From contig PEAM01000021.1 in assembly GCA_002753565.1 (NCBI GenBank), positions 1 through 64,000 of the forward strand: a stretch of 64,000 nt of DNA. Reading direction: 5' to 3'. The notes beneath the pieces were generated by a model that was not told the origin of the DNA, ran no database searches, and saw nothing but the letters and a program-made list of their open reading frames with translations. Shown here one piece after another: positions 1-64,000 of the stretch. Source of the DNA: Magnetococcales bacterium. GTDB lineage: Bacteria; Pseudomonadota; Magnetococcia; Magnetococcales; JADFYX01. The translations under genes were made by a program, and so were the position numbers. Position 1 is the first letter of the stretch. The number at the start of each line of letters is the position of its first letter.

Positions 1-302
<302 letters not shown>

Positions 303-395
303 ATACTTCGACATCAAATTAAACAGATATGCCCATTCCACTCAGTTGTTAAAGATCGATGGCAGAGTATCGCCTCGACTTTGACTTTGCTATAG

Positions 396-515
396 ATTCC
401 TGGTGGCGATGGCGAGGGGGAAACACCCGACCCCATCCCGAACTCGGCAGTTAAGCCCCTCAGCGCCGATGATACTGCATCTTAAGATGTGGGAAAGTAG
501 GTCACCGCCAGGAAT
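396..515 (+). rRNA. 5S rRNA
   Basis: A 120-base gene with the terminal helix formed by TTCCTGGTGGC at the start and GCCAGGAA at the end, and the conserved CCGAACTCGG loop region near 438-450. It sits between the 23S 3' end and tRNA-fMet, so it is the last rRNA of this operon. The ends are set by the terminal helix and may be off by one or two bases. Confidence 0.95.
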
Positions 516-534
516 CTTTTTATTTTTATGTTGA

Positions 535-611
<77 letters not shown>

Positions 612-612
612 A

Positions 613-652
613 AAAAACCCTGTAATCTTAAATGGTTACAGGGTTTTTTTTG
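613..652 (+). terminator. Rho-independent terminator of the rRNA/tRNA operon
   Basis: An A-rich stem start (AAAACCCTGTAA) pairs with TTACAGGGTTTT around a short loop and runs into a T tract. It begins directly after the tRNA-fMet CCA end, so it terminates the rRNA operon. Confidence 0.9.
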
Positions 653-751
653 TCTTTTTCTGTTGTTATGGCTTGTAATCATCCTTCTGTTTTTTAGGTT
701 GCTAAACTGGAAAATGGCAGTTTTCGGCAGACAGCTGGCGCAACCCTTCCA

Positions 752-950
752 TTACACCCTACAGGCATCACCAACTGCCGTTTCTTGGTTAACCGTTTCA
801 CCATAAACAGGGTCTGTCTCAGCCAGTAAAGGGGCTTCTTCTTGATGGGGTAAGGCCTACTGCATAGAGGAGCGCGATGCTTTGGGCGATTAATCCCTTG
901 GCTCCTGCCAGTACGGAAGCCTCAATAAGGTTTCGGGTTCCTTCTTCTTG
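752..950 (-). pseudogene. Decayed NAD-dependent epimerase/dehydratase fragment
   Basis: On the minus strand one frame reads GTRNLIEASVLAGAKGLIAQ and then SIALLYAVG, which strongly resembles the middle of short-chain epimerase/dehydratases, where the conserved Ser precedes the active-site Tyr. Near position 847 the similarity shifts to another frame (PHQEEAPLLAETDPVYGETV) and stops at 752-754. There is no start codon, no Rossmann glycine motif and no C-terminal half. I read it as a frameshifted, truncated remnant. It fills most of the otherwise gene-free stretch between the rRNA operon and the next gene; the remaining bases show nothing recognisable. Confidence 0.6.
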
Positions 951-1037
951 CAAGGGGGCATTTCAGTAGGGGTCACTTTTGTGCTGACCGGGTTGTGCCG
1001 GCTGCTTGCTATCCATTGGCGACGAGTAACCATCGGG

Positions 1038-1844
1038 TTATCGAAGCATTTCTCCCACAAATTTAACCCCCAGAAAAGCCAAGGCGAGAAAAAGATAGCC
1101 AGAGAGAATAAAGCGGGACGCCTTTCGACCTCGCCATCCCCAAAGATGATGCCCCAGGAGCAGGGTGCCAAACAGTAGCCAGGTAGCCCAGGTGAAGATA
1201 ACCTTGTGGGTAAAGGCGAAAAAGAGACCGTTCTGGCTGTTGGAATAGAGGGTCCCGGTCAGGATGCTGAGGGTTAAGAGGGCAAACCCCATGCGCACCA
1301 TAAGAAAGAGGGTCTCTTCCAGTGCCTCCAGAGGGGGGAGCATGTTGAAGAGTTTTCCCAACCGTTTGGTTCGTAAGGCGTGCTCCTGGAAGGTGTCCAT
1401 GAGAGAGAGAATGGCAGCAATGCTCAGTAGGCCGTAGGCCAGTAGAGAGAGAACCAGGTGGGTGATGAGGATTGGGTCGGTTAGGGTTTGGAATTTGGCC
1501 TCTTCGGATGGAAGAGATAGGGCCGCACCCAGAGAGAAGACCATCAAAGGGAGTAAAATCAGCCCGACAGAGCGAGTGGTTTGACGCTGTAATCGCCAGC
1601 TAATCAGATAGAGAAGCCCCATGGTCATGGCAGATAGTTTGAGGGAGTCGGAAAAGTTGACCGACAGGCTGTGTTGGGATAGAAAATCTTGTGCCAGGAC
1701 AAAAAATTGGGCAAACCAGCCAGAAGCCACCAGCCACCAACCAGGAATGGAGGGCTTGCTGTGGCCTCGCAGGTGGTTGTAGGTGATTAGAATTGCCGCG
1801 CCTGCATAGGCGATCGTAGCCCATATTAACAGGAATTCCCCCAT
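1038..1844 (-). CDS. CcsA/YpjD-type cytochrome c assembly-like membrane protein
   Basis: 268 residues, strongly hydrophobic, with about eight membrane segments along the whole length. The layout (short N-terminal helices, a conserved stretch around residues 130-180 with LPPLEALEET, and a C-terminal GHHLWGWRG turn) resembles the YpjD branch of the cytochrome c assembly protein family, which is related to CcsA and CcmC haem-handling proteins. No other cytochrome maturation gene is adjacent, so a role in haem delivery is a family-level inference. It is divergent from ispD, with about 80 bases between them for promoters. The start at 1844 gives the family's usual length. Confidence 0.75.
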   Translation of the reverse strand: MGEFLLIWATIAYAGAAILITYNHLRGHSKPSIPGWWLVASGWFAQFFVLAQDFLSQHSLSVNFSDSLKLSAMTMGLLYLISWRLQRQTTRSVGLILLPLMVFSLGAALSLPSEEAKFQTLTDPILITHLVLSLLAYGLLSIAAILSLMDTFQEHALRTKRLGKLFNMLPPLEALEETLFLMVRMGFALLTLSILTGTLYSNSQNGLFFAFTHKVIFTWATWLLFGTLLLGHHLWGWRGRKASRFILSGYLFLALAFLGVKFVGEMLR

Positions 1845-1940
1845 TCTTTACTCCATGATGATGTTTCTTCGGTTGACACCGAGCCGACTGATTCTCACAC
1901 TCACTCAAGTTTATTATACACATGGATGGGGTGCAACGAC

Positions 1941-2663
1941 ATGAACAAGAGTGAATTAATTACCTTCCTGGTTGTAGCTGCAGGGCAGGGTCGGCGATTG
2001 GGTGGTGAAATACCTAAACAATATCGTCTTTTGGCGGGCTACCCTGTTTTGTGGCACACCTTGAAAAGGTTGCATGATCATCCGTTGGTTGAAAACATTG
2101 TACCCATTATTGCACCGGACGGGCGCTCTTTATGGGATCAGGTCATGGGGCCGCTGGTTGCTCCCTTGGTTAAAGTGTCTCAACCTGTGACGGGGGGGAA
2201 AGAGCGGCAGAACTCGGTGGCTAACGGTCTGAGCTCCCTCACTTTAAAGAAGGATCAATGGGTTGCTATTCATGATGGGGCTCGTCCAGTATTACGTCGT
2301 GGCATGTTGGATCGACTTTTTTTAGCGAGAGAGAAGGGGGATGCTCTGTTAACGGCACAGTTGGCCAGCGACACCATTAAAAAGGTTGGGTTGGACGGGG
2401 TTGTCAGGGCAACGTTGGATCGTCGGGAGATCTGGCTGGCTCAGACGCCCCAACTGTTTCGTTATGAGCTGATCAGGCGGGCCCACAGAAGTGCGGCAGA
2501 AGCGGGATGGATGGGGACGGATGATGTCTCTTTGGTGGAGTGGTTGGGTGAGCCGGTTCGGGTTGTCGAGGGGGATGGAGCCAATATCAAGATTACTCAG
2601 GCATCGGATCTTCTTCTGGCTGAGTGGCTGCTGACGATGGATGCGTGTGAGGGGCAGAGGTGA
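1941..2663 (+). CDS. ispD: 2-C-methyl-D-erythritol 4-phosphate cytidylyltransferase
   Basis: IspD transfers CMP to methylerythritol phosphate in the non-mevalonate isoprenoid pathway. The nucleotide-binding loop is near the N terminus (AAGQGRRLGGEIPKQY), followed by the conserved substrate segments VAIHDGARP and TDDVSLVE. I start at 1941, where a purine-rich GGATGGGG lies at ribosome-binding distance; an in-frame ATG at 1926 would add five residues. Length (240 residues) is normal. It overlaps ispF by four bases, which implies translational coupling. Confidence 0.93.
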   Translation: MNKSELITFLVVAAGQGRRLGGEIPKQYRLLAGYPVLWHTLKRLHDHPLVENIVPIIAPDGRSLWDQVMGPLVAPLVKVSQPVTGGKERQNSVANGLSSLTLKKDQWVAIHDGARPVLRRGMLDRLFLAREKGDALLTAQLASDTIKKVGLDGVVRATLDRREIWLAQTPQLFRYELIRRAHRSAAEAGWMGTDDVSLVEWLGEPVRVVEGDGANIKITQASDLLLAEWLLTMDACEGQR

Positions 2664-3145
2664 TGATGATTCGGGTAGGGCAAGGATTTGATGTCCATCG
2701 ATGGGTAGAGGGGAGGCCTTTGCGGCTGGGTGGGGTGGCGATACCCTACCATCTGGGGCTTTTGGGCCATTCGGATGCCGATGTCTTGCTGCATGCGGTG
2801 ATGGATGCTCTGTTGGGAGCGGCTGGGCTGGGTGATATTGGTCGCCATTTTCCCGATACGGATGACCAATACAAGGGCATCGATAGTCGTACCTTGTTAA
2901 TCAAGGTCCGTCAGGTGTTGTCGGAGGGCTCCTGGCAGGTGGTCAACCTGGATGCAACGGTCATTTGTCAGCAGCCCCGTTTGGCCCCCTTTATTCCGGC
3001 AATGGAGAGGGAAATTGCCCGCATTATTCAGGTTGATCCTGCTTGTGTGAACCTTAAAGCCACCACGACCGAAAAGCTGGGATTTACCGGTCGGGGCGAA
3101 GGAGTGGCGGCTCAGGCGGTTGTGTTGATCTCTTCGGGTGAGTAG
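2660..3145 (+). CDS. ispF: 2-C-methyl-D-erythritol 2,4-cyclodiphosphate synthase
   Basis: IspF makes the cyclic diphosphate intermediate two steps after IspD. The metal-binding GFDVHR near residue 10 and the GHSDADV motif near residue 42 are both intact, as is the C-terminal TTEKLGFTGRGEGVAAQA. Its 161 residues are family-typical. Possible starts are GTG 2660 and ATG at 2663 or 2666; all overlap or abut the ispD stop codon. IspD and IspF are commonly adjacent or fused in proteobacteria. Confidence 0.94.
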   Translation: MMMIRVGQGFDVHRWVEGRPLRLGGVAIPYHLGLLGHSDADVLLHAVMDALLGAAGLGDIGRHFPDTDDQYKGIDSRTLLIKVRQVLSEGSWQVVNLDATVICQQPRLAPFIPAMEREIARIIQVDPACVNLKATTTEKLGFTGRGEGVAAQAVVLISSGE

Positions 3146-3223
3146 GTTACGTTAAACAGTGGTTGCTATTCTCTGGCTTAAGCTCGTAATATGGGGGAAT
3201 TGACATTTTTTTAGAGGTGTGTT

Positions 3224-4936
3224 GTGCGGCGGATTATTGAAGAGTTGGTTTCGGGTATTGTCAGACAGTTGCAGGCTGAGGGTCTTTTTCCTGAGGGGGT
3301 GCTGCCTGCATATAAGGTAGAGCGTCCGAGGGATAAGAGCCATGGGGATTTTTCTACCAATGCGGCCATGGTGCTGACCCGCTTTGCTAAAATAAGGCCG
3401 AGGGATCTGGCTGAGAAGATGCTGGCGATGCTGCCGGCAGACCAGAAATTGGTTGACCGCTGGGAGGTGGCTGGTCCGGGGTTTATCAATTTCCATCTGG
3501 CCAAGGAGCGTATTCGTCAGATGGTTCCGGATATTCTGCAGGCGGGAAAACAGTACGGCGAGAGCAATTTTGGTGCGGGTCGCCGGGTTCAGGTGGAGTT
3601 TGTTTCGGCCAACCCTACCGGACCCATGCATGTGGGGCATGGGCGAGGGGCGGTAATGGGGGATGCCATTGCCAGCCTTTTTTCCGTCACCGGGCATACC
3701 GTGGAGCGGGAGTATTATATTAACGATGCCGGGGCACAGGTCGGGGTGTTGGGCCGGTCGGTATTATTGCGATATCGGGAGCTTTTTGGTCACGCCATTA
3801 CCATGCCGGAGGGGTGCTACCCGGCTGCGTATGTGATTGAGATTGCCAAGAGTCTGCGGGAGAGGGATGGAGAGCGCTGGCTGGGGGATTCGGAACAGCT
3901 CGGTGGTGACCCACCGGCGGAGGTGGTCCGGTTTGCCATGGAGCAGATTTTGGGTTGGATTCGCAGTGAACTGGCGACCATCAATATCCATTTCGATAGC
4001 TGGTTTTCAGAGCAGACCCTGCATAGTCAGGGAAAAATTGAGCAGGTTATTGAACAGTTGACCCAAAAAGGCTTGATCTATGAAGGGGTGTTGGAGCCTC
4101 CCAAGGGGAAGCTGCCGGAAGATTGGGAGTCGAGGCCGCAGTTGCTGTTTAAATCGACCGAGTATGGCGATACGGTTGATCGTCCCTTAAAAAAGTCTGA
4201 CGGTTCAGCCACCTATTTTGCGGCGGATATCGCCTATCATCTGGATAAGGCGCAGCGTGGTTTTGATCAGCTTATCGATATTTGGGGGGCGGATCATGGC
4301 GGCTATGTCAAGCGTGTCAAGGCTGCCTTGCAGGCGTTGACCGGTCAGAAAAATCTGCTGGATGTGGAGTTGGTGCAGATGGTCAACCTGGTCCGTGGCG
4401 GGGTTCCGGTCAAGATGTCCAAGCGGGATGGCACCTTTGTCACCTTGAAGGAGGTGGTGGAAGAGGTAGGCAGCGATGCGGTCCGTTTTATTTTTCTCAC
4501 CCGTTCTGGTGGAGCATCTTTGGACTTTGATCTGCAGTTGGCGGTCAGCAAGAGTAATGATAACCCGGTCTACTATGTGCAATATGCCCATGCCCGGATT
4601 CATGCTGTCTTTCGGCAGGCTGAACAGAAGGGGATTGGGGTTGAGCAGGGAGAGCTATCTCGCCTGGAGACGGAGGATGAGTTGAATCTGATTCGTCAAT
4701 TGGGCAGCTACCCGGAACTTCTGGAGGCTGCAGCCATCAATCGAGAGCCCCATAGGGTACCCTATTACCTCGTTGAGTTGGCATCCACTTTTCATACCTA
4801 TTACAATAGCCATCGTATCTTGGACGAGGCAGATGTGCCTCTCTCTGGAGCCAGACTCCTGTTGATCTCTGCTGTTCGTCAGGTACTGTTCAATGGTTTA
4901 AATGTATTGGGTGTTTCAGCCCCGGAAAAAATGTGA
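3224..4936 (+). CDS. argS: Arginyl-tRNA synthetase
   Basis: Class I aminoacyl-tRNA synthetase that charges tRNA-Arg. The HIGH-type signature appears as PMHVGHGRGAV near residue 130 and the KMSKS-type loop as KMSKRDGTF near residue 395. The N-terminal Arg-tRNA synthetase domain and the C-terminal DALR anticodon-binding domain complete the 570-residue protein, a normal length. It starts with GTG, preceded by AGAGG. It overlaps the next gene by four bases. Confidence 0.96.
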   Translation: MRRIIEELVSGIVRQLQAEGLFPEGVLPAYKVERPRDKSHGDFSTNAAMVLTRFAKIRPRDLAEKMLAMLPADQKLVDRWEVAGPGFINFHLAKERIRQMVPDILQAGKQYGESNFGAGRRVQVEFVSANPTGPMHVGHGRGAVMGDAIASLFSVTGHTVEREYYINDAGAQVGVLGRSVLLRYRELFGHAITMPEGCYPAAYVIEIAKSLRERDGERWLGDSEQLGGDPPAEVVRFAMEQILGWIRSELATINIHFDSWFSEQTLHSQGKIEQVIEQLTQKGLIYEGVLEPPKGKLPEDWESRPQLLFKSTEYGDTVDRPLKKSDGSATYFAADIAYHLDKAQRGFDQLIDIWGADHGGYVKRVKAALQALTGQKNLLDVELVQMVNLVRGGVPVKMSKRDGTFVTLKEVVEEVGSDAVRFIFLTRSGGASLDFDLQLAVSKSNDNPVYYVQYAHARIHAVFRQAEQKGIGVEQGELSRLETEDELNLIRQLGSYPELLEAAAINREPHRVPYYLVELASTFHTYYNSHRILDEADVPLSGARLLLISAVRQVLFNGLNVLGVSAPEKM

Positions 4937-5814
4937 CCACACCAAGATATCCCACATCGGCCAAGTATAGGCGGCACCGTTCCAAGTCCTATCTTTGGCC
5001 TGCTCTTTTGGGCCTGCTCACCGGATGCGGGGTGTTTTTGCTGTTCCAACTGTTTTTTACCGGTGACTCTTCCTCAGAGCCTGATTTTGTTCCGCTTAAA
5101 GTGGAGAAGTTTAAACATCTGGAAGATGTGATGCCTGCGGCCGAAGAGGTCAAGCCTACCCAGGTGAGCGTTCCTCTACCCCCCCCTGCACCGGTTGTTA
5201 AAAAAGCGCCGCCAAAACCTGAACCGTTGCAGCTCTCTGTACCGCTCAAGCGGAAGGCTCAGGAGCCCATCAACTATGTTCCGATTCAGCCGGAATCCAC
5301 CTCTTCATCAATTCAATCGGCTGTTGAACATTTTTTAGATCCCTCTCCGTCGGTTCCTGCCCCTATCTCTGCGGCACCGAGTGGGCTATCGCCAAAAAGT
5401 AAAGATCCTGACGTAAAAATCACTTTTTACAAAGAGTTTCCGCGCAGAAAGGTGGTTGTGCCCAAGGTGGAAGAGGGGGGTGGTCCGGATGGGATGGATG
5501 CTATGATTCGGAGTTTGGTTGAAAGGCCGGCGGTTAATCGGCCCCGTCCCCTGGCGCCACCACCGGGTAGCTCCTTGTTGGGTGTGTATCAGGTTCAGTT
5601 GGTTATCTTCTCCAATCTGGAGCGGGCCTCTGCGGTTGTTCGTGAACTGAAAAAACAGCGAGCACCGGCCTATCTGCTAAAGGCGCAAGGCTCTAAGGAG
5701 CCTTTTTATCGAGTACGTCTCGGACCCTTTTCCTCTCAGGAAGAGGCCAAGTGGGCGATGGAACGGTGGAAAATTCGGGGAAGCTCCCCGCTCATTTTGC
5801 GGCAGCGTCCTTAA
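4933..5814 (+). CDS. SPOR-domain inner-membrane protein
   Basis: 293 residues starting at a GTG that overlaps the argS stop. A short basic N terminus is followed by one membrane segment (about residues 20-41) and a long Pro/Lys-rich periplasmic linker. The C-terminal 75 residues resemble a SPOR domain (GVYQVQLVIFSNLERASAVV, then FYRVRLGPFSSQEEA). SPOR domains bind denuded septal peptidoglycan, so a cell-division role like DedD or FtsN is likely. The argS-SPOR gene order is common in proteobacteria. Confidence 0.85.
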   Translation: MTTPRYPTSAKYRRHRSKSYLWPALLGLLTGCGVFLLFQLFFTGDSSSEPDFVPLKVEKFKHLEDVMPAAEEVKPTQVSVPLPPPAPVVKKAPPKPEPLQLSVPLKRKAQEPINYVPIQPESTSSSIQSAVEHFLDPSPSVPAPISAAPSGLSPKSKDPDVKITFYKEFPRRKVVVPKVEEGGGPDGMDAMIRSLVERPAVNRPRPLAPPPGSSLLGVYQVQLVIFSNLERASAVVRELKKQRAPAYLLKAQGSKEPFYRVRLGPFSSQEEAKWAMERWKIRGSSPLILRQRP

Positions 5815-5894
5815 GGTTTGGCCTTTAGGCTGATTATACACAAAGAAAAAAAGTGTAAATTTTTTTCTCCCAATCCTGTTTCAGGTTTACCATG

Positions 5895-5947
5895 AAGCCC
5901 ACCATTCAAAGGGGAGGACATCTCTCTTTTTTGGATGGTGGGTTTTG
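5895..5947 (+). terminator. Probable terminator after the argS-SPOR genes
   Basis: The arms CCCACCATTCAAA and TTTGGATGGTGGG pair over 13 positions (one G-U) around a loop of about 20 bases and are followed by TTTTGTTG. The hairpin lies 80 bases after the SPOR gene stop. The rest of the 5815-6164 interval holds only the gltB promoter and leader. Confidence 0.65.
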
Positions 5948-6060
5948 TTGTTTAATTTATTGTAAACAGGATGAAAAAGGGTTGAATTGCTACTCTTTGT
6001 CCAGGCTGGTGATCCTCTGGGCTTCTGGGAAGGGTTGTACCGGTTGTGTGTTACCCAAGG

Positions 6061-6091
6061 TTGACAAAATACCGGGTTTGTTTGATATACT
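6061..6091 (+). promoter_or_regulatory. Sigma-70 type promoter for gltBD
   Basis: A perfect -35 box TTGACA (6061-6066) is followed by TGATATACT. The -10 element can be read as TATACT at 19 bases or GATATA at 17 bases. It lies about 75 bases upstream of the gltB start codon with no competing gene between. Confidence 0.6.
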
Positions 6092-6164
6092 AAAGTTTGC
6101 GATTCAACGTTGATTGTGTCGTGAGCGGTTATTTATCTATTGAGAAAGAGCAGGGTAGCGCAAT

Positions 6165-9100
6165 ATGGGTTTTCCAGAAAAGACAGGGCTATACGATCCC
6201 AATTTTGAACATGACGCATGCGGGGTTGGATTCGTGGCCAATATTCGGGGTGAGAAATCCCACGAAATCATTCAACAGGGGCTGACAGTCCTCTGTAACC
6301 TCACCCATCGTGGGGCGGTAGGGGCAGACCCCTTGACGGGTGACGGTGCCGGTATTCTCATCCAGATGCCCGATGCTTTTTTTAAGGCGGAAGCCAAACG
6401 GTTGGGCTTCAAGCTCCCGGCTCAGGGTGCTTACGGCGTTGGAATGATCTTTTTTCCCAAGGATAAAAATCTTCGGGACTCCTGTATTCGCCTGGTTGAG
6501 CAGATGATTGCCGAAGAGGGGCAGATCCTCATCGGCTGGCGGGATGTGCCAATCAGTGCCGATGCCCGAATCGGTTATACAGCCAAAGGAGCCGAACCGG
6601 TTATCCGCCAGGTGATCGTGGCGGGACGGCATCGCCCCAAAAATGCCGACCCCTTATGGCTGGAGAGAAAGCTGTTCATTATTCGGCGGCGGATTGAGAA
6701 TGCCGTGTTGGGGTATGGGGTGGCGGAAACCTCGGCTTTTCACATATCCAGCTTCTCTACCCGCACGCTTCTTTACAAAGGCATGTTTTTAGCGGAGCAG
6801 GTTGGTGAATACTATCCCGACCTGAACGATCCCATGGTGGTTTCGGCCTTTTCCATGGTTCACCAACGCTATTCCACCAATACCTTTCCTACCTGGGATC
6901 TGGCGCAGCCTTTCCGAATGATCTGCCACAACGGCGAGATCAACACCTTGCGGGGGAATATCAACTGGATGCGGGCCAGAGAGGCGGCGCTTTCGTCTCC
7001 GCTGTTTGGTAAAGATATTAAAAAACTTTTTCCCATCGTCCCGGAAGGGATCTCCGACTCCGCCTCTTTTGACCGGGCGTTGGAGTTTTTGGTTGTCAGT
7101 GGCCGGTCTCTGCCTCATGCCATGATGATGATGATCCCGGAAGCGTGGGAAAATCACCAGCAGATGGATGAAGACAGAAAAGGCTTTTATGAGTATCACG
7201 CCTCTATTATGGAGCCATGGGATGGTCCGGCAGCGGTGGCCTTTGCCGATGGTCGCTATATTGGGGCCACTCTGGACAGAAACGGCTTGCGTCCGGCCCG
7301 CTATCAGGTGACCAAAAGCGGTCTGTGCATCATGGCCTCGGAGGCCGGTACCCTCACCTTCCCACCGGAAGAGATTCTTCATAATGGACGGCTTCAGCCA
7401 GGACGGATGTTTGTCATCGACCTGGAAGAGGGCAGAATTATCGATGATGAGGAGATCAAGTCCGGCATTATTGGTCGGCAGCCCTATCGCCAGTGGGTAA
7501 AAGAGGGGCTGATGCCTCTTGAGTCTCTGCCGTCCGGTGGGGCCGAGGTGGTTGAAAAAGAGCCCCTGTTGACCCGACAGAAAACCTTTGGCTACACCGA
7601 AGAAGATCAAAACACCCTGTTGGCCCCCATGGCTATCAGCGGTCAAGAGCCGACTGGTTCCATGGGCAATGATGCGGCTCTGCCGGTTCTGTCTGGTCGT
7701 CCTGTCTTGTTGTTCAACTATTTCAAGCAGCTGTTTGCCCAGGTGACCAACCCCCCCATCGACCCCATTCGGGAAGAGTTGGTGATGAGCCTGCGCATGC
7801 AGTTAGGCTCGGTGGGCAACCTGTTGGAGGAGGAGGCCTCTCATGTGGACCGAATCTCTCTGCAGCAGCCCATTTTAACCAATGAAGAGCTTGAAAAAAT
7901 TCGGGCAGCCAACAGCAAGGGGTTGAAGTCACAGACTTTCTCTACCCTGTTTCCGGTAGCCAATGGGGCCTCTGGGATGAAAGCGGCATTAACGCTGCTG
8001 TTTGATAAGGTATCCCAGTCTCTGATTGAGGGGGTCAACCTGGTTATTCTCAGTGATCGGGGCACCAATGCCGATATGGCTCCCATTCCCATCTTGCTGG
8101 CGGTCTCTGCCATTCACCACAACCTGATTCGGGCCGGGGTTCGCAATCGGGCCAGTATTATTGTCGAGAGCGGCGAGGCCCGTGAGGTCAACCATTTTGC
8201 TCTGCTGGCCGGCTATGGCGCAGGGGCGGTTAACCCTTACCTGGCGTTTGAGACCCTGTCGGACTTAAAACAACAGGGGCTTCTGCCCGACGACCTGACC
8301 GTTGAGAAGGCCCATTATCACTACGTGAAGGCGATCAACAAGGGGATGTTGAAGGTCTTTTCCAAAATGGGTATCTCGACCCTGTTCAGCTATTGTGGCG
8401 CCCAGATTTTTGAAGCGGTTGGTTTGACCCACCAGGTTGTCGAACGCTACTTTACCGGCACGGTATCTCGCATCGAAGGGGTCAACCTGGACGGTATTGC
8501 CCGTGAGACTCTGGCCAGGCATCAAAATGCCTACGGCAAAAACCTCTCCAACCTTCATGCTCTGGAGGTTGGTGGAGATTATAAGCTTCGTGAGGGGGGG
8601 GAAAGCCACATGTGGACCTCGGAGAGTGTCTCCAAGCTCCAGCATGCCTCCCGACAGAACAACTACAGCATGTATCAAGAGTTTGCCAGGCTGATCAACG
8701 AGCGCTCTAAAGATCTCTGCACCCTGCGTGGTCTCTTTGTCCTGAAAAAGAACAGGAAACCGGTTCCACTGGATCAGGTGGAGCCAGCCTCCGAAATTGT
8801 CAAACGTTTTGTGACAGGCGCCATGTCCTACGGCTCCATCTCCAAGGAGGCTCACGAGACCCTGGCGATTGCCATGAACCGTCTGGGTGGTCAATCCAAT
8901 ACTGGGGAGGGGGGGGAAGACCCCGAACGGTTCAAGCCGCGTCCCAATGGAGATTTGGCTCGAAGTGCCATCAAACAGGTGGCCTCTGGACGCTTTGGGG
9001 TCTCCAGCCACTATCTGGTCAACTCCAACGAGATGCAGATTAAAATTGCCCAGGGCGCCAAACCCGGTGAAGGGGGGCAACTACCCGGTCATAAGGTGAA

Positions 9101-10691
9101 CGACGTCATTGCCCGCACCCGCAACACTACACCGGGCGTCACCCTGATCTCTCCACCTCCTCATCATGATATCTACTCCATTGAGGATCTGGCCCAGCTT
9201 ATTTTCGACCTGAAAAATGTCAATCCCGATGGGCGGGTCTCCGTCAAGTTGGTTTCGGAGGTTGGGGTCGGTACGGTGGCGGCTGGTGTCTCCAAGGGAC
9301 ATGCGGATATGATTCTTATCTCCGGTGGGGATGGCGGTACTGGCGCAAGCCCGGTCAGCTCCATCAAACATGCCGGTGGACCCTGGGAGTTGGGGCTGGC
9401 TGAGACACAACAGACTCTGGTCCTCAACGATCTTCGTGGACGGGTCAGGTTGCAGACTGACGGTCAGTTTCGAACCGGTCGGGATGTGGTGATTGCGGCT
9501 CTGTTGGGTGCAGAAGAGTACGGTTTTGCCACAGCTCCCCTGGTGGTTGAAGGGTGTGTCATCATGCGCAAGTGCCATCTGGGCACCTGCCCGGTGGGTG
9601 TGGCAACCCAGGATTTGGGGCTGCGCAAGAAGTTTACCGGTCGTCCTCAACATGTGGTCAACTATTTCTATTTTGTCGCCAATGAAGCCCGTCAAATCAT
9701 GGCAGAGATGGGGTTCCGTACCATTGATGAGATGATTGGGCGGGTGGACTGTATCAACACCAATCCGGCAATTGGCCACTGGAAGGCCAAAGGGTTGGAT
9801 TTTTCCAACATTCTCAAAAAACCGGACGTACCCTCCAATATTGCTGTTCGTCAGATGCAAAAGCAAGAACATGCCATCGACAAGGTGCTGGACCACAAGC
9901 TGATGGAGTTGGCGGACCTGGCTATCGAAACCCTGCAGCCTATCGAAATGCGGCTGCCCATTCTCAATACGGACCGTAGTGTGGGTGCCATGTTGGGGGG
10001 AGCCATCTCCAAGAAGTTTGGAGCCAGTGGTCTTCCAGAGGATACCATTGTCATCCATTTTACCGGGGTAGCCGGGCAGAGCTTTGGGGCCTTTAATGTC
10101 GGGGGTGTCTCTCTTCACGTTAAAGGGAGTGCCAATGACTATGTCGGCAAGGGTATGTCGGGTGGCCGAATTGTTGTCCGACCCCACCCCAAAAGTGACT
10201 TGGTGGCAGAAAAGAATATCATTGTCGGCAACACCCTCCTTTATGGGGCGACCGGTGGCGAGACCTATTTTTGCGGTTTGGCGGGGGAGCGGTTTGCGGT
10301 ACGAAACTCCGGTGCGAAAGCGGTTGTTGAAGGGGTTGGTGATCATGGCTGTGAATACATGACCGGTGGTACGGTTGTGGTTCTAGGCCCTACGGGCCGC
10401 AATTTCGGTGCGGGCATGAGTGGCGGCATTGCTTATGTATGGGATGAAAAAGGTCAGTTCACCTCCCTCTGTAACCCGGCTATGGTCGAGTTGCAGAAAG
10501 TAGAAGATAAAAAGGATGTGACTGAACTCAAGGAGCTAATTTTGAAGCATAAAGAATATACCGGTAGTGCGGTTGCCGAGCGTCTTCTGGCCCATTGGGA
10601 GACAACCGTCTCTCAGTTTGTCAAGGTGATGCCCTATGAGTACAAACGTGTATTGGAGCAGATGAAGGAGCAGGAGGCTGTCAATGGGTAA
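6165..10691 (+). CDS. gltB: Glutamate synthase (NADPH) large subunit
   Basis: GltB hydrolyses glutamine and channels the ammonia to 2-oxoglutarate to form glutamate. Its 1508 residues contain the N-terminal glutaminase domain whose nucleophile is Cys19 (HDACGVGF, exposed after propeptide removal), a central domain, the FMN-binding synthase barrel, and the C-terminal GXGXG beta-helix. Within the synthase domain C-x5-C-x4-C (MRKCHLGTCPVG) binds the 3Fe-4S cluster. It overlaps gltD by eight bases, so the two subunits are co-translated. The order and full length are standard. Confidence 0.97.
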   Translation: MGFPEKTGLYDPNFEHDACGVGFVANIRGEKSHEIIQQGLTVLCNLTHRGAVGADPLTGDGAGILIQMPDAFFKAEAKRLGFKLPAQGAYGVGMIFFPKDKNLRDSCIRLVEQMIAEEGQILIGWRDVPISADARIGYTAKGAEPVIRQVIVAGRHRPKNADPLWLERKLFIIRRRIENAVLGYGVAETSAFHISSFSTRTLLYKGMFLAEQVGEYYPDLNDPMVVSAFSMVHQRYSTNTFPTWDLAQPFRMICHNGEINTLRGNINWMRAREAALSSPLFGKDIKKLFPIVPEGISDSASFDRALEFLVVSGRSLPHAMMMMIPEAWENHQQMDEDRKGFYEYHASIMEPWDGPAAVAFADGRYIGATLDRNGLRPARYQVTKSGLCIMASEAGTLTFPPEEILHNGRLQPGRMFVIDLEEGRIIDDEEIKSGIIGRQPYRQWVKEGLMPLESLPSGGAEVVEKEPLLTRQKTFGYTEEDQNTLLAPMAISGQEPTGSMGNDAALPVLSGRPVLLFNYFKQLFAQVTNPPIDPIREELVMSLRMQLGSVGNLLEEEASHVDRISLQQPILTNEELEKIRAANSKGLKSQTFSTLFPVANGASGMKAALTLLFDKVSQSLIEGVNLVILSDRGTNADMAPIPILLAVSAIHHNLIRAGVRNRASIIVESGEAREVNHFALLAGYGAGAVNPYLAFETLSDLKQQGLLPDDLTVEKAHYHYVKAINKGMLKVFSKMGISTLFSYCGAQIFEAVGLTHQVVERYFTGTVSRIEGVNLDGIARETLARHQNAYGKNLSNLHALEVGGDYKLREGGESHMWTSESVSKLQHASRQNNYSMYQEFARLINERSKDLCTLRGLFVLKKNRKPVPLDQVEPASEIVKRFVTGAMSYGSISKEAHETLAIAMNRLGGQSNTGEGGEDPERFKPRPNGDLARSAIKQVASGRFGVSSHYLVNSNEMQIKIAQGAKPGEGGQLPGHKVNDVIARTRNTTPGVTLISPPPHHDIYSIEDLAQLIFDLKNVNPDGRVSVKLVSEVGVGTVAAGVSKGHADMILISGGDGGTGASPVSSIKHAGGPWELGLAETQQTLVLNDLRGRVRLQTDGQFRTGRDVVIAALLGAEEYGFATAPLVVEGCVIMRKCHLGTCPVGVATQDLGLRKKFTGRPQHVVNYFYFVANEARQIMAEMGFRTIDEMIGRVDCINTNPAIGHWKAKGLDFSNILKKPDVPSNIAVRQMQKQEHAIDKVLDHKLMELADLAIETLQPIEMRLPILNTDRSVGAMLGGAISKKFGASGLPEDTIVIHFTGVAGQSFGAFNVGGVSLHVKGSANDYVGKGMSGGRIVVRPHPKSDLVAEKNIIVGNTLLYGATGGETYFCGLAGERFAVRNSGAKAVVEGVGDHGCEYMTGGTVVVLGPTGRNFGAGMSGGIAYVWDEKGQFTSLCNPAMVELQKVEDKKDVTELKELILKHKEYTGSAVAERLLAHWETTVSQFVKVMPYEYKRVLEQMKEQEAVNG

Positions 10692-12123
10692 GGTAACGGG
10701 TTTCATGGATGTGGATAGGGAAAATCCCCGTACTCGTTCGGTAGCCAGCCGGATCAACGACTGGAACGAGTTGTATCATGACTTTCCCTTGGAAAAGCTT
10801 CAGGTTCAGGCCTCTCGCTGTATGGATTGTGGCATTCCCTTTTGCCACAGTGGCTGTACACTGAACAATATTATTCCCCAGTGGAATGACTGGGTCTATC
10901 AAGGGCGTTGGGCTGAGGCGGTTGAGGTGATGCACCGAACCAACAACTTTCCTGAGTTCACGGGTCGGATCTGTCCGGCTCTGTGTGAGGCCTCTTGTGT
11001 TGTTGGTCTGAACGGTGAAGCGGTAGCCATTCGCGAGATTGAAAAAGCCATTGCGGAAGAGGGTTGGGCGCGCGGGTTGATTACGCCGGTTCTTCCCCAC
11101 GAAAAGACCGGTAAGAGGGTGGCTGTCATTGGTTCTGGTCCGGCCGGTATGGCGGCGGCCCAACAACTGACCCGTGCAGGCCACGAGGTTACCCTTTTTG
11201 AGAAGAATGAGCGGGTAGGGGGGCTGCTCCGCTTTGGTATTCCTGACTTCAAACTGGAAAAGCATGTGATTGATCGCCGCCTGGAACAGATGATGGCGGA
11301 GGGTTTGACGGTTAAGACCGGGGTGAATGTCGGTGTTGACCTGACGGTTGCTCAGTTGCAGGAGAGCTTTGATGCCATTATGCTGACCGGCGGCTCAGAA
11401 AAACCGCGGGATTTACCCATTCCCGGACGGGAGTTGGGTGGAATCCATTTTGCCATGGATTTTTTAACCCAGCAGAATAAGCGGGTCTTTGGTACAAAAA
11501 TTCCCAAAGAGGAGGAGATTTCTGCCAAAGGCAAACAGGTATTGGTGATTGGTGGCGGAGATACCGGTTCGGACTGTGTCGGTACTTCCATTCGCCATGG
11601 TGCCAAAAGGGTGATTCAAATCGAACTGCTGCCCAAACCTCCCAAGGACCGCTCTATCGATACCCCTTGGCCGCTCTGGCCCCATCAACTGCGTACCTCG
11701 ACTTCCCATCTGGAGGGGTGTGAGCGGATGTGGAATATTTTGAGTCAATCGTTTGAAGGGGAGAAGGGGCAGGTTACCGGGATCAACTGTGTACGTCTGC
11801 GTTGGACCGAGCAGGAAGAGGGACGTCCCCAGATGCAGGAGGTAAGCGATAGTGCTTTTCATCTGAAAGTTGATTTGGTTCTGTTGGCTATGGGGTTTCT
11901 CCATCCAGAGAAGAGTGGACTGCTGGAGTCGTTAGGGGTAGAGTTGGACCCTCGGGGCAATGTCCAGGTCAATCAGTTTTATATGACCAGTGTTGAAGGG
12001 GTGTTTGCTGCCGGCGATATGGCGACGGGACAATCTTTGGTTTTGCAGGCCATCGATGGGGGTCGTAAAGCGGCCATAAGTGTTGATTCCTGGCTTCGGG
12101 GCGGACAATCTGTTTTGGGGTGA
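10684..12123 (+). CDS. gltD: Glutamate synthase (NADPH) small subunit
   Basis: GltD supplies electrons from NADPH to GltB. The N-terminal ferredoxin-like domain carries two cysteine clusters (CMDCGIPFCHSGC near residue 40 and CPALCEASC near residue 100) for 4Fe-4S centres. Two Rossmann motifs follow: GSGPAGMAAAQ for FAD near residue 150 and GGGDTGSD for NADPH near residue 290. The 479-residue length is typical. The start lies inside the end of gltB. Confidence 0.97.
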   Translation: MGKVTGFMDVDRENPRTRSVASRINDWNELYHDFPLEKLQVQASRCMDCGIPFCHSGCTLNNIIPQWNDWVYQGRWAEAVEVMHRTNNFPEFTGRICPALCEASCVVGLNGEAVAIREIEKAIAEEGWARGLITPVLPHEKTGKRVAVIGSGPAGMAAAQQLTRAGHEVTLFEKNERVGGLLRFGIPDFKLEKHVIDRRLEQMMAEGLTVKTGVNVGVDLTVAQLQESFDAIMLTGGSEKPRDLPIPGRELGGIHFAMDFLTQQNKRVFGTKIPKEEEISAKGKQVLVIGGGDTGSDCVGTSIRHGAKRVIQIELLPKPPKDRSIDTPWPLWPHQLRTSTSHLEGCERMWNILSQSFEGEKGQVTGINCVRLRWTEQEEGRPQMQEVSDSAFHLKVDLVLLAMGFLHPEKSGLLESLGVELDPRGNVQVNQFYMTSVEGVFAAGDMATGQSLVLQAIDGGRKAAISVDSWLRGGQSVLG

Positions 12124-12168
12124 TGGTTTTTTTTCCTATTTTAATGGTTCTAAATACGTAAAAAGGGC

Positions 12169-12468
12169 ATGATGGGTACTGAACAAGAACAGGGAGCAGG
12201 GGTGGAGATAGCCGGAATGGAAAAGAGCGAGGCTCTTCTGGATCAGTTGGAGGCCCGTATGGTCTCTCTGACTGACTTGGTGGCCGTACTACGAAACGAG
12301 AAGTCGGCATTAAACGAAAAATTGGCCACAGTTGACGAGCGGCAGGCCCAGTTGGAGGGGGAAAATGCCGAATTAATGGCCGAAAATGCCGCTTTAGTTG
12401 CAGAAAAAGAGAAAACTATCTTGAAATTGGAAACTTTTCTTGCTCGTTTTAATGATTCTGGACAATAA
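12169..12468 (+). CDS. Small coiled-coil protein, ZapB-like
   Basis: 99 residues. After about 20 N-terminal residues the rest is predicted to be one continuous coiled coil, with heptads rich in Leu, Glu and Ala such as LEGENAELMAENAALVAEKE. Small coiled-coil proteins of this kind next to zapA are usually annotated as cell division protein ZapB, which links the Z ring to other division factors. The assignment rests on architecture and the adjacent zapA gene, since coiled-coil sequence carries little family information. AAAAAGG precedes the start. Confidence 0.65.
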   Translation: MMGTEQEQGAGVEIAGMEKSEALLDQLEARMVSLTDLVAVLRNEKSALNEKLATVDERQAQLEGENAELMAENAALVAEKEKTILKLETFLARFNDSGQ

Positions 12469-12501
12469 TAGGCTATTGCGACTTCCATTACGAGAATCGG
12501 T

Positions 12502-12792
12502 ATGTCAGAGTTAGTTGAGGTAAATATTCAAGGACAGATCTATCGGTTGCGTACTGATGCGGAGAGTCGGTCGGAGTATCTTCGTGAAGTAGCCAGTTAT
12601 GTGGATAGTGAGATGAGAGGGTTGGTTCGTCAGTCCCAGGGGGCTTCCCACGATCGTGTCGCAGTTATGGCGGCCATACGGATTGCCGATAGACTTTTTC
12701 AGCAGAGACAAAAAGTAACAGATGGCGTAGAGTCGTTTGAGGAAAAAGTAGGTAAACTGATTGAATCGAGTGATCAGTTGTTAAAAGGGTGA
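12502..12792 (+). CDS. zapA: Cell division protein ZapA
   Basis: ZapA bundles FtsZ protofilaments. The 96-residue protein has the N-terminal beta hairpin (VEVNIQGQIYRLRTD), the conserved helix with YLREVASYVDSEM, the HDRVAVMAAIRIADRLF region and a C-terminal helix. The next elements, 6S RNA and the 5-FCL gene, reproduce the zapA-ssrS-fau order well known from proteobacteria, which supports the call. Confidence 0.92.
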   Translation: MSELVEVNIQGQIYRLRTDAESRSEYLREVASYVDSEMRGLVRQSQGASHDRVAVMAAIRIADRLFQQRQKVTDGVESFEEKVGKLIESSDQLLKG

Positions 12793-12806
12793 TACAACAT
12801 TTTAAT
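12778..12806 (+). promoter_or_regulatory. Sigma-70 promoter of 6S RNA
   Basis: TTGTTA (12778-12783) and TTTAAT (12801-12806) are separated by 17 bases and overlap the last codons of zapA. Transcription would begin near 12811-12813, exactly where the 6S closing stem starts. Confidence 0.65.
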
Positions 12807-12810
12807 AATC

Positions 12811-12989
12811 CCCTGCAGTGCTCGTGAGGCGTAGCATTCTCCTGAGCCGATACTCATGAACCTTGGAAGCTTGCTCTGATTGTGGAGTGTATGCTCTCTC
12901 TTTGGGGAGAGACCCACAGAAGCGATTATCAGGCCTCCGCCCTTTATACAAGGGTTCAGAGGACGCACTCCCACGGTACAGGTGGGGGA
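12811..12989 (+). ncRNA. ssrS: 6S RNA
   Basis: 6S RNA mimics an open promoter and sequesters sigma-70 RNA polymerase. The conserved block CCTGAGCCGATA lies at 12841-12852 and the matching GGCCTCCGCCC at 12931-12941. The ends can form the closing stem (AGTGCTCGTG near the start, CGCACTCCCACGG near the end). Length is about 180 bases and the position between zapA and the 5-FCL gene is the classical one. Ends are estimated from the stem and the promoter. Confidence 0.88.
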
Positions 12990-13024
12990 TTTTATCATAT
13001 AGATGGTTTGAGGCAGATAGTCGG

Positions 13025-13600
13025 TTGTGCTCCAAGCAAGATTTTCGCAGCAGCCTGCGCCGAAAGCGCCGAGCATTAACCCCTGATCAAGTGGCCTCCC
13101 TCAGTGGATCTATAGCTGAACATGCCAGACGGTTTAAGCCCTTTCTTTCGGCTAGCGTTGTGGCACTCTATCTTCCTTTCGACAACGAAGTCGACACCTC
13201 CTCTCTCCTCCACGCTTTTCATGTTGAGAACAGAACCCTCTGCCTGCCGGTTGTGGCGCCTGAGAAAAAATTGAATTTCACTCTTTTTTCTCCTGGAGAC
13301 CCCTTGCAATGCGGCAAGTATGGTATTCAGGAGCCTCGGAATAAGGTGTGGGTCGATATCAATCAGATCGACCTTCTTTTCATGCCTCTGCTGGGTTTTG
13401 ACCGTTTTGGAACCCGCTTGGGGTATGGCGGAGGATATTATGACAGAGCATTATCGCTGCTGTCGACAACTGGGGTCGGGCCAATGTTAACGGGACTGGC
13501 CTATGACTTTCAGGAAGCCACGCGGTTGCCGTGTGACCTTCATGATGTGCCGTTACACTTTGTTGTAACGCCGAGTGGTGTGCGATCTTTGGGATCGTGA
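13025..13600 (+). CDS. fau: 5-formyltetrahydrofolate cyclo-ligase
   Basis: 5-FCL converts 5-formyl-THF to methenyl-THF using ATP. The N terminus has the basic SLRRKRRALTPDQV and the C-terminal part has the family motif GFDRFGTRLGYGGGYYDRAL. The frame is open back to 12863, but that extension runs through 6S RNA. I therefore choose TTG at 13025, about 11 bases after TGAGG, which gives 191 residues as usual for the family. The ATG at 12863 is very unlikely to be used. Confidence 0.88.
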   Translation: MCSKQDFRSSLRRKRRALTPDQVASLSGSIAEHARRFKPFLSASVVALYLPFDNEVDTSSLLHAFHVENRTLCLPVVAPEKKLNFTLFSPGDPLQCGKYGIQEPRNKVWVDINQIDLLFMPLLGFDRFGTRLGYGGGYYDRALSLLSTTGVGPMLTGLAYDFQEATRLPCDLHDVPLHFVVTPSGVRSLGS

Positions 13601-13667
13601 CACCTCATGTTAACCTATTTTTCCCTTGAGATAGCCGGTTTTGGCTATAAGACGGGGCAGGAGACCG

Positions 13668-15233
13668 ATGGCCATGGATATCGTTACCATCCTTGTTGGC
13701 GCGATTCTTGGAGCGGCCATCTCCCTCGCCTATTTCTATCTGAAACGGGGCCAACAGCAGCAGGCTTTGGTGGTTCAGGAAGAGAGAGTGCAGCAGAAGT
13801 TGGCGGCGGTTGAGGAAAGAGCAGCCTCCATGAATCGGGAGATGGAGCTTAGTAATAAAGCACATCAAATTAGAATTGAAGAGGAGCTGGAAAAAAAATA
13901 TCGGGAAAAAGGGGCTGAACTGGAGCAGTTGCAGCAACGTTTTGATAAGCGAGAGGCTCAACTGGATAGGAAGTTTGACCAGTTCGATAATCGTGAGCGT
14001 GAGATGGATCAACGCCGCTCTCAGTTGGAAAATGAGCGTAAAACCCTGGATGAGCAGAAGGTGCTCTATCAAGATCTTCTAAGCCAGGGGCAGAAAAAGC
14101 TGGAAGAGGTAGCCGGCATGAGCCTGGAGGAGGCTAAGGAGCAGATTATGTCTTCTCTCTCCGAGAGTGCCCGCAAGGAGTCTGCCAGTCTTTTTAAGCG
14201 GCTAGAGATGGAAGCCCATGAGAATGCCGACCAGAAGGCGAGGGATACCATTGCCACGGCCATTCAACGGCTATCGGGTGAATTTGTCTCTGAGAGGACT
14301 GTTTCGGTGGTTACTTTGCCATCCGAAGAGATGAAGGGACGGATTATCGGTCGGGAAGGTCGCAATATCCGGGCTTTGGAAACAGCAACCGGTTGTGATC
14401 TGATTATCGACGACACACCGGAGGCGGTGGTGATATCTGGTTTTAATCCGGTTCGTCGTCAGATCGCCAAGCGCTCTTTGGAGGAGTTGATTACCGATGG
14501 TCGTATTCATCCGGCTCGTATTGAGTCGGTGGTGAAAAAGGCGACCAAAGCCATTGAGACCGAGATTCGAGAAAAAGGGGAGCAGGCAGTTTTTGAGGTG
14601 GGGTTGAGTGATGTCCACCCTGAGATTGTCAAGCTTTTGGGCATGTTGCAGTTTCGGACCTCTTACACACAAAATGTGCTTTCTCATTCGGTAGAGGTGG
14701 CCTATTTTGCTGGAATCATGGCAGAAGAGTTGGGGCTGGACGGTAATTTAGCCCGACGTTGTGGGCTGCTGCATGATATTGGTAAAGCGGTTGATCATGA
14801 AGTTCAGGGTTCTCATGCGGTTATTGGTGGTGAGTTAGCCAAAAAACATCGTGAGCATCCTTTGGTAACCAATGCGATCTGGTCGCACCATTTTGATATT
14901 GAGCCGATCTCTGTGTACGGTCCTTTAACCAATGCGGCTGATGCCCTTTCGGCAGCCCGTCCGGGGGCACGTCGGGAAAATGTTGAGACCTACATTAAGC
15001 GGTTGGAGCAGTTGGAGGGCATTGCCACCGGTTTTAAAGGGGTGGAGAAGGCCTTTGCCATCCAAGCGGGCCGAGAGGTTCGGGTTCTGGTTAGTTATGA
15101 TCGGGTCAATGATGAAGGGGCCATGATGATTGCTCGGGAAATTGCCGATCAAATCGAGAATGAGATGACCTATCCGGGGCAGATCAAGGTGACGGTTATT
15201 CGTGAAATGCGTGCTCAGGAGATTGCAAGCTGA
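13668..15233 (+). CDS. rny: Ribonuclease Y
   Basis: RNase Y is a membrane-anchored endoribonuclease that starts mRNA decay. It has an N-terminal membrane segment (about residues 3-22), a long charged coiled coil to about residue 200, a KH RNA-binding domain with [15 protein letters not shown], and an HD domain with [10 protein letters not shown]. The start at 13668 follows CAGGAG at good spacing and gives 521 residues. An upstream ATG at 13641 in the same frame has no such site. RNase Y is typical of Firmicutes and is scattered in proteobacterial lineages, so it is a useful taxonomic hint here. Confidence 0.94.
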
Positions 15234-15288
15234 TCTTGGCAAGTACAGGTAAGGGTATAGGTGTTCTCAACTCTGTCCTTCCATAGCC

Positions 15289-15518
15289 AACCAAATGTGT
15301 ACAGAAGGAGTACGGATGGGTCTGGGAAGGCATGAATGCCTTCCCAGCGGGTTTGGGCAGAGACCAAGGTTCTAAGCTATTGACTGTGCTTTTGTTTTTT
15401 CACCTTTAAAAGCGTGGGGGTTTGGGGGCCTGCAAGGCCTCCCAAGGTGTTGACTTTGCCTTTAACCATTGTCCCAATTTGGTGTTGACTTTGCCTTTAA
15501 CCATTGTCCCAATTTGGT
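15289..15518 (+). repeat. MITE-like interspersed repeat, copy A
   Basis: This gene-free stretch between convergent rny and ccoG is largely one repeat. About 100 bases (15289-15395) match the reverse complement of 25465-25598 at roughly 80 percent identity. The core is a palindrome at 15324-15345 with arms GGGAAGGCAT and ATGCCTTCCC. The left end AACCAAATGTGTACA and right end CCAATTTGGT are degenerate terminal inverted repeats. Compared with copy B it carries about 65 extra bases plus a duplicated 35-base unit. No open reading frame is present, so it would be non-autonomous. Confidence 0.75.
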
Positions 15519-15525
15519 GTTGACT
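15446..15525 (+). repeat. 35-bp tandem duplication inside repeat copy A
   Basis: Two identical 35-base units (15446-15480 and 15481-15515), each beginning GGTGTTGACTTTGCC, are followed by a third partial unit of ten bases. The unit corresponds to the right end of the MITE-like element. This looks like replication slippage. Confidence 0.85.
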
Positions 15526-15535
15526 GGCTATAGGA

Positions 15536-16945
15536 TCATGGTCTTATGAATACGCTGTCATAGATATCCGAAATGTCTGTCTCGTGACTGTCGACCAAGT
15601 GAAAGGTAATGTTCTTGGCGCCCTTGCCTCCGCTCTCTTTATTTTGTTTTAGATAGGCGGTATAGGGCATCACCTTGCCGGGTTGAATTGATATCAGCGG
15701 TCGACCAGACTTGTCAAAGCGATCAATAGCAGCCAGGGACAAGGTTGATTGCTCTAGCCCTTTAACTTCCAAGGCGTAGGTTCTGGGCGTTGGGCTCATA
15801 TTAAGTACTCGGATAGTAAAGTTATTCTGAATGCTTCCATCCGACAGGGTAATATAGATCGGTTGTCGATGACGAATGACACTCATCTCCACAGGGGGGC
15901 GGGTGGCTAAATAATAGGCCATTCCACCCAGTAATAAGAGAATCAAAGCGCTATAAGCAAGGGTTCGAGGTCGGAGCCAGCGAGTTTTCCTGCCGGTCAT
16001 CTCGGTGAGTGAGGTGTAGGAGATGAGTCGGTGTTCCATGCCGACGGCGGCTGCTACCTCATCGCAAGCATCAATACAGAGGCCACAGGTTATGCACTCA
16101 TACTGTTGACCTTGGCGAATATCAACACCCGTCGGACAGACTGTGACGCAGGCGTTGCAGTCTATGCACTCACCAACCGCTTCTCCCATCTCTTTTCGAT
16201 TGCGTCGGTTACTCTCCCTGGGTTCGCCATGTTCTGGATGGTAGGCAATAATTAAGGTGTTGTCATCAAACATGGCCCCCTGAAAACGGGCGTAGGGGCA
16301 CATATAGGTGCAGACCTGTTCCCGCGCAATGCCCGCCATGGTGTAGGTTGTAATGGTAAGAAACAGAAGGGTAAACCAGGCGGCAAACGGTGCGGTTGCC
16401 GTTAGAAATTGATGGAATAGGGTGGGGGCATCGGCAAAGTAGAAAACAAACGCACCACCCGTGGCTAGGGCGATCACTAGCCAGAGGGTGTGTTTTACCA
16501 GCTTTTTCATGAGTTTTCCTGCCGACCATGGTTCAGCATCCAGTCGCACTCTTTTCTTGCGGTTTCCCTCTACCAGATACTCGACATAAAGATAGAGGTC
16601 GGTCCAAATGGTCTGAAAACAGATGTAGCCGCAAAAAACCCTTCCTGCAAGCGCTGTCATCAGAAAAAGACCAAGGGCGGCTGAAATAAGCAGCCCGGCC
16701 AATACAAAGATATCCTGAGGCCAGATGACTAAATCAAAGAGATAAAATTTTCGGGCTGGAAGATCAAAAAGAATGGCCTGGTTAGGAACGCCAACACCTC
16801 GGTCCCAGCGTACAAAGGGCAAAAGGTAATAAATGCCAAGAAAGAGAAATAACAGTCCCCATTTTAATCGGCGGAAAAACCCTTTTTGATATCTGGGGTA
16901 CAATTTTTTCCAGTCCGCATAGAGAGAGTCTTGATTCTCAGCCAT
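15536..16945 (-). CDS. ccoG: Cytochrome c oxidase accessory protein CcoG (RdxA/FixG type)
   Basis: CcoG is a membrane ferredoxin-like protein needed for copper delivery to cbb3-type cytochrome oxidase. The 469-residue protein has about five membrane segments and the conserved cytosolic YMCPYARFQ. Two 4Fe-4S cysteine sets follow (CIDCNACVTVCP and CITCGLCIDAC), and the C-terminal periplasmic domain has the immunoglobulin-like fold of the family. GAAGGAG precedes the start. The oxidase genes ccoNOPQ are not in this window, so their location is unknown. Confidence 0.92.
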   Translation of the reverse strand: MAENQDSLYADWKKLYPRYQKGFFRRLKWGLLFLFLGIYYLLPFVRWDRGVGVPNQAILFDLPARKFYLFDLVIWPQDIFVLAGLLISAALGLFLMTALAGRVFCGYICFQTIWTDLYLYVEYLVEGNRKKRVRLDAEPWSAGKLMKKLVKHTLWLVIALATGGAFVFYFADAPTLFHQFLTATAPFAAWFTLLFLTITTYTMAGIAREQVCTYMCPYARFQGAMFDDNTLIIAYHPEHGEPRESNRRNRKEMGEAVGECIDCNACVTVCPTGVDIRQGQQYECITCGLCIDACDEVAAAVGMEHRLISYTSLTEMTGRKTRWLRPRTLAYSALILLLLGGMAYYLATRPPVEMSVIRHRQPIYITLSDGSIQNNFTIRVLNMSPTPRTYALEVKGLEQSTLSLAAIDRFDKSGRPLISIQPGKVMPYTAYLKQNKESGGKGAKNITFHLVDSHETDISDIYDSVFIRP

Positions 16946-17418
16946 CTTGTATTCTCCTTCCTGTCGCTACGATGATTGTTTCTCTTGTTTAGAAGTAAAT
17001 ACAGGTTATGGGCCATTTTTGCTTTGGGGTATTAATTATTTTTTGTCTAAATATTTCAAGGTTTTGCAAACAGTATGTGCGGGTGTTATCACTCTGCAGC
17101 CAAGGGAGTAATAGTCATAAATGTCTAACATGGTCATATATGGCATGTTGTAGAGGTGTTAGGCTTGCCATCAGAGGAGAGGGCGGTGTGTTCTGAAGAT
17201 TATTGTCTTATAGACGATATTATTAGCCATTAATGGCTAATATAGCCATATACAGCCACTTATGATAGGGGGGATAGAGGGTTTCCTGGCTGGAATGATT
17301 ATTTATTAACAGTCAATTTTTCAATAGGATGCCATTTGTTTGTACTGGAAAAGTGATACATGGCCTGAAGATTGAATAGAGGTTGAGCATCAATCACTCA
17401 TGATATGGAGCAGGGACT
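16946..17418. other. Intergenic region with small-gene upstream sequences
   Basis: 470 bases between divergent ccoG and a small plus-strand gene, clearly more AT-rich than the flanking genes. It contains the palindrome at 17221-17242 and repeated AGCCAT half-sites near 17226, 17244 and 17254. I see no tRNA, no convincing coding frame and no clear sigma-70 promoter. Confidence 0.4.
17221..17242. promoter_or_regulatory. Perfect 22-bp palindrome, candidate operator
   Basis: The left arm TATTAGCCATT and its exact reverse complement AATGGCTAATA meet without spacer. Another TAGCCATA follows directly at about 17243. Perfect symmetry of this length in AT-rich intergenic DNA, without a following T tract, suggests a dimeric regulator's binding site. 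No known regulon consensus was recognised. Confidence 0.45.
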
Positions 17419-17700
17419 ATGTGTGCATTTTCTGGCAAAAAGAGAAGGGTCTGGCCTTGGACTGTTTTAAGTATCCTCATGATTGTCATGGTCTCCTTTT
17501 TGGATAGGGAAAAGGCCGACCAGCCTTTTTATGCTGACTTGGCAGTCGATCATGTGCAAGAGCAACCTTTGGTCAATACACTCTCCTCCTTGTATACACT
17601 AAAACCAGAACATCTTACCTGGAAGAGTGCCTTTCTTGGTGTGCTTGGATTTCCTGCTGTACTTTTGCAAGAAAAACAGCTGGTTCTCTTTAGAGGTTAG
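17419..17700 (+). CDS. Small membrane-anchored protein, unknown function
   Basis: 93 residues. The N terminus is basic, then one hydrophobic segment (about residues 12-27, VWPWTVLSILMIVMVSFL) is followed by a mostly polar tail. I do not recognise a family. The start follows GGAGCAGG at good distance. It is the first of a run of very small genes reading in the same direction and ends where an alternative frame of the next one could begin. Confidence 0.5.
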   Translation: MCAFSGKKRRVWPWTVLSILMIVMVSFLDREKADQPFYADLAVDHVQEQPLVNTLSSLYTLKPEHLTWKSAFLGVLGFPAVLLQEKQLVLFRG

Positions 17701-17810
17701 TGCCTTATGTCTGCTCTTGCCAAAAGCTGATCTTGATGGTGTTTATTGGTTTGCCTCAGGAAGGGAATTTTTTGCTCTCCTCCATTGAGGGTGTTATTAG
17801 GAGGGAAGTG

Positions 17811-17978
17811 ATGAGTAAGAAGGTCAAAAAGAGCGCAAATAAAAGTAAAAAAGAGCGGATTGCCGAGTTGGAACTCAAGTTTGATCTGTTATTACTGACC
17901 TTGTTGGAAGGAGATGACCCGCTAGCCTATCGTATGGGAGAGTTGGCGCATAAACTGGACAAGATAAAAATGGCCTGA
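17811..17978 (+). CDS. Very small basic protein, unknown function
   Basis: 55 residues. The first 18 are Lys/Ser-rich (MSKKVKKSANKSKKER), followed by a helix with a leucine patch (ELKFDLLLLTLLEGDD) and a C-terminal helix. The start is chosen because of the strong TTAGGAGGGA immediately upstream; the frame is open further upstream but without a better site. Unknown family. It could be a small regulatory or complex-stabilising protein. Confidence 0.5.
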   Translation: MSKKVKKSANKSKKERIAELELKFDLLLLTLLEGDDPLAYRMGELAHKLDKIKMA

Positions 17979-18031
17979 CGAGATGTGCTGTTTCCAGGTT
18001 GAAGTGACGAGAGGATAATGAATCTATCACG

Positions 18032-18277
18032 ATGAACAATAACTCCCCGCACCAACAGCTCTCTGACCTTAAGAAAATCTGGCCTGAGAACAGGGCCAGT
18101 CTTGAACGGTTGCTTTGTGACTTTGGGGGGTATCCGGATGTCCAGATTGGGCTGGATGGAACCACCTGGGTTGAGGGGGGCTGTATGGGAGATGAGCAGC
18201 TATCTGAAGCAAGAATTTTATCGTTTCTGGAGTGGCTGGCCGGTCAAAACATGCTCGGCGGGGCAGACCATATATGA
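18032..18277 (+). CDS. Small protein, unknown function
   Basis: 81 residues, soluble, with no recognisable motif beyond two predicted helices and a central YPDVQIGLDGTTWVEGG beta-like segment. GACGAGAGGA lies upstream. Its 3' end faces the convergent sigma-54 activator gene only 20 bases away. The family was not recognised. Confidence 0.45.
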   Translation: MNNNSPHQQLSDLKKIWPENRASLERLLCDFGGYPDVQIGLDGTTWVEGGCMGDEQLSEARILSFLEWLAGQNMLGGADHI

Positions 18278-18297
18278 CTATAGTGCCCTTCTGCTTG

Positions 18298-19644
18298 TTA
18301 ATCCTGATCATACGGCCTCTTTCCCAATGTCGAACTGATCTTTCTGGTTAAGGTTCGGTGACTCATGCCTAGTTGTGAAGCCAGCTTTGCTTGAGTGTTG
18401 GGGTAGGTTTTCAGAAGATGCCGGAGGTATCGAGATTCCAACTCTTTGAGTGTGATGATGGCCTCATCAGGGCTCCATACGGGGCTCTGTTGTGTGGTGG
18501 GTTTCACCCTTTGCAGGGGGGTGAGGAGATCCGGAAAATGTGCTGGGGTCAACTGGGTGCGACCGGCACGAATCCTGGCCCGTTCCAGAATATTGACCAG
18601 TTCACGAATGTTTCCTGGAAAAGGGTAGCGAGAGAGGTGGTCACACGCTTTGTTGGTTAGGCTCAGGCTGAGTTTTGGTGAGATTCTCAGTAGAATGGAG
18701 CGGGCCAGCAAGCCGATATCCTCTCGCCTTTCCCGGAGTGGCGGTAGCTGAATGGGATAGGTGCTGATGCGGTAGTAGAGATCTTGGCGAAACTGACCCT
18801 TTTCCATCATCTGGTTTAAATCTCTGTTGGTGGCGCAGATCAGGCGAAAATTGGCCTGTCTGGTTTTTGTCTCTCCCACTTTTCTGTAGGTTCGGGACTC
18901 CAGAAGGCGGAGCAGTTTGACCTGTAAGGAGGAGGGAACGTCCCCAATCTCATCCAGAAACAGGGTTCCACCTTGAGCAACCTCTATCAAGCCTTCCTTA
19001 TCAAACAGGGCACCGGTAAAGGCCCCTTTGTGGTGTCCGAACAGCTCACTCTCAAACAGCATTTCTGAAAGCCCGCTGCATTCAACCGGAACAAACGGTT
19101 TCCTGGCTCGATCACTGGCATCATGTAATGCCCGGGCAATCAGCTCTTTCCCAGTGCCAGACTCACCCAATAACAGAACCGGTATCTGCTCTCTTGCCAC
19201 TTTATGCACTTCATCGAGCATTTGCGTAAAACTGGGGCTGACCCCAACCAGGCCAGAGGCTTTGGGTTCGGCGCTGGCAATGAGGGTCTGTTTAAGAATC
19301 TCTCGGTAATAAAGAACCTGGCCTTGGGAATCTTTGATTGGACTGGTCTCTACATCAACATACTCTTTTCCACTTGGGGAGTGGTGAACGTGGAGGAGTT
19401 GTTCGGTTGCGTTGGAGTTGATGCAGTTTTTTAAAGGGCAGCACTCGCCAGCCTCATCACAAGGGCGGTCATATCCGTGAGAAGATTGGTAACAATGCTC
19501 CCCTGTCACATCCTCTCCCCCATGATAAACATCCCGGTAGGCGCTGTTTGTTGCCAAAATTCGGTAGTTGGCATCCAGCAACATGGCAGGATCGGATATG
19601 GCGTTTAATGCTTGTCGATGGTTTTTGTTTATGGGGGTTGTCAT
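18298..19644 (-). CDS. Sigma-54-dependent transcriptional activator with Cys-rich PAS domain
   Basis: 448 residues in three parts. Residues 8-120 form a PAS domain carrying C51, H56, C62, C68 and C69 in a C-x4-H-x5-C-x5-CCP pattern. Residues 128-365 are an AAA+ domain with Walker A GESGTGKE at about 160, the sigma-54-contacting GAFTGA loop and Walker B LFLDEIGD. The last 45 residues are a Fis-type helix-turn-helix (AKLASQLGMSHRTLTRKI). There is no receiver domain, so the PAS domain is likely the direct sensor, perhaps of redox state or a metal. It is convergent to the small genes on its 3' side and divergent from 19873. No -24/-12 promoter was found nearby. Confidence 0.9.
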   Translation of the reverse strand: MTTPINKNHRQALNAISDPAMLLDANYRILATNSAYRDVYHGGEDVTGEHCYQSSHGYDRPCDEAGECCPLKNCINSNATEQLLHVHHSPSGKEYVDVETSPIKDSQGQVLYYREILKQTLIASAEPKASGLVGVSPSFTQMLDEVHKVAREQIPVLLLGESGTGKELIARALHDASDRARKPFVPVECSGLSEMLFESELFGHHKGAFTGALFDKEGLIEVAQGGTLFLDEIGDVPSSLQVKLLRLLESRTYRKVGETKTRQANFRLICATNRDLNQMMEKGQFRQDLYYRISTYPIQLPPLRERREDIGLLARSILLRISPKLSLSLTNKACDHLSRYPFPGNIRELVNILERARIRAGRTQLTPAHFPDLLTPLQRVKPTTQQSPVWSPDEAIITLKELESRYLRHLLKTYPNTQAKLASQLGMSHRTLTRKISSTLGKRPYDQD

Positions 19645-19872
19645 GATGAGCCCTTTGCAAAATAATGTCCTGACAATAGTGGCCTAATAAGTCAAAAATG
19701 TCTATTAAGGTTGATGAAAAAACGCTGCCCATGGTTTGAGTGTGCTGCGAATATATTTTGAAATTAAAGGAAAAAATCATCTTAATTGTCGGTTGGATTG
19801 ATCATGGCATATTTTATGAGTTGTAGATGGGTAACAACACCAGACACAAACAGGATAGAGGGGGTGAGATTC

Positions 19873-20181
19873 ATGGAAAAAATGAAGAGTGAATCGGTCA
19901 ACATGAAGAATTACCATCTGATTCATGGTTGGATTGAAGCACGGTTTGAACTCTATTTAATCAATGTCGAAAGCTGGGTTGCCACCCATTTTTCAGATCT
20001 TTCCAAACACCCCACACCCTTCGATGTCGATAGTCTGAATCTTTGGGTCGAATCCTACCTTCCACCCAAGCTGAAGCGGGAGATGTGGGAGATGGTGCAA
20101 CATCAGCAGGTCAATGGGGTGATGCAGAACCAGTTTCTAGGAGGGGAGGAGAGCCGTTCACAGCCATTGATGGGTTTATAG
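19873..20181 (+). CDS. Small soluble protein, unknown function
   Basis: 102 residues, predicted all-helical, with aromatic-rich stretches (IHGWIEARFELYLINVESWV, then LNLWVESYLPP). The start at 19873 follows AGAGGGGGTGAG; the frame is open to 19786 but without a comparable site. It lies divergent from the sigma-54 activator and 52 bases before the Mms6-like gene, so the two may be co-transcribed. Family not recognised. Confidence 0.5.
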   Translation: MEKMKSESVNMKNYHLIHGWIEARFELYLINVESWVATHFSDLSKHPTPFDVDSLNLWVESYLPPKLKREMWEMVQHQQVNGVMQNQFLGGEESRSQPLMGL

Positions 20182-20233
20182 CAAGCTGGAAGTGTCTTGA
20201 AACAATCAAATAGGTGATAAAGGATTCAAAGAG

Positions 20234-20689
20234 ATGAGAGGTCAGAATATGATGGGAAATGGTGGAACAGCAGTGCCCTGTCCAAACGGTGGAACAGGTA
20301 TGGGACCGGTCTCACAGGGAATGATGGGGAAGGGGGGGGCTGGCAAGGGAATGGCGGGCATGACAATACCCAATAAAGCAGCGCTCTGCCCCAATGGCGT
20401 CGGTCAAGTGGCTCTCCCAAAAGGGGTGATGGGTGGGGGGGCAGGTATGGGTCAAGCCGCGGGTACCTGCAAGGCTGGCCTGGGAGGTGGGACTGTAAAA
20501 GGAGTCGCCATTGCGGGTAAAAAAGCAGTGGCTTCTGGTCTGGCTGCCAAAGGGACGGTTTCTACGGGAGCCGTTGTCGCTTCAGCCGCTGGTAAGGGGG
20601 CTTTTTTGGGGGCCGGTCTCTCTCTGTTTCCACTCCTTTTGTTAACGGGGCTGGTTGGATTGGGGCTATATAAGGTTACAAAGCTCTAA
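20234..20689 (+). CDS. Gly-rich Mms6/MamD-like small membrane protein
   Basis: 151 residues. Residues 1-80 hold two imperfect copies of a Gly/Met-rich unit that each begins with CPNG. Residues 85-115 are an Ala/Gly/Lys/Val segment (VKGVAIAGKKAVASGLAAKG). Residues 117-148 read GKGAFLGAGLSLFPLLLL followed by TGLVGLGLYK, one hydrophobic helix. Magnetosome protein Mms6 has the same order: Ala/Gly/Lys/Val tract, TGKGLGLGLGLGLG, one membrane helix. Differences are that Mms6's acidic C-terminal tail is missing and the CPNG repeats are extra. The similarity is by eye; low-complexity composition could mislead. AAAGGATTC precedes the start. Confidence 0.5.
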   Translation: MRGQNMMGNGGTAVPCPNGGTGMGPVSQGMMGKGGAGKGMAGMTIPNKAALCPNGVGQVALPKGVMGGGAGMGQAAGTCKAGLGGGTVKGVAIAGKKAVASGLAAKGTVSTGAVVASAAGKGAFLGAGLSLFPLLLLTGLVGLGLYKVTKL

Positions 20690-20702
20690 CGGTAATCGTG
20701 TC

Positions 20703-20843
20703 ATGAATTCCAAACTCAAGAAACAGAAAGTATCTTCAAACCCTTCGGATGCCTTTGAAGACTCCCTGTCAGATCTCTCTTTAAACCAACCAATGATAGC
20801 TCTCAAACGATTGTTCACAGCCCTATGGTCTCAGGGTTATTAA
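20703..20843 (+). CDS. Possible 46-residue protein, unknown
   Basis: A short polar frame beginning MNSKLKKQKV, 13 bases after the Mms6-like gene, with only a weak ribosome-binding site. A different frame continues past its stop codon (YGLRVINRKGRPVPMRRVCW) to 20932. Either two small unrelated frames or one frameshifted gene could explain this. Support is weak. Confidence 0.25.
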   Translation: MNSKLKKQKVSSNPSDAFEDSLSDLSLNQPMIALKRLFTALWSQGY

Positions 20844-20932
20844 CCGTAAGGGCCGTCCGGTGCCCATGCGTCGTGTTTGTTGGCTGGATGAAACTTTTCA
20901 TGGGTTGTCAAAGACTAAGTTAATAGGGGAAT

Positions 20933-21027
20933 AAAACAGGTCTGTTAGGGATCGTTCGAATGTACTATCAGCCCCGGCCATGCTATTGATGAAAAAAGCC
21001 AGAGATAGCAGGAGGCCTGTTTTTTTG
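20933..21027 (+). other. Possible structured element with terminator-like end
   Basis: AAAACAGGTCT (20933-20943) can pair with AGGCCTGTTTT (21013-21023) at ten of eleven positions, enclosing about 70 bases, and the 3' arm runs into seven or eight T's. An inner CTATC/GATAG pair is possible. It may be a terminator with a long loop or a small RNA; the evidence is only this pairing. Confidence 0.3.
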
Positions 21028-21115
21028 ATACGTTTAACTTAATCTCTTCGGTTTGACTTTTTTGGCGGTGTCCAAGAGATCCACCAAGCGGAAAGGCAGC
21101 CGATCAGGAGGGGTT

Positions 21116-21328
21116 ATGGAGAGCAATTCTCACTCTTTGTCTGAAAAGGATTTTGAAAAAGCACTGGAAGAAAACGCTGAATCCCACCTTGCAACGGCCG
21201 GTCAGCTATACCGATTCTACCAATTGGCCAAGAAGCATGCCTCCATACGGATCACTGAACAGGTTGCCGTAGAAGAGGTGATGACTGATGATGTGGTGAC
21301 CATCCAAGGTTTTGTTTTTTTTAATTGA
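21116..21328 (+). CDS. Small protein ending in a partial CBS-like motif
   Basis: 70 residues. The start at 21116 follows AGGAGGGG. The body is helical and polar. The last 18 residues (VAVEEVMTDDVVTIQGF) resemble the first strand and helix of a CBS domain, which often begins VxDVMTxxVVTV, but the protein stops there. No continuation was found in the other frames, so this may be a truncated gene or chance similarity. Confidence 0.4.
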   Translation: MESNSHSLSEKDFEKALEENAESHLATAGQLYRFYQLAKKHASIRITEQVAVEEVMTDDVVTIQGFVFFN

Positions 21329-21757
21329 CCATATAATCATTCACGGGCTCCGATTGGGAGAGTAGGAACAGAGGCCACGGGTTGGTTCTTGCCCCTCATT
21401 GATAAAAAAATAGGGGGACTGGGGCACTGCGAACCATACCTGGAGTTGCTGTACATTCTTTAATAAAAATGATATTAAAACTTGTCAATAAACCGCCGAC
21501 CATGCTGGTGACTTCTGTCTGGCAAGAACTCTTGTCACCCATAAAGTGCAAGGAATTTCTACTGTTAGGCTGGGTAATCTAACAACTTGAACCATGCACA
21601 CACGGCCAACCTGGTTGAAAGTTGTTGTCATTATCAAATGGGATCCCGCTCTTAACCTGAGCGGGGTTTTCTATTTGAGAAAACTTTTTTTCCAATCCCA
21701 ACAAATAAGCCGGGCCATGCTGGTGGTAATGGATTGAAACCTATTGAGGAGAGTGTT
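21329..21757. other. Intergenic region before the chemoreceptor gene
   Basis: About 430 bases with no convincing coding frame. It includes the hairpin at 21644-21672. The string CCATGCTGGTG occurs twice (about 21500 and 21716) in similar surroundings (GCCGACCATGCTGGTG and GCCGGGCCATGCTGGTG), perhaps a short repeat. No sigma-28 promoter was found. Confidence 0.35.
21644..21672 (+). terminator. Hairpin terminator-like element
   Basis: CCCGCTC and GAGCGGG form a 7-bp G-C-rich stem around TTAACCT, followed by GTTTTCTATTT. It lies about 85 bases before the chemoreceptor start, so it could end upstream transcription or act as a leader attenuator. Confidence 0.5.
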
Positions 21758-23755
21758 GTGAATTGGGGTAATTTAAGTCTACAAAAAAAGATTCTGACCG
21801 GGATAGGCTGTGTCATTCTACTCTTGATCGCCGTTAGTTATCGCTCTTTGACGGGTATCTCCGGTATGGTTGATGATGGCATGGAGGTGGTTGGAGGCAA
21901 TCGGCTTCGAGGTGAAATTCTTCAGAAGGAGATTGATCACCTTAACTGGGCTAATCAGGTCAGTGCCTTTATCAGCAATGATACGGTTTCAGAGTTGGGC
22001 GTCCAGTTGGACCATACGCAATGTGCCTTTGGAAAATGGCTGTACGGAGAGGGACGTCGCCAAGCGGAAACACAGCTTCCTCAGCTCAAGCCTGTTCTGC
22101 AAGCTATTGAAAAACCACATGAAGACCTGCATAAATCGGCCCAAAAAATTAAGAAGGTATTTAAGCAGGCCGATAAAAATCTCCCTGCTTTCCTGGCCCA
22201 GAAAGAGAGCGACCATCTGGCTTGGGCAGGTACGGTACAGAATGCCATTCTGACCCAATCTCCGACCCTGACCGTTCAGTTGGACCCGACACAATGTGGG
22301 TTTGGTCGGTTCATGTATGGGGCAGCTGGAGAAAAAATGCGTGCTGACGATAAGGTTCTAGGTCAGCTGCTCGATGAAACTGACCCCGTACATAAGCGCC
22401 TCCATGTGGGTGGAGAGTCCATCAAGCATGCGTTGGAATCCAAACAGTTTGCACAGGCTACCACCCAGTATGGCACCCTGGTTCTTCCAGAGCTGAAACA
22501 GGTACGGATGTTGCTTGGAAAAATGCAATCAAGGGCAGGGCAAAACCTGCAAGGAAAATCTGCCGCAGAGACAATTTTCTCATCCGAAACCCAGCCGGCC
22601 CTTAAAGAGGTCCAAAACCATCTTCATCAGTTGGTAACCATTTCCAAAGACAATATCATGTCGGAGGAGACCATGATGATCAATGCGAAGCAAACGCGTA
22701 CTGCTGTCGTGGTTATCTCTCTCTTCGCCTTGGTTATAGGGATCATGTTAGCCTTCATTATTGCAAGCTCCATCACCAAGCCGTTATTAAAAAGTTTGCA
22801 GTTTGCCAAGCAAGTTTCAGAGGGTGATCTGACTCAACAATTAGAGTTGCACCAGTCCGATGAGGTTGGCCGGTTGGTCCAAGCGCTCAATACCATGGTG
22901 AGCAAGCTGCAGAGTGTCATCTTCGATGTCTCCAATGCCTCCGATCAGGTGGCTGCCGGTAGTAATGAGCTTTCCGACTCGGCCAACAATATGGCTCAAG
23001 GGGCAACGCAGCAAGCGGCCTCCATTGAGGAGACCTCATCTGCCATGGAGCAAATGGCCTCCGGTATTCAACAAAACACCGACAATGCCCAGCAGACAGA
23101 GCAGATTGCCAGTAAAGCGGCAAAAGATGCAGAAGAGGGAGGGGTTGCCGTTGAGAAGGCGGTGAAGGCGATGAAGGAGATTGCCAATAAAATTTCTATT
23201 ATTGAGGAGATTGCTCGTCAGACCAATTTGTTGGCTCTCAATGCTGCCATTGAGGCCGCAAGGGCCGGAGAGCATGGCAAGGGGTTTGCTGTGGTGGCGG
23301 CTGAGGTGAGGAAGCTGGCAGAGCGCAGCCAGATGGCTGCTGGTGAAATTGGACAGCTCTCCTCCTCCAGTGTTGAGATTGCTGAACAGACTGGGGAGAT
23401 CATTAATCGTTTGGTTCCTGATATCCAAAAAACCGCAGACTTGGTTCAGGAAATTGCTTCCTCTAGTCAGGAGCAGAACCAGGGCGCAGAGCAGATCAAT
23501 CAGGCCATCCAACAGCTTGACCAGGTTATCCAACAAAATGCCGGGGCTTCAGAGGAGATGGCTGCCACCTCCGAAGAGCTTTCTGCCCAGGCTGACCTGA
23601 TGGCTCAAGCGATTGATTTTTTCAAACTGGATGAGCGTCAGGTTCGTAAAAGCTCAACACAAAAACCGGTCGCTACCAGTCAGAAGTTAACACAATCCTT
23701 GCGAGGGAACGAGAGAGCCATGATTACCCATGAGAGTGAGTTTGAGAAGTTCTAA
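21758..23755 (+). CDS. Methyl-accepting chemotaxis protein with tandem CZB domains
   Basis: 665 residues from GTG at 21758, preceded by GAGGAG; the TTG at 21734 has no such site. Membrane helices at about 12-32 and 315-337 bracket a presumed periplasmic region. That region carries two copies of the chemoreceptor zinc-binding signature: H61, C89, H121, H125 and H153, C180, H212, H216, with [14 protein letters not shown] and [14 protein letters not shown] around the cysteines. HAMP and the signalling hairpin ([20 protein letters not shown]) follow. The C terminus EFEKF fits the x-[FW]-x-x-F tether for methylation enzymes. It likely senses zinc or an oxidant through zinc-bound cysteine. No che genes are adjacent. 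Confidence 0.93.
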
Positions 23756-23801
23756 ACAAAATCTCCTCTCTATTTGCAGACGGTACATCTGTTTTTAACA
23801 C

Positions 23802-23846
23802 CTAAACCCCCTTCGGTGACCATAGCGGTCCCCAAAGGGGGTTTAG
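23802..23846. terminator. Long hairpin after the chemoreceptor gene
   Basis: Arms of 20 bases (starting CTAAACCCCCTTCGG) pair with only two mismatches around a five-base loop. The T tract is missing on both sides, so termination would not be of the classical kind; it could protect the mRNA 3' end. The rest of 23756-24006 holds nothing else visible except the terminator at 23963-23993. Confidence 0.55.
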
Positions 23847-23962
23847 CTAGAGGTGCCTGCAGACACAGAACCCAGGCAATCTTTATTATGTGGGAGTTGG
23901 AAACAGAGAGAATCCACTCGTGTGGTACTGTGCCAGGAGTGTGCCAGACTCATTTTTCAGGC

Positions 23963-23993
23963 AAAAAAAAGACCTAGCCGGTTAGGGCTAAGC
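23963..23993 (-). terminator. Terminator of tRNA-Asn
   Basis: Read on the minus strand, CTTAGCC and GGCTAGG form a 7-bp stem around CTAACC, followed by TC and eight T's. It begins about 14 bases after the tRNA 3' end. Confidence 0.8.
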
Positions 23994-24006
23994 CTTTGAT
24001 TTTATT

Positions 24007-24082
24007 TGGCTCCCCGGCTCGGACTCGAACCAAGGACAAGGTGATTAACAGTCACCTGCTCTACCAACTGAGCTACCGGGGA
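24007..24082 (-). tRNA. tRNA-Asn (GTT)
   Basis: A 76-base cloverleaf on the minus strand with acceptor stem TCCCCGG/CCGGGGA, D loop AGCTCAGTTGGTAGAGC, anticodon GTT in CTGTTAA, T loop GGTTCGAGTCC, and an encoded CCA. It is a single gene flanked by its own promoter and terminator. Confidence 0.97.
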
Positions 24083-24102
24083 AAATGCTCGAAAGCCCGG
24101 AG

Positions 24103-24131
24103 AGAATAGAAAGTTGACCATGGGAAGTCAA
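24103..24131 (-). promoter_or_regulatory. Sigma-70 promoter of tRNA-Asn
   Basis: On the minus strand TTGACT (24131-24126) and TATTCT (24108-24103) are separated by 17 bases, about 20 bases upstream of the tRNA 5' end. Confidence 0.7.
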
Positions 24132-24572
24132 CCAAAAAACGAATAAAAAATGGCCGTTTTTATTCCAGCCGTGAATCAACAGAGGTGGTAGGCTGTAATT
24201 GACAGGTTAAAATATTAATATTACGGTTAAAAATCCTTCGTCGTAGAGAATATTCTGATGAGGGTGTGGTCGATGGTAGAGAGTGTGTGGGTAAGTTTCT
24301 TGTGCGGGAAACATTTTGATGCTACAGGCTAAATGGTTGAAACAGATCTGCAATTATGTTCTATCTCCATGGCCTTTCCAAAGGAGAATAGGGTTTATGT
24401 GGTATAGTGCTTGACGAAAGCTATACCTTTTGAATATAGTTCGCAGATTCGTCGGAGTTGTCTGCTTTATGTGGGGCTTTTTTTGTTGGGTTTCATAGCT
24501 TGCAGATGGTTTTTTGATAAGTGGTTTGAAATATTATAATCGATATTAAATCGTTTTAGGAGATGAAGGCAC
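24132..24572. other. Intergenic region before the M15 peptidase gene
   Basis: 440 AT-rich bases without a convincing gene. It contains short AT palindromes (TAATATTAATATTA near 24210). A candidate promoter TTGATA (24514-24519) and TATAAT (24535-24540), with a short 15-base spacer, lies just before the next gene. Confidence 0.4.
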
Positions 24573-25433
24573 GTGGGGGCACAGATAAACAGACGGGATT
24601 TTGTATCAGTGCTTTCTGCCGCTACTTTAGGTTCTTTTGTAGCCTCCCCGGCTGCTGCCCAGTTTTCCTGGACTCTTTCGGCAAAGAAAAAAAAGTTTGA
24701 TAGCCATCTGGACTATCAGGAATATCTGGAGAAAATAAGAAAATTTAATAAGGTCCACGAATCCGACCTGTATCTCCCTCCCGATCAAATCATCCTCTTA
24801 AAATCGACAACCCAACGCTTTAACCGGCTGCAGAGGTTGGTAGGGCATGCCAACTTTCATCTGTTGGGGTTTGATGATGCACTCAAGCTCTCCCGGAGTT
24901 ATACCCAGGTGGAGTCGTTTACCCCCGAAGAGTTGGTGTTTCTGGAGAGGCTTTTCCATGAGACCGCCGATCATTACGGTTTTTTCGGACAAAAACCCAT
25001 TAAAAAACTGACTGATCGCATTCCACGACGTGAGGTTGTCAAAATCCGACGTTCCGGTAACTATCTTTATAAAGGTAAGCCGGTTGAAATGTATAAGCGG
25101 ATTAAAAAAGATTTGGGTAAACAGGTCATCTTAACGTCGGGCATCCGTAGTGTGATTAAACAGTTTTTCCTTTTCCTCAGCAAAACTGAAGAGAGTAACG
25201 GCAACCTCTCCCTGGCTTCCCGTTCTCTGGCTCCTCCTGGTTACTCCTTCCACGGTATCGGTGATTTTGATGTGGGACAGGTGGGGTATGGCAAGCTCAA
25301 TTTTACGGCTCAATTCGCCAAAACTGAGGTGTTTAGTCGACTTCAAGAGCTTGGCTATATCGATCTGCGATATAATCGTGACAACAAGCTTGGCGTGCGC
25401 TTCGAGCCATGGCATGTCAAGGTTGTCTCTTAG
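24573..25433 (+). CDS. Tat-exported M15-type (D-Ala-D-Ala carboxypeptidase-like) protein
   Basis: 286 residues from GTG after TAGGAGATG. The N terminus has a twin-arginine signal (INRRDFVSVLS, then a hydrophobic run to ASPAAAQ), so it is probably exported folded through Tat. The C-terminal third resembles VanY/M15 zinc carboxypeptidases: TSGIRS, PGYSFHGIGDFDVG with H227, and FEPWHV with a Glu-x-Trp-His motif. In the usual S-x-H-x2-G-x-A-x-D motif the Asp is seven residues after His; here the nearest Asp (D233) is six after, so the metal site may be altered. It may trim peptidoglycan. Confidence 0.75.
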   Translation: MGAQINRRDFVSVLSAATLGSFVASPAAAQFSWTLSAKKKKFDSHLDYQEYLEKIRKFNKVHESDLYLPPDQIILLKSTTQRFNRLQRLVGHANFHLLGFDDALKLSRSYTQVESFTPEELVFLERLFHETADHYGFFGQKPIKKLTDRIPRREVVKIRRSGNYLYKGKPVEMYKRIKKDLGKQVILTSGIRSVIKQFFLFLSKTEESNGNLSLASRSLAPPGYSFHGIGDFDVGQVGYGKLNFTAQFAKTEVFSRLQELGYIDLRYNRDNKLGVRFEPWHVKVVS

Positions 25434-25464
25434 CCCCTGGGCCGGGACCTGTTATAGTCAGTTA

Positions 25465-25598
25465 AAACCAAATTTGGACAATGACAATGGTTAAAGGCAA
25501 AGTCAAAGCCTTAGGACCTTGGGCGCTGCCTAAACCCGCTGGGAAGGCATTCATGCCTTCCCAGACCCATCCACAATCGTTTTGTACAAATTTGGTTT
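25465..25598 (-). repeat. MITE-like interspersed repeat, copy B
   Basis: A 134-base element in the gap between two convergent genes. It has perfect 12-base terminal inverted repeats (AAACCAAATTTG and CAAATTTGGTTT), extending to about 17 bases with one mismatch. Inside lies the palindrome 25541-25562 with arms GGGAAGGCAT and ATGCCTTCCC. In reverse orientation it matches copy A at 15289-15518. No clear target-site duplication was found and there is no coding capacity. Confidence 0.8.
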
Positions 25599-25688
25599 GA
25601 AATCTCTATATCTTGGTTATACTGTCGTTGAGAGTGTCTGACAGCCAATTCTTTTAGCTGGGTTTCTTCTGCAAAGCACGGCCTCTTT

Positions 25689-26354
25689 CTAGGCGTGCCC
25701 TCCCTCTTCTTCCTGTTTTTTTCTGTTAGCCTCTTCCATCTCTTGTTGGAGTTGATCTTTTTCGAACCACCAATCTTCACCAACCATGATATCCAGGCAG
25801 TTCATGACGATGGGGATGTAGTGGTTGGGGTCTTCCAGATTATTGGCAGTGACCCACGCATTAAAAGCCTCCTCTCCGACAATACCCTGATTTTCGCAGA
25901 CTAAACTGAACATCTGTTGAGCCTGCCCCAGGGCGAGATCTCGGTCTTGATGGTCGGGGGTTCGATTCTTTGCCATGAGATGGCCAAGAGCCGCTATCGG
26001 TCCGGCTATCTCATGTTTGGATCCAAGGGTGTTGAAAAGATGAAAAAGAGCTAAGACAACTTCAGTGACAGGGGCGTCGCTTTTCAGGCAGACCCATACA
26101 CGCATGGCCAGGGCTTTGTAGACCTCTTTGTTGCGATGTTTTGTCGAGAGAATTTTAAGGAGTTTCAATACCTCCGGCCAGTTGCCATCTTTGGCAAAAC
26201 GAGAGATGGCCGCTCGATTGAGTTTCCACTCTTCTGCGGGATCTTTCCGGGTTGTCTCTTGTGATTGCTCTTGCTGAGCGCGCATTTCGTCGGCACTTTG
26301 CATGACGATATTAATGTTGGAGAGGGCATCTGGTTTTTTTTCAGTGTCACTCAT
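25689..26354 (-). CDS. Helical protein of unknown function
   Basis: 221 residues from ATG at 26354 (MSDTEKKPDA). The frame is open to 26549, but the extra 65 residues look non-genuine and no strong ribosome-binding site decides. Predicted all-helical, with a TPR/HEAT-like middle (WPEVLKLLKILSTKHRNKEV) and a charged C-terminal tail (EEANRKKQEEEGG). No signal peptide or membrane segment. Family not recognised. It lies downstream of rpoH with a terminator between them, so it is probably separately transcribed. Confidence 0.55.
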   Translation of the reverse strand: MSDTEKKPDALSNINIVMQSADEMRAQQEQSQETTRKDPAEEWKLNRAAISRFAKDGNWPEVLKLLKILSTKHRNKEVYKALAMRVWVCLKSDAPVTEVVLALFHLFNTLGSKHEIAGPIAALGHLMAKNRTPDHQDRDLALGQAQQMFSLVCENQGIVGEEAFNAWVTANNLEDPNHYIPIVMNCLDIMVGEDWWFEKDQLQQEMEEANRKKQEEEGGHA

Positions 26355-26572
26355 TGGAGGTGAGCTCCATTCTTGGCCGTTATTGATTAACTGAGATTCG
26401 GGTCTCAGCACCATGTTGGCACCATTCGGTGCTGATGACTGAAAAACAAATTTGATGATAAAGGGTCTGGATGTAAAGGTCTGTCCTTCAAAAAATACCC
26501 TGATATTTTTTGCCCCGAACCCTGCAGGGCCATCCAGAAAAATACCCAATAAAAGAGTTGGTTGTCAGGGAT

Positions 26573-26608
26573 AAAAAAGCGGCCCCGGGGTTGGTTCCGG
26601 GGCCGCTT
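26573..26608 (-). terminator. Terminator of rpoH
   Basis: On the minus strand AAGCGGCCCCGG and CCGGGGCCGCTT form a very strong 12-bp stem followed by CTTTTTTATCC. It begins 25 bases after the rpoH stop codon. Confidence 0.9.
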
Positions 26609-26632
26609 GATAGAGCCGTTGTTCTGTTTGTA

Positions 26633-27487
26633 TCAGAAGGCAAGAGCCAATCCGTTCCCCAGGGTCTTGCGCATTTTTTCCAGGGCTTTTTTCTCTAACT
26701 GCCTAACCCGCTCACGAGAGATTTCCAGCTGTTCACCAATATCCTCCAGGGTGAGGGGAGGGTCGGTCAGCAGGCGCCAGGTGATAATGGACTTTTCCCG
26801 TTCGTTCAGGCTAGCCAAGGCTTTGGAGACACTCTCTCGTTTGAGTCGTTCCTGTTCGGACTCCAGCATGAGGGTCTCTTGATTGGCGCGACCGTCGGGG
26901 AGAAGGTCTTGGATTTCATTGCCCTCATCGATGGCGGGTCGGTTGAGGGAGTCATCCCGGCCAGACATTCGACCATCCATCTCCAGTACATCACGGGTGG
27001 TGACACCGAGGAGGTCGCCAATCTTTTCGGCCTCCAGGTTGTCGAGTCGGTCAATACTTTTTTTGCTCTGACGAAGTTTGAAAAACAGCTTGCGTTGCGA
27101 GGTTGTGGTGCCAATTTTAACCAAGCTCCAGGAGCGGAGGACAAACTCTTGAATGGCGGAGCGAATCCACCACATGGCATAGGTAGAGAGGCGGAATCCT
27201 TTGTGTGGGTCGAACTTTTTAACCGCCTGCATAAGACCAATGGAGCCTTCTTGAATCAGGTCCATCACACGCATACCGTAGTTTTGGTACTCTTTGGCAA
27301 TTTTGACCACATAGCGAAGGTAGGAGGAGACCAACTGATGGGCGGCGTCCAGATCGTGCTGCTCACGATAGCGAACGGCCAGATCGAACTCCTCTTCTGA
27401 AGTTAAAATAGGTGAAGCGTAGATTTTTTCCAGATATTGAGAGAGTTCACTGCTTTCGGCAGCGGATACTAAAGCGTTGGTTCTCAT
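26633..27487 (-). CDS. rpoH: Heat-shock sigma factor sigma-32
   Basis: Alternative sigma factor that directs RNA polymerase to heat-shock promoters. 284 residues with region 2 (NYGMRVMDLIQEGSIGLMQA, then FRLSTYAMWWIRSAIQEFV), the RpoH-box region QRKLFFKLRQ near residue 135 that separates it from RpoD, and region 4 with LEDIGEQLEISRERVRQLE. AAGGAG lies upstream of the start. It is divergent from plsC. No thermosensor structure in the leader was analysed. Confidence 0.95.
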   Translation of the reverse strand: MRTNALVSAAESSELSQYLEKIYASPILTSEEEFDLAVRYREQHDLDAAHQLVSSYLRYVVKIAKEYQNYGMRVMDLIQEGSIGLMQAVKKFDPHKGFRLSTYAMWWIRSAIQEFVLRSWSLVKIGTTTSQRKLFFKLRQSKKSIDRLDNLEAEKIGDLLGVTTRDVLEMDGRMSGRDDSLNRPAIDEGNEIQDLLPDGRANQETLMLESEQERLKRESVSKALASLNEREKSIITWRLLTDPPLTLEDIGEQLEISRERVRQLEKKALEKMRKTLGNGLALAF

Positions 27488-27625
27488 GGTTTTGCCGTAC
27501 TCCTTGCGTTTATCAGCCTTGAAAGCTTTCTCTGCAGCCTCGGGCTTGATATCCTGCTTTCGAGATTTTTGTGACCTGTTGGTTAGAGGAGAACACTTTG
27601 GAAAAGTTCCTATCAGTAAGTTTAT

Positions 27626-28393
27626 ATGGGGGTCCCAGTGGATAAAATCAAGGTTTTTTTGCGATCGAGCCTGTTTTTTCTTCTTTTTACAATGGGTATT
27701 ATCGGTTTTGCCACCTATATACTTCTACTGGTTCCGGTGACCAATCTATCCCAGAGGCGGCGGGTTGTGCCGAGCTGGGGGAAATATAATCGGGCGATAT
27801 TGGCGGCGACCTGTGGATTGACGGTTCGGGTTTGGGGGCGGGAAAATCTCCCGCCTCCCCCTTATGTCATCCTCTGTAAGCACCAGTCGGCCTGGGAGAC
27901 GGTGACTTTGCAGGCGCTGTTTCCGGAGTGCGTGTTGGTTCTTAAAAAGAGTTTGCTGAAAATACCCTTTTTTGGTTGGGGGTTGATGGCTACCGGGCAG
28001 ATTGCCATTGATCGATCCCAGGGGGTGAAGGCGTTGCGTTTGATGGCGGTCAAATGCCAGGAGGTGTTTGATGTGGGCCGAACGGTGTTGATTTTTCCTG
28101 AAGGGACACGGGTAGAGCCGGGGGAGGTAGGAAAATATAATCCGGGCGGGGTTGGTATGGCCCTTACGGCTGGGGTACCCATTGTGCCGGTAGCTCATAA
28201 TGCCGGCTCTTTCTGGCGACCGCGGGCCTTTTTGAAGCAGCCGGGGGAGATTCAACTACGCATCGGTGCAGCCATTCCAACGGCGGGGCTGGGTAAGGGG
28301 GACAGGAAAGCGCTGACCCGTCAGGTTCAGGATGCTGTTGAGGGGATGATGGCAGAGATTAACGACAGTTGGAAAGATGGGCAAACTCCGTAA
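27626..28393 (+). CDS. plsC: 1-acyl-sn-glycerol-3-phosphate acyltransferase
   Basis: PlsC acylates lysophosphatidate to phosphatidate at the inner membrane. 255 residues with an N-terminal membrane helix (about residues 14-36), the catalytic H-x4-acid motif as KHQSAWE (Glu replaces the usual Asp, as in many proteobacterial members), and the substrate motif FPEGTR near residue 160. The ribosome-binding site before ATG 27626 is weak. The 3' end overlaps the convergent ksgA gene by 35 bases. Confidence 0.9.
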   Translation: MGVPVDKIKVFLRSSLFFLLFTMGIIGFATYILLLVPVTNLSQRRRVVPSWGKYNRAILAATCGLTVRVWGRENLPPPPYVILCKHQSAWETVTLQALFPECVLVLKKSLLKIPFFGWGLMATGQIAIDRSQGVKALRLMAVKCQEVFDVGRTVLIFPEGTRVEPGEVGKYNPGGVGMALTAGVPIVPVAHNAGSFWRPRAFLKQPGEIQLRIGAAIPTAGLGKGDRKALTRQVQDAVEGMMAEINDSWKDGQTP

Positions 28394-29186
28394 CCGAGAG
28401 GGTCTCTCCCCGACGTTTTGGGTCGATTTCGGCCCGCTCCAGCCACTCTTTTGGTGAGGAAGAGAGCTGTTTGAGGGCGTTATTCAATGTTTTGCGCCGT
28501 TGACCAAAGGCGGCCCGAACCACCTGGGTAAAAAAGTGTGGGTCTGACAGTTGGGCGGCGGGCTGTTGGCGGAAGGTGAGTTGAATGACCAGGGAGTCTA
28601 CCTTGGGTTTGGGAAAAAAGGATTGGGGCGGGACCTCGATTACCTCTTTAACCGTTGCCCACATGGCGCACTGAACCGAAAGGGTGCCGTAAGCTTTGCT
28701 GCCGGGTTGGGCGGCTATCCTTTGAGCGACCTCTTTTTGAAACATCAGGGTCATGTCGATGATGGCCTGACGATGGTCGAGCAGATGAAAAAGCAGCGGT
28801 GTGCTGATGTTGTAGGGGAGGTTGGCAACAATACGCAGGGGGCCTCCTAGCTCTTGGGCCATGTGGCTGTAGTCAAATTTCAGGGCATCACATCGCTGGA
28901 TAATCAACTCGCCAACCCCTTGGCATCGCTTTTCCAGGATCGGAATCATCCGCTCATCTTGTTCGATAGCCCAGAGCTTTTTGGTCTGCTCCAGGAGTAA
29001 CGCCGTCAAACTGCCCAATCCCGGCCCGATCTCCAGTACGCGATCCTTTGGCCCCACCTGAGCGGCGTGGACGATGGCCTGAGTGATGGCTGTATCGACC
29101 AGAAAATTTTGTCCCAGCCCTTTTTTAGGGTGTAAACCGAGAGATTTAACCAGATGGGGGATGGAGAGGGGTGGCGTGTTGGTCAT
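28359..29186 (-). CDS. rsmA: 16S rRNA dimethyladenosine transferase
   Basis: RsmA (KsgA) dimethylates the two adjacent adenines near the 3' end of 16S rRNA. Motifs are KKGLGQNFLVD, SAM-binding LEIGPGLGSLT and catalytic NLPYN, all in order, with a normal length of about 275 residues. I start at ATG 29186; a TTG at 29198 would add four residues. The C-terminal 12 codons overlap the end of plsC on the opposite strand. Confidence 0.95.
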   Translation of the reverse strand: MTNTPPLSIPHLVKSLGLHPKKGLGQNFLVDTAITQAIVHAAQVGPKDRVLEIGPGLGSLTALLLEQTKKLWAIEQDERMIPILEKRCQGVGELIIQRCDALKFDYSHMAQELGGPLRIVANLPYNISTPLLFHLLDHRQAIIDMTLMFQKEVAQRIAAQPGSKAYGTLSVQCAMWATVKEVIEVPPQSFFPKPKVDSLVIQLTFRQQPAAQLSDPHFFTQVVRAAFGQRRKTLNNALKQLSSSPKEWLERAEIDPKRRGETLSVTEFAHLSNCR

Positions 29187-29272
29187 AAGGGATACCAAAA
29201 GGGGTTAGGGTTGGGCATTAAGGGGCAAGCCGGGGGAAACTATACAGAGAACAGGTCGGCATGGCTATGTTG

Positions 29273-30724
29273 TCAAATAAAGGGGGGTGGCTCACCTCGG
29301 CCACTGGCTCTAAACTCTTTTTTGATCAGGGAGGCCGCCTTTTGTTGATCAACCTGCATTACTTCCATCATGCCTTGATAGACCAGCTCAAAGAGCCGCA
29401 TCAGGGCAATTTTATGGGTTCGTCCGGTGGTGGCGAAGAGCCAGTCGCTTAAGTGTAGAAAATCTTCAAAGGGGGAGGGGCGTTGGATCAGGTGGTGGCG
29501 AAAGGCAGAAAAGCGCCCCGAGTTACCAATCAGATCCCAATAGCGTGCCAAGCGTCGCAGCCGTTGCAGGGTGGGAAAATCCAGGGTATCACTGCTGAGA
29601 AGGTCGTAGGGAGGGTCTGGATTGAAGAGCAGATTAAACGGTGCGGCATGGTCAACGATGGGGGTGCCTCGCAACCGTTTGAGAATGCCAACCTGGATAT
29701 CCTGAGGGTTGATTTTAACAAGGCGGTCAAAACTTGCTTGAATGCTCTCCAGACTCTCACCAGGAAGCCCCAGAATGAGATCGGCATGGATATGGGCGTG
29801 GCTCTGTTGAACCAGCCATTTGAGGTTCTCTTCCGACTTTTCGTTCTCCTGTTTTCGACCAATGCGGGAGAGGACGGTCTGGTTGAAGGTTTGAATACCC
29901 ACCTCCAACTGTAGCCCTCCTTGGGGAAATTGGGCGATCCGCTGACGGATTGCCTCGGGTAGTCGGTCGGGGACAACCTCAAAATGGAGGAAAATATCCC
30001 GCTCGGGTCGGTGGAGAAAAAAGTCCAGAATGGTGGTGGCGCTCTCTATCTTAAGATTAAAAGTGCGGTCCATAAACTTAAACTGCCGCACCCCCCGGTC
30101 GAGAAGGTGGGCCATCTCCTCCAGGAAGGGGGCCAGAGGAAACGAGCGGACCTGGTCATCGAGAGCCGACAGGCAGAAGGCGCAGCGATATGGACAGCCT
30201 CGAGAGGCCTCCACATAGATTACACGATGGGCGATATCCTCGGCTGTATACTCCCGATAGGGCAGGGTGAGTTGGTTTAGGTCGGGAAGAGGGGCTTGGA
30301 TCTGCCGGTTGGGTGGCGGGGTGCCTGCCAGCAGTTGGCGACAGAGCGTCAAGAACGCCACCTCTCCCTCACCAGCGACAACATAATCTGCCAGCGTAAT
30401 AATGGGCTGTTGCTCCTGTTCATGGCTCACCTCCGGCCCGCCCAGAACCACAACAAGCGAAGGGTTGATACGCTTGAGCAGCCGGATTAACTGGCTGGAG
30501 GGTGAAATATTCCAGATGGAGAGGCTGATTCCAACTATCTGCGGCTTTTGGGCCAGAATTATTTCGGCAATATCCAGCGGGCGTTGGCTGATATCAAACT
30601 CGATAATCCGGCTTCTTGGCTGCAGCTCCTGGAGGTTGGCTCGGAGATAACGCAGGCCGATGGCGGCATGTCGATAGCGGGCGTTCAGGGTGGTTAGGAG
30701 AATATCCGTTGTCTGGTGGGTCAT
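29273..30724 (-). CDS. B12-binding radical SAM protein (DUF4080 type)
   Basis: 483 residues. The N-terminal 130 residues form a cobalamin-binding-like Rossmann domain (VVVLGGPEVSHE, then ADYVVAGEGE). The radical SAM domain carries the 4Fe-4S motif SRGCPYRCAFC (C-x3-C-x2-C) near residue 180, followed by the TIM-barrel motifs. The C-terminal 100 residues match what is usually annotated DUF4080. The substrate is unknown. The upstream neighbour rsmA lies 75 bases away in the same direction and could be co-transcribed after it. The start ATG 30724 gives normal length. Confidence 0.85.
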   Translation of the reverse strand: MTHQTTDILLTTLNARYRHAAIGLRYLRANLQELQPRSRIIEFDISQRPLDIAEIILAQKPQIVGISLSIWNISPSSQLIRLLKRINPSLVVVLGGPEVSHEQEQQPIITLADYVVAGEGEVAFLTLCRQLLAGTPPPNRQIQAPLPDLNQLTLPYREYTAEDIAHRVIYVEASRGCPYRCAFCLSALDDQVRSFPLAPFLEEMAHLLDRGVRQFKFMDRTFNLKIESATTILDFFLHRPERDIFLHFEVVPDRLPEAIRQRIAQFPQGGLQLEVGIQTFNQTVLSRIGRKQENEKSEENLKWLVQQSHAHIHADLILGLPGESLESIQASFDRLVKINPQDIQVGILKRLRGTPIVDHAAPFNLLFNPDPPYDLLSSDTLDFPTLQRLRRLARYWDLIGNSGRFSAFRHHLIQRPSPFEDFLHLSDWLFATTGRTHKIALMRLFELVYQGMMEVMQVDQQKAASLIKKEFRASGRGEPPPFI

Positions 30725-30897
30725 AGGCTGTCTGCTTTTTTATCTCTGGTACAAGAGGTTTTAACGCCCTAAAATGGGGGCATTATCATCCTGAAGTGAT
30801 GGTTTGGGAGGTGTGGTGGATCAACCTTCCCCAACCTCTTGATTAACCTATTTTAACCAAAAACAGTCCAATTACAATGCCTGGAGGAGGTATCGAG

Positions 30898-32364
30898 ATG
30901 GGGGAGAGGGTGTCATTGGGAGAGTCTGTTGCTCTGAGTTTGGCCATGAGCAGACAGTTTGCCACCCTTTCTGGTGATGGCAACCCCCTCCATCTGGACC
31001 CGGAGCAGGCCCGCCGCCTCCCTTTTGGTTCATCGGTGGTCCATGGTCTGCATCTGGTTATGCTGGCCTTGAACAGCCTTTATGCTTGCCTGGGTCAGGT
31101 TGGACCTCTGGTTAAGCTGAGTGTACGTTTTAGTCAGCCGGTTCGCCACACTGACCCTTTTACCTTCCGGGTAGAGCTATCCCAACAGGGGCTGTTTACC
31201 ATTGATGTGCTGGTGGAGGAGAAGCGGGTGGCTACCCTTCGTGGTGTCTTGTCGGCCTCGGTATCGGCTGAAGAGATAGGGCCAGGGCTTGTGGCGACGG
31301 TGCCGGCAGAGGAGCCGAGCCACCCTCTGGGGTGGGATGATCTGTCCGGACTTTCCGGTTGCACCCCTTTGTATTGGGAGCCGGCTCTGGCTGCGGAACT
31401 TTTCCCCCTGGTTGCTCGCCACCTTCCGGCTGAACAGGGGGCTTTTTTGCTCTCCCTTACCCGCATTGTTGGCTGCTACTGTCCGGGGCTTCATTCGGTG
31501 TTTAGCGGTTTTGATGTTGAGTTTGCCCAGAAAGGGATGTCGTTGGCAGCCGGGGTCTCTTATCGGGTTCAGCGCTGTGAAGCCCGGTTTAATTGGGTGC
31601 AGATTGGTGTGGAGAGTCCGGTTGCCTGTGGTACTCTCAACACCTTTTTCCGCTCACCAGCGGTGGAGCAAGCCTCTTGTGTTCAGGTAAAAGCGTTGGT
31701 TGCACCCAACCTGTATGGTAACCGTCGGGTGGTGGTGGTGGGAGGGGGGCGTGGTTTGGGAGAGGTGGTTGCCAAAATTGTCTCAGCCGGAGGAGGGGAG
31801 GTTACCCTCACCTACCACCAGGGTCTTGCGGATGCCCTTCGGGTGGTGGATGAAATTACCCAAGAAGGGGGGCGGGCCAGGGCTGTTGGGCTGGATGTGC
31901 TCTCTAAGGATGAAGAGATTTTGCGCCCTCTCCGGGCGGGGGAGCCGTTTGAGGCACTCTTCTATTTTGCCACACCCCGGATTGACCTGAATGCCTGGAG
32001 CCCATGGCGTCGGGATCTGTTCAACCACTACTGTCGCTACTATCTGGATGGTTTTCTCAGGCTGGCTCAGCCCCTTGTCGAGCAATCGGCTCAGCAGAAG
32101 AAGAGGTTGGTTCTGGTGCAGCCCAGCACCATTTTTGTTCAGCAACCAGAGCGGGGTGCGGCAGAGTATGCCGCTGCCAAGGCCGCGCTGGAGACCATGG
32201 CTGCCCATCTGCAGGCAAGCCATACCCATCTTGAGCTTTTAACCCCGCGCCTCGATCGTCTTCGTACCGACCAGACCGCTTCCCTGGATGAGAGCCGATG
32301 CGCGACTGCCCTGCCGGTGATGATCGATCTGGTCAACCGGGCCTTGCTTGGCCGGACGTGCTGA
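30898..32364 (+). CDS. Double hotdog (MaoC-like) and SDR fusion protein
   Basis: 488 residues from ATG 30898, seven bases after GGAGGAGG. Residues 1-125 are a MaoC-like hydratase domain with the Asp/His dyad region GDGNPLHLDPEQA and PFGSSVVHG. Residues 140-270 look like a second hotdog half lacking that dyad (DVEFAQKGMSLAAGVSYRV). Residues 285-485 are a short-chain dehydrogenase with GGGRGLGE cofactor loop and catalytic YAAAK. Together these could hydrate an enoyl-thioester and oxidise or reduce the 3-hydroxy product. The order is the reverse of eukaryotic MFE-2. The start site and position before livK do not reveal the pathway. Confidence 0.8.
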   Translation: MGERVSLGESVALSLAMSRQFATLSGDGNPLHLDPEQARRLPFGSSVVHGLHLVMLALNSLYACLGQVGPLVKLSVRFSQPVRHTDPFTFRVELSQQGLFTIDVLVEEKRVATLRGVLSASVSAEEIGPGLVATVPAEEPSHPLGWDDLSGLSGCTPLYWEPALAAELFPLVARHLPAEQGAFLLSLTRIVGCYCPGLHSVFSGFDVEFAQKGMSLAAGVSYRVQRCEARFNWVQIGVESPVACGTLNTFFRSPAVEQASCVQVKALVAPNLYGNRRVVVVGGGRGLGEVVAKIVSAGGGEVTLTYHQGLADALRVVDEITQEGGRARAVGLDVLSKDEEILRPLRAGEPFEALFYFATPRIDLNAWSPWRRDLFNHYCRYYLDGFLRLAQPLVEQSAQQKKRLVLVQPSTIFVQQPERGAAEYAAAKAALETMAAHLQASHTHLELLTPRLDRLRTDQTASLDESRCATALPVMIDLVNRALLGRTC

Positions 32365-32477
32365 CAACGGCCATTTTCAGGTTGGGAGCGTGCGACCAGC
32401 TTTTCTGAGACATTGTGAGAATTATCCTTTATAATGGCTCGGTTCAACTCAACATTCAGTGTAAATAGAGGTGTGTT

Positions 32478-33626
32478 ATGGTCCATTTTTTTCGTTCATC
32501 TGTGCAAAAAGCTCTCTTTTCTGTGGCGATAGTCGCTCTGTTGGCTTTGAGTGGGGTCTCTCCTCTCTTGGCGGGAGAGGTGGTCAAAATTGGTGTGGCT
32601 GGTCCTTTTAGTGGTGCTGTGGCGGCCTTTGGTGATCAATTTTGGCGAGGGGCGGAGCAGGCTGCCATGGACCTTAATGCCAAAGGGGGCATTGACGGTA
32701 AAAAAGTGGTTTTGGTTCGTGGCGATGATGCCTGTGAGCCCAAACAGGCTCTGCAGGTTGCCAACCGTCTGGTAGATTTTGAAGAGGTAAACGCCATCAT
32801 GGGCCACTTCTGCTCTGCTACTACCATTACCGCCTCCGAGATCTATGCCGATGCCGGACTGTTAATGATGACCCCCGCCTCAACCAACCCCATGGTGACC
32901 GAGCGAGGGCTGCCGACTATTTTTCGTAACACCGGGCGTGACGATCAGCAGGGGGTGGTGGCCGCCAATTTTGTGGTCGAAAAACTGGGGGCAAAACAGA
33001 TTGCCGTCATCCATGACAAAAGCACCTACGGACAAGGGATTGCCGATGCTTTCAAAGCCCATCTCCATACCCTTGGCCTGACAGAAATCCTCTACGATGG
33101 CCTGACCCGTGGCGAGAAAGATTTTAATGCCCTGGTGACCAAGATTAAAGGCCATCGGGCTGATGCGGTCTATTTTGGCGGCATCCACAGTGAAGCCGGT
33201 CCTCTGGCCCGCCAGTTGAAAGAGCAGGGGGTCTCGGCACCGCTGATCTCCGGCGACGGTATTGTCTCCGATGAGTTTGTCATGTCTGCCGGGGGTCCCA
33301 GCTATGCCCAGGGGGTCTATATGACCTTTGGCGCGGATCCGAGAAAAATTCCTGCCGGAAAAGAGGTGATTGCCCGCTATCGGGCCAAGGGTATCGAACC
33401 CGAAGGGTACACCCTCTACTCCTATGCCACCATTCAGGCCATCGCCGCCGCCATGGAGGGGGCCGGTACCACCACCGACGGTGAAAAAATGGCCGAGTGG
33501 CTGCATACCCATCCCGTCCAGACCATTATGGGGGCCAAAACCTGGGATGCCAAGGGCGATCTCTCTGTCTCCGATTATGTGATCTACCAGTGGGACGATC
33601 AAGGCAGCTATCAGGAAGTCGAATAG
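32478..33626 (+). CDS. livK: Branched-chain amino-acid-type ABC transporter, binding protein
   Basis: 382 residues with a signal peptide (hydrophobic core residues 10-30, cleavage likely after SPLLAG or LAG near residue 33). The mature protein is a type I periplasmic binding fold: VKIGVAGPFSGAVAAFGDQF at its start and the hinge and ligand segments MGHFCSATTITASEIY and MTPASTNP. The Ala-Ser-Thr ligand pocket fits Leu/Ile/Val binders, but the exact substrate is not proven. AGAGGTG precedes the start. A TATAAT at 32430-32435 may belong to its promoter. The four transporter genes follow directly. Confidence 0.9.
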   Translation: MVHFFRSSVQKALFSVAIVALLALSGVSPLLAGEVVKIGVAGPFSGAVAAFGDQFWRGAEQAAMDLNAKGGIDGKKVVLVRGDDACEPKQALQVANRLVDFEEVNAIMGHFCSATTITASEIYADAGLLMMTPASTNPMVTERGLPTIFRNTGRDDQQGVVAANFVVEKLGAKQIAVIHDKSTYGQGIADAFKAHLHTLGLTEILYDGLTRGEKDFNALVTKIKGHRADAVYFGGIHSEAGPLARQLKEQGVSAPLISGDGIVSDEFVMSAGGPSYAQGVYMTFGADPRKIPAGKEVIARYRAKGIEPEGYTLYSYATIQAIAAAMEGAGTTTDGEKMAEWLHTHPVQTIMGAKTWDAKGDLSVSDYVIYQWDDQGSYQEVE

Positions 33627-33641
33627 TCGGCTGGGCTTTTC

Positions 33642-34565
33642 ATGGATCTCATTATTTTTGTTCAGCAGTTGATCAACGGCCTGGTTCTGGGTTCCATCTA
33701 TGGCCTGATCGCAGTGGGTTACACCATGGTGTATGGCATCATCGGCATGATCAACTTTGCCCATGGTGAAATCTATATGATCTCCGCCTACCTGACGGCT
33801 GTTTTTCTGGCCCTGTTGGCTACTCTGGGCATTCAGTCGGTGCCGTTGGTTCTGCTGCTTGTTCTGCTGTTGACCACGCTTTTTACCGCCCTGTACGGCT
33901 GGAGCATCGAACGGGTCGCCTATCGACCCCTGCGTAGCTCCACCCGGTTGGCCCCCTTAATCTCCGCTATTGGCATGACCCTGGTGCTGCAGAACTATGT
34001 CCGCCTAGGGCAGGGAGCCAAAAGCCAGGGGGTTCCCCCTTTGATCGAGGGGCATTTTCGTCTCTTTCTCACCGGGTCGGATCAATTTGTTCAGATCACC
34101 TACATTCAGTGCCTGATTATTGTCGCCGCTCTTCTAGGTATGAGTCTGCTTACTTACCTGATGCAAAAGACCACCTTGGGTCGATCCTGTCGGGCCACAC
34201 AACAGGATCGGATCATGGCGGGGCTGTTGGGGGTCAATACCGATAGGATTATTTCGACGGTTTTTGTTCTGGGGTCGGCCATGGCGGCCATTGCCGGGGT
34301 TTTGGTCTCTTTAAACTACGGCTCTTTCGATTTTCATATCGGCTTTGTCACCGGCATCAAGGCTTTTACCGCAGCGGTGTTGGGCGGAATCGGCTCCCTG
34401 CCGGGTGCCATGTTGGGGGGGCTGATTTTGGGGCTTTCGGAATCCTTTTTTTCAGGCTTTGTCAACACCGACTACAAAGATGTGTTTGCCTTCAGCATTC
34501 TGGTGCTGGTGCTGATCTTTAAACCCAGCGGCCTGCTGGGTGTGCCAGAGGTGGAGAAGGTGTGA
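33642..34565 (+). CDS. livH: Branched-chain amino-acid ABC transporter permease LivH
   Basis: 307 residues with eight or so membrane segments, beginning with LINGLVLGSIYGLIAVGYTM and including GIKAFTAAVLGGIGSLPGA, the conserved coupling loop of LivH permeases. It starts 16 bases after livK and overlaps livM by four bases. It forms the inner-membrane channel together with LivM. Confidence 0.93.
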   Translation: MDLIIFVQQLINGLVLGSIYGLIAVGYTMVYGIIGMINFAHGEIYMISAYLTAVFLALLATLGIQSVPLVLLLVLLLTTLFTALYGWSIERVAYRPLRSSTRLAPLISAIGMTLVLQNYVRLGQGAKSQGVPPLIEGHFRLFLTGSDQFVQITYIQCLIIVAALLGMSLLTYLMQKTTLGRSCRATQQDRIMAGLLGVNTDRIISTVFVLGSAMAAIAGVLVSLNYGSFDFHIGFVTGIKAFTAAVLGGIGSLPGAMLGGLILGLSESFFSGFVNTDYKDVFAFSILVLVLIFKPSGLLGVPEVEKV

Positions 34566-35809
34566 TGAAAAGTGCCTTGAAAGAGTCGGGTATGACGGCG
34601 CTTATCGCCTTTTTGCTCTTTGGACCCCTTTCGGGATTGGTTCTCTCTGGCTACGGTATCGAAGTCCACGGTTTTCGACCTCTACTGATGGCCGGATTGG
34701 TGTTTGTGGGTCATCTTTGCTTTACGTTGTTTGCCCGCTCCAGCCTGGGTAGAGAGTGGTCTGCCTCGGTTTTTGGTCGTCGTGATGGTGGGGTGACGGT
34801 GGCCCGTGGAGAGAGGGGCCATCGGCTCCTGATAGCCGGGGTTATGCTGTTGGCTTTCTCGCTGCCTCTTTTTTTGAGTAAATATTGGATATCCGTAGCG
34901 ATTCTTGCCCTTATATATGTCCTGCTGGCCTTGGGGTTGAATATTGTTGTCGGTCTGGCTGGCATGTTGGATTTGGGGTTTGTTGCCTTTTATGCGGTTG
35001 GGGCTTACGGCTACGCTCTGGGGTTTGAGTATCTGGGGCTTGGTTTTTGGGCGGCCATTCCGTTCGGAGCCCTGTTGGCGGCTCTGTTTGGCGCTGTTTT
35101 GGGTTTTCCGGTATTGCGGATGCATGGGGACTATCTGGCTATTGTTACCTTGGGCTTTGGGGAGATCATCCGCTTGGTGTTGAATAACTGGGGGTCGTTT
35201 ACCGGTGGCCCCAATGGGGTGCGGGTACCAGCCGCCACCTTTTTTGGTTTGGAGTTCAGCCGTCGGGCCAAACAGGGCGGAGAGCCGTTTCATCAGTTTT
35301 TTAATATCACCTACTCCAGCGCCCATAAGACCATCTTTTTGTACGGCGTCCTTCTTGTGGTGGTCTTATTGATCACCTTTTTTGTGGTCCGCTTGCGGCG
35401 GATGCCGCTGGGCCGGGCTTGGGAGGCCTTGCGAGAGGATGAGATCGCCTGCCGTTCGTTGGGGATCAACCATGTGACAACCAAGCTGTCGGCCTTCTCC
35501 ATGGGGGCGATGGTGGGTGGGGTGGGTGGGGTCTTTTTTGCGGCTTCTCAAGGTTTCGTTAATCCATCATCCTTCACCTTTTTTGAGTCGGCCCTGATTT
35601 TGGCTGTGGTGGTGTTGGGGGGGATGGGGTCGACGGTTGGTGTGATTGTGGCGGCCATCGTCTTAACGGTTTTGCCCGAGATATTGCGAGATCTGGCGTC
35701 GTATCGGGTTTTGGCTTTTGGTCTGGCCATGGTGCTGATGATGATCTGGCGGCCCAGGGGGTTGATTCGACCCCAGCGGCCCTTTTTTCCGATTAAAGGA
35801 TCAAGCTGA
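34562..35809 (+). CDS. livM: Branched-chain amino-acid ABC transporter permease LivM
   Basis: 415 residues, longer than many LivM proteins because of an N-terminal block of about 100 residues with two or three extra membrane helices. The core contains LGLNIVVGLAGMLDLGFVAF, GDYLAIVTLGFGEI and AGGVGGVFF-type motifs. The start is GTG 34562 or ATG 34565; both overlap livH. It overlaps livG by one base. Confidence 0.92.
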   Translation: MMKSALKESGMTALIAFLLFGPLSGLVLSGYGIEVHGFRPLLMAGLVFVGHLCFTLFARSSLGREWSASVFGRRDGGVTVARGERGHRLLIAGVMLLAFSLPLFLSKYWISVAILALIYVLLALGLNIVVGLAGMLDLGFVAFYAVGAYGYALGFEYLGLGFWAAIPFGALLAALFGAVLGFPVLRMHGDYLAIVTLGFGEIIRLVLNNWGSFTGGPNGVRVPAATFFGLEFSRRAKQGGEPFHQFFNITYSSAHKTIFLYGVLLVVVLLITFFVVRLRRMPLGRAWEALREDEIACRSLGINHVTTKLSAFSMGAMVGGVGGVFFAASQGFVNPSSFTFFESALILAVVVLGGMGSTVGVIVAAIVLTVLPEILRDLASYRVLAFGLAMVLMMIWRPRGLIRPQRPFFPIKGSS

Positions 35810-36681
35810 TGTTGCTTTCGGCCCAAGATCTGACCATGCGTTTTGGTGGTGTGCTGGCTTTGAATCAGGTGAGCTTTGAGGTGGAGCAGGGGAGTATTAC
35901 CGCCCTTATCGGCCCCAATGGAGCGGGTAAAACCACTGCTTTCAACTGTATTACCGGCTTTTATCGGGCCAGTAGCGGTCGGTTGATTCTGGATGGTGGC
36001 GAGGAGGGGGCTATCGACCTGCTGGAGATTTTGGGTGAGCGGTTTAAAGCGGAGGATTTTATCCATCCAGCCGCTTTTTTTAAACGGCTCTACTACAAGA
36101 TGTTTGGTGGCGCTCATCGGGTGGCCCGTAGTGGGGTGGCAAGAACCTTTCAGAATGTCAGGCTCTTCAAAGAGATGACCGCCATGGAGAATTTGCTGGT
36201 GGCCCAGCGTCATCGGGTCAACCACAACCTGCTGGCCGGTTTTTTTAAAACAGCCGCTTTTCTCAAGTCTGAAGAGGCAGCGGTAGCGGAGGCGTGTAAG
36301 TGGCTGGAGTTTTTTGAGATTCTTGAGGATGCCAACCGTCTGGCTGGTGAGTTGCCCTACGGCAACCAGCGTCGTCTGGAGATTGCCCGTGCCCTCTGCA
36401 CCGAGCCTCGACTGATCTGTCTGGATGAGCCAGCCGCAGGGCTTAACCCTCAGGAGACAGCCCGGTTGAATGCCCACATTCGCAAGCTCCGAGATCAGTT
36501 TCAGGTTACGGTGTTGTTGATTGAACATGATATGGGGTTGGTGATGGATATCTCTGATCATGTGGTGGTATTAGACCATGGCGAGGTGATTGCGACAGGC
36601 TCCCCGGCAGAGATCCAAGATAACCAGAAAGTGCTGGAGGCCTATTTGGGGGTAGCGGAAGAGGGGGAGATGCGGCTATGA
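35809..36681 (+). CDS. livG: Branched-chain amino-acid ABC transporter ATPase LivG
   Basis: 290 residues with Walker A GPNGAGKTTAFN near residue 40, signature LPYGNQRRLEIARAL near residue 185, and Walker B LICLDEPAAGLNP. Between Walker A and the Q-loop lies an insertion of roughly 30 residues compared with short LivG proteins (EEGAIDLLEILGERFKAEDF region). The start overlaps livM, and the end overlaps livF by four bases. Confidence 0.93.
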   Translation: MLLSAQDLTMRFGGVLALNQVSFEVEQGSITALIGPNGAGKTTAFNCITGFYRASSGRLILDGGEEGAIDLLEILGERFKAEDFIHPAAFFKRLYYKMFGGAHRVARSGVARTFQNVRLFKEMTAMENLLVAQRHRVNHNLLAGFFKTAAFLKSEEAAVAEACKWLEFFEILEDANRLAGELPYGNQRRLEIARALCTEPRLICLDEPAAGLNPQETARLNAHIRKLRDQFQVTVLLIEHDMGLVMDISDHVVVLDHGEVIATGSPAEIQDNQKVLEAYLGVAEEGEMRL

Positions 36682-37403
36682 ACCAGACGGTTTCTCCTCT
36701 TCTTGGTATTGAGTCAATCGATGTGGCCTATGGTCCGGTTCAGGCCTTGAGCCAGGTCTCCTTGACCATCCAACCGGGAGAGATTGTCACCCTGATCGGG
36801 GCCAATGGGGCGGGAAAATCGACCCTGTTACTCTCTCTTTTTGGTAACCCCCGAGTCAGCCAGGGTCGTATTCTTTTCGAAGGCAACGATATTACCCAGC
36901 TTCCCACCCATCATATTGCCCGGATGGGGGTGGCGCTGGTGCCGGAGGGGCGGCGGATTTTCTCTGCCATGACCGTGGAGGAGAATCTGATCATGGGTTT
37001 GGTGCCGGTAGAGGGAGAGGGGGTTGAGGCCTCTCTGGTTAAGATGATGACGCTGTTTCCGATCCTAAAAGAGCGCCGAAACCAGCGAGCCGGAACCCTT
37101 TCGGGGGGGGAGCAGCAGATGTTGGCCATGGGGCGGGCTTTAATGAGTCGTCCTCGTCTGTTACTGTTGGATGAGCCGAGCTTAGGATTGGCCCCCTTGA
37201 TTATTCAGCAAATTTTTGAAATTTTAGAGGAGATATCCCGCTTGGGCACCACCATTTTTTTGGTTGAACAAAATGCCAACAAGGCGCTGCATTTGGCCAA
37301 CCGGGGCTATGTTCTCATGAATGGAAAAATCCATTTGGAGGGGAGTGGGCGAGATCTTTTAAACAACCCACAAGTTCGCCAAGCCTACCTGGGGGGCCAT
37401 TAA
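36678..37403 (+). CDS. livF: Branched-chain amino-acid ABC transporter ATPase LivF
   Basis: 241 residues, the second ATPase of the transporter. Walker A GANGAGKSTLL near residue 40, signature LSGGEQQMLAMGRAL, Walker B LLLLDEPSLGLAP. It forms a heterodimer with LivG. It is the last gene of the liv set, and pgpA follows after three bases, so the transcript probably continues. Confidence 0.94.
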   Translation: MNQTVSPLLGIESIDVAYGPVQALSQVSLTIQPGEIVTLIGANGAGKSTLLLSLFGNPRVSQGRILFEGNDITQLPTHHIARMGVALVPEGRRIFSAMTVEENLIMGLVPVEGEGVEASLVKMMTLFPILKERRNQRAGTLSGGEQQMLAMGRALMSRPRLLLLDEPSLGLAPLIIQQIFEILEEISRLGTTIFLVEQNANKALHLANRGYVLMNGKIHLEGSGRDLLNNPQVRQAYLGGH

Positions 37404-37405
37404 CC

Positions 37406-37870
37406 GTGCAAAACAGCACAGAAAAAATGGCGGTTTTTATTGCGACACTGGGTGGGGTCGGTAAACTACCCAAAGCACCGGGTACCTTGGGTACCCTGGC
37501 TACTCTGCCTCTCTGTTATCTGGTGCTGGAGTGGGGGTTGATCAGCCAACTTCTGGTGCTGTTGTTGGTGACGGTGGTGGGAACGTGGGCGGCGGATGTG
37601 TCGGCCAGGGTGATGGGGAATAAAGATCCCAAACAGGTGGTGGTGGATGAGTCGGCGGGTATTCTTCTCACCCTTCTGGCTGCGCCTCCGGGTTGGCTCT
37701 GGCTGGGTGCTGGCTTTCTGCTTTTCAGGCTGTTCGATATCTGGAAGCCATGGCCGGTTGGTTGGTTGGATCATAACCTGACCGGTGGAGTAGGGATTAT
37801 GGCGGATGATCTGGCTGCCGGTCTTTATGCCTGGTTTTTATTAAATATTGTTTATGGTTTAGTGGGATAA
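37406..37870 (+). CDS. pgpA: Phosphatidylglycerophosphatase A
   Basis: PgpA dephosphorylates phosphatidylglycerol phosphate in phospholipid synthesis. 154 residues with the family signatures APGTLGTLATLPL near the N terminus, VVDESAGILLT in the middle, and WKPWPVGWLDHNLTGGVGIMADD. Several membrane helices. The start is GTG 37406 preceded by GGGGGG; an ATG at 37427 is possible. Four bases separate it from the next gene. Confidence 0.93.
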   Translation: MQNSTEKMAVFIATLGGVGKLPKAPGTLGTLATLPLCYLVLEWGLISQLLVLLLVTVVGTWAADVSARVMGNKDPKQVVVDESAGILLTLLAAPPGWLWLGAGFLLFRLFDIWKPWPVGWLDHNLTGGVGIMADDLAAGLYAWFLLNIVYGLVG

Positions 37871-37873
37871 TCG

Positions 37874-39028
37874 ATGAAATCACTATTGGTCATGCAGCGA
37901 TGGCGAGAGACCGAGTCCCTTGCCCCCTCTTCCGGTCGCCCCCACCTGGATCTGTTGCTCAACTGTTTGGGCTTCTCGGAGATGGGGATTTTGGAGCTGG
38001 AGCCAGGGGCGGCGTTTGATCCTGGTGTGGTGGATGAGGAGGTCGGGTTGATTCTAGTTCAGGGTCAGAGCCACTGCTGCAACATGGACAGCAGCCGTTT
38101 GCGCCGCTCTCTGCTCTCTAATTTAAGCCTCTCCTTGGGGCTGGATGGCGAGGGGTCGGACCGTTTGCGGGTGGTGGGAGCCAAGCCGCTTTATGATGGT
38201 GGCGGCGATCCGGCCGGCTTTGCCATCAAGCGACAGGGGCGGATTATTGCCTATTTTGAAAATGCTATTTGGGAGCTCCACAAGGCGCTGGCAGAGACGG
38301 TCTATGCTCTGCTCTCCGAAGAGCAAAATTTTCGGCGGGTCCGTTTTTATAACTGCTGGCTGGTAGAGAGGGGAGGATCCTCTTTCGAAATATCCGACTA
38401 TATTGAGGAGGAGGAGGTGCTGCAGTGTCAGGTAAAATATCTGCCGGATGGCGATGTGGCTCTGCTGATTCCGGCATTTATGGGGCAGGTGTTTGGTGAT
38501 CGACTCAAGGAGCGATTGGCGGACCGCCTCTATGCGGTGACGCCCGAACCTCTGGAAGAGGGGCTGGGGGATCTTTTACGCAGCAGTCGCTCGACGGTGA
38601 CCACGGCGGAGTCCTGTACCGCTGGGCTGCTCTCAGCCCGGCTGGCTAGTGTGGCGGGAAGCAGTGACTATCTGCTCTCGGGGTTTGTTACCTACGCTCG
38701 GCAGGCCAAGATTGACGGGTTGGGGGTGTCGGAAAAACTGATCGATCAGCATGGTGAGGTGAGCCGAGAGGTTGCCCTGGCCATGGCGCAAGAGGCGCTG
38801 AGTGCTTCAGGGGCTACTCTGTCGGTCTCGGTTACCGGCATTGCCGGTCCTGGTGGGGGGAGTGTGCAAAAACCGGTGGGGACAGTCTATCTGGCGGCGG
38901 TCTCCCAGTGTGGAATCACCCTTGAGCATAAGGGGTTCTACCGTGGTGACCGAGACCGAATCCGCTATCAGGCCAGCCAGACGGCTCTCCATCTGTTGCG
39001 TCGGTTGTTGCTGAAAAAAAGTCCATGA
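37874..39028 (+). CDS. CinA-like nicotinamide-nucleotide amidase with divergent N terminus
   Basis: 384 residues. The C-terminal 160 match the CinA/PncC amidohydrolase domain (TTAESCTAGLLSARLA, the catalytic Ser-Thr region; SVTGIAGPGGG; KPVGTVYLA). It deamidates nicotinamide mononucleotide. The N-terminal 215 residues occupy the place of the CinA pyrophosphatase domain but lack its IGDELL signature and show no family motif that I recognise; only a short linker (VKYLPDGDVALLIP) resembles CinA. It overlaps the downstream gene by four bases. Confidence 0.75.
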   Translation: MKSLLVMQRWRETESLAPSSGRPHLDLLLNCLGFSEMGILELEPGAAFDPGVVDEEVGLILVQGQSHCCNMDSSRLRRSLLSNLSLSLGLDGEGSDRLRVVGAKPLYDGGGDPAGFAIKRQGRIIAYFENAIWELHKALAETVYALLSEEQNFRRVRFYNCWLVERGGSSFEISDYIEEEEVLQCQVKYLPDGDVALLIPAFMGQVFGDRLKERLADRLYAVTPEPLEEGLGDLLRSSRSTVTTAESCTAGLLSARLASVAGSSDYLLSGFVTYARQAKIDGLGVSEKLIDQHGEVSREVALAMAQEALSASGATLSVSVTGIAGPGGGSVQKPVGTVYLAAVSQCGITLEHKGFYRGDRDRIRYQASQTALHLLRRLLLKKSP

Positions 39029-39687
39029 ATCCGTTGCAAAAACTGTTGGCAGGGGCCGACCTGGACCGCTCCACCCTTTTAATGCGGCACGGCGCCCGCC
39101 CAAAAATTCTCGATGCCAGCAAAGCTGAGATGACCCTGCTCACTCCAGAGGGGATTGCGGCCTCTCGGCTGTTGGGAAAAGAGGTTCTCGCGCACCATTC
39201 CCCCCGAGCCCTTTTCCACAGTACCGTTCCCCGCTGTCGGCAGACGCTGCTGGCGATGATGGAAGGGATGGCAGAAAGAGCGGTCTATCCTGAAAATCGG
39301 GGGGGCTTTGCCGATCTTGCCGCCCCCTATCTCCCCAACCCACAAAAGACCTTTGCCTATTCCGAAAAACAGGGGTGGGGCACGTTGGGTTTTATCCGCC
39401 ACTGGTTTGAAGAGGGGCTGCCGGCTGACTATGCCCAAACTCCCAATCAGGCGGCTGAAGGGGTGTTCTCTTTTCTTAAAGTCTGTCGGGATCGGGGGCC
39501 GGGTTTTCAGGTTCATGTCTCCCACGATTGGAATATCATTCTGCTGGCCTGGAACCTTTTGCAGATTTCACCGAGTCATCACCAGTGGCCACAGTTTTTA
39601 GAGGGGATACTGATCACCTTTGTTGGGGAGAGGGTGGTGGTTCGGTTTCGGGATGTGGAAAAGAGCGTTGATCCATGGCCAGAATAA
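39025..39687 (+). CDS. Histidine phosphatase family protein
   Basis: 220 residues of the phosphoglycerate mutase/acid phosphatase clan: LLMRHGARP carries the RHG catalytic motif near residue 20, and HVSHDWNI near residue 165 the second active-site His. Substrate unknown. It overlaps the CinA-like gene by four bases and the following glycosyltransferase-like gene by 13 bases, which suggests translational coupling. Confidence 0.8.
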   Translation: MNPLQKLLAGADLDRSTLLMRHGARPKILDASKAEMTLLTPEGIAASRLLGKEVLAHHSPRALFHSTVPRCRQTLLAMMEGMAERAVYPENRGGFADLAAPYLPNPQKTFAYSEKQGWGTLGFIRHWFEEGLPADYAQTPNQAAEGVFSFLKVCRDRGPGFQVHVSHDWNIILLAWNLLQISPSHHQWPQFLEGILITFVGERVVVRFRDVEKSVDPWPE

Positions 39688-41000
39688 AACGGCTCTTGCT
39701 GGTGGGAGGGCGGCAGTTGCGAGAAAATTTCCATCGGGATCTGGTCATTAAAGAGGCCTTGGAGGCCCGTGGTGTGGAGACCCGCTATGGGGTTGCCAGC
39801 CGTCAACTGAATAAAAATGGCTATGATGAATCGGCCCGTGCCCTGCTAAGACAGCCTCAAGAGACGATCTGGTTGGAGAGCCCGGCCGACTTTAAGCGCT
39901 GTATGCGTGGCTTTGATGCGGTGGTTTTTGGTGCCTGGAAAAGTTATCTGCCTCTGGTGCAGATGGCTCGTGCCGAGGGGAGGATGACCTTCAACTACAA
40001 CGATAATGGCGGTGGTGACCACTGGCCCATGGATGTGGACCACGCCTTGATGCGCAGTGCATGGCAAAAACGGCTTCTGCTCCATCTCCAAGAGAAGCTC
40101 AATCTGCGGGGGGCCCTCCCTCCTGAACGGATGCATGTGACCGGCTCCATTGTTCATGAGTTTCCCCAGGGTACCAAGGGGACGGTCTTTGCTGATCGGG
40201 ACCGTTTTTGCGCTGCTTACGGTATGGACCCCGAAAAACCCATCGCCTGCCTGTTTCCCAAAGGGATTGCGGTCTTCAAACAAAAAGTTCGGCTCTGGTT
40301 TCCCCACTGGAGTGAAAGCCAGCAGACGGGCTATGACCGTTGGGTGCTGGATAAATATGCTGAAATTTGTCGAAAGATGTCTCAAGGGGAGTGTAACACC
40401 CTCATCAAGATGCACCCCACCTCATACAGCTCCTACATGTGTAACCGGGATGAGGAGTCGGCCTATTGGCAGCAGTTTCCCTGGTTGAAGGTGCTGGCGC
40501 CGGAACACACCTACGATCTTTTTCACTATGCCGATATCGGCATCGCCATCACCTCCCATGCTGCCATCGATATGGGCTATTTTGGCAAGCCGGTTATCTA
40601 TGTCGACTCCGACCAGCTCACTCCACCGCCGTTACCCTCCTTCCAGACGCTCCACCTCTCCCATATTCCTTTGGGTCCATCCAGCCATTGGCACAGTCGG
40701 CCTCGGGAGGATAATCTCTGGTTTCCCTCCTGGCTGGGCCACTTTGCTCGGGCTAAGGATCTGCCCGATCTACTTAAAGATCCACAAACCTACCGGGTCT
40801 CCCCGGCAGATCATCAGCGGTTTGTCTCTGAATTTTGGTATAAAAAGGATGGTCGTTCAGGGGATCGCATGGCTGAGTTTATCCTGCGAAGGGGGGAGGA
40901 GCGGCTGTCGAGCCTCAGCCATCAGCTCTCTCTGCCACGCCTGCGAGGTGTTAGCCAAGATCTGCTGCACCGCTTAGCTTCGTCATCGGATGGCCGCTAG
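39675..41000 (+). CDS. Glycosyltransferase-like (GT-B/glycerophosphotransferase-like) protein
   Basis: 441 residues. The arrangement suggests a GT-B two-domain fold: an N-terminal Rossmann-like half, a linker near 200, and a C-terminal half with TLIKMHPTSYSSY, EHTYDLFHYADIGIAITSHA and IDMGYFGKPVIYVD, which resemble sequences of capsule or teichoic acid glycosyl/glycerophosphotransferases. No catalytic residue can be proven by eye. Its position next to the polysaccharide module supports a surface-glycan role. The 3' end overlaps the convergent glycosyltransferase gene by four bases. Confidence 0.55.
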   Translation: MARIKRLLLVGGRQLRENFHRDLVIKEALEARGVETRYGVASRQLNKNGYDESARALLRQPQETIWLESPADFKRCMRGFDAVVFGAWKSYLPLVQMARAEGRMTFNYNDNGGGDHWPMDVDHALMRSAWQKRLLLHLQEKLNLRGALPPERMHVTGSIVHEFPQGTKGTVFADRDRFCAAYGMDPEKPIACLFPKGIAVFKQKVRLWFPHWSESQQTGYDRWVLDKYAEICRKMSQGECNTLIKMHPTSYSSYMCNRDEESAYWQQFPWLKVLAPEHTYDLFHYADIGIAITSHAAIDMGYFGKPVIYVDSDQLTPPPLPSFQTLHLSHIPLGPSSHWHSRPREDNLWFPSWLGHFARAKDLPDLLKDPQTYRVSPADHQRFVSEFWYKKDGRSGDRMAEFILRRGEERLSSLSHQLSLPRLRGVSQDLLHRLASSSDGR

Positions 41001-42034
41001 CTCTCTTTTCCCCAGCGTGTTTTAACAAACCAGACCGGCCTGCGCCACCACTGCCGACGAGCCAGGATCTCCTGCCGTTGAGCGATGAGGGTGTTGAAGA
41101 GGGTCAGGTAGTTTTGGCACATACGGTCGTGGGTGAAGGGGTAGTGGTCCATCTGGGCGGCCCAGTGGGGATACTCTGCCACCATCTGCTCCAGGGCCTG
41201 GGTAAAGGTTTCGGGTTGGAAGGGGAGGCCAAAGCCGTGGCAATATTCCGGCATGGCACCGCTGACAATGTAGAGGAGAGGGAGGCCGGACAAGGCCCCC
41301 TCGATATGGTGCATGCCTGCCGCCTCGTTTCGGGCCGCCGTCAGGTAGATGTCGTGGCGGCAAAGCTCTTGGGCCAGCTCCTCTCCAGAGAGGGGGGGGA
41401 TGGTGCGGGCCGATTGAAATTGAAACCCCTCCGGCAGGCGGCCGATATAGGTGAACGAGATACGGTCTCGCCAGGTGGGGTGTACCAGCATCTCGTCGAG
41501 TTGCCGATAGATATCAAAGCCTTTTTTGGGGTCATTGCTCCAGTGGTGGGTAACGAGACTCAGCGGGGTTGGTGGTGGGGCAGGGGCCTTTTTTTGCCAG
41601 AGGCTCTCATCCCCTCCATTGAGAATAACGGTGGATTCGGTCTCTGGGCGGTCATAGCCAGATTGTTGATACCCCTCCTTGACCCAACGGCTGATAAAAA
41701 CTGTGTGGTCGGCCACCCGGTTGGCTTGAATCCGAAGTCGATTGAATTTTTTTTGCGGATCGTTTCGGGCTTCGCTGGAGTTGTTGATACGATGGACAAC
41801 CAGGGCCTTGGGGTTTTTTCTGTGGAGATAGCGTAAGATGGCCTGGGGTCCATAGGCAGAGATTTTAAGGCGTACCTGGGGTTCGGCCAGCAGAATGATA
41901 TCCAGATCATCGGATTTAAGATCGTGAGAGACCTCAACACCTTGTTTGGTCAGCCACTGGGTGAGAGCCTTGCCAAACATGTTGCCGCCTCCCCAGGCTC
42001 CGGATTGCAGGTTCATGCCGATGCTGACTTTCAA
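40997..42034 (-). CDS. Family 1/4-like glycosyltransferase
   Basis: 345 residues, a GT-B transferase: VVHRINNSSEARN, VIFISRWVKEGY-like HTVFISRWVKEGY, VILNGGDESLW, and a C-terminal AGMHHIEGALSGLPLLYIVSGAMPEY segment with the donor-binding Glu. I start at TTG 42034 because AGGAG lies nine bases upstream. The longer frame to 42226 would run into the SGNH gene and has no good site. It probably builds the glycan exported by Wzm/Wzt. Confidence 0.75.
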   Translation of the reverse strand: MKVSIGMNLQSGAWGGGNMFGKALTQWLTKQGVEVSHDLKSDDLDIILLAEPQVRLKISAYGPQAILRYLHRKNPKALVVHRINNSSEARNDPQKKFNRLRIQANRVADHTVFISRWVKEGYQQSGYDRPETESTVILNGGDESLWQKKAPAPPPTPLSLVTHHWSNDPKKGFDIYRQLDEMLVHPTWRDRISFTYIGRLPEGFQFQSARTIPPLSGEELAQELCRHDIYLTAARNEAAGMHHIEGALSGLPLLYIVSGAMPEYCHGFGLPFQPETFTQALEQMVAEYPHWAAQMDHYPFTHDRMCQNYLTLFNTLIAQRQEILARRQWWRRPVWFVKTRWGKES

Positions 42035-42081
42035 CGGTTGTGACTCCTTTGTTTGGGATTGGCCATGGACTCTCTCCCCCC

Positions 42082-43164
42082 TCAGCCGACCTGATCGAGA
42101 ATAAAGGCCGCCAGGGTTTTTTGGCCATAATCGGTCAGGTGGTATCGGTCGATGAAGATCCAGTCGGTTTTTTGTACCCAGTCGAAGCTGTTGGCATCGA
42201 AAAAACGGATGCCTCGGGTCCGGCATAGCTCAGCCATACGGCTGCGGTAGATATCCTCCATGCCCTTCATCTCTTGGGAGACCTCCTGCCAGGCGACGCC
42301 ACGAATTTTGTCCATGGCGGCAAAAATCTGTTTTTCTTCGGGGGAGAACTGTTTGTTGGTCCATTCGGGTATGGGTTGCAGTATATAGATCACCTCCCGG
42401 CCAGTTCCCTTGAACTGATGGGCCCAACGGTCCAGATCTCGATCCAGGGTGGCGAGAGAGCGTTCTAGAAAGCCGCTGTGTTTAAAATAGGAGGCGTTGC
42501 TATGATCGGCTGGAAAAAAATGGCTCTGTACCTCCGCAGAGAAAAAGTTCCGCCTTTGGGGGGTCGATTCAGGGGAGTAACGGGGGCGGCGCAGGAGGCG
42601 GCGCAGGAGCTGTTTGAGGCGACTCTCGGCGGGAGGAGGTTGGGGGGTGTAGTGGCTCTGTAAAGCCCGCTGGTAGAGCTCTTGGCGGATAAACGGCGGA
42701 CGAAGCTGCTGCTGGGGTTGGAACCAGCGGGGGGCATAGTCAAAATTGTTGATGCCAGAAAAAATCACCACCTGCGCCACATCGGTTGGCGCATAGAGCA
42801 TATAGGCGAGCAGTTCCTGGGTTGATTGATAGCGACGACCGGAAATATTAAACCAGGTCAGCCGGGACGATCGGTTGAGCTGGGAGGGGATGGTGGTACC
42901 ATCGGATGTGGCCCCCACCCCAAAGGCGGTACTGTTGCCCACCAGAACCCCTCGTCTGCCTTGGAAGGTAGGGGAGCGGAAACGGTCCAGGGTGAGAGGT
43001 TGCCCATCTTTCAGAGTTGTACGCAGGCCGTATTGATCGGTAGAAAAGGCCGGGGAGTAGTGGTTGGGGAGGGTCGCCTCCATGAGAAAGGGGGTGTAGG
43101 TGGCGCCTACCGCCAGGTAATCTCTCATCTGGGGAGCGAGTCTGTAAAAGGCCTCGTGGCTCAT
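42082..43164 (-). CDS. SGNH/GDSL-type hydrolase-like protein
   Basis: 360 residues. The catalytic Ser block is LVGNSTAFGVGA, in the position of the GDSL motif near residue 96. VIFSGINNFDYAPRW supplies the Gly/Asn block, and the C-terminal FIDRYHLTDYG supplies the Asp-x-x-His block, so all four SGNH blocks have candidates. Such proteins often deacetylate or acylate cell-surface glycans. No signal peptide is obvious. It reads divergently from wzm and upstream of the glycosyltransferase. Confidence 0.7.
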   Translation of the reverse strand: MSHEAFYRLAPQMRDYLAVGATYTPFLMEATLPNHYSPAFSTDQYGLRTTLKDGQPLTLDRFRSPTFQGRRGVLVGNSTAFGVGATSDGTTIPSQLNRSSRLTWFNISGRRYQSTQELLAYMLYAPTDVAQVVIFSGINNFDYAPRWFQPQQQLRPPFIRQELYQRALQSHYTPQPPPAESRLKQLLRRLLRRPRYSPESTPQRRNFFSAEVQSHFFPADHSNASYFKHSGFLERSLATLDRDLDRWAHQFKGTGREVIYILQPIPEWTNKQFSPEEKQIFAAMDKIRGVAWQEVSQEMKGMEDIYRSRMAELCRTRGIRFFDANSFDWVQKTDWIFIDRYHLTDYGQKTLAAFILDQVG

Positions 43165-43408
43165 GGAGAATATCGAAACAAAAAAGAGTGAATGGGGTGG
43201 GGCAACTTTCTACCTGTCAGTATGACCCTCACACCCCGGTCAAGGCAAGTTACTGATTCTTGCCAATCCTCTTTAAGTGGGCCTGGAAAGGCGGTCTGGC
43301 GGGGGTTTGAACCGGGGCCAGGTCTTGACAAAGATTGATGAGAGACGATATCTTCGACCTCTTAATGAATGTTATCTTTTCTATCTCTGAGTTAAAGGGA
43401 GTCAACGC

Positions 43409-44275
43409 TTGTCTTCACCTTCAGACCCTTCCCTGAAAGTGACCCACTACTCTTCCGAGGCCAAACTGCGTCACCCCGTGGCACTTCTTAAGGGGATCGC
43501 CGAGGGGATGATGGAGTCCCGTGAGCTTGCCTGGCAGCTTTTTCTTCGTGATATTCGTCAACGGTACCGGCAGTCGGTTTTGGGGATTCTCTGGGTCATC
43601 ATTCCCCCCCTTGTGACCACCCTGATTTTTATCTTTCTCAATGAGCGTAAAATTCTCAATATTGCCGAGACCGATATACCCTATCCCATCTATGTCATGA
43701 TCGGTACCCTGCTCTGGCAGCTCTTTTCGGAGAGTGTTTCGACCCCCCTCAAGCAGTTTGAGTCGTGCACCCCCATCATGATCAAAATCAACATGCCTCG
43801 GGAGGCTCCCATACTCTCCAGCCTGCTGCAGATGCTGTTTTTGTTGATGATACAATCTCTGATGGCCTTGGCGGCCATTCTCTATTTCGATATCACCTTC
43901 ACCTGGGCCGCTCTGTTGGCTTTTCCTCTGGCTTTGATGATGATTTTGATGGGGACGGTAGCCGGGGTGTTGTTAATCCCTCTGGGGGCGCTGTACAAAG
44001 ATGTGGGGGAGAGTGTGGGCATTCTTTTAAGGTTTCTTTTTTTCCTCACCCCCATTGTCTACCCACCACCGGAGAGCTGGCCTTACTCTCTGCTGGTTCA
44101 GTGGAACCCGGTTACCCCTCTGTTGATGGGGGCCAGAGATCTGATCACCAAAGGGGTGGTGGTCGATATTGTCCCTGTTCTGGTTGTCAGCGGTGGTGTG
44201 GTGGTGGTTGGTTTGCTGTCGTTGGTTTTTTTTCGGGTTGCCGTACCCATTGTCCTCGAACGGTTGGGGTCTTGA
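43409..44275 (+). CDS. wzm: Polysaccharide ABC exporter permease (Wzm-like)
   Basis: 288 residues with six membrane segments and the family's conserved N-terminal IRQRYRQSVLGILWVIIPPL and PPESW near residue 216. It starts at TTG 43409 after AAAGGGAG. It is the membrane half of an ABC-2 exporter for O-antigen or capsule polysaccharide. The wzt gene begins on the next base after its stop codon. Confidence 0.88.
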   Translation: MSSPSDPSLKVTHYSSEAKLRHPVALLKGIAEGMMESRELAWQLFLRDIRQRYRQSVLGILWVIIPPLVTTLIFIFLNERKILNIAETDIPYPIYVMIGTLLWQLFSESVSTPLKQFESCTPIMIKINMPREAPILSSLLQMLFLLMIQSLMALAAILYFDITFTWAALLAFPLALMMILMGTVAGVLLIPLGALYKDVGESVGILLRFLFFLTPIVYPPPESWPYSLLVQWNPVTPLLMGARDLITKGVVVDIVPVLVVSGGVVVVGLLSLVFFRVAVPIVLERLGS

Positions 44276-45511
44276 ATGTCTGAAGCGCCTTTGATTCGGG
44301 TTGATCGGGTCTCTAAAAAATTCTGTCGTCATTTGAAGCGTTCTCTCTGGTATGGGGTCAAGGATGTAGCCCGAGAGATGATCGGTCGGGAGCGTGGTCG
44401 AGGTCTGCGTCGGGATGAGTTCTGGGCCATTGACGATGTCTCCTTTGAGGTGAAGCGAGGAGAGATTCTGGGACTGGTGGGCCATAATGGCTCTGGGAAG
44501 ACCACCATGTTGCGGCTGATCAACGGATTGATCGTGCCAGACAGAGGAGAGGTCACCATTCGCGGGCGGGTGGGGGCGTTAATCCAGCTGGGTGCCGGAT
44601 TCAGCCCTATTTTGAGTGGTCGGGAGAATATCCATATCAACGGGGCAGTCTTGGGGATTCCCACCGCCGAGATCCAACGCAAACTGGATGAAATTATCGA
44701 CTTTGCCGATATCGGCAAGTTTATCGATGCGCCGGTTCGCACCTACAGCTCTGGCATGCGGGCCCGTCTCGGCTTTGCTGTCGCCATTTTTATGAATCCC
44801 GATATCCTCCTGGTGGACGAAGTGTTGGCGGTGGGGGATCTGGTTTTTCGTAACAAGGCCATGGAGCGAATGCTGGCTCTGGCCAACTCTGGGGTAGCGG
44901 TGGTCTTTATCTCTCACAATACCGGTCAGGTGAGTCGGATTTGTCAATCGGCGGTGATGCTGGAGAAAGGTCAGTTTGTCGCTAAAGGGTCGACAGCCGA
45001 AATTTTGGCCCGCTATGTAGAGGTCAACCAACCCGGTCAGCGCTCCATGCTCCATTTTCCGGGAACCGAACAGAGCTTTGTGGTGCGCAAGGCCGCCCTT
45101 CTTCTTAAGGGTGGTCAACCGAGCAAAACCGTGCTATCCGGCGACTCGGTTACCATCCAACTGGATTTTGAGGCGGTCAAGATGTTGGACTCTCCGCTCT
45201 TCTCCCTGATCTTCGAACCAGAGGATAGCCAGGCGGTTGCCCTCTTGGTCAGCCAATCCCTGAATGCCGACCTGCGCCCCTCCTACGAAGCGGGCGCCCA
45301 TCAGTTGCGGGTTGGTCTGCCGAGCTTCTCCCTGCTACCCGGACACTACTCTCTGCGGCTGTCGGTGGTGGGGTTGAACGGGGTTATTCTTTTGGGGCGG
45401 GTGGCCAATATGATCAACTTTGAGGTGGTGGCCCGACCCGATCAGTTTAATGTGGCCAGTAAAGGGTGCCATGTCGAGCTGCAGGGGTTGTGGGAGGGGA
45501 GCGGTCGGTAG
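44276..45511 (+). CDS. wzt: Polysaccharide ABC exporter ATPase (Wzt-like)
   Basis: 411 residues. Residues 1-240 are the ATPase: Walker A GHNGSGKTTMLR near residue 65, signature YSSGMRARLGFAVA, and Walker B ILLVDEVLAVGD. Residues 260-405 form a separate beta-rich domain like the Wzt C-terminal carbohydrate-binding domain, which recognises the end-cap of the glycan. So this exporter probably acts on a capped polysaccharide. It ends 13 bases from the convergent MetF-like gene. Confidence 0.9.
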   Translation: MSEAPLIRVDRVSKKFCRHLKRSLWYGVKDVAREMIGRERGRGLRRDEFWAIDDVSFEVKRGEILGLVGHNGSGKTTMLRLINGLIVPDRGEVTIRGRVGALIQLGAGFSPILSGRENIHINGAVLGIPTAEIQRKLDEIIDFADIGKFIDAPVRTYSSGMRARLGFAVAIFMNPDILLVDEVLAVGDLVFRNKAMERMLALANSGVAVVFISHNTGQVSRICQSAVMLEKGQFVAKGSTAEILARYVEVNQPGQRSMLHFPGTEQSFVVRKAALLLKGGQPSKTVLSGDSVTIQLDFEAVKMLDSPLFSLIFEPEDSQAVALLVSQSLNADLRPSYEAGAHQLRVGLPSFSLLPGHYSLRLSVVGLNGVILLGRVANMINFEVVARPDQFNVASKGCHVELQGLWEGSGR

Positions 45512-45523
45512 AGCCAACCGAGG

Positions 45524-46306
45524 TTAGCTGATCACCCCTTTTAAATACTGGGCCAGGTCAATGCGGATCGGCATGAAATAGATGTCTGTGTGGGTTTTTC
45601 TGGCAAATTGCAGGGCCTGGGAGGCAAACTCCTTGTTCCACTCCAGGGTGGGCATGAACCCCTTGGGAAAGACCACACAGTTTCTTTTCTCCCAATAGGC
45701 CTTGGATTTTTCGGAGGTGACCGGGGATATGCCCCAAAAGACCTCTTTGCCTGCCAGAATTTCGCCGTAGATCTCCATAAACCGCAGGTCGAAAAAGGGC
45801 TGGGTAAAAAAGCCGTCTGCCCCCGCTTCCTGTTTTTCCCAAAGATAGTGCATCTCCTTCTGAAAGCCGGAGCGGTATTGGTCGATGGCGGCATAAATTT
45901 TCAGGTGGGGCATCTCCTGTCTGAATTTTCGGATGATATCAACTGCATTGACCTCATATTGGGTGGCGTCCGGGTCGGTGTGGGGGTCGCCGGTGACAAT
46001 GAGAATCTCGTTGATCTCGTTGTCGACAAGCAGATTTTTCATCGGGATTGGCCCTTGGGGGTCGATGTCGATGGCCCGGATGTGGGGGATGGTTTTGGTA
46101 AAATACTCTCTGGCAACCACACACCCCTCCCAGGCCCTGAGTTCGAAGCGGGTTAAATCGGGAATGTTGATCAGGCTTACCCCGGCAAACTGATCTTTAA
46201 GAATAGCCAGCTCTTTTTTGAGGGTAGCCCTGTCACGGGGTACCAGCTCGATGGAGATCCGAGTGGTGTAGCGGTTGCTTTTTTTGGTGGGTGGCGGGTG
46301 GGTCAT
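45524..46306 (-). CDS. Methylenetetrahydrofolate reductase-like protein
   Basis: 260 residues resembling MetF TIM barrels: SLINIPDLTRFELRA, ILIVTGDPHTD and AGADGFFTQPFFD, which in MetF holds folate-binding residues. The usual N-terminal Glu-rich FAD segment is weakly conserved. I place the start at 46306 (AGGAAGCTGACC upstream). The protein is somewhat shorter than MetF (about 290), so substrate or cofactor use could differ. Divergent from the ankyrin gene. Confidence 0.7.
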   Translation of the reverse strand: MTHPPPTKKSNRYTTRISIELVPRDRATLKKELAILKDQFAGVSLINIPDLTRFELRAWEGCVVAREYFTKTIPHIRAIDIDPQGPIPMKNLLVDNEINEILIVTGDPHTDPDATQYEVNAVDIIRKFRQEMPHLKIYAAIDQYRSGFQKEMHYLWEKQEAGADGFFTQPFFDLRFMEIYGEILAGKEVFWGISPVTSEKSKAYWEKRNCVVFPKGFMPTLEWNKEFASQALQFARKTHTDIYFMPIRIDLAQYLKGVIS

Positions 46307-46662
46307 GGTCAGCTTCCTAATAGGGTTGGACATTACCCAGATGTGCCGGGCAAGGTTGTCTCTTTTTTTTATTCTTTTGATAGCCTCCTAAACAGGCATT
46401 CACACCATACCCTATTTTCGCTCCTTCCAACAAGAACCCAGCACGCTTTTCAGCCTGGCTTGAGTGTCGTTGGCTTGGCAATCCCGTGACAAAACCTTGA
46501 CTGAATGACCTCTTTTTTTGGGATGGCTTGAGTTTTCTAAATGTAAGTTAATGATTGTTATGAATAAAACATCAACTTAAAGTTTGGTATGATCATTGCT
46601 ATCCTCATATAGGTCTGCGTACCACTAAACCACTTTATGAAACTAAAAAAGAGGAATGGACA
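46307..46662. other. Divergent intergenic region
   Basis: 356 bases between the minus-strand MetF-like gene and the plus-strand ankyrin gene. Presumably both promoters lie here, but I could not assign clear -35/-10 pairs. No hairpin or small gene stands out. Confidence 0.35.
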
Positions 46663-47748
46663 ATGTCCAACTTTGAGCGATCTTTTCTGCAGAAAATACA
46701 AAAGCCGCTTTTTTTTGGGATGGTGGCCCTCACCTTTACGATGGGAGGGGGAGACCCATCCCATTCGGCTGTAGAGAGAGGGGAGGGGGCGGTTGCTCTG
46801 TCCACTCCGATGAAATCCACCCGAACAGCACTGCATAAAGCCATAGAGAATGGTACCTTGGATGCTGCCCACCGACTGATTAAACAAGGGGTGGATATCA
46901 ATGCTGTTGACGCATTCGGACTCAGTCCCCTCCATTTTGCGGTGATCAAGAACGACCTCTCCCTGGTCTCCTTTTTGTTGAGCAAAGGGGCTAAAGCCAA
47001 TGTTCAGGACAGGCGGGGAGATACACCCATCCACATGATTGCCGCCAACAACGGCTCCCAAGAGATTGTCCAGGCCTTGCTGAAGCAGGGTGCCAATGCC
47101 GACCTCCCCAACGCCAACGGCCATACGGCCCTGCATTGGGCTGCGGGTGAGGGGAATATCTCGCTGGTCAGACGGTTGATCAAGGCGGGAGCCCATGTCA
47201 ATGTTCAGGATCAGAAGGGGGATAGTCCCCTCCATTGGGCGGCTGAAGAGAACTATCCGAAAATAGTCAAGCTGTTGGTGGATAGTGGAGCAGATCCCAA
47301 TGTGATCAACCTGCAAGGCCGCACACCTCTGCATTGGGCTGTTCGTCGCGGTGCGCTGGAGACGGCCCGTTTTTTGATTATAGAAAAGGGGGTACCAGCC
47401 AACGCCAAGGGGGTTTCCGGTGATACCCCCCTCCATTGGGCAGCAGCGGAGGGGTTCCCCTCTATTGTTAAACTTCTGTCAGCCATGACCGACGATGTCG
47501 ACCCCAAAGCCCAATATGAAGAGACACCTCTGCACTGGGCGGCCAGGCGAGGACGTTATACGGCGGCGGCCCTCCTGCTGGAGTCGGGAGCCAACGCCAA
47601 TGCTCGAGATGCCTTGGGTAACACTCCGTTGGCTCTGGCCCAAAATGGTGGATATGATAACGTGGTCGAACTGCTCTCTCCCCTGAATGCCATTCAGATG
47701 GATGCCCATGCGAATGGGGTTGGTTATCAGGAGATGGCGGCTCGTTAA
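46663..47748 (+). CDS. Exported ankyrin-repeat protein
   Basis: 361 residues. The N terminus has a hydrophobic segment (about residues 13-30, KPLFFGMVALTFTMGGG), likely a signal peptide or anchor. Nine ankyrin repeats of about 33 residues follow from residue 55 to 345; five of them contain LHWA. Ankyrin domains mediate protein binding, so a periplasmic scaffold role is likely but unproven. Repeat 7 is degenerate (FPSIVKLLSAMTDDV). A ribosome-binding GAGGAATGG precedes the start. Confidence 0.85.
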   Translation: MSNFERSFLQKIQKPLFFGMVALTFTMGGGDPSHSAVERGEGAVALSTPMKSTRTALHKAIENGTLDAAHRLIKQGVDINAVDAFGLSPLHFAVIKNDLSLVSFLLSKGAKANVQDRRGDTPIHMIAANNGSQEIVQALLKQGANADLPNANGHTALHWAAGEGNISLVRRLIKAGAHVNVQDQKGDSPLHWAAEENYPKIVKLLVDSGADPNVINLQGRTPLHWAVRRGALETARFLIIEKGVPANAKGVSGDTPLHWAAAEGFPSIVKLLSAMTDDVDPKAQYEETPLHWAARRGRYTAAALLLESGANANARDALGNTPLALAQNGGYDNVVELLSPLNAIQMDAHANGVGYQEMAAR

Positions 47749-47780
47749 GAAAGAGCTTGTTGGATATTTTCGGGAAGATC

Positions 47781-47813
47781 AAGGTGGTCACGGTTGTGGC
47801 CGCCTTTTTTTTA
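47781..47813 (+). terminator. Terminator of the ankyrin gene
   Basis: AAGGTGGTCAC and GTGGCCGCCTT pair over eleven positions around GGTT, followed by eight T's in total. It lies about 30 bases after the stop codon. The remaining gap to prs shows no gene. Confidence 0.9.
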
Positions 47814-48037
47814 TCTTTATGTAAATAAAGGAGTTTTTGTCGATGTTGGCAAGCTGTATTCCCTTCAGGTGAGCAGGTGAGGGGGGCGTGTCAATAATTC
47901 CTGGTTGCTTTGAGGGGCGAAGGGGTGTACTTTTCCGGTGAAATTTCTTGGACCAGCCAGACCCTGCATGTTATCCCTTGTTTGATAGGTGTTTCTATAC
48001 TCCGACGGTTCCTCATTTACGGTTTTAAAGCAAAAAT

Positions 48038-48982
48038 ATGTCTATAGATAAACTGAAGATTTTTTCGGGAACCGCCAATCCTGAACTGGCGCAACGTATT
48101 TGTGACTATCTCTCTGTAGCTCCGGCCGAGGTTACCATCCGCCGCTTTTCCGATGCGGAAATTTTCATACAGATCGATGAGAATGTACGAGGACGGGATG
48201 TTTTTGTCATCCAGCCTACCTCAGCCCCTGCCAATGACCACCTGATGGAGCTGCTGATTATGGTCGATGCCCTGCGTCGGGCTTCTGCAGGGCGTATAAC
48301 CGCTGTCATCCCCTATTATGGCTATGCTCGCCAAGACCGTAAGGAGGCGGGAAGAACGCCGATTACCGCCAAGTTGGTGGCGGACCTGCTGCAGGCCTCC
48401 GGGGTTCAACGGGTGTTGACCATGGATCTGCATGCCGGTCAGATTCAGGGTTTTTTCAACATGCCGGTGGACAACCTCTACGCTACACCGGCCTTGATGG
48501 GGGCTATCCGACAGCTGGATACCTCCAATGTGGTGATTGTCTCTCCTGATGTGGGTGGGGTGGTTCGTGCCCGCTCTTATGCCAAGCGTCTGGAGGCTGA
48601 TCTGGCCATCATCGATAAACGCCGTCCGGCCCCCAATGTGGCTGAGGTGCATAATATTATTGGTGAGGTAGTGGGAAAGGATTGTATCATCGTCGATGAT
48701 ATGGTCGACACCGCCGGCACTCTGACCAAGGCGGCTGATGCCCTGCTGAGCCAGGGGGCCAAATCGGTTACCGCCGTCTGTACCCACGGTGTTCTCTCTG
48801 GTCCGGCGGTTGATCGTATTCAAAACTCCGGGCTATCCCACCTTTTGGTTACCGACACCATCCGCCTGAGTGCGGCGGCGGAAGCGTGCGATAAGATTAA
48901 GAGTTACACCGTCTCCAACCTGTTGGGTGAGGCCATTCGACGGGTGTGTGATGAGGAGTCGGTCAGTTCGCTGTTTGTCTGA
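48038..48982 (+). CDS. prs: Ribose-phosphate pyrophosphokinase
   Basis: PRPP synthase, which makes the activated ribose used for nucleotide, His and Trp synthesis. 314 residues, typical. N-terminal [12 protein letters not shown], the flexible-loop region with YGYARQDRK, and the PRPP-binding [11 protein letters not shown] near residue 220 are intact. It is followed by rplY and pth in the order common to many proteobacteria. Confidence 0.96.
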
Positions 48983-49127
48983 TTTTTGTTTGGCAGGATT
49001 TCGTCTCAAGCGTTATGCAGCACCCCTGGAGGCTGGACGTATAAGGAGATCGTAGTAAGAGGTCTGCTTTTTGAGGGGATTTTTACGCCTGTTTTTTTTC
49101 TCTTTTTTTTGATTGGGAGTTTGAGTA

Positions 49128-49763
49128 ATGGCAACGATTAATGCAGAATCGCGTGAGGGGACCGGCAAGGGGGTGGCCCGTCAAATGCGTCGTGAAGGAC
49201 GTATTCCTGCCGTATTATACGGAGCAGGTCGTGAAAATAGAAACCTCTCTTTAAGTGCCAAAGAGTGGATGGAAGCGGTGGAGAAAAATGGTTCCGCTCT
49301 GCGGACACAACGCCAGACACTGGTGATTGACAAGGGAGCCCGGCAGATGGTTCTGCTGCGTGACTTCCAAATCCATCCTGTCTCCGGCAATCCGATCCAT
49401 GTCGACTTTACCCGCTTTAATCCCAAGCAGAAGGTTGAGGTGGAGGTTCCGGTTATCTTGGTAGGTGAAGAGGAGTCTAAAGGGGTTAAAGAGGGCGGTA
49501 TCGTTCAGCAGATCCGACGTGAGTTGGAAGTTCAATGTCTGGCTGGTGATATTCCTGAGAACTTCGAGATCTCCATCGCCGATATGGATATTGGTGACTC
49601 TATCCATATTGAAGATATCACCATGCCCGAAGGGGTTGTGGTCAATACCGAAGTCAACTTTACCATTGTCACCATCGGTGCGCCTCATGTAGAAGAGGTA
49701 GAGACAGAAGCGCCTGAAGCTGCCATCGAGACCGAAGTAACCACTGCCAAGGTGGAAGAATAA
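49128..49763 (+). CDS. rplY: 50S ribosomal protein L25 (CTC form)
   Basis: L25 binds 5S rRNA. 211 residues with the N-terminal L25 domain (SREGTGKGVARQMRREGRIP) and the additional C-terminal CTC beta domain ending in a Glu/Ala-rich tail (VEEVETEAPEAAIETE). It starts after GGGAG. It lies 30 bases before pth, presumably in one operon. Confidence 0.95.
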   Translation: MATINAESREGTGKGVARQMRREGRIPAVLYGAGRENRNLSLSAKEWMEAVEKNGSALRTQRQTLVIDKGARQMVLLRDFQIHPVSGNPIHVDFTRFNPKQKVEVEVPVILVGEEESKGVKEGGIVQQIRRELEVQCLAGDIPENFEISIADMDIGDSIHIEDITMPEGVVVNTEVNFTIVTIGAPHVEEVETEAPEAAIETEVTTAKVEE

Positions 49764-49793
49764 GGCTGAGTTCAGTCTTTTTCCATTGATACG

Positions 49794-50357
49794 GTGAATT
49801 TACTTGTTGGATTGGGGAATCCCGGTGATCGTTATCGGGATACCCGGCATAACCTGGGGTGGGAGGCCATGGATTGGATCGTCCGAGCGTATGGACTGTC
49901 CAACGGGGCCTCTCGCTTTAAGGGGCTGTATGGTGATGGCCGAGTGGGTCGTCATAAGGTGGGTTGGCTCTGCCCTCAAACCTTTATGAACCTTTCCGGC
50001 GAGTCGGTTGGTGCTGCGGTGCGCTTCTTTAAACTGGAGCCGGAACAGATTGTTGTTTTCCATGATGACCTGGACCTGGTTCCCGGTCGGGTACGTATGA
50101 AGCTGGGGGGTGGAAATGGCGGCCATAATGGGCTTAAATCCATCCAGCAACTGATCGGTTCTGCCGATTTTTTTCGTGTCAGGCTGGGTATCGGCCGACC
50201 GGATGGGCGAATGGACCCGGCCAAGTTTGTTCTTGCCCCTTTCAAACCGGAAGAGCGGGCGTTGATTATACCCCGCCTGGAGGGAATTCCGGCCTCTCTA
50301 CCAGCTCTTTTGGATGGAGACCTGCCCGGTGCCATGAATCAACTGCTCAATAAATAG
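49794..50357 (+). CDS. pth: Peptidyl-tRNA hydrolase
   Basis: Recycles peptidyl-tRNA released by stalled ribosomes. 187 residues starting at GTG 49794. Catalytic and substrate motifs VGLGNPGDRY, DTRHNLGW with the catalytic His, FMNLSGESV, and HDDLDLVPG and GGNGGHNGLKS are all present. The length is normal. Confidence 0.96.
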   Translation: MNLLVGLGNPGDRYRDTRHNLGWEAMDWIVRAYGLSNGASRFKGLYGDGRVGRHKVGWLCPQTFMNLSGESVGAAVRFFKLEPEQIVVFHDDLDLVPGRVRMKLGGGNGGHNGLKSIQQLIGSADFFRVRLGIGRPDGRMDPAKFVLAPFKPEERALIIPRLEGIPASLPALLDGDLPGAMNQLLNK

Positions 50358-50368
50358 CCTCTTTTTTT

Positions 50369-50410
50369 TGGGGTGATCTATCTGCTCACCCCCATCCTTT
50401 CATTTTTTAA
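50369..50410 (+). terminator. Possible terminator after pth
   Basis: TGGGGTGA and TCACCCCCA form a stem of eight pairs around TCTATCTGC, followed by a T-rich but interrupted tract (CCTTTCATTTTTT). It may partly separate pth from ychF. Confidence 0.5.
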
Positions 50411-50425
50411 GATCACAGGAATCCC

Positions 50426-51535
50426 ATGGCTCTTCAATGCGGTATCGTTGGGCTACCCAACGTTGGTAAATCCACCATATTCAACGCTCTCACTGCAGCC
50501 GGTGCAGAGATGGCCAACTACCCTTTTTGCACCATTGAACCCAACGTGGGGGTAGTGACCGTTTCCGACGCCCGCCTGGGAGAGTTGGCGGCCATTGCCA
50601 ATCCACAAAAGGTGTTGCCGACAGTGATGGAGTTTGTTGATATTGCCGGGCTGGTGAGCGGGGCCTCCAAGGGGGAGGGGTTGGGGAATCAGTTTTTGGG
50701 TCATATCCGTCAGGTGGATGCGGTCACCCATGTGGTGCGCTGTTTTGAGGATGACGATATCACCCATGTGGAGGATCGGGTTGATCCGGCGGCTGATATT
50801 CTGATCATTGAAACCGAGCTGATGCTGGCCGACCTCTCCGGTCTGCAAAAACGGCGTGAAACGGTGATTAAAAAGGCCCGCTCCGGTGATAAAGAGGCGC
50901 GGGTGTTGGTAGCTACCTACGATAAGGCCATTGCCGGACTCAACGAGGGTACGCCTATCCGTCTACAGGGGCTGTCGATGGAGGAGTTGGAGCATCTGCG
51001 GGAACTTTTTCTTATTACCGCCAAACCGGTTCTCTATATCTGCAATGTTTCCGAGTCCGACCTCTCCACCGCCCAGACAGCGGGCCAGCACCCTTTAAGT
51101 GACGCTGTGCGGGCGTTGGCCGATAAAGAGGGGGCAGAGGTGGTGGTGATCTGTGGCGCAATCGAGGCGGAAATTGCCGAGTTGGAGGCTGAGGAGAAAG
51201 CGGCCTTCCTGGAAGATCTGGGATTGGAAGAGCCGGGTCTGGATCGGTTGGTTCATCAGGCCTATCGACTGTTGGGGTTGATGACCTATTTTACCGTTGG
51301 TCCCAAGGAGGTTCGGGCCTGGACAGTGAAAGAGGGGGCAACGGCTCCAGAGGCTGCGGGGGTGATCCATACCGATTTTCAAAAGGGGTTTATCCGTGCC
51401 GAGGTAATTGGTTTTGACGATTTTATTGCCTGCAAGGGGGAGCAGGGGGCCAAGGAGAAAGGAAAAATGCGTCTGGAAGGAAAAACCTATCCGGTGGTTG
51501 ATGGGGATGTGATGCACTTTCTTTTTAACGTCTAA
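50426..51535 (+). CDS. ychF: Redox-regulated ATPase YchF
   Basis: Obg-family P-loop ATPase with ribosome-linked functions. 369 residues: Walker [15 protein letters not shown] at residue 8, [32 protein letters not shown], a coiled coil in the middle and the C-terminal TGS domain ([13 protein letters not shown], ending DVMHFLFNV). A GATCACAGGA lies before the start. Standard prs-rplY-pth-ychF neighbourhood. Confidence 0.96.
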
Positions 51536-51566
51536 GCTGCTGCCGTGCAGCCAGAGTCAATACTCC

Positions 51567-53504
51567 CTAGGTGGAACCGTTATATACAGGGAGGGTTAAC
51601 ACAAACCGAGCGCCTCTCCCATGGGTATTGGAAACGGTAATGGTTCCGCCATGATCCTCAATAATACCATGGGAGATGGATAGCCCCAACCCGGTCCCTT
51701 TGCCGACCTCCTTGGTGGTAAAAAAGGGATCGAAAATCTCCCCTTGAACCGTTTCGTCAATGCCCGGTCCATTATCCTCTACCGAGAGGATGATTCTATT
51801 CTCCTCCTGAGAAATATCGATAGTCAGAGTGGGGTTTGCTACCCCTTCCAAGGCATCCCGAGCGTTGGAGAGCAGATTGATCAACACCTGCTCCAGTTGG
51901 TTGGCGTTGCCAAAGGTGGGCGGGAGATTGGCGGTGACCGTTTGGTTGATGGTGACCCCTCGGCCAGAAAACTGTTGCTCCAATAGGGTGAAACTGCTCT
52001 CCACCACCTTGACCAGATCAACCGCCTGCCGATTTTGTGTCTCCCCTTTGCGGGCAAAGCTACGCAGGTGATCGATAATATGGTTGATGCGGGCACAGTT
52101 TTTCATCACCTTTTTAAAAACCAGATAGGCACTCTCCAGATCATAATCGTTATCGTCGATTAGGTTGGTGGCATTTTCTGCGGTGAGACTGATAATGGTC
52201 AACGGTTGTCGGATCTCATGAGCGATACCGGTAGCCAGGGTGCCCAGGCTGGCCAGCTTGCTGGATTGGATGAGTTGGTCTTGGGTTGTTTTGAGATCCT
52301 CCAGCGCTTTTCGATAATCCTCGGTTCGGGCCAGAACCCGGTTTTCCAGCTCGGCATTGAGCTGGGACAGCTCCTCCTCTCTTTTTTGCAGCCTGTCAGC
52401 CATGGCATTGAAAACAAAAGCCAGATGCCCAAACTCGTCGTGGCTGTCCAGATGGATGCGGTGTTTTTTCTCTCCTGAAATAATCCGCCGCATGCCCAAC
52501 AGAAGATGGTCGACCGGTTTTAGGATAAGATTCCGGGTAAAGGTGTAGACCAGGGCAAAATCTAGAAAAATAGCCAAAAGAACCAAATAAGTGATGATTT
52601 GGCGGGTCTGGTTTAATCCCGATAGCAGCTCCTCTTTGGGGACCAGGGCTACAATGACCCATGGCTTGAAGGTCATGGCGGCGCCACTGAAAAGATAGTC
52701 GGTCTGATCCGTCGTCTTGAACGCCCAGGTGCCGGGAAAAGGGCTATGGGCCATCTTGGCAAGCAGGGTGGGCCGTTTCTGGTCCAGTTGGCTGTTGAAG
52801 GGGTGGGCTGGGTCGTAGATAATACGACCATCTTTGCTGTACACCCCCATAAATCCACGCTCAAAGAGCCGCTCCCGAGCCAACTCTTCCACCAGAGAGT
52901 CCAGATGAAAATAGATTTCGATGGAGCCGTGAAACAGCCCGTTGATCTGCCAGCCCATGGCATAGACCAGGGCACCTCCCTTCAGTGCTGGTGTCTCTTG
53001 AATACCTCTGTCTTGCAGCCCATCAAAAGGGGGGGGGATCGGTTCGGAAAGGGGGATACCCTCCAGGGTTTTGGTGGGTATCCGTTTGGGTGTACCGTTG
53101 AGAATGGAGAGAACCTCCTGGTGGCGATTGTCCAGAATGCGAATTAAAGCATAGGCCGGGTTGCGTTGATAGTGCCTGACCAGGAAATCCGAAAGGTCGG
53201 ATAGGGCCTGGTCGGCTTCGGTCTGGAGATTGTACTGGCGGTTTAACCCATAGGCTTTCAGGGTTGGCAGGCTGCGAATGGTCAGCAGGTCCAGTTCGAT
53301 GGCTTTGAGGGTTCTGTCGTATCGCTCGGCATAGAGTGCGGTCAGCTTTTCCTGGCGCTCCTGGATAAGTTGAATCACCTGTTCGCTGGATTGGTTGTAG
53401 GTGAGAAACTCGATAAAAAAAATGGAGAGGGAGAGAACCAAAAAGCTGCGCACCATCATTTTGGTTAAAAGAGATGAGTCGGTTTGATGTAGGGTGTTGG
53501 TCAT
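51567..53504 (-). CDS. Sensor histidine kinase with extracellular sensor domain
   Basis: 645 residues. Membrane helices at about 18-36 and 302-322 enclose a Cache-like sensor domain of 260 residues. HAMP (about 323-375), a coiled coil, the phospho-acceptor H429 (GIAHEIRQPLTII), and the ATPase domain with NLLSNARDAL, DNGPGI and GTGLGLS follow. The HE-x-x-QPL motif places it with NtrB/PhoQ-like kinases. It is the third gene of a response-regulator, binding-protein, kinase series, nine bases after the binding-protein gene. It probably phosphorylates the response regulator at 55284-55964. Confidence 0.9.
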   Translation of the reverse strand: MTNTLHQTDSSLLTKMMVRSFLVLSLSIFFIEFLTYNQSSEQVIQLIQERQEKLTALYAERYDRTLKAIELDLLTIRSLPTLKAYGLNRQYNLQTEADQALSDLSDFLVRHYQRNPAYALIRILDNRHQEVLSILNGTPKRIPTKTLEGIPLSEPIPPPFDGLQDRGIQETPALKGGALVYAMGWQINGLFHGSIEIYFHLDSLVEELARERLFERGFMGVYSKDGRIIYDPAHPFNSQLDQKRPTLLAKMAHSPFPGTWAFKTTDQTDYLFSGAAMTFKPWVIVALVPKEELLSGLNQTRQIITYLVLLAIFLDFALVYTFTRNLILKPVDHLLLGMRRIISGEKKHRIHLDSHDEFGHLAFVFNAMADRLQKREEELSQLNAELENRVLARTEDYRKALEDLKTTQDQLIQSSKLASLGTLATGIAHEIRQPLTIISLTAENATNLIDDNDYDLESAYLVFKKVMKNCARINHIIDHLRSFARKGETQNRQAVDLVKVVESSFTLLEQQFSGRGVTINQTVTANLPPTFGNANQLEQVLINLLSNARDALEGVANPTLTIDISQEENRIILSVEDNGPGIDETVQGEIFDPFFTTKEVGKGTGLGLSISHGIIEDHGGTITVSNTHGRGARFVLTLPVYNGST

Positions 53505-53512
53505 GATTCTCT

Positions 53513-55126
53513 TTATTTAAAGGTCGCCGTTGTCAAGACCTCATAATCCAGATGCCCACTGGTGGAAAAGGTGGGTATCTGGATGCGGCGATCAATGGCT
53601 GCGGTAAGGATGCGTTGGGTGGTAAAGATCATCAGGGCCTCTTGGTGGATCAGGGTATCCAGGTGTTCCAGTCGCTGGCGGTGAATAACAGGGTCATGGA
53701 TCCTCAGGGCTTTTTCATAGGCGGCATCGAACGGGGCATGGTTGAGAAGAGACCAGGGGCTTTGGGAGTGGAGCAGCAGTCCGGCATGAAAAGCCAGGGA
53801 GTAGAGAGGGTTGTCCACCAGGCTGATGACCAGATCATAATCGATGGGGACACCTGTCTTAAGTTTGTGTTCAACCACCCATTTTGTCAGCACACTACGG
53901 GAGACAACCGTTAATGCCAGATCTATGCCGACCTGACTGAAGTTTTCTTTCATGATACGTGCAACCGGATGGGAGAGGTCAGCAACCAAAACGGTCAAGG
54001 TGATCGGACCCTTGACTCCGGCTTCTTGAAGAAGAGCCTTGGCCCGTGATGGGTTGTAGGGGTAGGGTTTTAACTGGGGGTTTCTGCCAAACTCCCCCCT
54101 TTTTCCCATGGAGGCCATGGGGATGGCGTTACCCTGATCGGCAAAACGGACCAGATCTTTTTTGTTCAGGGCATGGTTTAACGCCTGCCGAACCCGCCGG
54201 TCAGCTAAAACACCTCGATTTTGCACCATGACCCAATAACTGGAGAGGACCAGTTTTTTAAGGATGCGGGCTCTCCCTTCGGTTATCTGCATGAGTCGGG
54301 AGGTTTGGTTGCCGGCCAGATTGGGGATAAAATCCACCTCTCCTTGCAAAAAAGCGTCGGCCCACTTCTGGTCGGGTATAACGACAAACTGGATGGTTTC
54401 AATATGGGGGATGTTTTTTTTCCAATAGTCGATATTTTTTTTCAAGGTGATTGATTTTCCCCTCTGCCAATCCACAAACCGGTAAGGGCCGGTTCCTATG
54501 GGATGTTTGGCAAAGGCTTCCAGCCCCACTTGTTGAATGTATTGGGGAGGGCAGATGGAGCCAAACATAGAAAAACGGTTTAAAAACATGCCGTCGGGGA
54601 AGTGGGTGTGGATATGGAGCAGGTAAGGGTTGTCGGGTTCCACCTCAATGCTTTTGATGCTGTTTAAAATCCAACTGTTACCTGATTGGTTAAGCGGATT
54701 CAGGGCGGTTTCGTAGGTAAACTTGACCGCATGGCCGTCGAAAGGCTCGCCGTTATGGAAACGGACCCCCTGGCGCAGGTTGAACACCCAATGGGTCGGG
54801 GTTTTTTTCTGCCAGTGGGTGGCCAGAGCCGGTTGAATGTTGCCTTCCAGGTCCAGATGGATGAGGGAGTCAAAAATCTGGGTGATGACGGCGTAGGAGT
54901 CTGGGTCGAACGAGGTGGTAAGGGGGGAGATGGCCGGGGGGTCCTGGCTGAAGTAGGCCACTCTCAGGGTGTTGTTATCGTTGGTTTGTGCAGCAGGAAG
55001 ACCCGGAAGAACAAGGGTGAAAAAGAGCAGGAAGAGGCCAAACAGGGGATAGAAGGTGCGGCTCTTTTGGGGTAGAAAGATAAAAGGGACCATCGGACGC
55101 ATGAGATCTCTCGAAGTAGTGTTCAT
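53513..55126 (-). CDS. Peptide-type extracellular solute-binding protein (family 5)
   Basis: 537 residues. An N-terminal signal segment (hydrophobic residues 22-45) precedes a DppA/OppA-like binding protein: YAVITQIFDSLIHLDLEGNI, HWVFNLRQGVRFHNGEPFDG and IGTGPYRFVDW are family signatures. No peptide permease or ATPase is adjacent. It is joined to the sensor kinase by only nine bases, so it could deliver a ligand signal to the kinase rather than to a transporter. The first ATG lacks a clear ribosome-binding site; an internal ATG ten codons on is an alternative. Confidence 0.85.
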   Translation of the reverse strand: MNTTSRDLMRPMVPFIFLPQKSRTFYPLFGLFLLFFTLVLPGLPAAQTNDNNTLRVAYFSQDPPAISPLTTSFDPDSYAVITQIFDSLIHLDLEGNIQPALATHWQKKTPTHWVFNLRQGVRFHNGEPFDGHAVKFTYETALNPLNQSGNSWILNSIKSIEVEPDNPYLLHIHTHFPDGMFLNRFSMFGSICPPQYIQQVGLEAFAKHPIGTGPYRFVDWQRGKSITLKKNIDYWKKNIPHIETIQFVVIPDQKWADAFLQGEVDFIPNLAGNQTSRLMQITEGRARILKKLVLSSYWVMVQNRGVLADRRVRQALNHALNKKDLVRFADQGNAIPMASMGKRGEFGRNPQLKPYPYNPSRAKALLQEAGVKGPITLTVLVADLSHPVARIMKENFSQVGIDLALTVVSRSVLTKWVVEHKLKTGVPIDYDLVISLVDNPLYSLAFHAGLLLHSQSPWSLLNHAPFDAAYEKALRIHDPVIHRQRLEHLDTLIHQEALMIFTTQRILTAAIDRRIQIPTFSTSGHLDYEVLTTATFK

Positions 55127-55283
55127 TTATCGTCGCATCAATCAAAAACGGGTCGTGATTGGGGCTTGGGAAAGGGTATGATGAGAAAGAGAGGCCTACC
55201 CAAAAAGGGGAGAGTATAGAAGGTGGCAGGTTAATTTGGCATTAATCTGACCCCCATTATTTTCTGGGAGAGAAGAAAGGGTC

Positions 55284-55964
55284 CTATTCTGAAAGCTCTT
55301 CTGAAAAAAGGTAGCCGGTACCTCTTACCGTCTGAATGAATCGGCGGTTGTTTCCTTGTTCTGTTTTTCGGCGTAACTTGTGGATAAAGACATCGATCAG
55401 GTTGCTATCTTTATCAAAGGTCTCATCGTACAGATGTTCTACCAGCTCGGTACGTGTAATCACCCGGTCGCGATTGTGGATCAGATATTCCAACAGAGAG
55501 AACTCTTTGGTGGTCAATTCGATGGGCTGATTGTCCAAGGTAACCCGGTGACGACTAAAGTCAACACTCAGCCCCCCAAAGGCAATACTATCTTCGGATA
55601 GTCCGGAGTGGCGCCGTAGTACGGCACGTATTCTTGCCAGCAGTTCTCGGAAACTAAAGGGTTTGGATAGATAATCATCGGCCCCGGCCTGGAGGCACTC
55701 AACCCGCTCTTCGACACTACCCAAAGCGGTTAACATGATAACCGGCACATGGTTGCCTTTTTTGCGAAGGTGCTGCAAAACAGCAAAACCATCAACCTTG
55801 GGCATCATGCGATCCAGTAGAACCAAATCGTAAGGGCAATTTTCGGCTAAAAAGAGTGCCTCCTCCCCATCAGGAGCCAGGTCAACTGCAAATCCATCTC
55901 GTTCCAGACCCAACTTGACGGTTTCAGCTAAAGAGGTCTCATCTTCAGCGTAGAGAATTCTCAA
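55284..55964 (-). CDS. OmpR-type response regulator
   Basis: 226 residues: a receiver domain with phospho-acceptor D51 (LVLLDRMMPKVDG), K100-type residue in YLSKPFSFREL, and a winged-helix DNA-binding domain (TRTELVEHLYDETFDKDSNL). The cognate kinase is probably the one at 51567-53504, with the binding-protein gene between them. The start is preceded by GGGAGAAAATCTT on the minus strand. Confidence 0.93.
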   Translation of the reverse strand: MRILYAEDETSLAETVKLGLERDGFAVDLAPDGEEALFLAENCPYDLVLLDRMMPKVDGFAVLQHLRKKGNHVPVIMLTALGSVEERVECLQAGADDYLSKPFSFRELLARIRAVLRRHSGLSEDSIAFGGLSVDFSRHRVTLDNQPIELTTKEFSLLEYLIHNRDRVITRTELVEHLYDETFDKDSNLIDVFIHKLRRKTEQGNNRRFIQTVRGTGYLFSEELSE

Positions 55965-56089
55965 AGATTTTCTCCCTCTTGAGATAAATTAACGAAGTGT
56001 TGGTGAGAATGTGATGAATCAAGATAAATCTTTATGAACCTCAGCGCCATTTTTTTCCTAACGCTGAATGTCATTCTACGGACCTTGGG

Positions 56090-57043
56090 CTAAAGAGGGG
56101 CGGGGGTCCCTTTTTGTAAAGTACGCAACTGCTGCAAAAAGGGTTGGGGATCTTTCTGGGTAACCCGCTCACCCTCTCGAGGAAACAAGGTGTCGTGGAG
56201 TCGACTCAGGCAAAAGCGCAGGGCGGCAGCTCGGGCGGCCGCCGGTAGAGCGCCGGACTCCTCTGGAGAGAGGGGGCGAAGGGACTCATAGCCTGCCAGC
56301 ACCGCTTGCCAATAGCCGGTAATCGGCCTCCCTGTGGCATCAAAGCACCAGCCGTTGAGGGTGACGGCCAGATCGTAGAGATAGTGTTCGGTGCAGGCGA
56401 AAAAAAAGTCGATCACCCCGCCAAGACGAGGACCGACAAACAGAGTGTTGTCTGGGAAAAGGTCGGCATGACAGAGCCCGGTGGGTAGCTCCATGCCCAG
56501 ATAGTGCTCTTTTAGCCAGCTAAGCTCTCTTGCCAACAGCCGGTAGGTGTCCGGCTCTTTGGGTTGCAGTTGAGGGGTAATGGTCTGCAGCAGGGCTTGC
56601 CAGGCTTCTCCCCCCATGGGATTGGGGCGATGGAGAGGGAAGTCGGCTCCAGCCAGATGGATGGAGGCCACCATCTGACCCGCTTCATGACACTGTTGGG
56701 CGGTTGGCTGCAGGGGCGAGCGACCGGATAGATGGGTGGCAAGGATGGCGGCCCGCTCTTTGAGGATAAAATGGGGTACGCCCTGGTCGTCGACAAGGGG
56801 TTGGGGGCAGGGGATTCCCCGGTCGGCCAGATGGCTTAGAAGGGCTGCCACAAAGGGGAGAGCATCGGCTTCGTGAGGATTTTCCACCAGGGTAAGCACA
56901 TAGTTTCCGCGGGCGGTAAACAGCCGGTAATTGGTGTTGACAACCCCCTCAGAAATCCCCTCCATCTTCTGGATTTTTCCGAGTTTAAACCGGTCGGTGA
57001 GGAGGTTTAGTTCATTTATACCAAGTCGTGTGTAGACCGACAC
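56090..57043 (-). CDS. thrB: Homoserine kinase (APH-fold type)
   Basis: Phosphorylates homoserine in threonine synthesis. 317 residues of the aminoglycoside-phosphotransferase-like ThrB class: EGISEGVVNTNYRL in the nucleotide loop, catalytic LCHADLFPDNTLF near residue 200, and DFFFACTEHYLYDLA with the metal-binding Asp. It is divergent from ubiX with about 30 bases between the chosen starts. The other thr genes are elsewhere. Confidence 0.93.
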   Translation of the reverse strand: MSVYTRLGINELNLLTDRFKLGKIQKMEGISEGVVNTNYRLFTARGNYVLTLVENPHEADALPFVAALLSHLADRGIPCPQPLVDDQGVPHFILKERAAILATHLSGRSPLQPTAQQCHEAGQMVASIHLAGADFPLHRPNPMGGEAWQALLQTITPQLQPKEPDTYRLLARELSWLKEHYLGMELPTGLCHADLFPDNTLFVGPRLGGVIDFFFACTEHYLYDLAVTLNGWCFDATGRPITGYWQAVLAGYESLRPLSPEESGALPAAARAAALRFCLSRLHDTLFPREGERVTQKDPQPFLQQLRTLQKGTPAPL

Positions 57044-57072
57044 CCTCTGTTCCTTATATAATTAAAAGTACC

Positions 57073-57735
57073 ATGTCATTGAATCCGCTGCTTCTTGCCT
57101 TCACCGGTGCCTCTGGTGCCCCCTACGGACTGCGTCTGATGGAGCTGTTGCTTCAAGGGGGCCGTGCCGTCGACCTGATTCTCTCCAACCCCGCTCGGGT
57201 GGTGTTGAAACAGGAGTGCGGGTTAGAGCTCCATGGCGATGGTCCTGCGGTGGTCGACACCCTGTTAGACTATTTCAATTCCTCCGCCATGAACAGCCTC
57301 AATGATCAGAAGCGGGGAAAGTTACGCCATTTTGCTCTGGATGATTGGTACTCACCCGCTGCTTCCGGTTCTGGTGGAGAGCGCATCATGGTAATCTGTC
57401 CTTGCTCCATGGGGAGTCTGGCCCGGATACGCCATGGCCTTTCAGGAAATCTGATCGAAAGAGCGGCCGATGTGACCATCAAGGAGGGGGGAAGGTTGAT
57501 CCTGGTTCCTCGGGAGAGCCCTTATTCCACCATCCATTTGGACAACATGCTGGCTCTCTCCAAGCTGGGGGTGACGCTGTTGCCGGCCTCTCCGGGGTTT
57601 TATTATCGCCCGGACTCCATTCAGGCATTGATCGATTTTGTGGTTGCCCGAATACTCAATCAACTGGGGGTGGTGCATGATCTCACCCCAGGCTGGCCAG
57701 AAAAAGCACAAAATCATCCTGCACTTTTGCCTTGA
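57073..57735 (+). CDS. ubiX: Flavin prenyltransferase UbiX
   Basis: Makes prenylated FMN for the UbiD decarboxylase in ubiquinone synthesis. 220 residues from ATG 57073; a GTG at 57028 would overlap thrB and add 15 residues that are not conserved. FTGASGAPYG near the start, CPCSMGSLARIRHG in the middle and RESPYSTIHLDNML, which carries the characteristic Arg, are present. It heads the ubi gene set, 139 bases before ubiU. Confidence 0.93.
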   Translation: MSLNPLLLAFTGASGAPYGLRLMELLLQGGRAVDLILSNPARVVLKQECGLELHGDGPAVVDTLLDYFNSSAMNSLNDQKRGKLRHFALDDWYSPAASGSGGERIMVICPCSMGSLARIRHGLSGNLIERAADVTIKEGGRLILVPRESPYSTIHLDNMLALSKLGVTLLPASPGFYYRPDSIQALIDFVVARILNQLGVVHDLTPGWPEKAQNHPALLP

Positions 57736-57874
57736 ACCATTGGGGTGATATAGAATCTAATAGGGTAGTAGCTGAATGAGGATTGTGGAAGGTATCGTAT
57801 CAGGTGGGGTGGTCGTCCTGGTGGGACGAGCAGGAACGTATCCCAACTTTTAAAAGAGAGTCATAGAGACTAAA

Positions 57875-58879
57875 ATGAAGAAAATAGAAGTTTTAGCCCC
57901 GGCAGGAAACCTCCCCTCCCTGAGGGCAGCCGTGGACAGTGGTGCCGATGCGGTCTATTTCGGTTTTCGCAATGCCACCAACGCCCGTAATTTTGAAGGG
58001 CTTAATTTTAGCGAAAAAGAGGCCTTGGAAGGTATTCGCTACGCCCACAAAAATGGGGTGAAAGCCAACGTGGTCCTTAACACTTTCCCCCAGGTCGACC
58101 AGCCGGAAATCTGGTATAAAACGGTGGATACGGCGGCAGAGATCGGGGCTAATGCCATTATTCTGGCCAACCTGGCTCTGCTTAAATATTGTCGGGATAC
58201 CCATCCAGATCTGCCTATCCATCTCTCGGTTCAAGCCTCTGCCAGCAACTACGAAGCGATCAACTTCTACAAAAAACATTTCAATATCACCCGTGTCATT
58301 CTGCCTCGGGTGCTCACCGTCGACGAAATTCGTCTGCTGGGCGAGAAGACCGATGTCGAGATGGAGGTGTTTGCCTTTGGTGGGTTGTGTGTCATGGCCG
58401 AGGGGCGCTGTTATCTCTCCTCTTATGTGACGGGGGTCTCTCCCAACATCGAAGGGGTCTGCTCTCCGGCCCGTTCGGTCCGTTTTGAGAGTCAGGGCGG
58501 TAAGTTGCAAACCCGTTTGGGCGAAGTGTTGATTGCCGAATATGAGCCGGATGAAGATGCCGCCTACCCAACCATCTGCAAAGGCCGTTTCGAGGCCAAC
58601 AACCATGTCTATCACACCATGGAGGAGCCAAGCTCTCTCAATGTGTTGGAGATGCTTCCCGAGGTGATTGAAGCCGGGGTGGTCTCTCTGAAGATTGAGG
58701 GGCGCCAGCGGACCAAGTCCTATGTTTCGACGGTAACCAGCACCTTCCGAAAAGCGGTGGATGCCTACTATAGCTCACCAAAAACGTTCCGCCCCAAAGG
58801 GAAATGGATTAAAATCCTCAACAGCACCGCAGAGGGATCAACTCACACCCTGGGTACCTATCAGGAGAACTGGCAGTAA
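57875..58879 (+). CDS. ubiU: U32-family ubiquinone biosynthesis protein UbiU
   Basis: Together with UbiV and UbiT, UbiU performs oxygen-independent hydroxylation of the ubiquinone ring. 334 residues. The four 4Fe-4S ligands appear as C172, C179, C196 and C235, with spacing of 7, 17 and 39 residues. This is the same spacing I recall for the E. coli protein. PAGNLPSLRAAVDSGADAVYFG begins the TIM barrel. It overlaps ubiV by one base, so the pair is coupled, consistent with a heterodimer. Confidence 0.95.
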   Translation: MKKIEVLAPAGNLPSLRAAVDSGADAVYFGFRNATNARNFEGLNFSEKEALEGIRYAHKNGVKANVVLNTFPQVDQPEIWYKTVDTAAEIGANAIILANLALLKYCRDTHPDLPIHLSVQASASNYEAINFYKKHFNITRVILPRVLTVDEIRLLGEKTDVEMEVFAFGGLCVMAEGRCYLSSYVTGVSPNIEGVCSPARSVRFESQGGKLQTRLGEVLIAEYEPDEDAAYPTICKGRFEANNHVYHTMEEPSSLNVLEMLPEVIEAGVVSLKIEGRQRTKSYVSTVTSTFRKAVDAYYSSPKTFRPKGKWIKILNSTAEGSTHTLGTYQENWQ

Positions 58880-59778
58880 TGATGAAACTTTCCATTGGAC
58901 CCTGCCTCTTTGATTGGGGAAAAAAAGGTATTGCCGATTTTTACCGTCGCATGGCTTTCGAAACCGAAGCGGACATTCTCTACATTGGTGAGGTGGTCTG
59001 TTCCAAACGGCTGCACATGGACCCGGATGAGCTGTTTTCCCTGGTGGAGGAGCTGAAAAGTACCGGCAAAGAGGTGGTTTTATCCTCCCTTGGCTTGGTC
59101 ATGAGTGAGTCGGAGCAGGTAGAGCTCCGGGCGCTTGCCGCCAAGGCCGCAGAGATGGGGGTGCGCCTGGAGGCCAACGATATGGCCGCCATTGGGGTGG
59201 GAGAGGGGCAGCCGTTGGTGGCTGGTCCCCATATCTGTACCTACAACCCAGATACGCTGGATTTTCTCCAGTCGGTGGGGGTTGATCGGGTGGTATTGCC
59301 GGTGGAGCTGTCGGCCAACCATATAACCGGTATCTTTCGTGGCAAAACCGGTATGGAGTCAGAACTCTTTGCCTATGGTCGCCTCCCCCTGACCTTCTCC
59401 GCCCGCTGCTATACCGCCCGGGCCTTCAACCTGCCCAAGGCCAACTGCCAGTACAAGTGTGGTGACTATCCTGACGGGATGAACATGCACACCCAGGAGG
59501 ATAAGGAGTTTCTTGTTATCAACGGTATCGAGACCATGTCGGAGTTGATCTATAACCTGATTGCCGATATCAAACGGCTGGAGGAGATGAAGATAGATAT
59601 TCTCAGGCTCTCTCCACAAAGTCGAGGCATGGTCGAGGTGGTTAAAATCTGGAAAAGTTCCCTCTCTGGGCAGATGGGTAGGGAGGAGGCTTTGGCCAAG
59701 CTTCTGGAAATCAATGAGAATGTACCCTTCTGCAATGGCTACTTCCATGAACATCCTGGGTTGGAATTTATCCAGTAG
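58879..59778 (+). CDS. ubiV: U32-family ubiquinone biosynthesis protein UbiV
   Basis: Partner of UbiU. 299 residues with 4Fe-4S ligands C41, C177, C190 and C194 (spacing 13 and 4 in the C-terminal group), matching the known UbiV pattern. The barrel start KLSIGPCLFDWGKKGIADFY is clear. The start codon shares its A with the ubiU stop codon. No ubiT gene (SCP2 domain) is in the window. Confidence 0.95.
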   Translation: MMKLSIGPCLFDWGKKGIADFYRRMAFETEADILYIGEVVCSKRLHMDPDELFSLVEELKSTGKEVVLSSLGLVMSESEQVELRALAAKAAEMGVRLEANDMAAIGVGEGQPLVAGPHICTYNPDTLDFLQSVGVDRVVLPVELSANHITGIFRGKTGMESELFAYGRLPLTFSARCYTARAFNLPKANCQYKCGDYPDGMNMHTQEDKEFLVINGIETMSELIYNLIADIKRLEEMKIDILRLSPQSRGMVEVVKIWKSSLSGQMGREEALAKLLEINENVPFCNGYFHEHPGLEFIQ

Positions 59779-59856
59779 GCCAGGCTGTTCCACATTCCTC
59801 TGGGTTTTTTAATCCTGGCGTTCCTTAAGAAATCTTTTTAAAAAAGGTGGGAAAAA

Positions 59857-60114
59857 ATGCAAATTGATAATGCACTGTTGGATCAAATGACCCAGAATAT
59901 CATGGGTCTATTCAATATGGCGGGAGAGACTCACCAGGAGATGGTTCGCCAAATTCGGGATGTGGTTCGAGAGGGTGTAGAACATTTCGATCTGGTGACA
60001 CGGGATGAGTTTGACGCCGCCCAAACCCTGTTGAGCAATACTCGAATCAAGGTCGAAGCCCTGGAAAAACAGGTGGTAGAGCTGGAGGCGGCTCTGGCTA
60101 AAAAGGGGGGGTGA
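59857..60114 (+). CDS. ubiK: Ubiquinone biosynthesis accessory factor UbiK-like
   Basis: 85 residues of the UbiK/YqiC family: an N-terminal amphipathic helix, then VTRDEFDAAQTLLSNTRIKVEALE, the family's conserved coiled-coil segment, and a short charged tail. UbiK helps the ubiquinone biosynthetic complex and lipids assemble. A strong AAAGGTGGG precedes the start. Position after ubiUV supports the role. Confidence 0.85.
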   Translation: MQIDNALLDQMTQNIMGLFNMAGETHQEMVRQIRDVVREGVEHFDLVTRDEFDAAQTLLSNTRIKVEALEKQVVELEAALAKKGG

Positions 60115-60181
60115 CCACTGGCGTACCTCTCCTCTTTTGTTCTCTGGTTTTATTTTCCACACGTTCCATTCAAAGGAGATC

Positions 60182-61615
60182 ATGGTGAAAGAAGCTTATC
60201 TGGCAGGATCGTGGATTACCACCGGCAAAACCCTGAATGTGGTCAACCCCTTTGATGGAAAGCTGGTGGATAGCGTGGCTCAATGCGGCGCCGAGGAGAT
60301 TGATCGGGCCTTGGATGCGGCGGTTATCGCCCTCCAAGAGACCCAAGGGATGGAGCCTTACCAACGGGCCGATGCCCTGGCCTATATTCGGGATGAGCTA
60401 TCTAAGCGATCCGAAGAGTTTTCTCGGGTATTAAGTCAAGAGAATGGCAAGACCCTTGTCGAATCCCGTCTGGAGTTGGCCCGTGCGGTTGCCACCTTCG
60501 ATATCGCTGTGGGTGAGGCGACCAGAATTCAAGGGGAGGCGTACGATCTGGGGGTTAACGCCATGGGAGCCGGGCGACGGGCTTTAGTTCGCAAGTATCC
60601 TATTGGTGTTGTCTCTGCAATTGCCCCGTTTAATTTTCCTCTCAATCTGGCGATCCATAAAATTGCTCCTGCCATGGCAGCAGGCTGTCCGGTTGTCTTG
60701 AAACCGGCCTCTAAAACCCCTCTGACCGCTCTGATGCTGGCAGAGATTGTTCAAGATTCCGGCTGGCCCAGAGGGGCCTTCTCTGTTCTGCCTTGCGACC
60801 GAGCTGCGGGTCAGATGTTGGTGGAGGATGATCGCATCAAGCTGCTCAGCTTTACCGGCTCCCCGGATGTGGGATGGCAGATGAAACGGGACGCAGGGCG
60901 TAAAAAAGTGGTGTTGGAGTTGGGTGGAAATGCCGGGCTGATTGTGGATAAGGATGTGAAGGATTGGGATTGGTTGATTGCCCGCTCTGTGTTGGGGGCT
61001 TTTTATCAGTGTGGGCAGGTCTGCATTTCGGTGCAGAGAATTTTTCTCCATCAGGAGATCATCGGTGAGTTCAGGGCCCGCTTTAAAAAGGCTGCTGAAG
61101 CTTTGGTGGCTGGGGATCCGCTGGACGAAGCCACTACCTTGGGTCCCATGATCGATACCTCCAACCGTAAACGGCTTCAAGAGTGGATTCAGGAAGCGTT
61201 GGTTCAAGGGGCTGAGTTGGTCACCGGCAATAGCATTGCACGGGTTGGGCAGGGGAACAGTCTGGTTGCTACTATTCTGGAGGAGGTGGACGCTCGTTCG
61301 CGTATCTCTGCCGAAGAGGCTTTTGGCCCGGTGGTTACCCTGACGGCTGTTGAGACCATGGATGAGGCTTTCGAGCGGGTGAACAGCTCTAAATTTGGTC
61401 TGCAGTGTGGTCTGTTTACCAACGATTTTTCTACGGTTATCCGTGGCTTGGATCGATTGGAGGTGGGGGGGGTTATCCATAACGATGTCCCCTCTTTCCG
61501 AGTGGATAACATGCCCTATGGTGGACTGAAAGATTCTGGCCTGGGTCGGGAGGGGGTCCGTTATGCCATGGATGATATGCTGGAAAAAAGGGTTCTGGTC
61601 CACTTCTCTTCCTGA
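60182..61615 (+). CDS. Aldehyde dehydrogenase
   Basis: NAD(P)-dependent ALDH of 477 residues. I start at ATG 60182, six bases after AAAGGAG, rather than the longer frame from 60137. Catalytic C281 (CGQVCISVQR) and the general base E246 (VLELGGN) are in place, as are the cofactor segments APFNFPLNL and FTGSPDVG. It looks closest to lactaldehyde or glyceraldehyde-type dehydrogenases, but the substrate cannot be fixed from sequence. 33 bases separate it from yifB. Confidence 0.9.
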   Translation: MVKEAYLAGSWITTGKTLNVVNPFDGKLVDSVAQCGAEEIDRALDAAVIALQETQGMEPYQRADALAYIRDELSKRSEEFSRVLSQENGKTLVESRLELARAVATFDIAVGEATRIQGEAYDLGVNAMGAGRRALVRKYPIGVVSAIAPFNFPLNLAIHKIAPAMAAGCPVVLKPASKTPLTALMLAEIVQDSGWPRGAFSVLPCDRAAGQMLVEDDRIKLLSFTGSPDVGWQMKRDAGRKKVVLELGGNAGLIVDKDVKDWDWLIARSVLGAFYQCGQVCISVQRIFLHQEIIGEFRARFKKAAEALVAGDPLDEATTLGPMIDTSNRKRLQEWIQEALVQGAELVTGNSIARVGQGNSLVATILEEVDARSRISAEEAFGPVVTLTAVETMDEAFERVNSSKFGLQCGLFTNDFSTVIRGLDRLEVGGVIHNDVPSFRVDNMPYGGLKDSGLGREGVRYAMDDMLEKRVLVHFSS

Positions 61616-61648
61616 TGATCCTTATTATTTCTCTCAATAGGGGCGTTC

Positions 61649-63175
61649 ATGCTGGCTCGCATTAATACCATTGCGTTGGAGGGGGTGAGAGCGGTTCCGG
61701 TTGAGGTGGAGGTGGACTTGAGTCGGGGTCTTCCGGCCTTGAGTATTGTCGGCTTGCCCGAGGCTACGGTGCGAGAAGCCAAGGATCGGGTTCGTGCTGC
61801 GCTCTCCAATTGCGGCTTTAAACTGCCAACCCGGCGCATCACCATCAACCTGGCGCCGGCCCACCTGCCCAAAGTTGGCTCTTCTTACGATCTCCCCATC
61901 GCTTTGGGCCTGCTGGTGGCGATGGAAAAGATTCCCCAAAAACAGATGGAAAGTCGAGTGGTGTTGGGGGAGCTCTCCCTGGATGGTCGGCTTCGCCCTA
62001 TAACCGGAGCCCTTCCGGCTGCTCTCTATGCCCGACAGGAGCGGTTTGCCGAGCTGATTGTTCCCCTGGATAACGGAATGGAGGCCGCCCTGACGCCTGA
62101 GTTGGCGGTTGTGGCCCCAGAAACCTTGTTGGATTTGGTGCGCCATCTCCTGGATGAGACCCCCTTGCAACCGGTTGTATCGACCGGACTGAAGGCGTGG
62201 CTGGGAGAGGAGAGTAGGCTGATTCGGGATATGTCCGAGGTCAAGGGGCAGGAGCATGCCAAACAGTCTCTGGAGGTGGTTGCAGCGGGGGGGCACAACC
62301 TGATTATGAGCGGTCCGCCGGGATCGGGCAAGACCCTGCTGGCCCGCTGCCTGCCGGGGCTGCTACCAGAAATGACCTTGGACGAAGCTTTGGAGGTGAC
62401 AGCCATTCACTCGGTGGCAGGGTTGCTCCACGCTGGTCGGCCTATTGTTGGATTACGTCCCTTTCGTTCTCCTCACCACACCTCTTCTCAGGTCGCGCTG
62501 GTGGGAGGGGGGAGTATCCCCCGACCGGGTGAGGTCAGTCTGGCCCATCGGGGCGTACTGTTTTTGGATGAGATTCCCGAATTTGGACGCACAGCCCTGG
62601 AGGTGTTGCGAGAGCCGCTGGAGGCCAGGGAGGTGAGTATCTCCCGAGCGGCGCGGTCGGCGGTTTTTCCCGCTGACTTTCAACTGGTTGCAGCTTTTAA
62701 CCCCTGTCCGTGTGGTCATCTGGGCAACCCCTACCGGGCGTGTCGCTGCAGCCCGGTTCGTATCGAACAGTATCGGGCCAGACTTTCCGGGCCACTGATG
62801 GATCGGATCGATCTTCATGTTGAGGTACCGCCGGTACCTGCAGAGACCCTGATTGCCCTGCCGACGGGGGAGTCCTCTGCTGATATTCGCCAAAGAGTGG
62901 TAGCTGCCAGAGAGCGGCAGTATGCACGCAATGGACTGGGTATCCTTAATGCCACCCTGGATGGCAAGGTGTTGGAGCGCCACGCCCCTCTCGATGAAGA
63001 GAGCCAGTCTTTGCTGTTGAATGCCGGTCGAAAATTGGCCTTTTCGGCGCGAACCCATAACCGTTTACGCCGGGTTGCCCGCACCATTGCCGACCTGGCC
63101 GACTCCGCCCCCATTCAGGTGGGGCATCTGGCCGAGGCGATCCAATATCGGGTTGGCGGTCGGTATTCTGGTTAA
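61649..63175 (+). CDS. comM: YifB/ComM-type Mg-chelatase-like AAA+ protein
   Basis: 508 residues: an N-terminal Lon-protease-like S5 domain (VEVEVDLSRGLPALSIVGLP), the AAA+ domain with Walker A GPPGSGKTLLARCL near residue 225, Walker B FLDEIPEFGR, the FNPCPCGHLGNP Cys cluster, and a C-terminal lid (ARTHNRLRRVARTIADLA). In other bacteria ComM helps branch migration during transformation with long DNA. A full-length gene with all motifs intact. Confidence 0.92.
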   Translation: MLARINTIALEGVRAVPVEVEVDLSRGLPALSIVGLPEATVREAKDRVRAALSNCGFKLPTRRITINLAPAHLPKVGSSYDLPIALGLLVAMEKIPQKQMESRVVLGELSLDGRLRPITGALPAALYARQERFAELIVPLDNGMEAALTPELAVVAPETLLDLVRHLLDETPLQPVVSTGLKAWLGEESRLIRDMSEVKGQEHAKQSLEVVAAGGHNLIMSGPPGSGKTLLARCLPGLLPEMTLDEALEVTAIHSVAGLLHAGRPIVGLRPFRSPHHTSSQVALVGGGSIPRPGEVSLAHRGVLFLDEIPEFGRTALEVLREPLEAREVSISRAARSAVFPADFQLVAAFNPCPCGHLGNPYRACRCSPVRIEQYRARLSGPLMDRIDLHVEVPPVPAETLIALPTGESSADIRQRVVAARERQYARNGLGILNATLDGKVLERHAPLDEESQSLLLNAGRKLAFSARTHNRLRRVARTIADLADSAPIQVGHLAEAIQYRVGGRYSG

Positions 63176-63185
63176 GCCTGGAAAT

Positions 63186-64000
63186 CTACTCCTTTAAAAG
63201 CTGCTTTAAATCCCAACTGTTTCGGTGAATCCCATGGCAACGACCGCAGACCGTTACCCCCAATACCCCGAGAAGATGACCGGATTTTTTGGTTTTTCCC
63301 GGCTCCTTGAGCGCCTCCTGAAGAGCCGCCAGGGTCTGTTGGGTCGGGGCACCTAAAATACGTTCCTTGGGGTAGTCATCTTGATGGCAATTGGTACAAC
63401 TCTGGCCGAGGGTGGTGAGTTTTTGGCCGAGTTGTACGCCAAAGGAGCGGGCTTGATCGGGATTGCCATCCTCACGGGCGATTTTCAAGGCGGTCAGATC
63501 TCGGCGCAGGGCTTTCATCAGATCGGAATAACCCCACTCTTTTTGATCAGCCTCACCCACCATTTTAACCGAGTTGAAATCGGCACTTCGATAGAGGGCA
63601 ATCGCTGCCGCTTTGTAGTTTCCGTGGCAGGATTTGCAGGTTTGCCGAATTTTTTTCATGGCGGCCTGCATGGCAGTCAGATCATTCTGTTCAGCGGCCT
63701 TTTCAAGGGCCATCAAAGCCTCTTCATCCACCTCGGAACCCCACTGAGGAACCATCTGGGGGATTTTTCTGTAGCTTTTGGCCAGCTCCCCAACCCAACG
63801 AGTGGCCGGCTCTATCTCCCCTTGGTTGGCATAGGTGGAGACAGCCTGGCTGGTCTGCTCCAGACGGAACATCAGATGGAGCCAGGCTTGACGCTTGTTT
63901 TGGGGTTTATACCAAGCACCCAGAGAAGCGGGGGGCAAGGGGATGGTGACACGCTCTGTGGCATCGGTTGCTGGCAGGGTAAGAGGTGAGAGCAGCACAA
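63186..64000 (-). CDS. Triheme cytochrome c (5' end beyond window)
   Basis: The gene reads out of the window on the minus strand; at least 270 residues are seen. Haem-binding motifs are CKSCH, CTNCH and CGRCH, all C-x2-CH, so three c-type haems. The first visible residues (LLSPLTLPATDA) look like the end of a signal peptide, so only a short N-terminal part is missing. The first haem domain resembles cytochrome c' helices (WVGELAKSYRKIPQMVPQWG). Probably a periplasmic electron carrier. It faces yifB convergently with ten bases between. Confidence 0.85.
   Translation of the reverse strand, partial: VLLSPLTLPATDATERVTIPLPPASLGAWYKPQNKRQAWLHLMFRLEQTSQAVSTYANQGEIEPATRWVGELAKSYRKIPQMVPQWGSEVDEEALMALEKAAEQNDLTAMQAAMKKIRQTCKSCHGNYKAAAIALYRSADFNSVKMVGEADQKEWGYSDLMKALRRDLTALKIAREDGNPDQARSFGVQLGQKLTTLGQSCTNCHQDDYPKERILGAPTQQTLAALQEALKEPGKTKKSGHLLGVLGVTVCGRCHGIHRNSWDLKQLLKE

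Follow-up and report, generated by a model that had tools for sequence, protein, structure and literature searches.

A hotdog-hotdog-SDR protein from Magnetococcales, a candidate dehydratase-reductase for FkbH-fed acylation of surface sugars

The window, the whole 64,000-nucleotide stretch of Magnetococcales DNA analysed here, encodes a 488-residue protein (30898–32364, + strand, an intact reading frame) in which two hotdog domains are followed by an SDR domain. This hotdog-hotdog-SDR chain is real and more than a product of chance, because the three-part order recurs across Magnetococcales and in many phyla. Relatives were found beside genes for FkbH (glyceryl-ACP synthase family), and we hold with good confidence that the protein is involved with an FkbH-derived acyl-ACP. 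As to its function, the reading we favour, and to which we give about an even chance, is that it dehydrates and reduces an ACP-bound acyl group in a pathway that is supplied by FkbH and acylates surface sugars, the likeliest route running from glyceryl-ACP through pyruvyl-ACP to lactyl-ACP. A small acid is probably reshaped before being transferred to surface sugars, perhaps from glycerate to lactate.

Gene and domain architecture

The start of the gene was placed at the ATG at 30898 rather than at an alternative in-frame ATG at 30877, because a Shine-Dalgarno-like GGAGGAGG, read directly from the sequence at 30883–30890 (+) and 7 bases 5' of the downstream codon, directly precedes it; with the upstream start, GGAGGAGG would fall inside the gene. 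Hotdog 1 (residues 1–120, 30898–31257, +), the MaoC/hydratase-2 half with an SGDxNPxH motif, was delimited by Pfam MaoC (residues 5–99, 55 bits, cut-off 27), by predicted structure and by profile matching, in which PhaJ-type (R)-specific enoyl-CoA hydratase 1iq6 gave 61 bits. Its catalytic dyad motif, DGNPLH, runs from Asp27 to His32 (30976–30993, +). Hotdog 2 (residues 150–254, 31345–31659, +), defined by predicted structure and conservation, lacks the dyad and carries the family motif VGMxCPGLHS; this middle part of the protein had no Pfam match. The ketoreductase-like SDR domain (residues 272–486, 31711–32355, +) was recognised by Pfam adh_short (residues 277–440, 31.5 bits, cut-off 26.6) and by a structure match over residues 267–486. 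It contains the nucleotide-binding loop GGGRGLG (residues 282–288, 31741–31761, +) and the catalytic Ser410 together with Tyr424-AAA-Lys428 (32125–32181, +), the latter forming YAAAK at residues 424–428. No NCBIfam model reached its own cut-off among the best 25 of 118 matches to the protein.

Conservation was assessed in an alignment of 32 rows, comprising the window protein and 31 named relatives, and loss of catalytic residues, which the preliminary description had named as grounds for giving up its reading, was examined there. D27, N29, P30, H32, D34 and H49 are invariant (32/32), and hotdog 1 has the fold and the Asp/His dyad within GDxNPxH that characterise MaoC-type (hydratase 2) dehydratases. 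In the SDR domain, S410 and K428 are found in all 32 rows and Y424 in 30, the other two having Phe; G282, G286 and G288 are likewise invariant, and both the Rossmann Gly-rich loop and the Ser-Tyr-xxx-Lys set expected of an SDR are present. The N-terminal part of hotdog 2 shows no conserved Asp/His pair among the relatives, and VGMxCPGLHS is kept. With the register set by a match to a FabG, the position of the classical tetrad Asn is occupied by Tyr382 (Tyr in 31/32 rows) and the NNAG segment reads YFATP; for these two reasons the domain is, judged by its sequence, an atypical SDR lacking the classical tetrad Asn and NNAG motif. R285, the Arg of a GGxRGxGE motif, is conserved in 30 of 32 rows. 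An Arg at this place is the pattern usual for NADPH-using reductases, and a reductase consequently fits better than the 3-hydroxyacyl dehydrogenase proposed at the outset.

An AlphaFold2 model of the whole chain had a pLDDT of 92.3 and a pTM of 0.89. A Foldseek search with it returned the MaoC-like dehydratase 5i7n as the top match, followed mostly by SDRs. Because the SDR part dominated the structural alignment search with the whole protein, the hotdog part (residues 1–271) was also modelled alone (pLDDT 91.9). Among the matches listed, residues 1–252 aligned with the double-hotdog dehydratases 5i7n (Z 20.4, 3.0 Å, 228 residues aligned) and 4v12 (Z 19.8), and residues 1–258 with MeaC (Z 19.4); the SDR part aligned with solved SDRs at Z of about 25 and 2.3–2.6 Å over 215–219 residues in the top three of the matches listed. 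The three domain assignments of the preliminary description, an active-looking MaoC-like hydratase, a second hotdog half without the dyad and an SDR with YAAAK, were all borne out, and the predicted structure that it had proposed as a check indeed takes the form of a double hotdog.

The closest fold over residues 1–252, among the matches listed, is that of the MaoC/HadAB-type double-hotdog dehydratases 5i7n and 4v12. These are chains of 325 and 337 residues without an SDR, and their motif-bearing half is C-terminal (221–265 and 222–266), opposite to that of the window protein. A double hotdog with SGDxNPxH and an SDR are joined in one chain in MFE-2 (hydratase 2 structures 1s9c and 3oml). In MFE-2 the SDR comes first, and in 3oml it is matched at 17–87 and MaoC at 499–575, whereas in the window protein the hotdogs come first and the SDR last, a reversal of the eukaryotic order that had been noted correctly beforehand. 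The MFE-2 dyad motif lies in the C-terminal hotdog half (1s9c 183–281, 3oml 488–594), whereas that of the window protein lies in the N-terminal half. On account of these two differences, in domain order and in which hotdog half is active, the window protein is not MFE-2; the context also differs, being CoA for MFE-2 and ACP/FkbH for the present family. A bacterial pairing of enoyl-CoA hydratase 2 with 3-hydroxyacyl-CoA dehydrogenase, MFE-2-like in activity, or a FabZ/FabG-like pair for a 3-hydroxyacyl group such as 3-hydroxybutyryl, would agree with the fold matches to double-hotdog dehydratases and FabG-like SDRs. We regard it as improbable: the architecture argues against its MFE-2-like form, and by eye no ketosynthase, acyl-CoA dehydrogenase or thiolase recurs among the family neighbours listed, where FkbH does.

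Spread of the family and its gene neighbourhoods

Searching 61 genomes yielded full-length relatives with the same domain order and 34–41% identity. Within the order Magnetococcales, 14 full-length copies are present in 11 of 48 genomes, and a twelfth genome has a truncated copy. Of 398 genomes from the phylum searched with an alignment, 19 gave a match, and four of these lie outside the order (G123, G284, G372 and G395, the match in G284 being weak and partial). When contigs of named genomes were scanned with the single window protein no relatives were found; the scan with the alignment found them, returning 80 loci from many phyla. The 38 best-matching loci contained 34 single three-part ORFs, one of them cut by a contig end; L120, L123, L127 and L130, where no single ORF scored, are not among the 34, although FkbH, ACP and MBOAT genes are present at L123. 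The named loci belong to Pseudomonadota, Acidobacteriota, Planctomycetota, Nitrospirota, Thermodesulfobacteriota, Myxococcota, Chloroflexota, Omnitrophota, Gemmatimonadota and Actinomycetota. At L056 (contig G008:C97, 1–1300), pieces of a family gene and of FkbH lie on both strands near the contig end, representing a pseudogene or a misassembly.

An FkbH gene lies within 5 kb in 38 of 52 family loci, the set from which a partial 53rd row (L178, 286 aa, 78 bits) was excluded. The positives are 26 of the 34 named ORFs, 9 of 14 loci in the window's order (a set that includes the window copy as a negative) and three of the four additional loci L174–L177; some of the 14 loci without FkbH within 5 kb sit on short contigs. 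The initial FkbH calls came from phmmer with six or seven queries, and all 38 positives were then found to match TIGR01686 with E values of 1e-20 or better. When the 38 proteins were aligned, the HAD Asp-x-Asp and one Cys were invariant. As controls we used the other 42 of the 80 loci, which are partial matches, mostly to the MaoC domain, with most match positions taken as 9001–9300 of the locus; FkbH, called here by phmmer only, was nearby in 2 of the 42 (Fisher p 3e-11 for 26/34 vs 2/42). Both control positives, L142 and L150, also carry other cassette genes, and the L150 match extends into the SDR; the two may be distant family members. Co-occurrence with FkbH at the genome level within the order was weak (12/12 family genomes vs 27/36, p 0.09).

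ACP genes lie within 5 kb in 17 of the 34 named loci, and an acyltransferase of the kinds queried (e.g., MBOAT, AAC(3)-like or GNAT) was counted by hand nearby in 13. Example FkbH neighbours scored 325.6, 276.8 and 305.2 bits against a profile cut-off of 146.65; example PP-binding ACPs fell in some cases just over and in others just under their cut-off, and example acyltransferases scored 100.8 (MBOAT), 162.6 (AAC(3)), 86.6 (WcbI) and 80.3 (Acyl_transf_3). A polysaccharide deacetylase-like gene occurs within 5 kb in six loci, five of them named (one weak) and the sixth L038. An independent annotation of a Niveispirillum cyanobacteriorum plasmid gives the order HAD-IIIC phosphatase, ACP, WcbI putative acetyltransferase and family protein, the last under a name of the kind "SDR family oxidoreductase"; genes for transposases and recombinases surround this compact cassette.

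Because FkbH is near 38 of 52 loci, many of which also have an ACP and a sugar- or polysaccharide-type acyltransferase, the substrate is very probably a short, FkbH-derived acyl group carried on an ACP, rather than an enoyl-CoA of fatty-acid metabolism. The preliminary description had left the substrate open. The relatives largely answer that question, though the window copy itself has no FkbH close by. The acyl group may vary within the family, given that at L117 (5019–9595, +, a Pirellulales genome), where no FkbH was found within 5 kb, the family gene is followed by genes for an ACP, an AMP-ligase and LuxE. A four-gene FkbH-ACP-WcbI-family cassette at L174 (6924–11404, +) lies on a plasmid amid Tn3, IS66 and recombinase genes, and is likely mobile.

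The window copy within its own genome

The window gene has a B12 radical-SAM gene on the – strand to one side and a liv ABC transporter operon to the other (names assigned by eye), and is an orphan: within 5 kb there is neither an FkbH nor an ACP gene, nor an acyltransferase gene of any kind queried. The radical-SAM protein (29273–30724, –), of the B12-binding type by eye, is present in 21 of 26 genomes searched, its own included. Flank synteny was uninformative, as in each of the 16 relatives with both, the radical-SAM and liv binding-protein genes lie on separate contigs. In the tree, from which the partial L125 was left out and in which bootstrap is unsettled and many forks remain open, the window copy pairs with its closest relative, L031 (40% identity, support 100/99), whose gene order is ACP-FkbH-family-MBOAT-SGNH. 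The next neighbours, L035, L032 and L034, have less support and all lie beside FkbH.

Contig C76 carries the only FkbH of the genome that contains the window (327.8 bits, with DLDNTLW intact), with an AAC(3)-like gene upstream and an ACP gene downstream, the ACP scoring 20.6 against a cut-off of 20.8; no MBOAT was found in this genome. Apart from the window gene this genome has no MaoC-SDR; one other MaoC ORF encodes 149 aa. Among the loci compared, the closest relatives of the C76 FkbH are at L045 and L049 (52–53% identity), and these two loci also hold a two-domain MaoC-SDR gene, which the window's genome is without. The simplest reading is that the window copy would work in trans with the single FkbH-ACP-AAC(3) locus. 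A decaying orphan without a present role would suit the missing cassette, the 14 family loci that likewise lack a nearby FkbH and the broken family pieces on G008:C97. We consider this quite unlikely, however, as the window copy has an unbroken reading frame, a good ribosome site and every catalytic residue, and FkbH and ACP persist in the genome.

Proposed chemistry and related systems

In the FkbH-fed route that we favour, FkbH would use 1,3-bisphosphoglycerate to charge a small ACP with glyceryl. Glyceryl-ACP would then be dehydrated by the active N-terminal hotdog to 2-hydroxyacrylyl-ACP, the enol of pyruvyl-ACP, through loss of the 3-OH and the 2-H; this is the MaoC dehydratase reaction, glyceryl carrying hydroxyls at both the 2 and the 3 position. 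The SDR would reduce pyruvyl-ACP with NADPH to lactyl-ACP, and the route would employ both active sites in order and require no further enzyme. Finally, a membrane or cytosolic acyltransferase (MBOAT, WcbI, AAC(3)-like or GNAT) would move the acyl group to a surface sugar in a Dlt-like manner, the sugar being the presumed acceptor. The earlier proposal that one chain could carry an acyl-thioester through two successive steps is thereby supported in outline; the chemistry itself we infer, and our confidence in the exact glyceryl-to-lactyl conversion is evenly balanced. Glyceryl supplied by FkbH may instead have a different fate.

A biochemical precedent is the bryostatin BryA loading module, which combines FkbH with DH/KR and provides a lactyl starter. 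There too, dehydration plus ketoreduction would turn glyceryl into lactyl on an ACP, but BryA uses modular PKS domains and has no separate MaoC-type chain. Mycobacterium glycolipids bearing lactyl-type amides are named here as a guess only. In DltABCD D-alanylation, a 2-substituted propionyl group is ACP-bound, as is proposed for the window family. The MBOAT at L031 is DltB-like (185 bits, below the equivalog cut-off of 375), and by eye its neighbour is an SGNH-like partner gene, a copy without a Pfam match. The combination of MBOAT, SGNH partner and ACP thus occurs in some relatives such as L031, and is absent from the window's own genome, which has no MBOAT. The family differs from Dlt in that FkbH replaces the AMP-ligase DltA, an extra tailoring enzyme is present and the acyl group is likely hydroxyacyl, not aminoacyl.

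The glycerate-activating role of FkbH is described in an excerpt of PMC8949500 and also in PMC4979870, and a pathway-reconstruction tool, in the excerpt of PMC7901079, assigns to FkbH loading the net product D-lactate-ACP. Glyceryl cassettes of tetronates, methoxymalonyl-ACP and vioprolide, as far as excerpted accounts describe them, resemble the family loci in that a three-carbon unit is loaded by FkbH together with an ACP or T domain. Those cassettes feed polyketide or peptide lines, whereas in the window family FkbH and ACP are accompanied by acyltransferases of the polysaccharide type and by the double-hotdog-SDR protein as tailoring enzyme. A hint that FkbH chemistry may feed glycans comes from a flagellar-glycan locus of Campylobacter jejuni (background appears in an excerpt of PMC3068675). 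According to an excerpt of PMC7099621, a strain in which the fkbH-domain gene cj1302 is a pseudogene is without dimethylglyceric-acid sugars; another strain is also without these sugars, and that excerpt does not report loss of cj1302 for it. The literature searched held no paper linking FkbH with MaoC, or FkbH with glyceryl, lactyl, ketoreductase and dehydratase.

The same genomic link to FkbH is shared by a less probable alternative, to which we nevertheless give some weight, in which an FkbH-derived acyl-ACP undergoes other chemistry: the SDR would oxidise glyceryl-ACP at its C3 hydroxyl, as happens when methoxymalonyl-ACP is formed, or would set stereochemistry, and the hotdogs would serve for binding or hydration instead of dehydration. 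For tetromadurin and FK520-type pathways, oxidation of glyceryl-ACP by dehydrogenases has been proposed (excerpt of PMC7489565). Against this, no second oxidation enzyme was seen by eye as a regular neighbour among the neighbours listed, and the NADPH-type Arg (30/32) and the intact dehydratase dyad (32/32) fit dehydration plus reduction.

Taking the glyceryl-to-lactyl route more broadly, we tentatively propose, with somewhat more doubt than belief, a widespread and apparently undescribed acylation of surface sugars, in which FkbH, ACP and the double-hotdog-SDR protein would make lactyl-ACP and interchangeable acyltransferases would place the group onto polysaccharides or amino sugars. Such a system would parallel D-alanylation, with a hydroxyacyl group in place of the alanyl group, and would travel on plasmids and across phyla. 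If so, a protein annotated merely as "SDR family oxidoreductase" would mark a common glycan decoration with a glycolysis-derived short hydroxyacid, and the family gene would predict, at the gene level, short-hydroxyacid groups on surface glycans. The protein itself would act on ACP-bound three-carbon units as a free-standing dehydratase-reductase, and would show that a pair of activities resembling that of MFE-2 can be assembled in reverse, with both the domain order and the active half of the double hotdog swapped.

Two-domain MaoC-SDR chains also adjoin FkbH, at L045, L046, L049, L057 and L064. At L064 (1948–5917, +), AAC(3) and FkbH are fused in one chain according to Pfam, and a 494-aa MaoC-SDR chain follows whose C-terminus is ACP-like (PP-binding, 15.5 bits, under the cut-off); L067 (814–4855, –) has a like-looking 848-aa chain with the FkbH motif, followed by a 509-aa MaoC-SDR chain. 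An apparent MaoC-SDR-FkbH fusion in a 1016-aa frame at L060 (5962–9012, –) was rejected: by eye, and by comparison with L057, where the genes are separate, a frameshift in the MaoC-SDR gene lets the frame continue into the FkbH gene that follows. FkbH domains were also observed in frames of NRPS/PKS size (2,600–2,770 aa) at L063 (7434–15527, +) and on contigs G025:C45, G029:C2, G030:C17 and G043:C111, and a stand-alone FkbH in a frame of 349–443 aa is present as well in four of the five genomes with such frames (G024, G029, G030 and G043).
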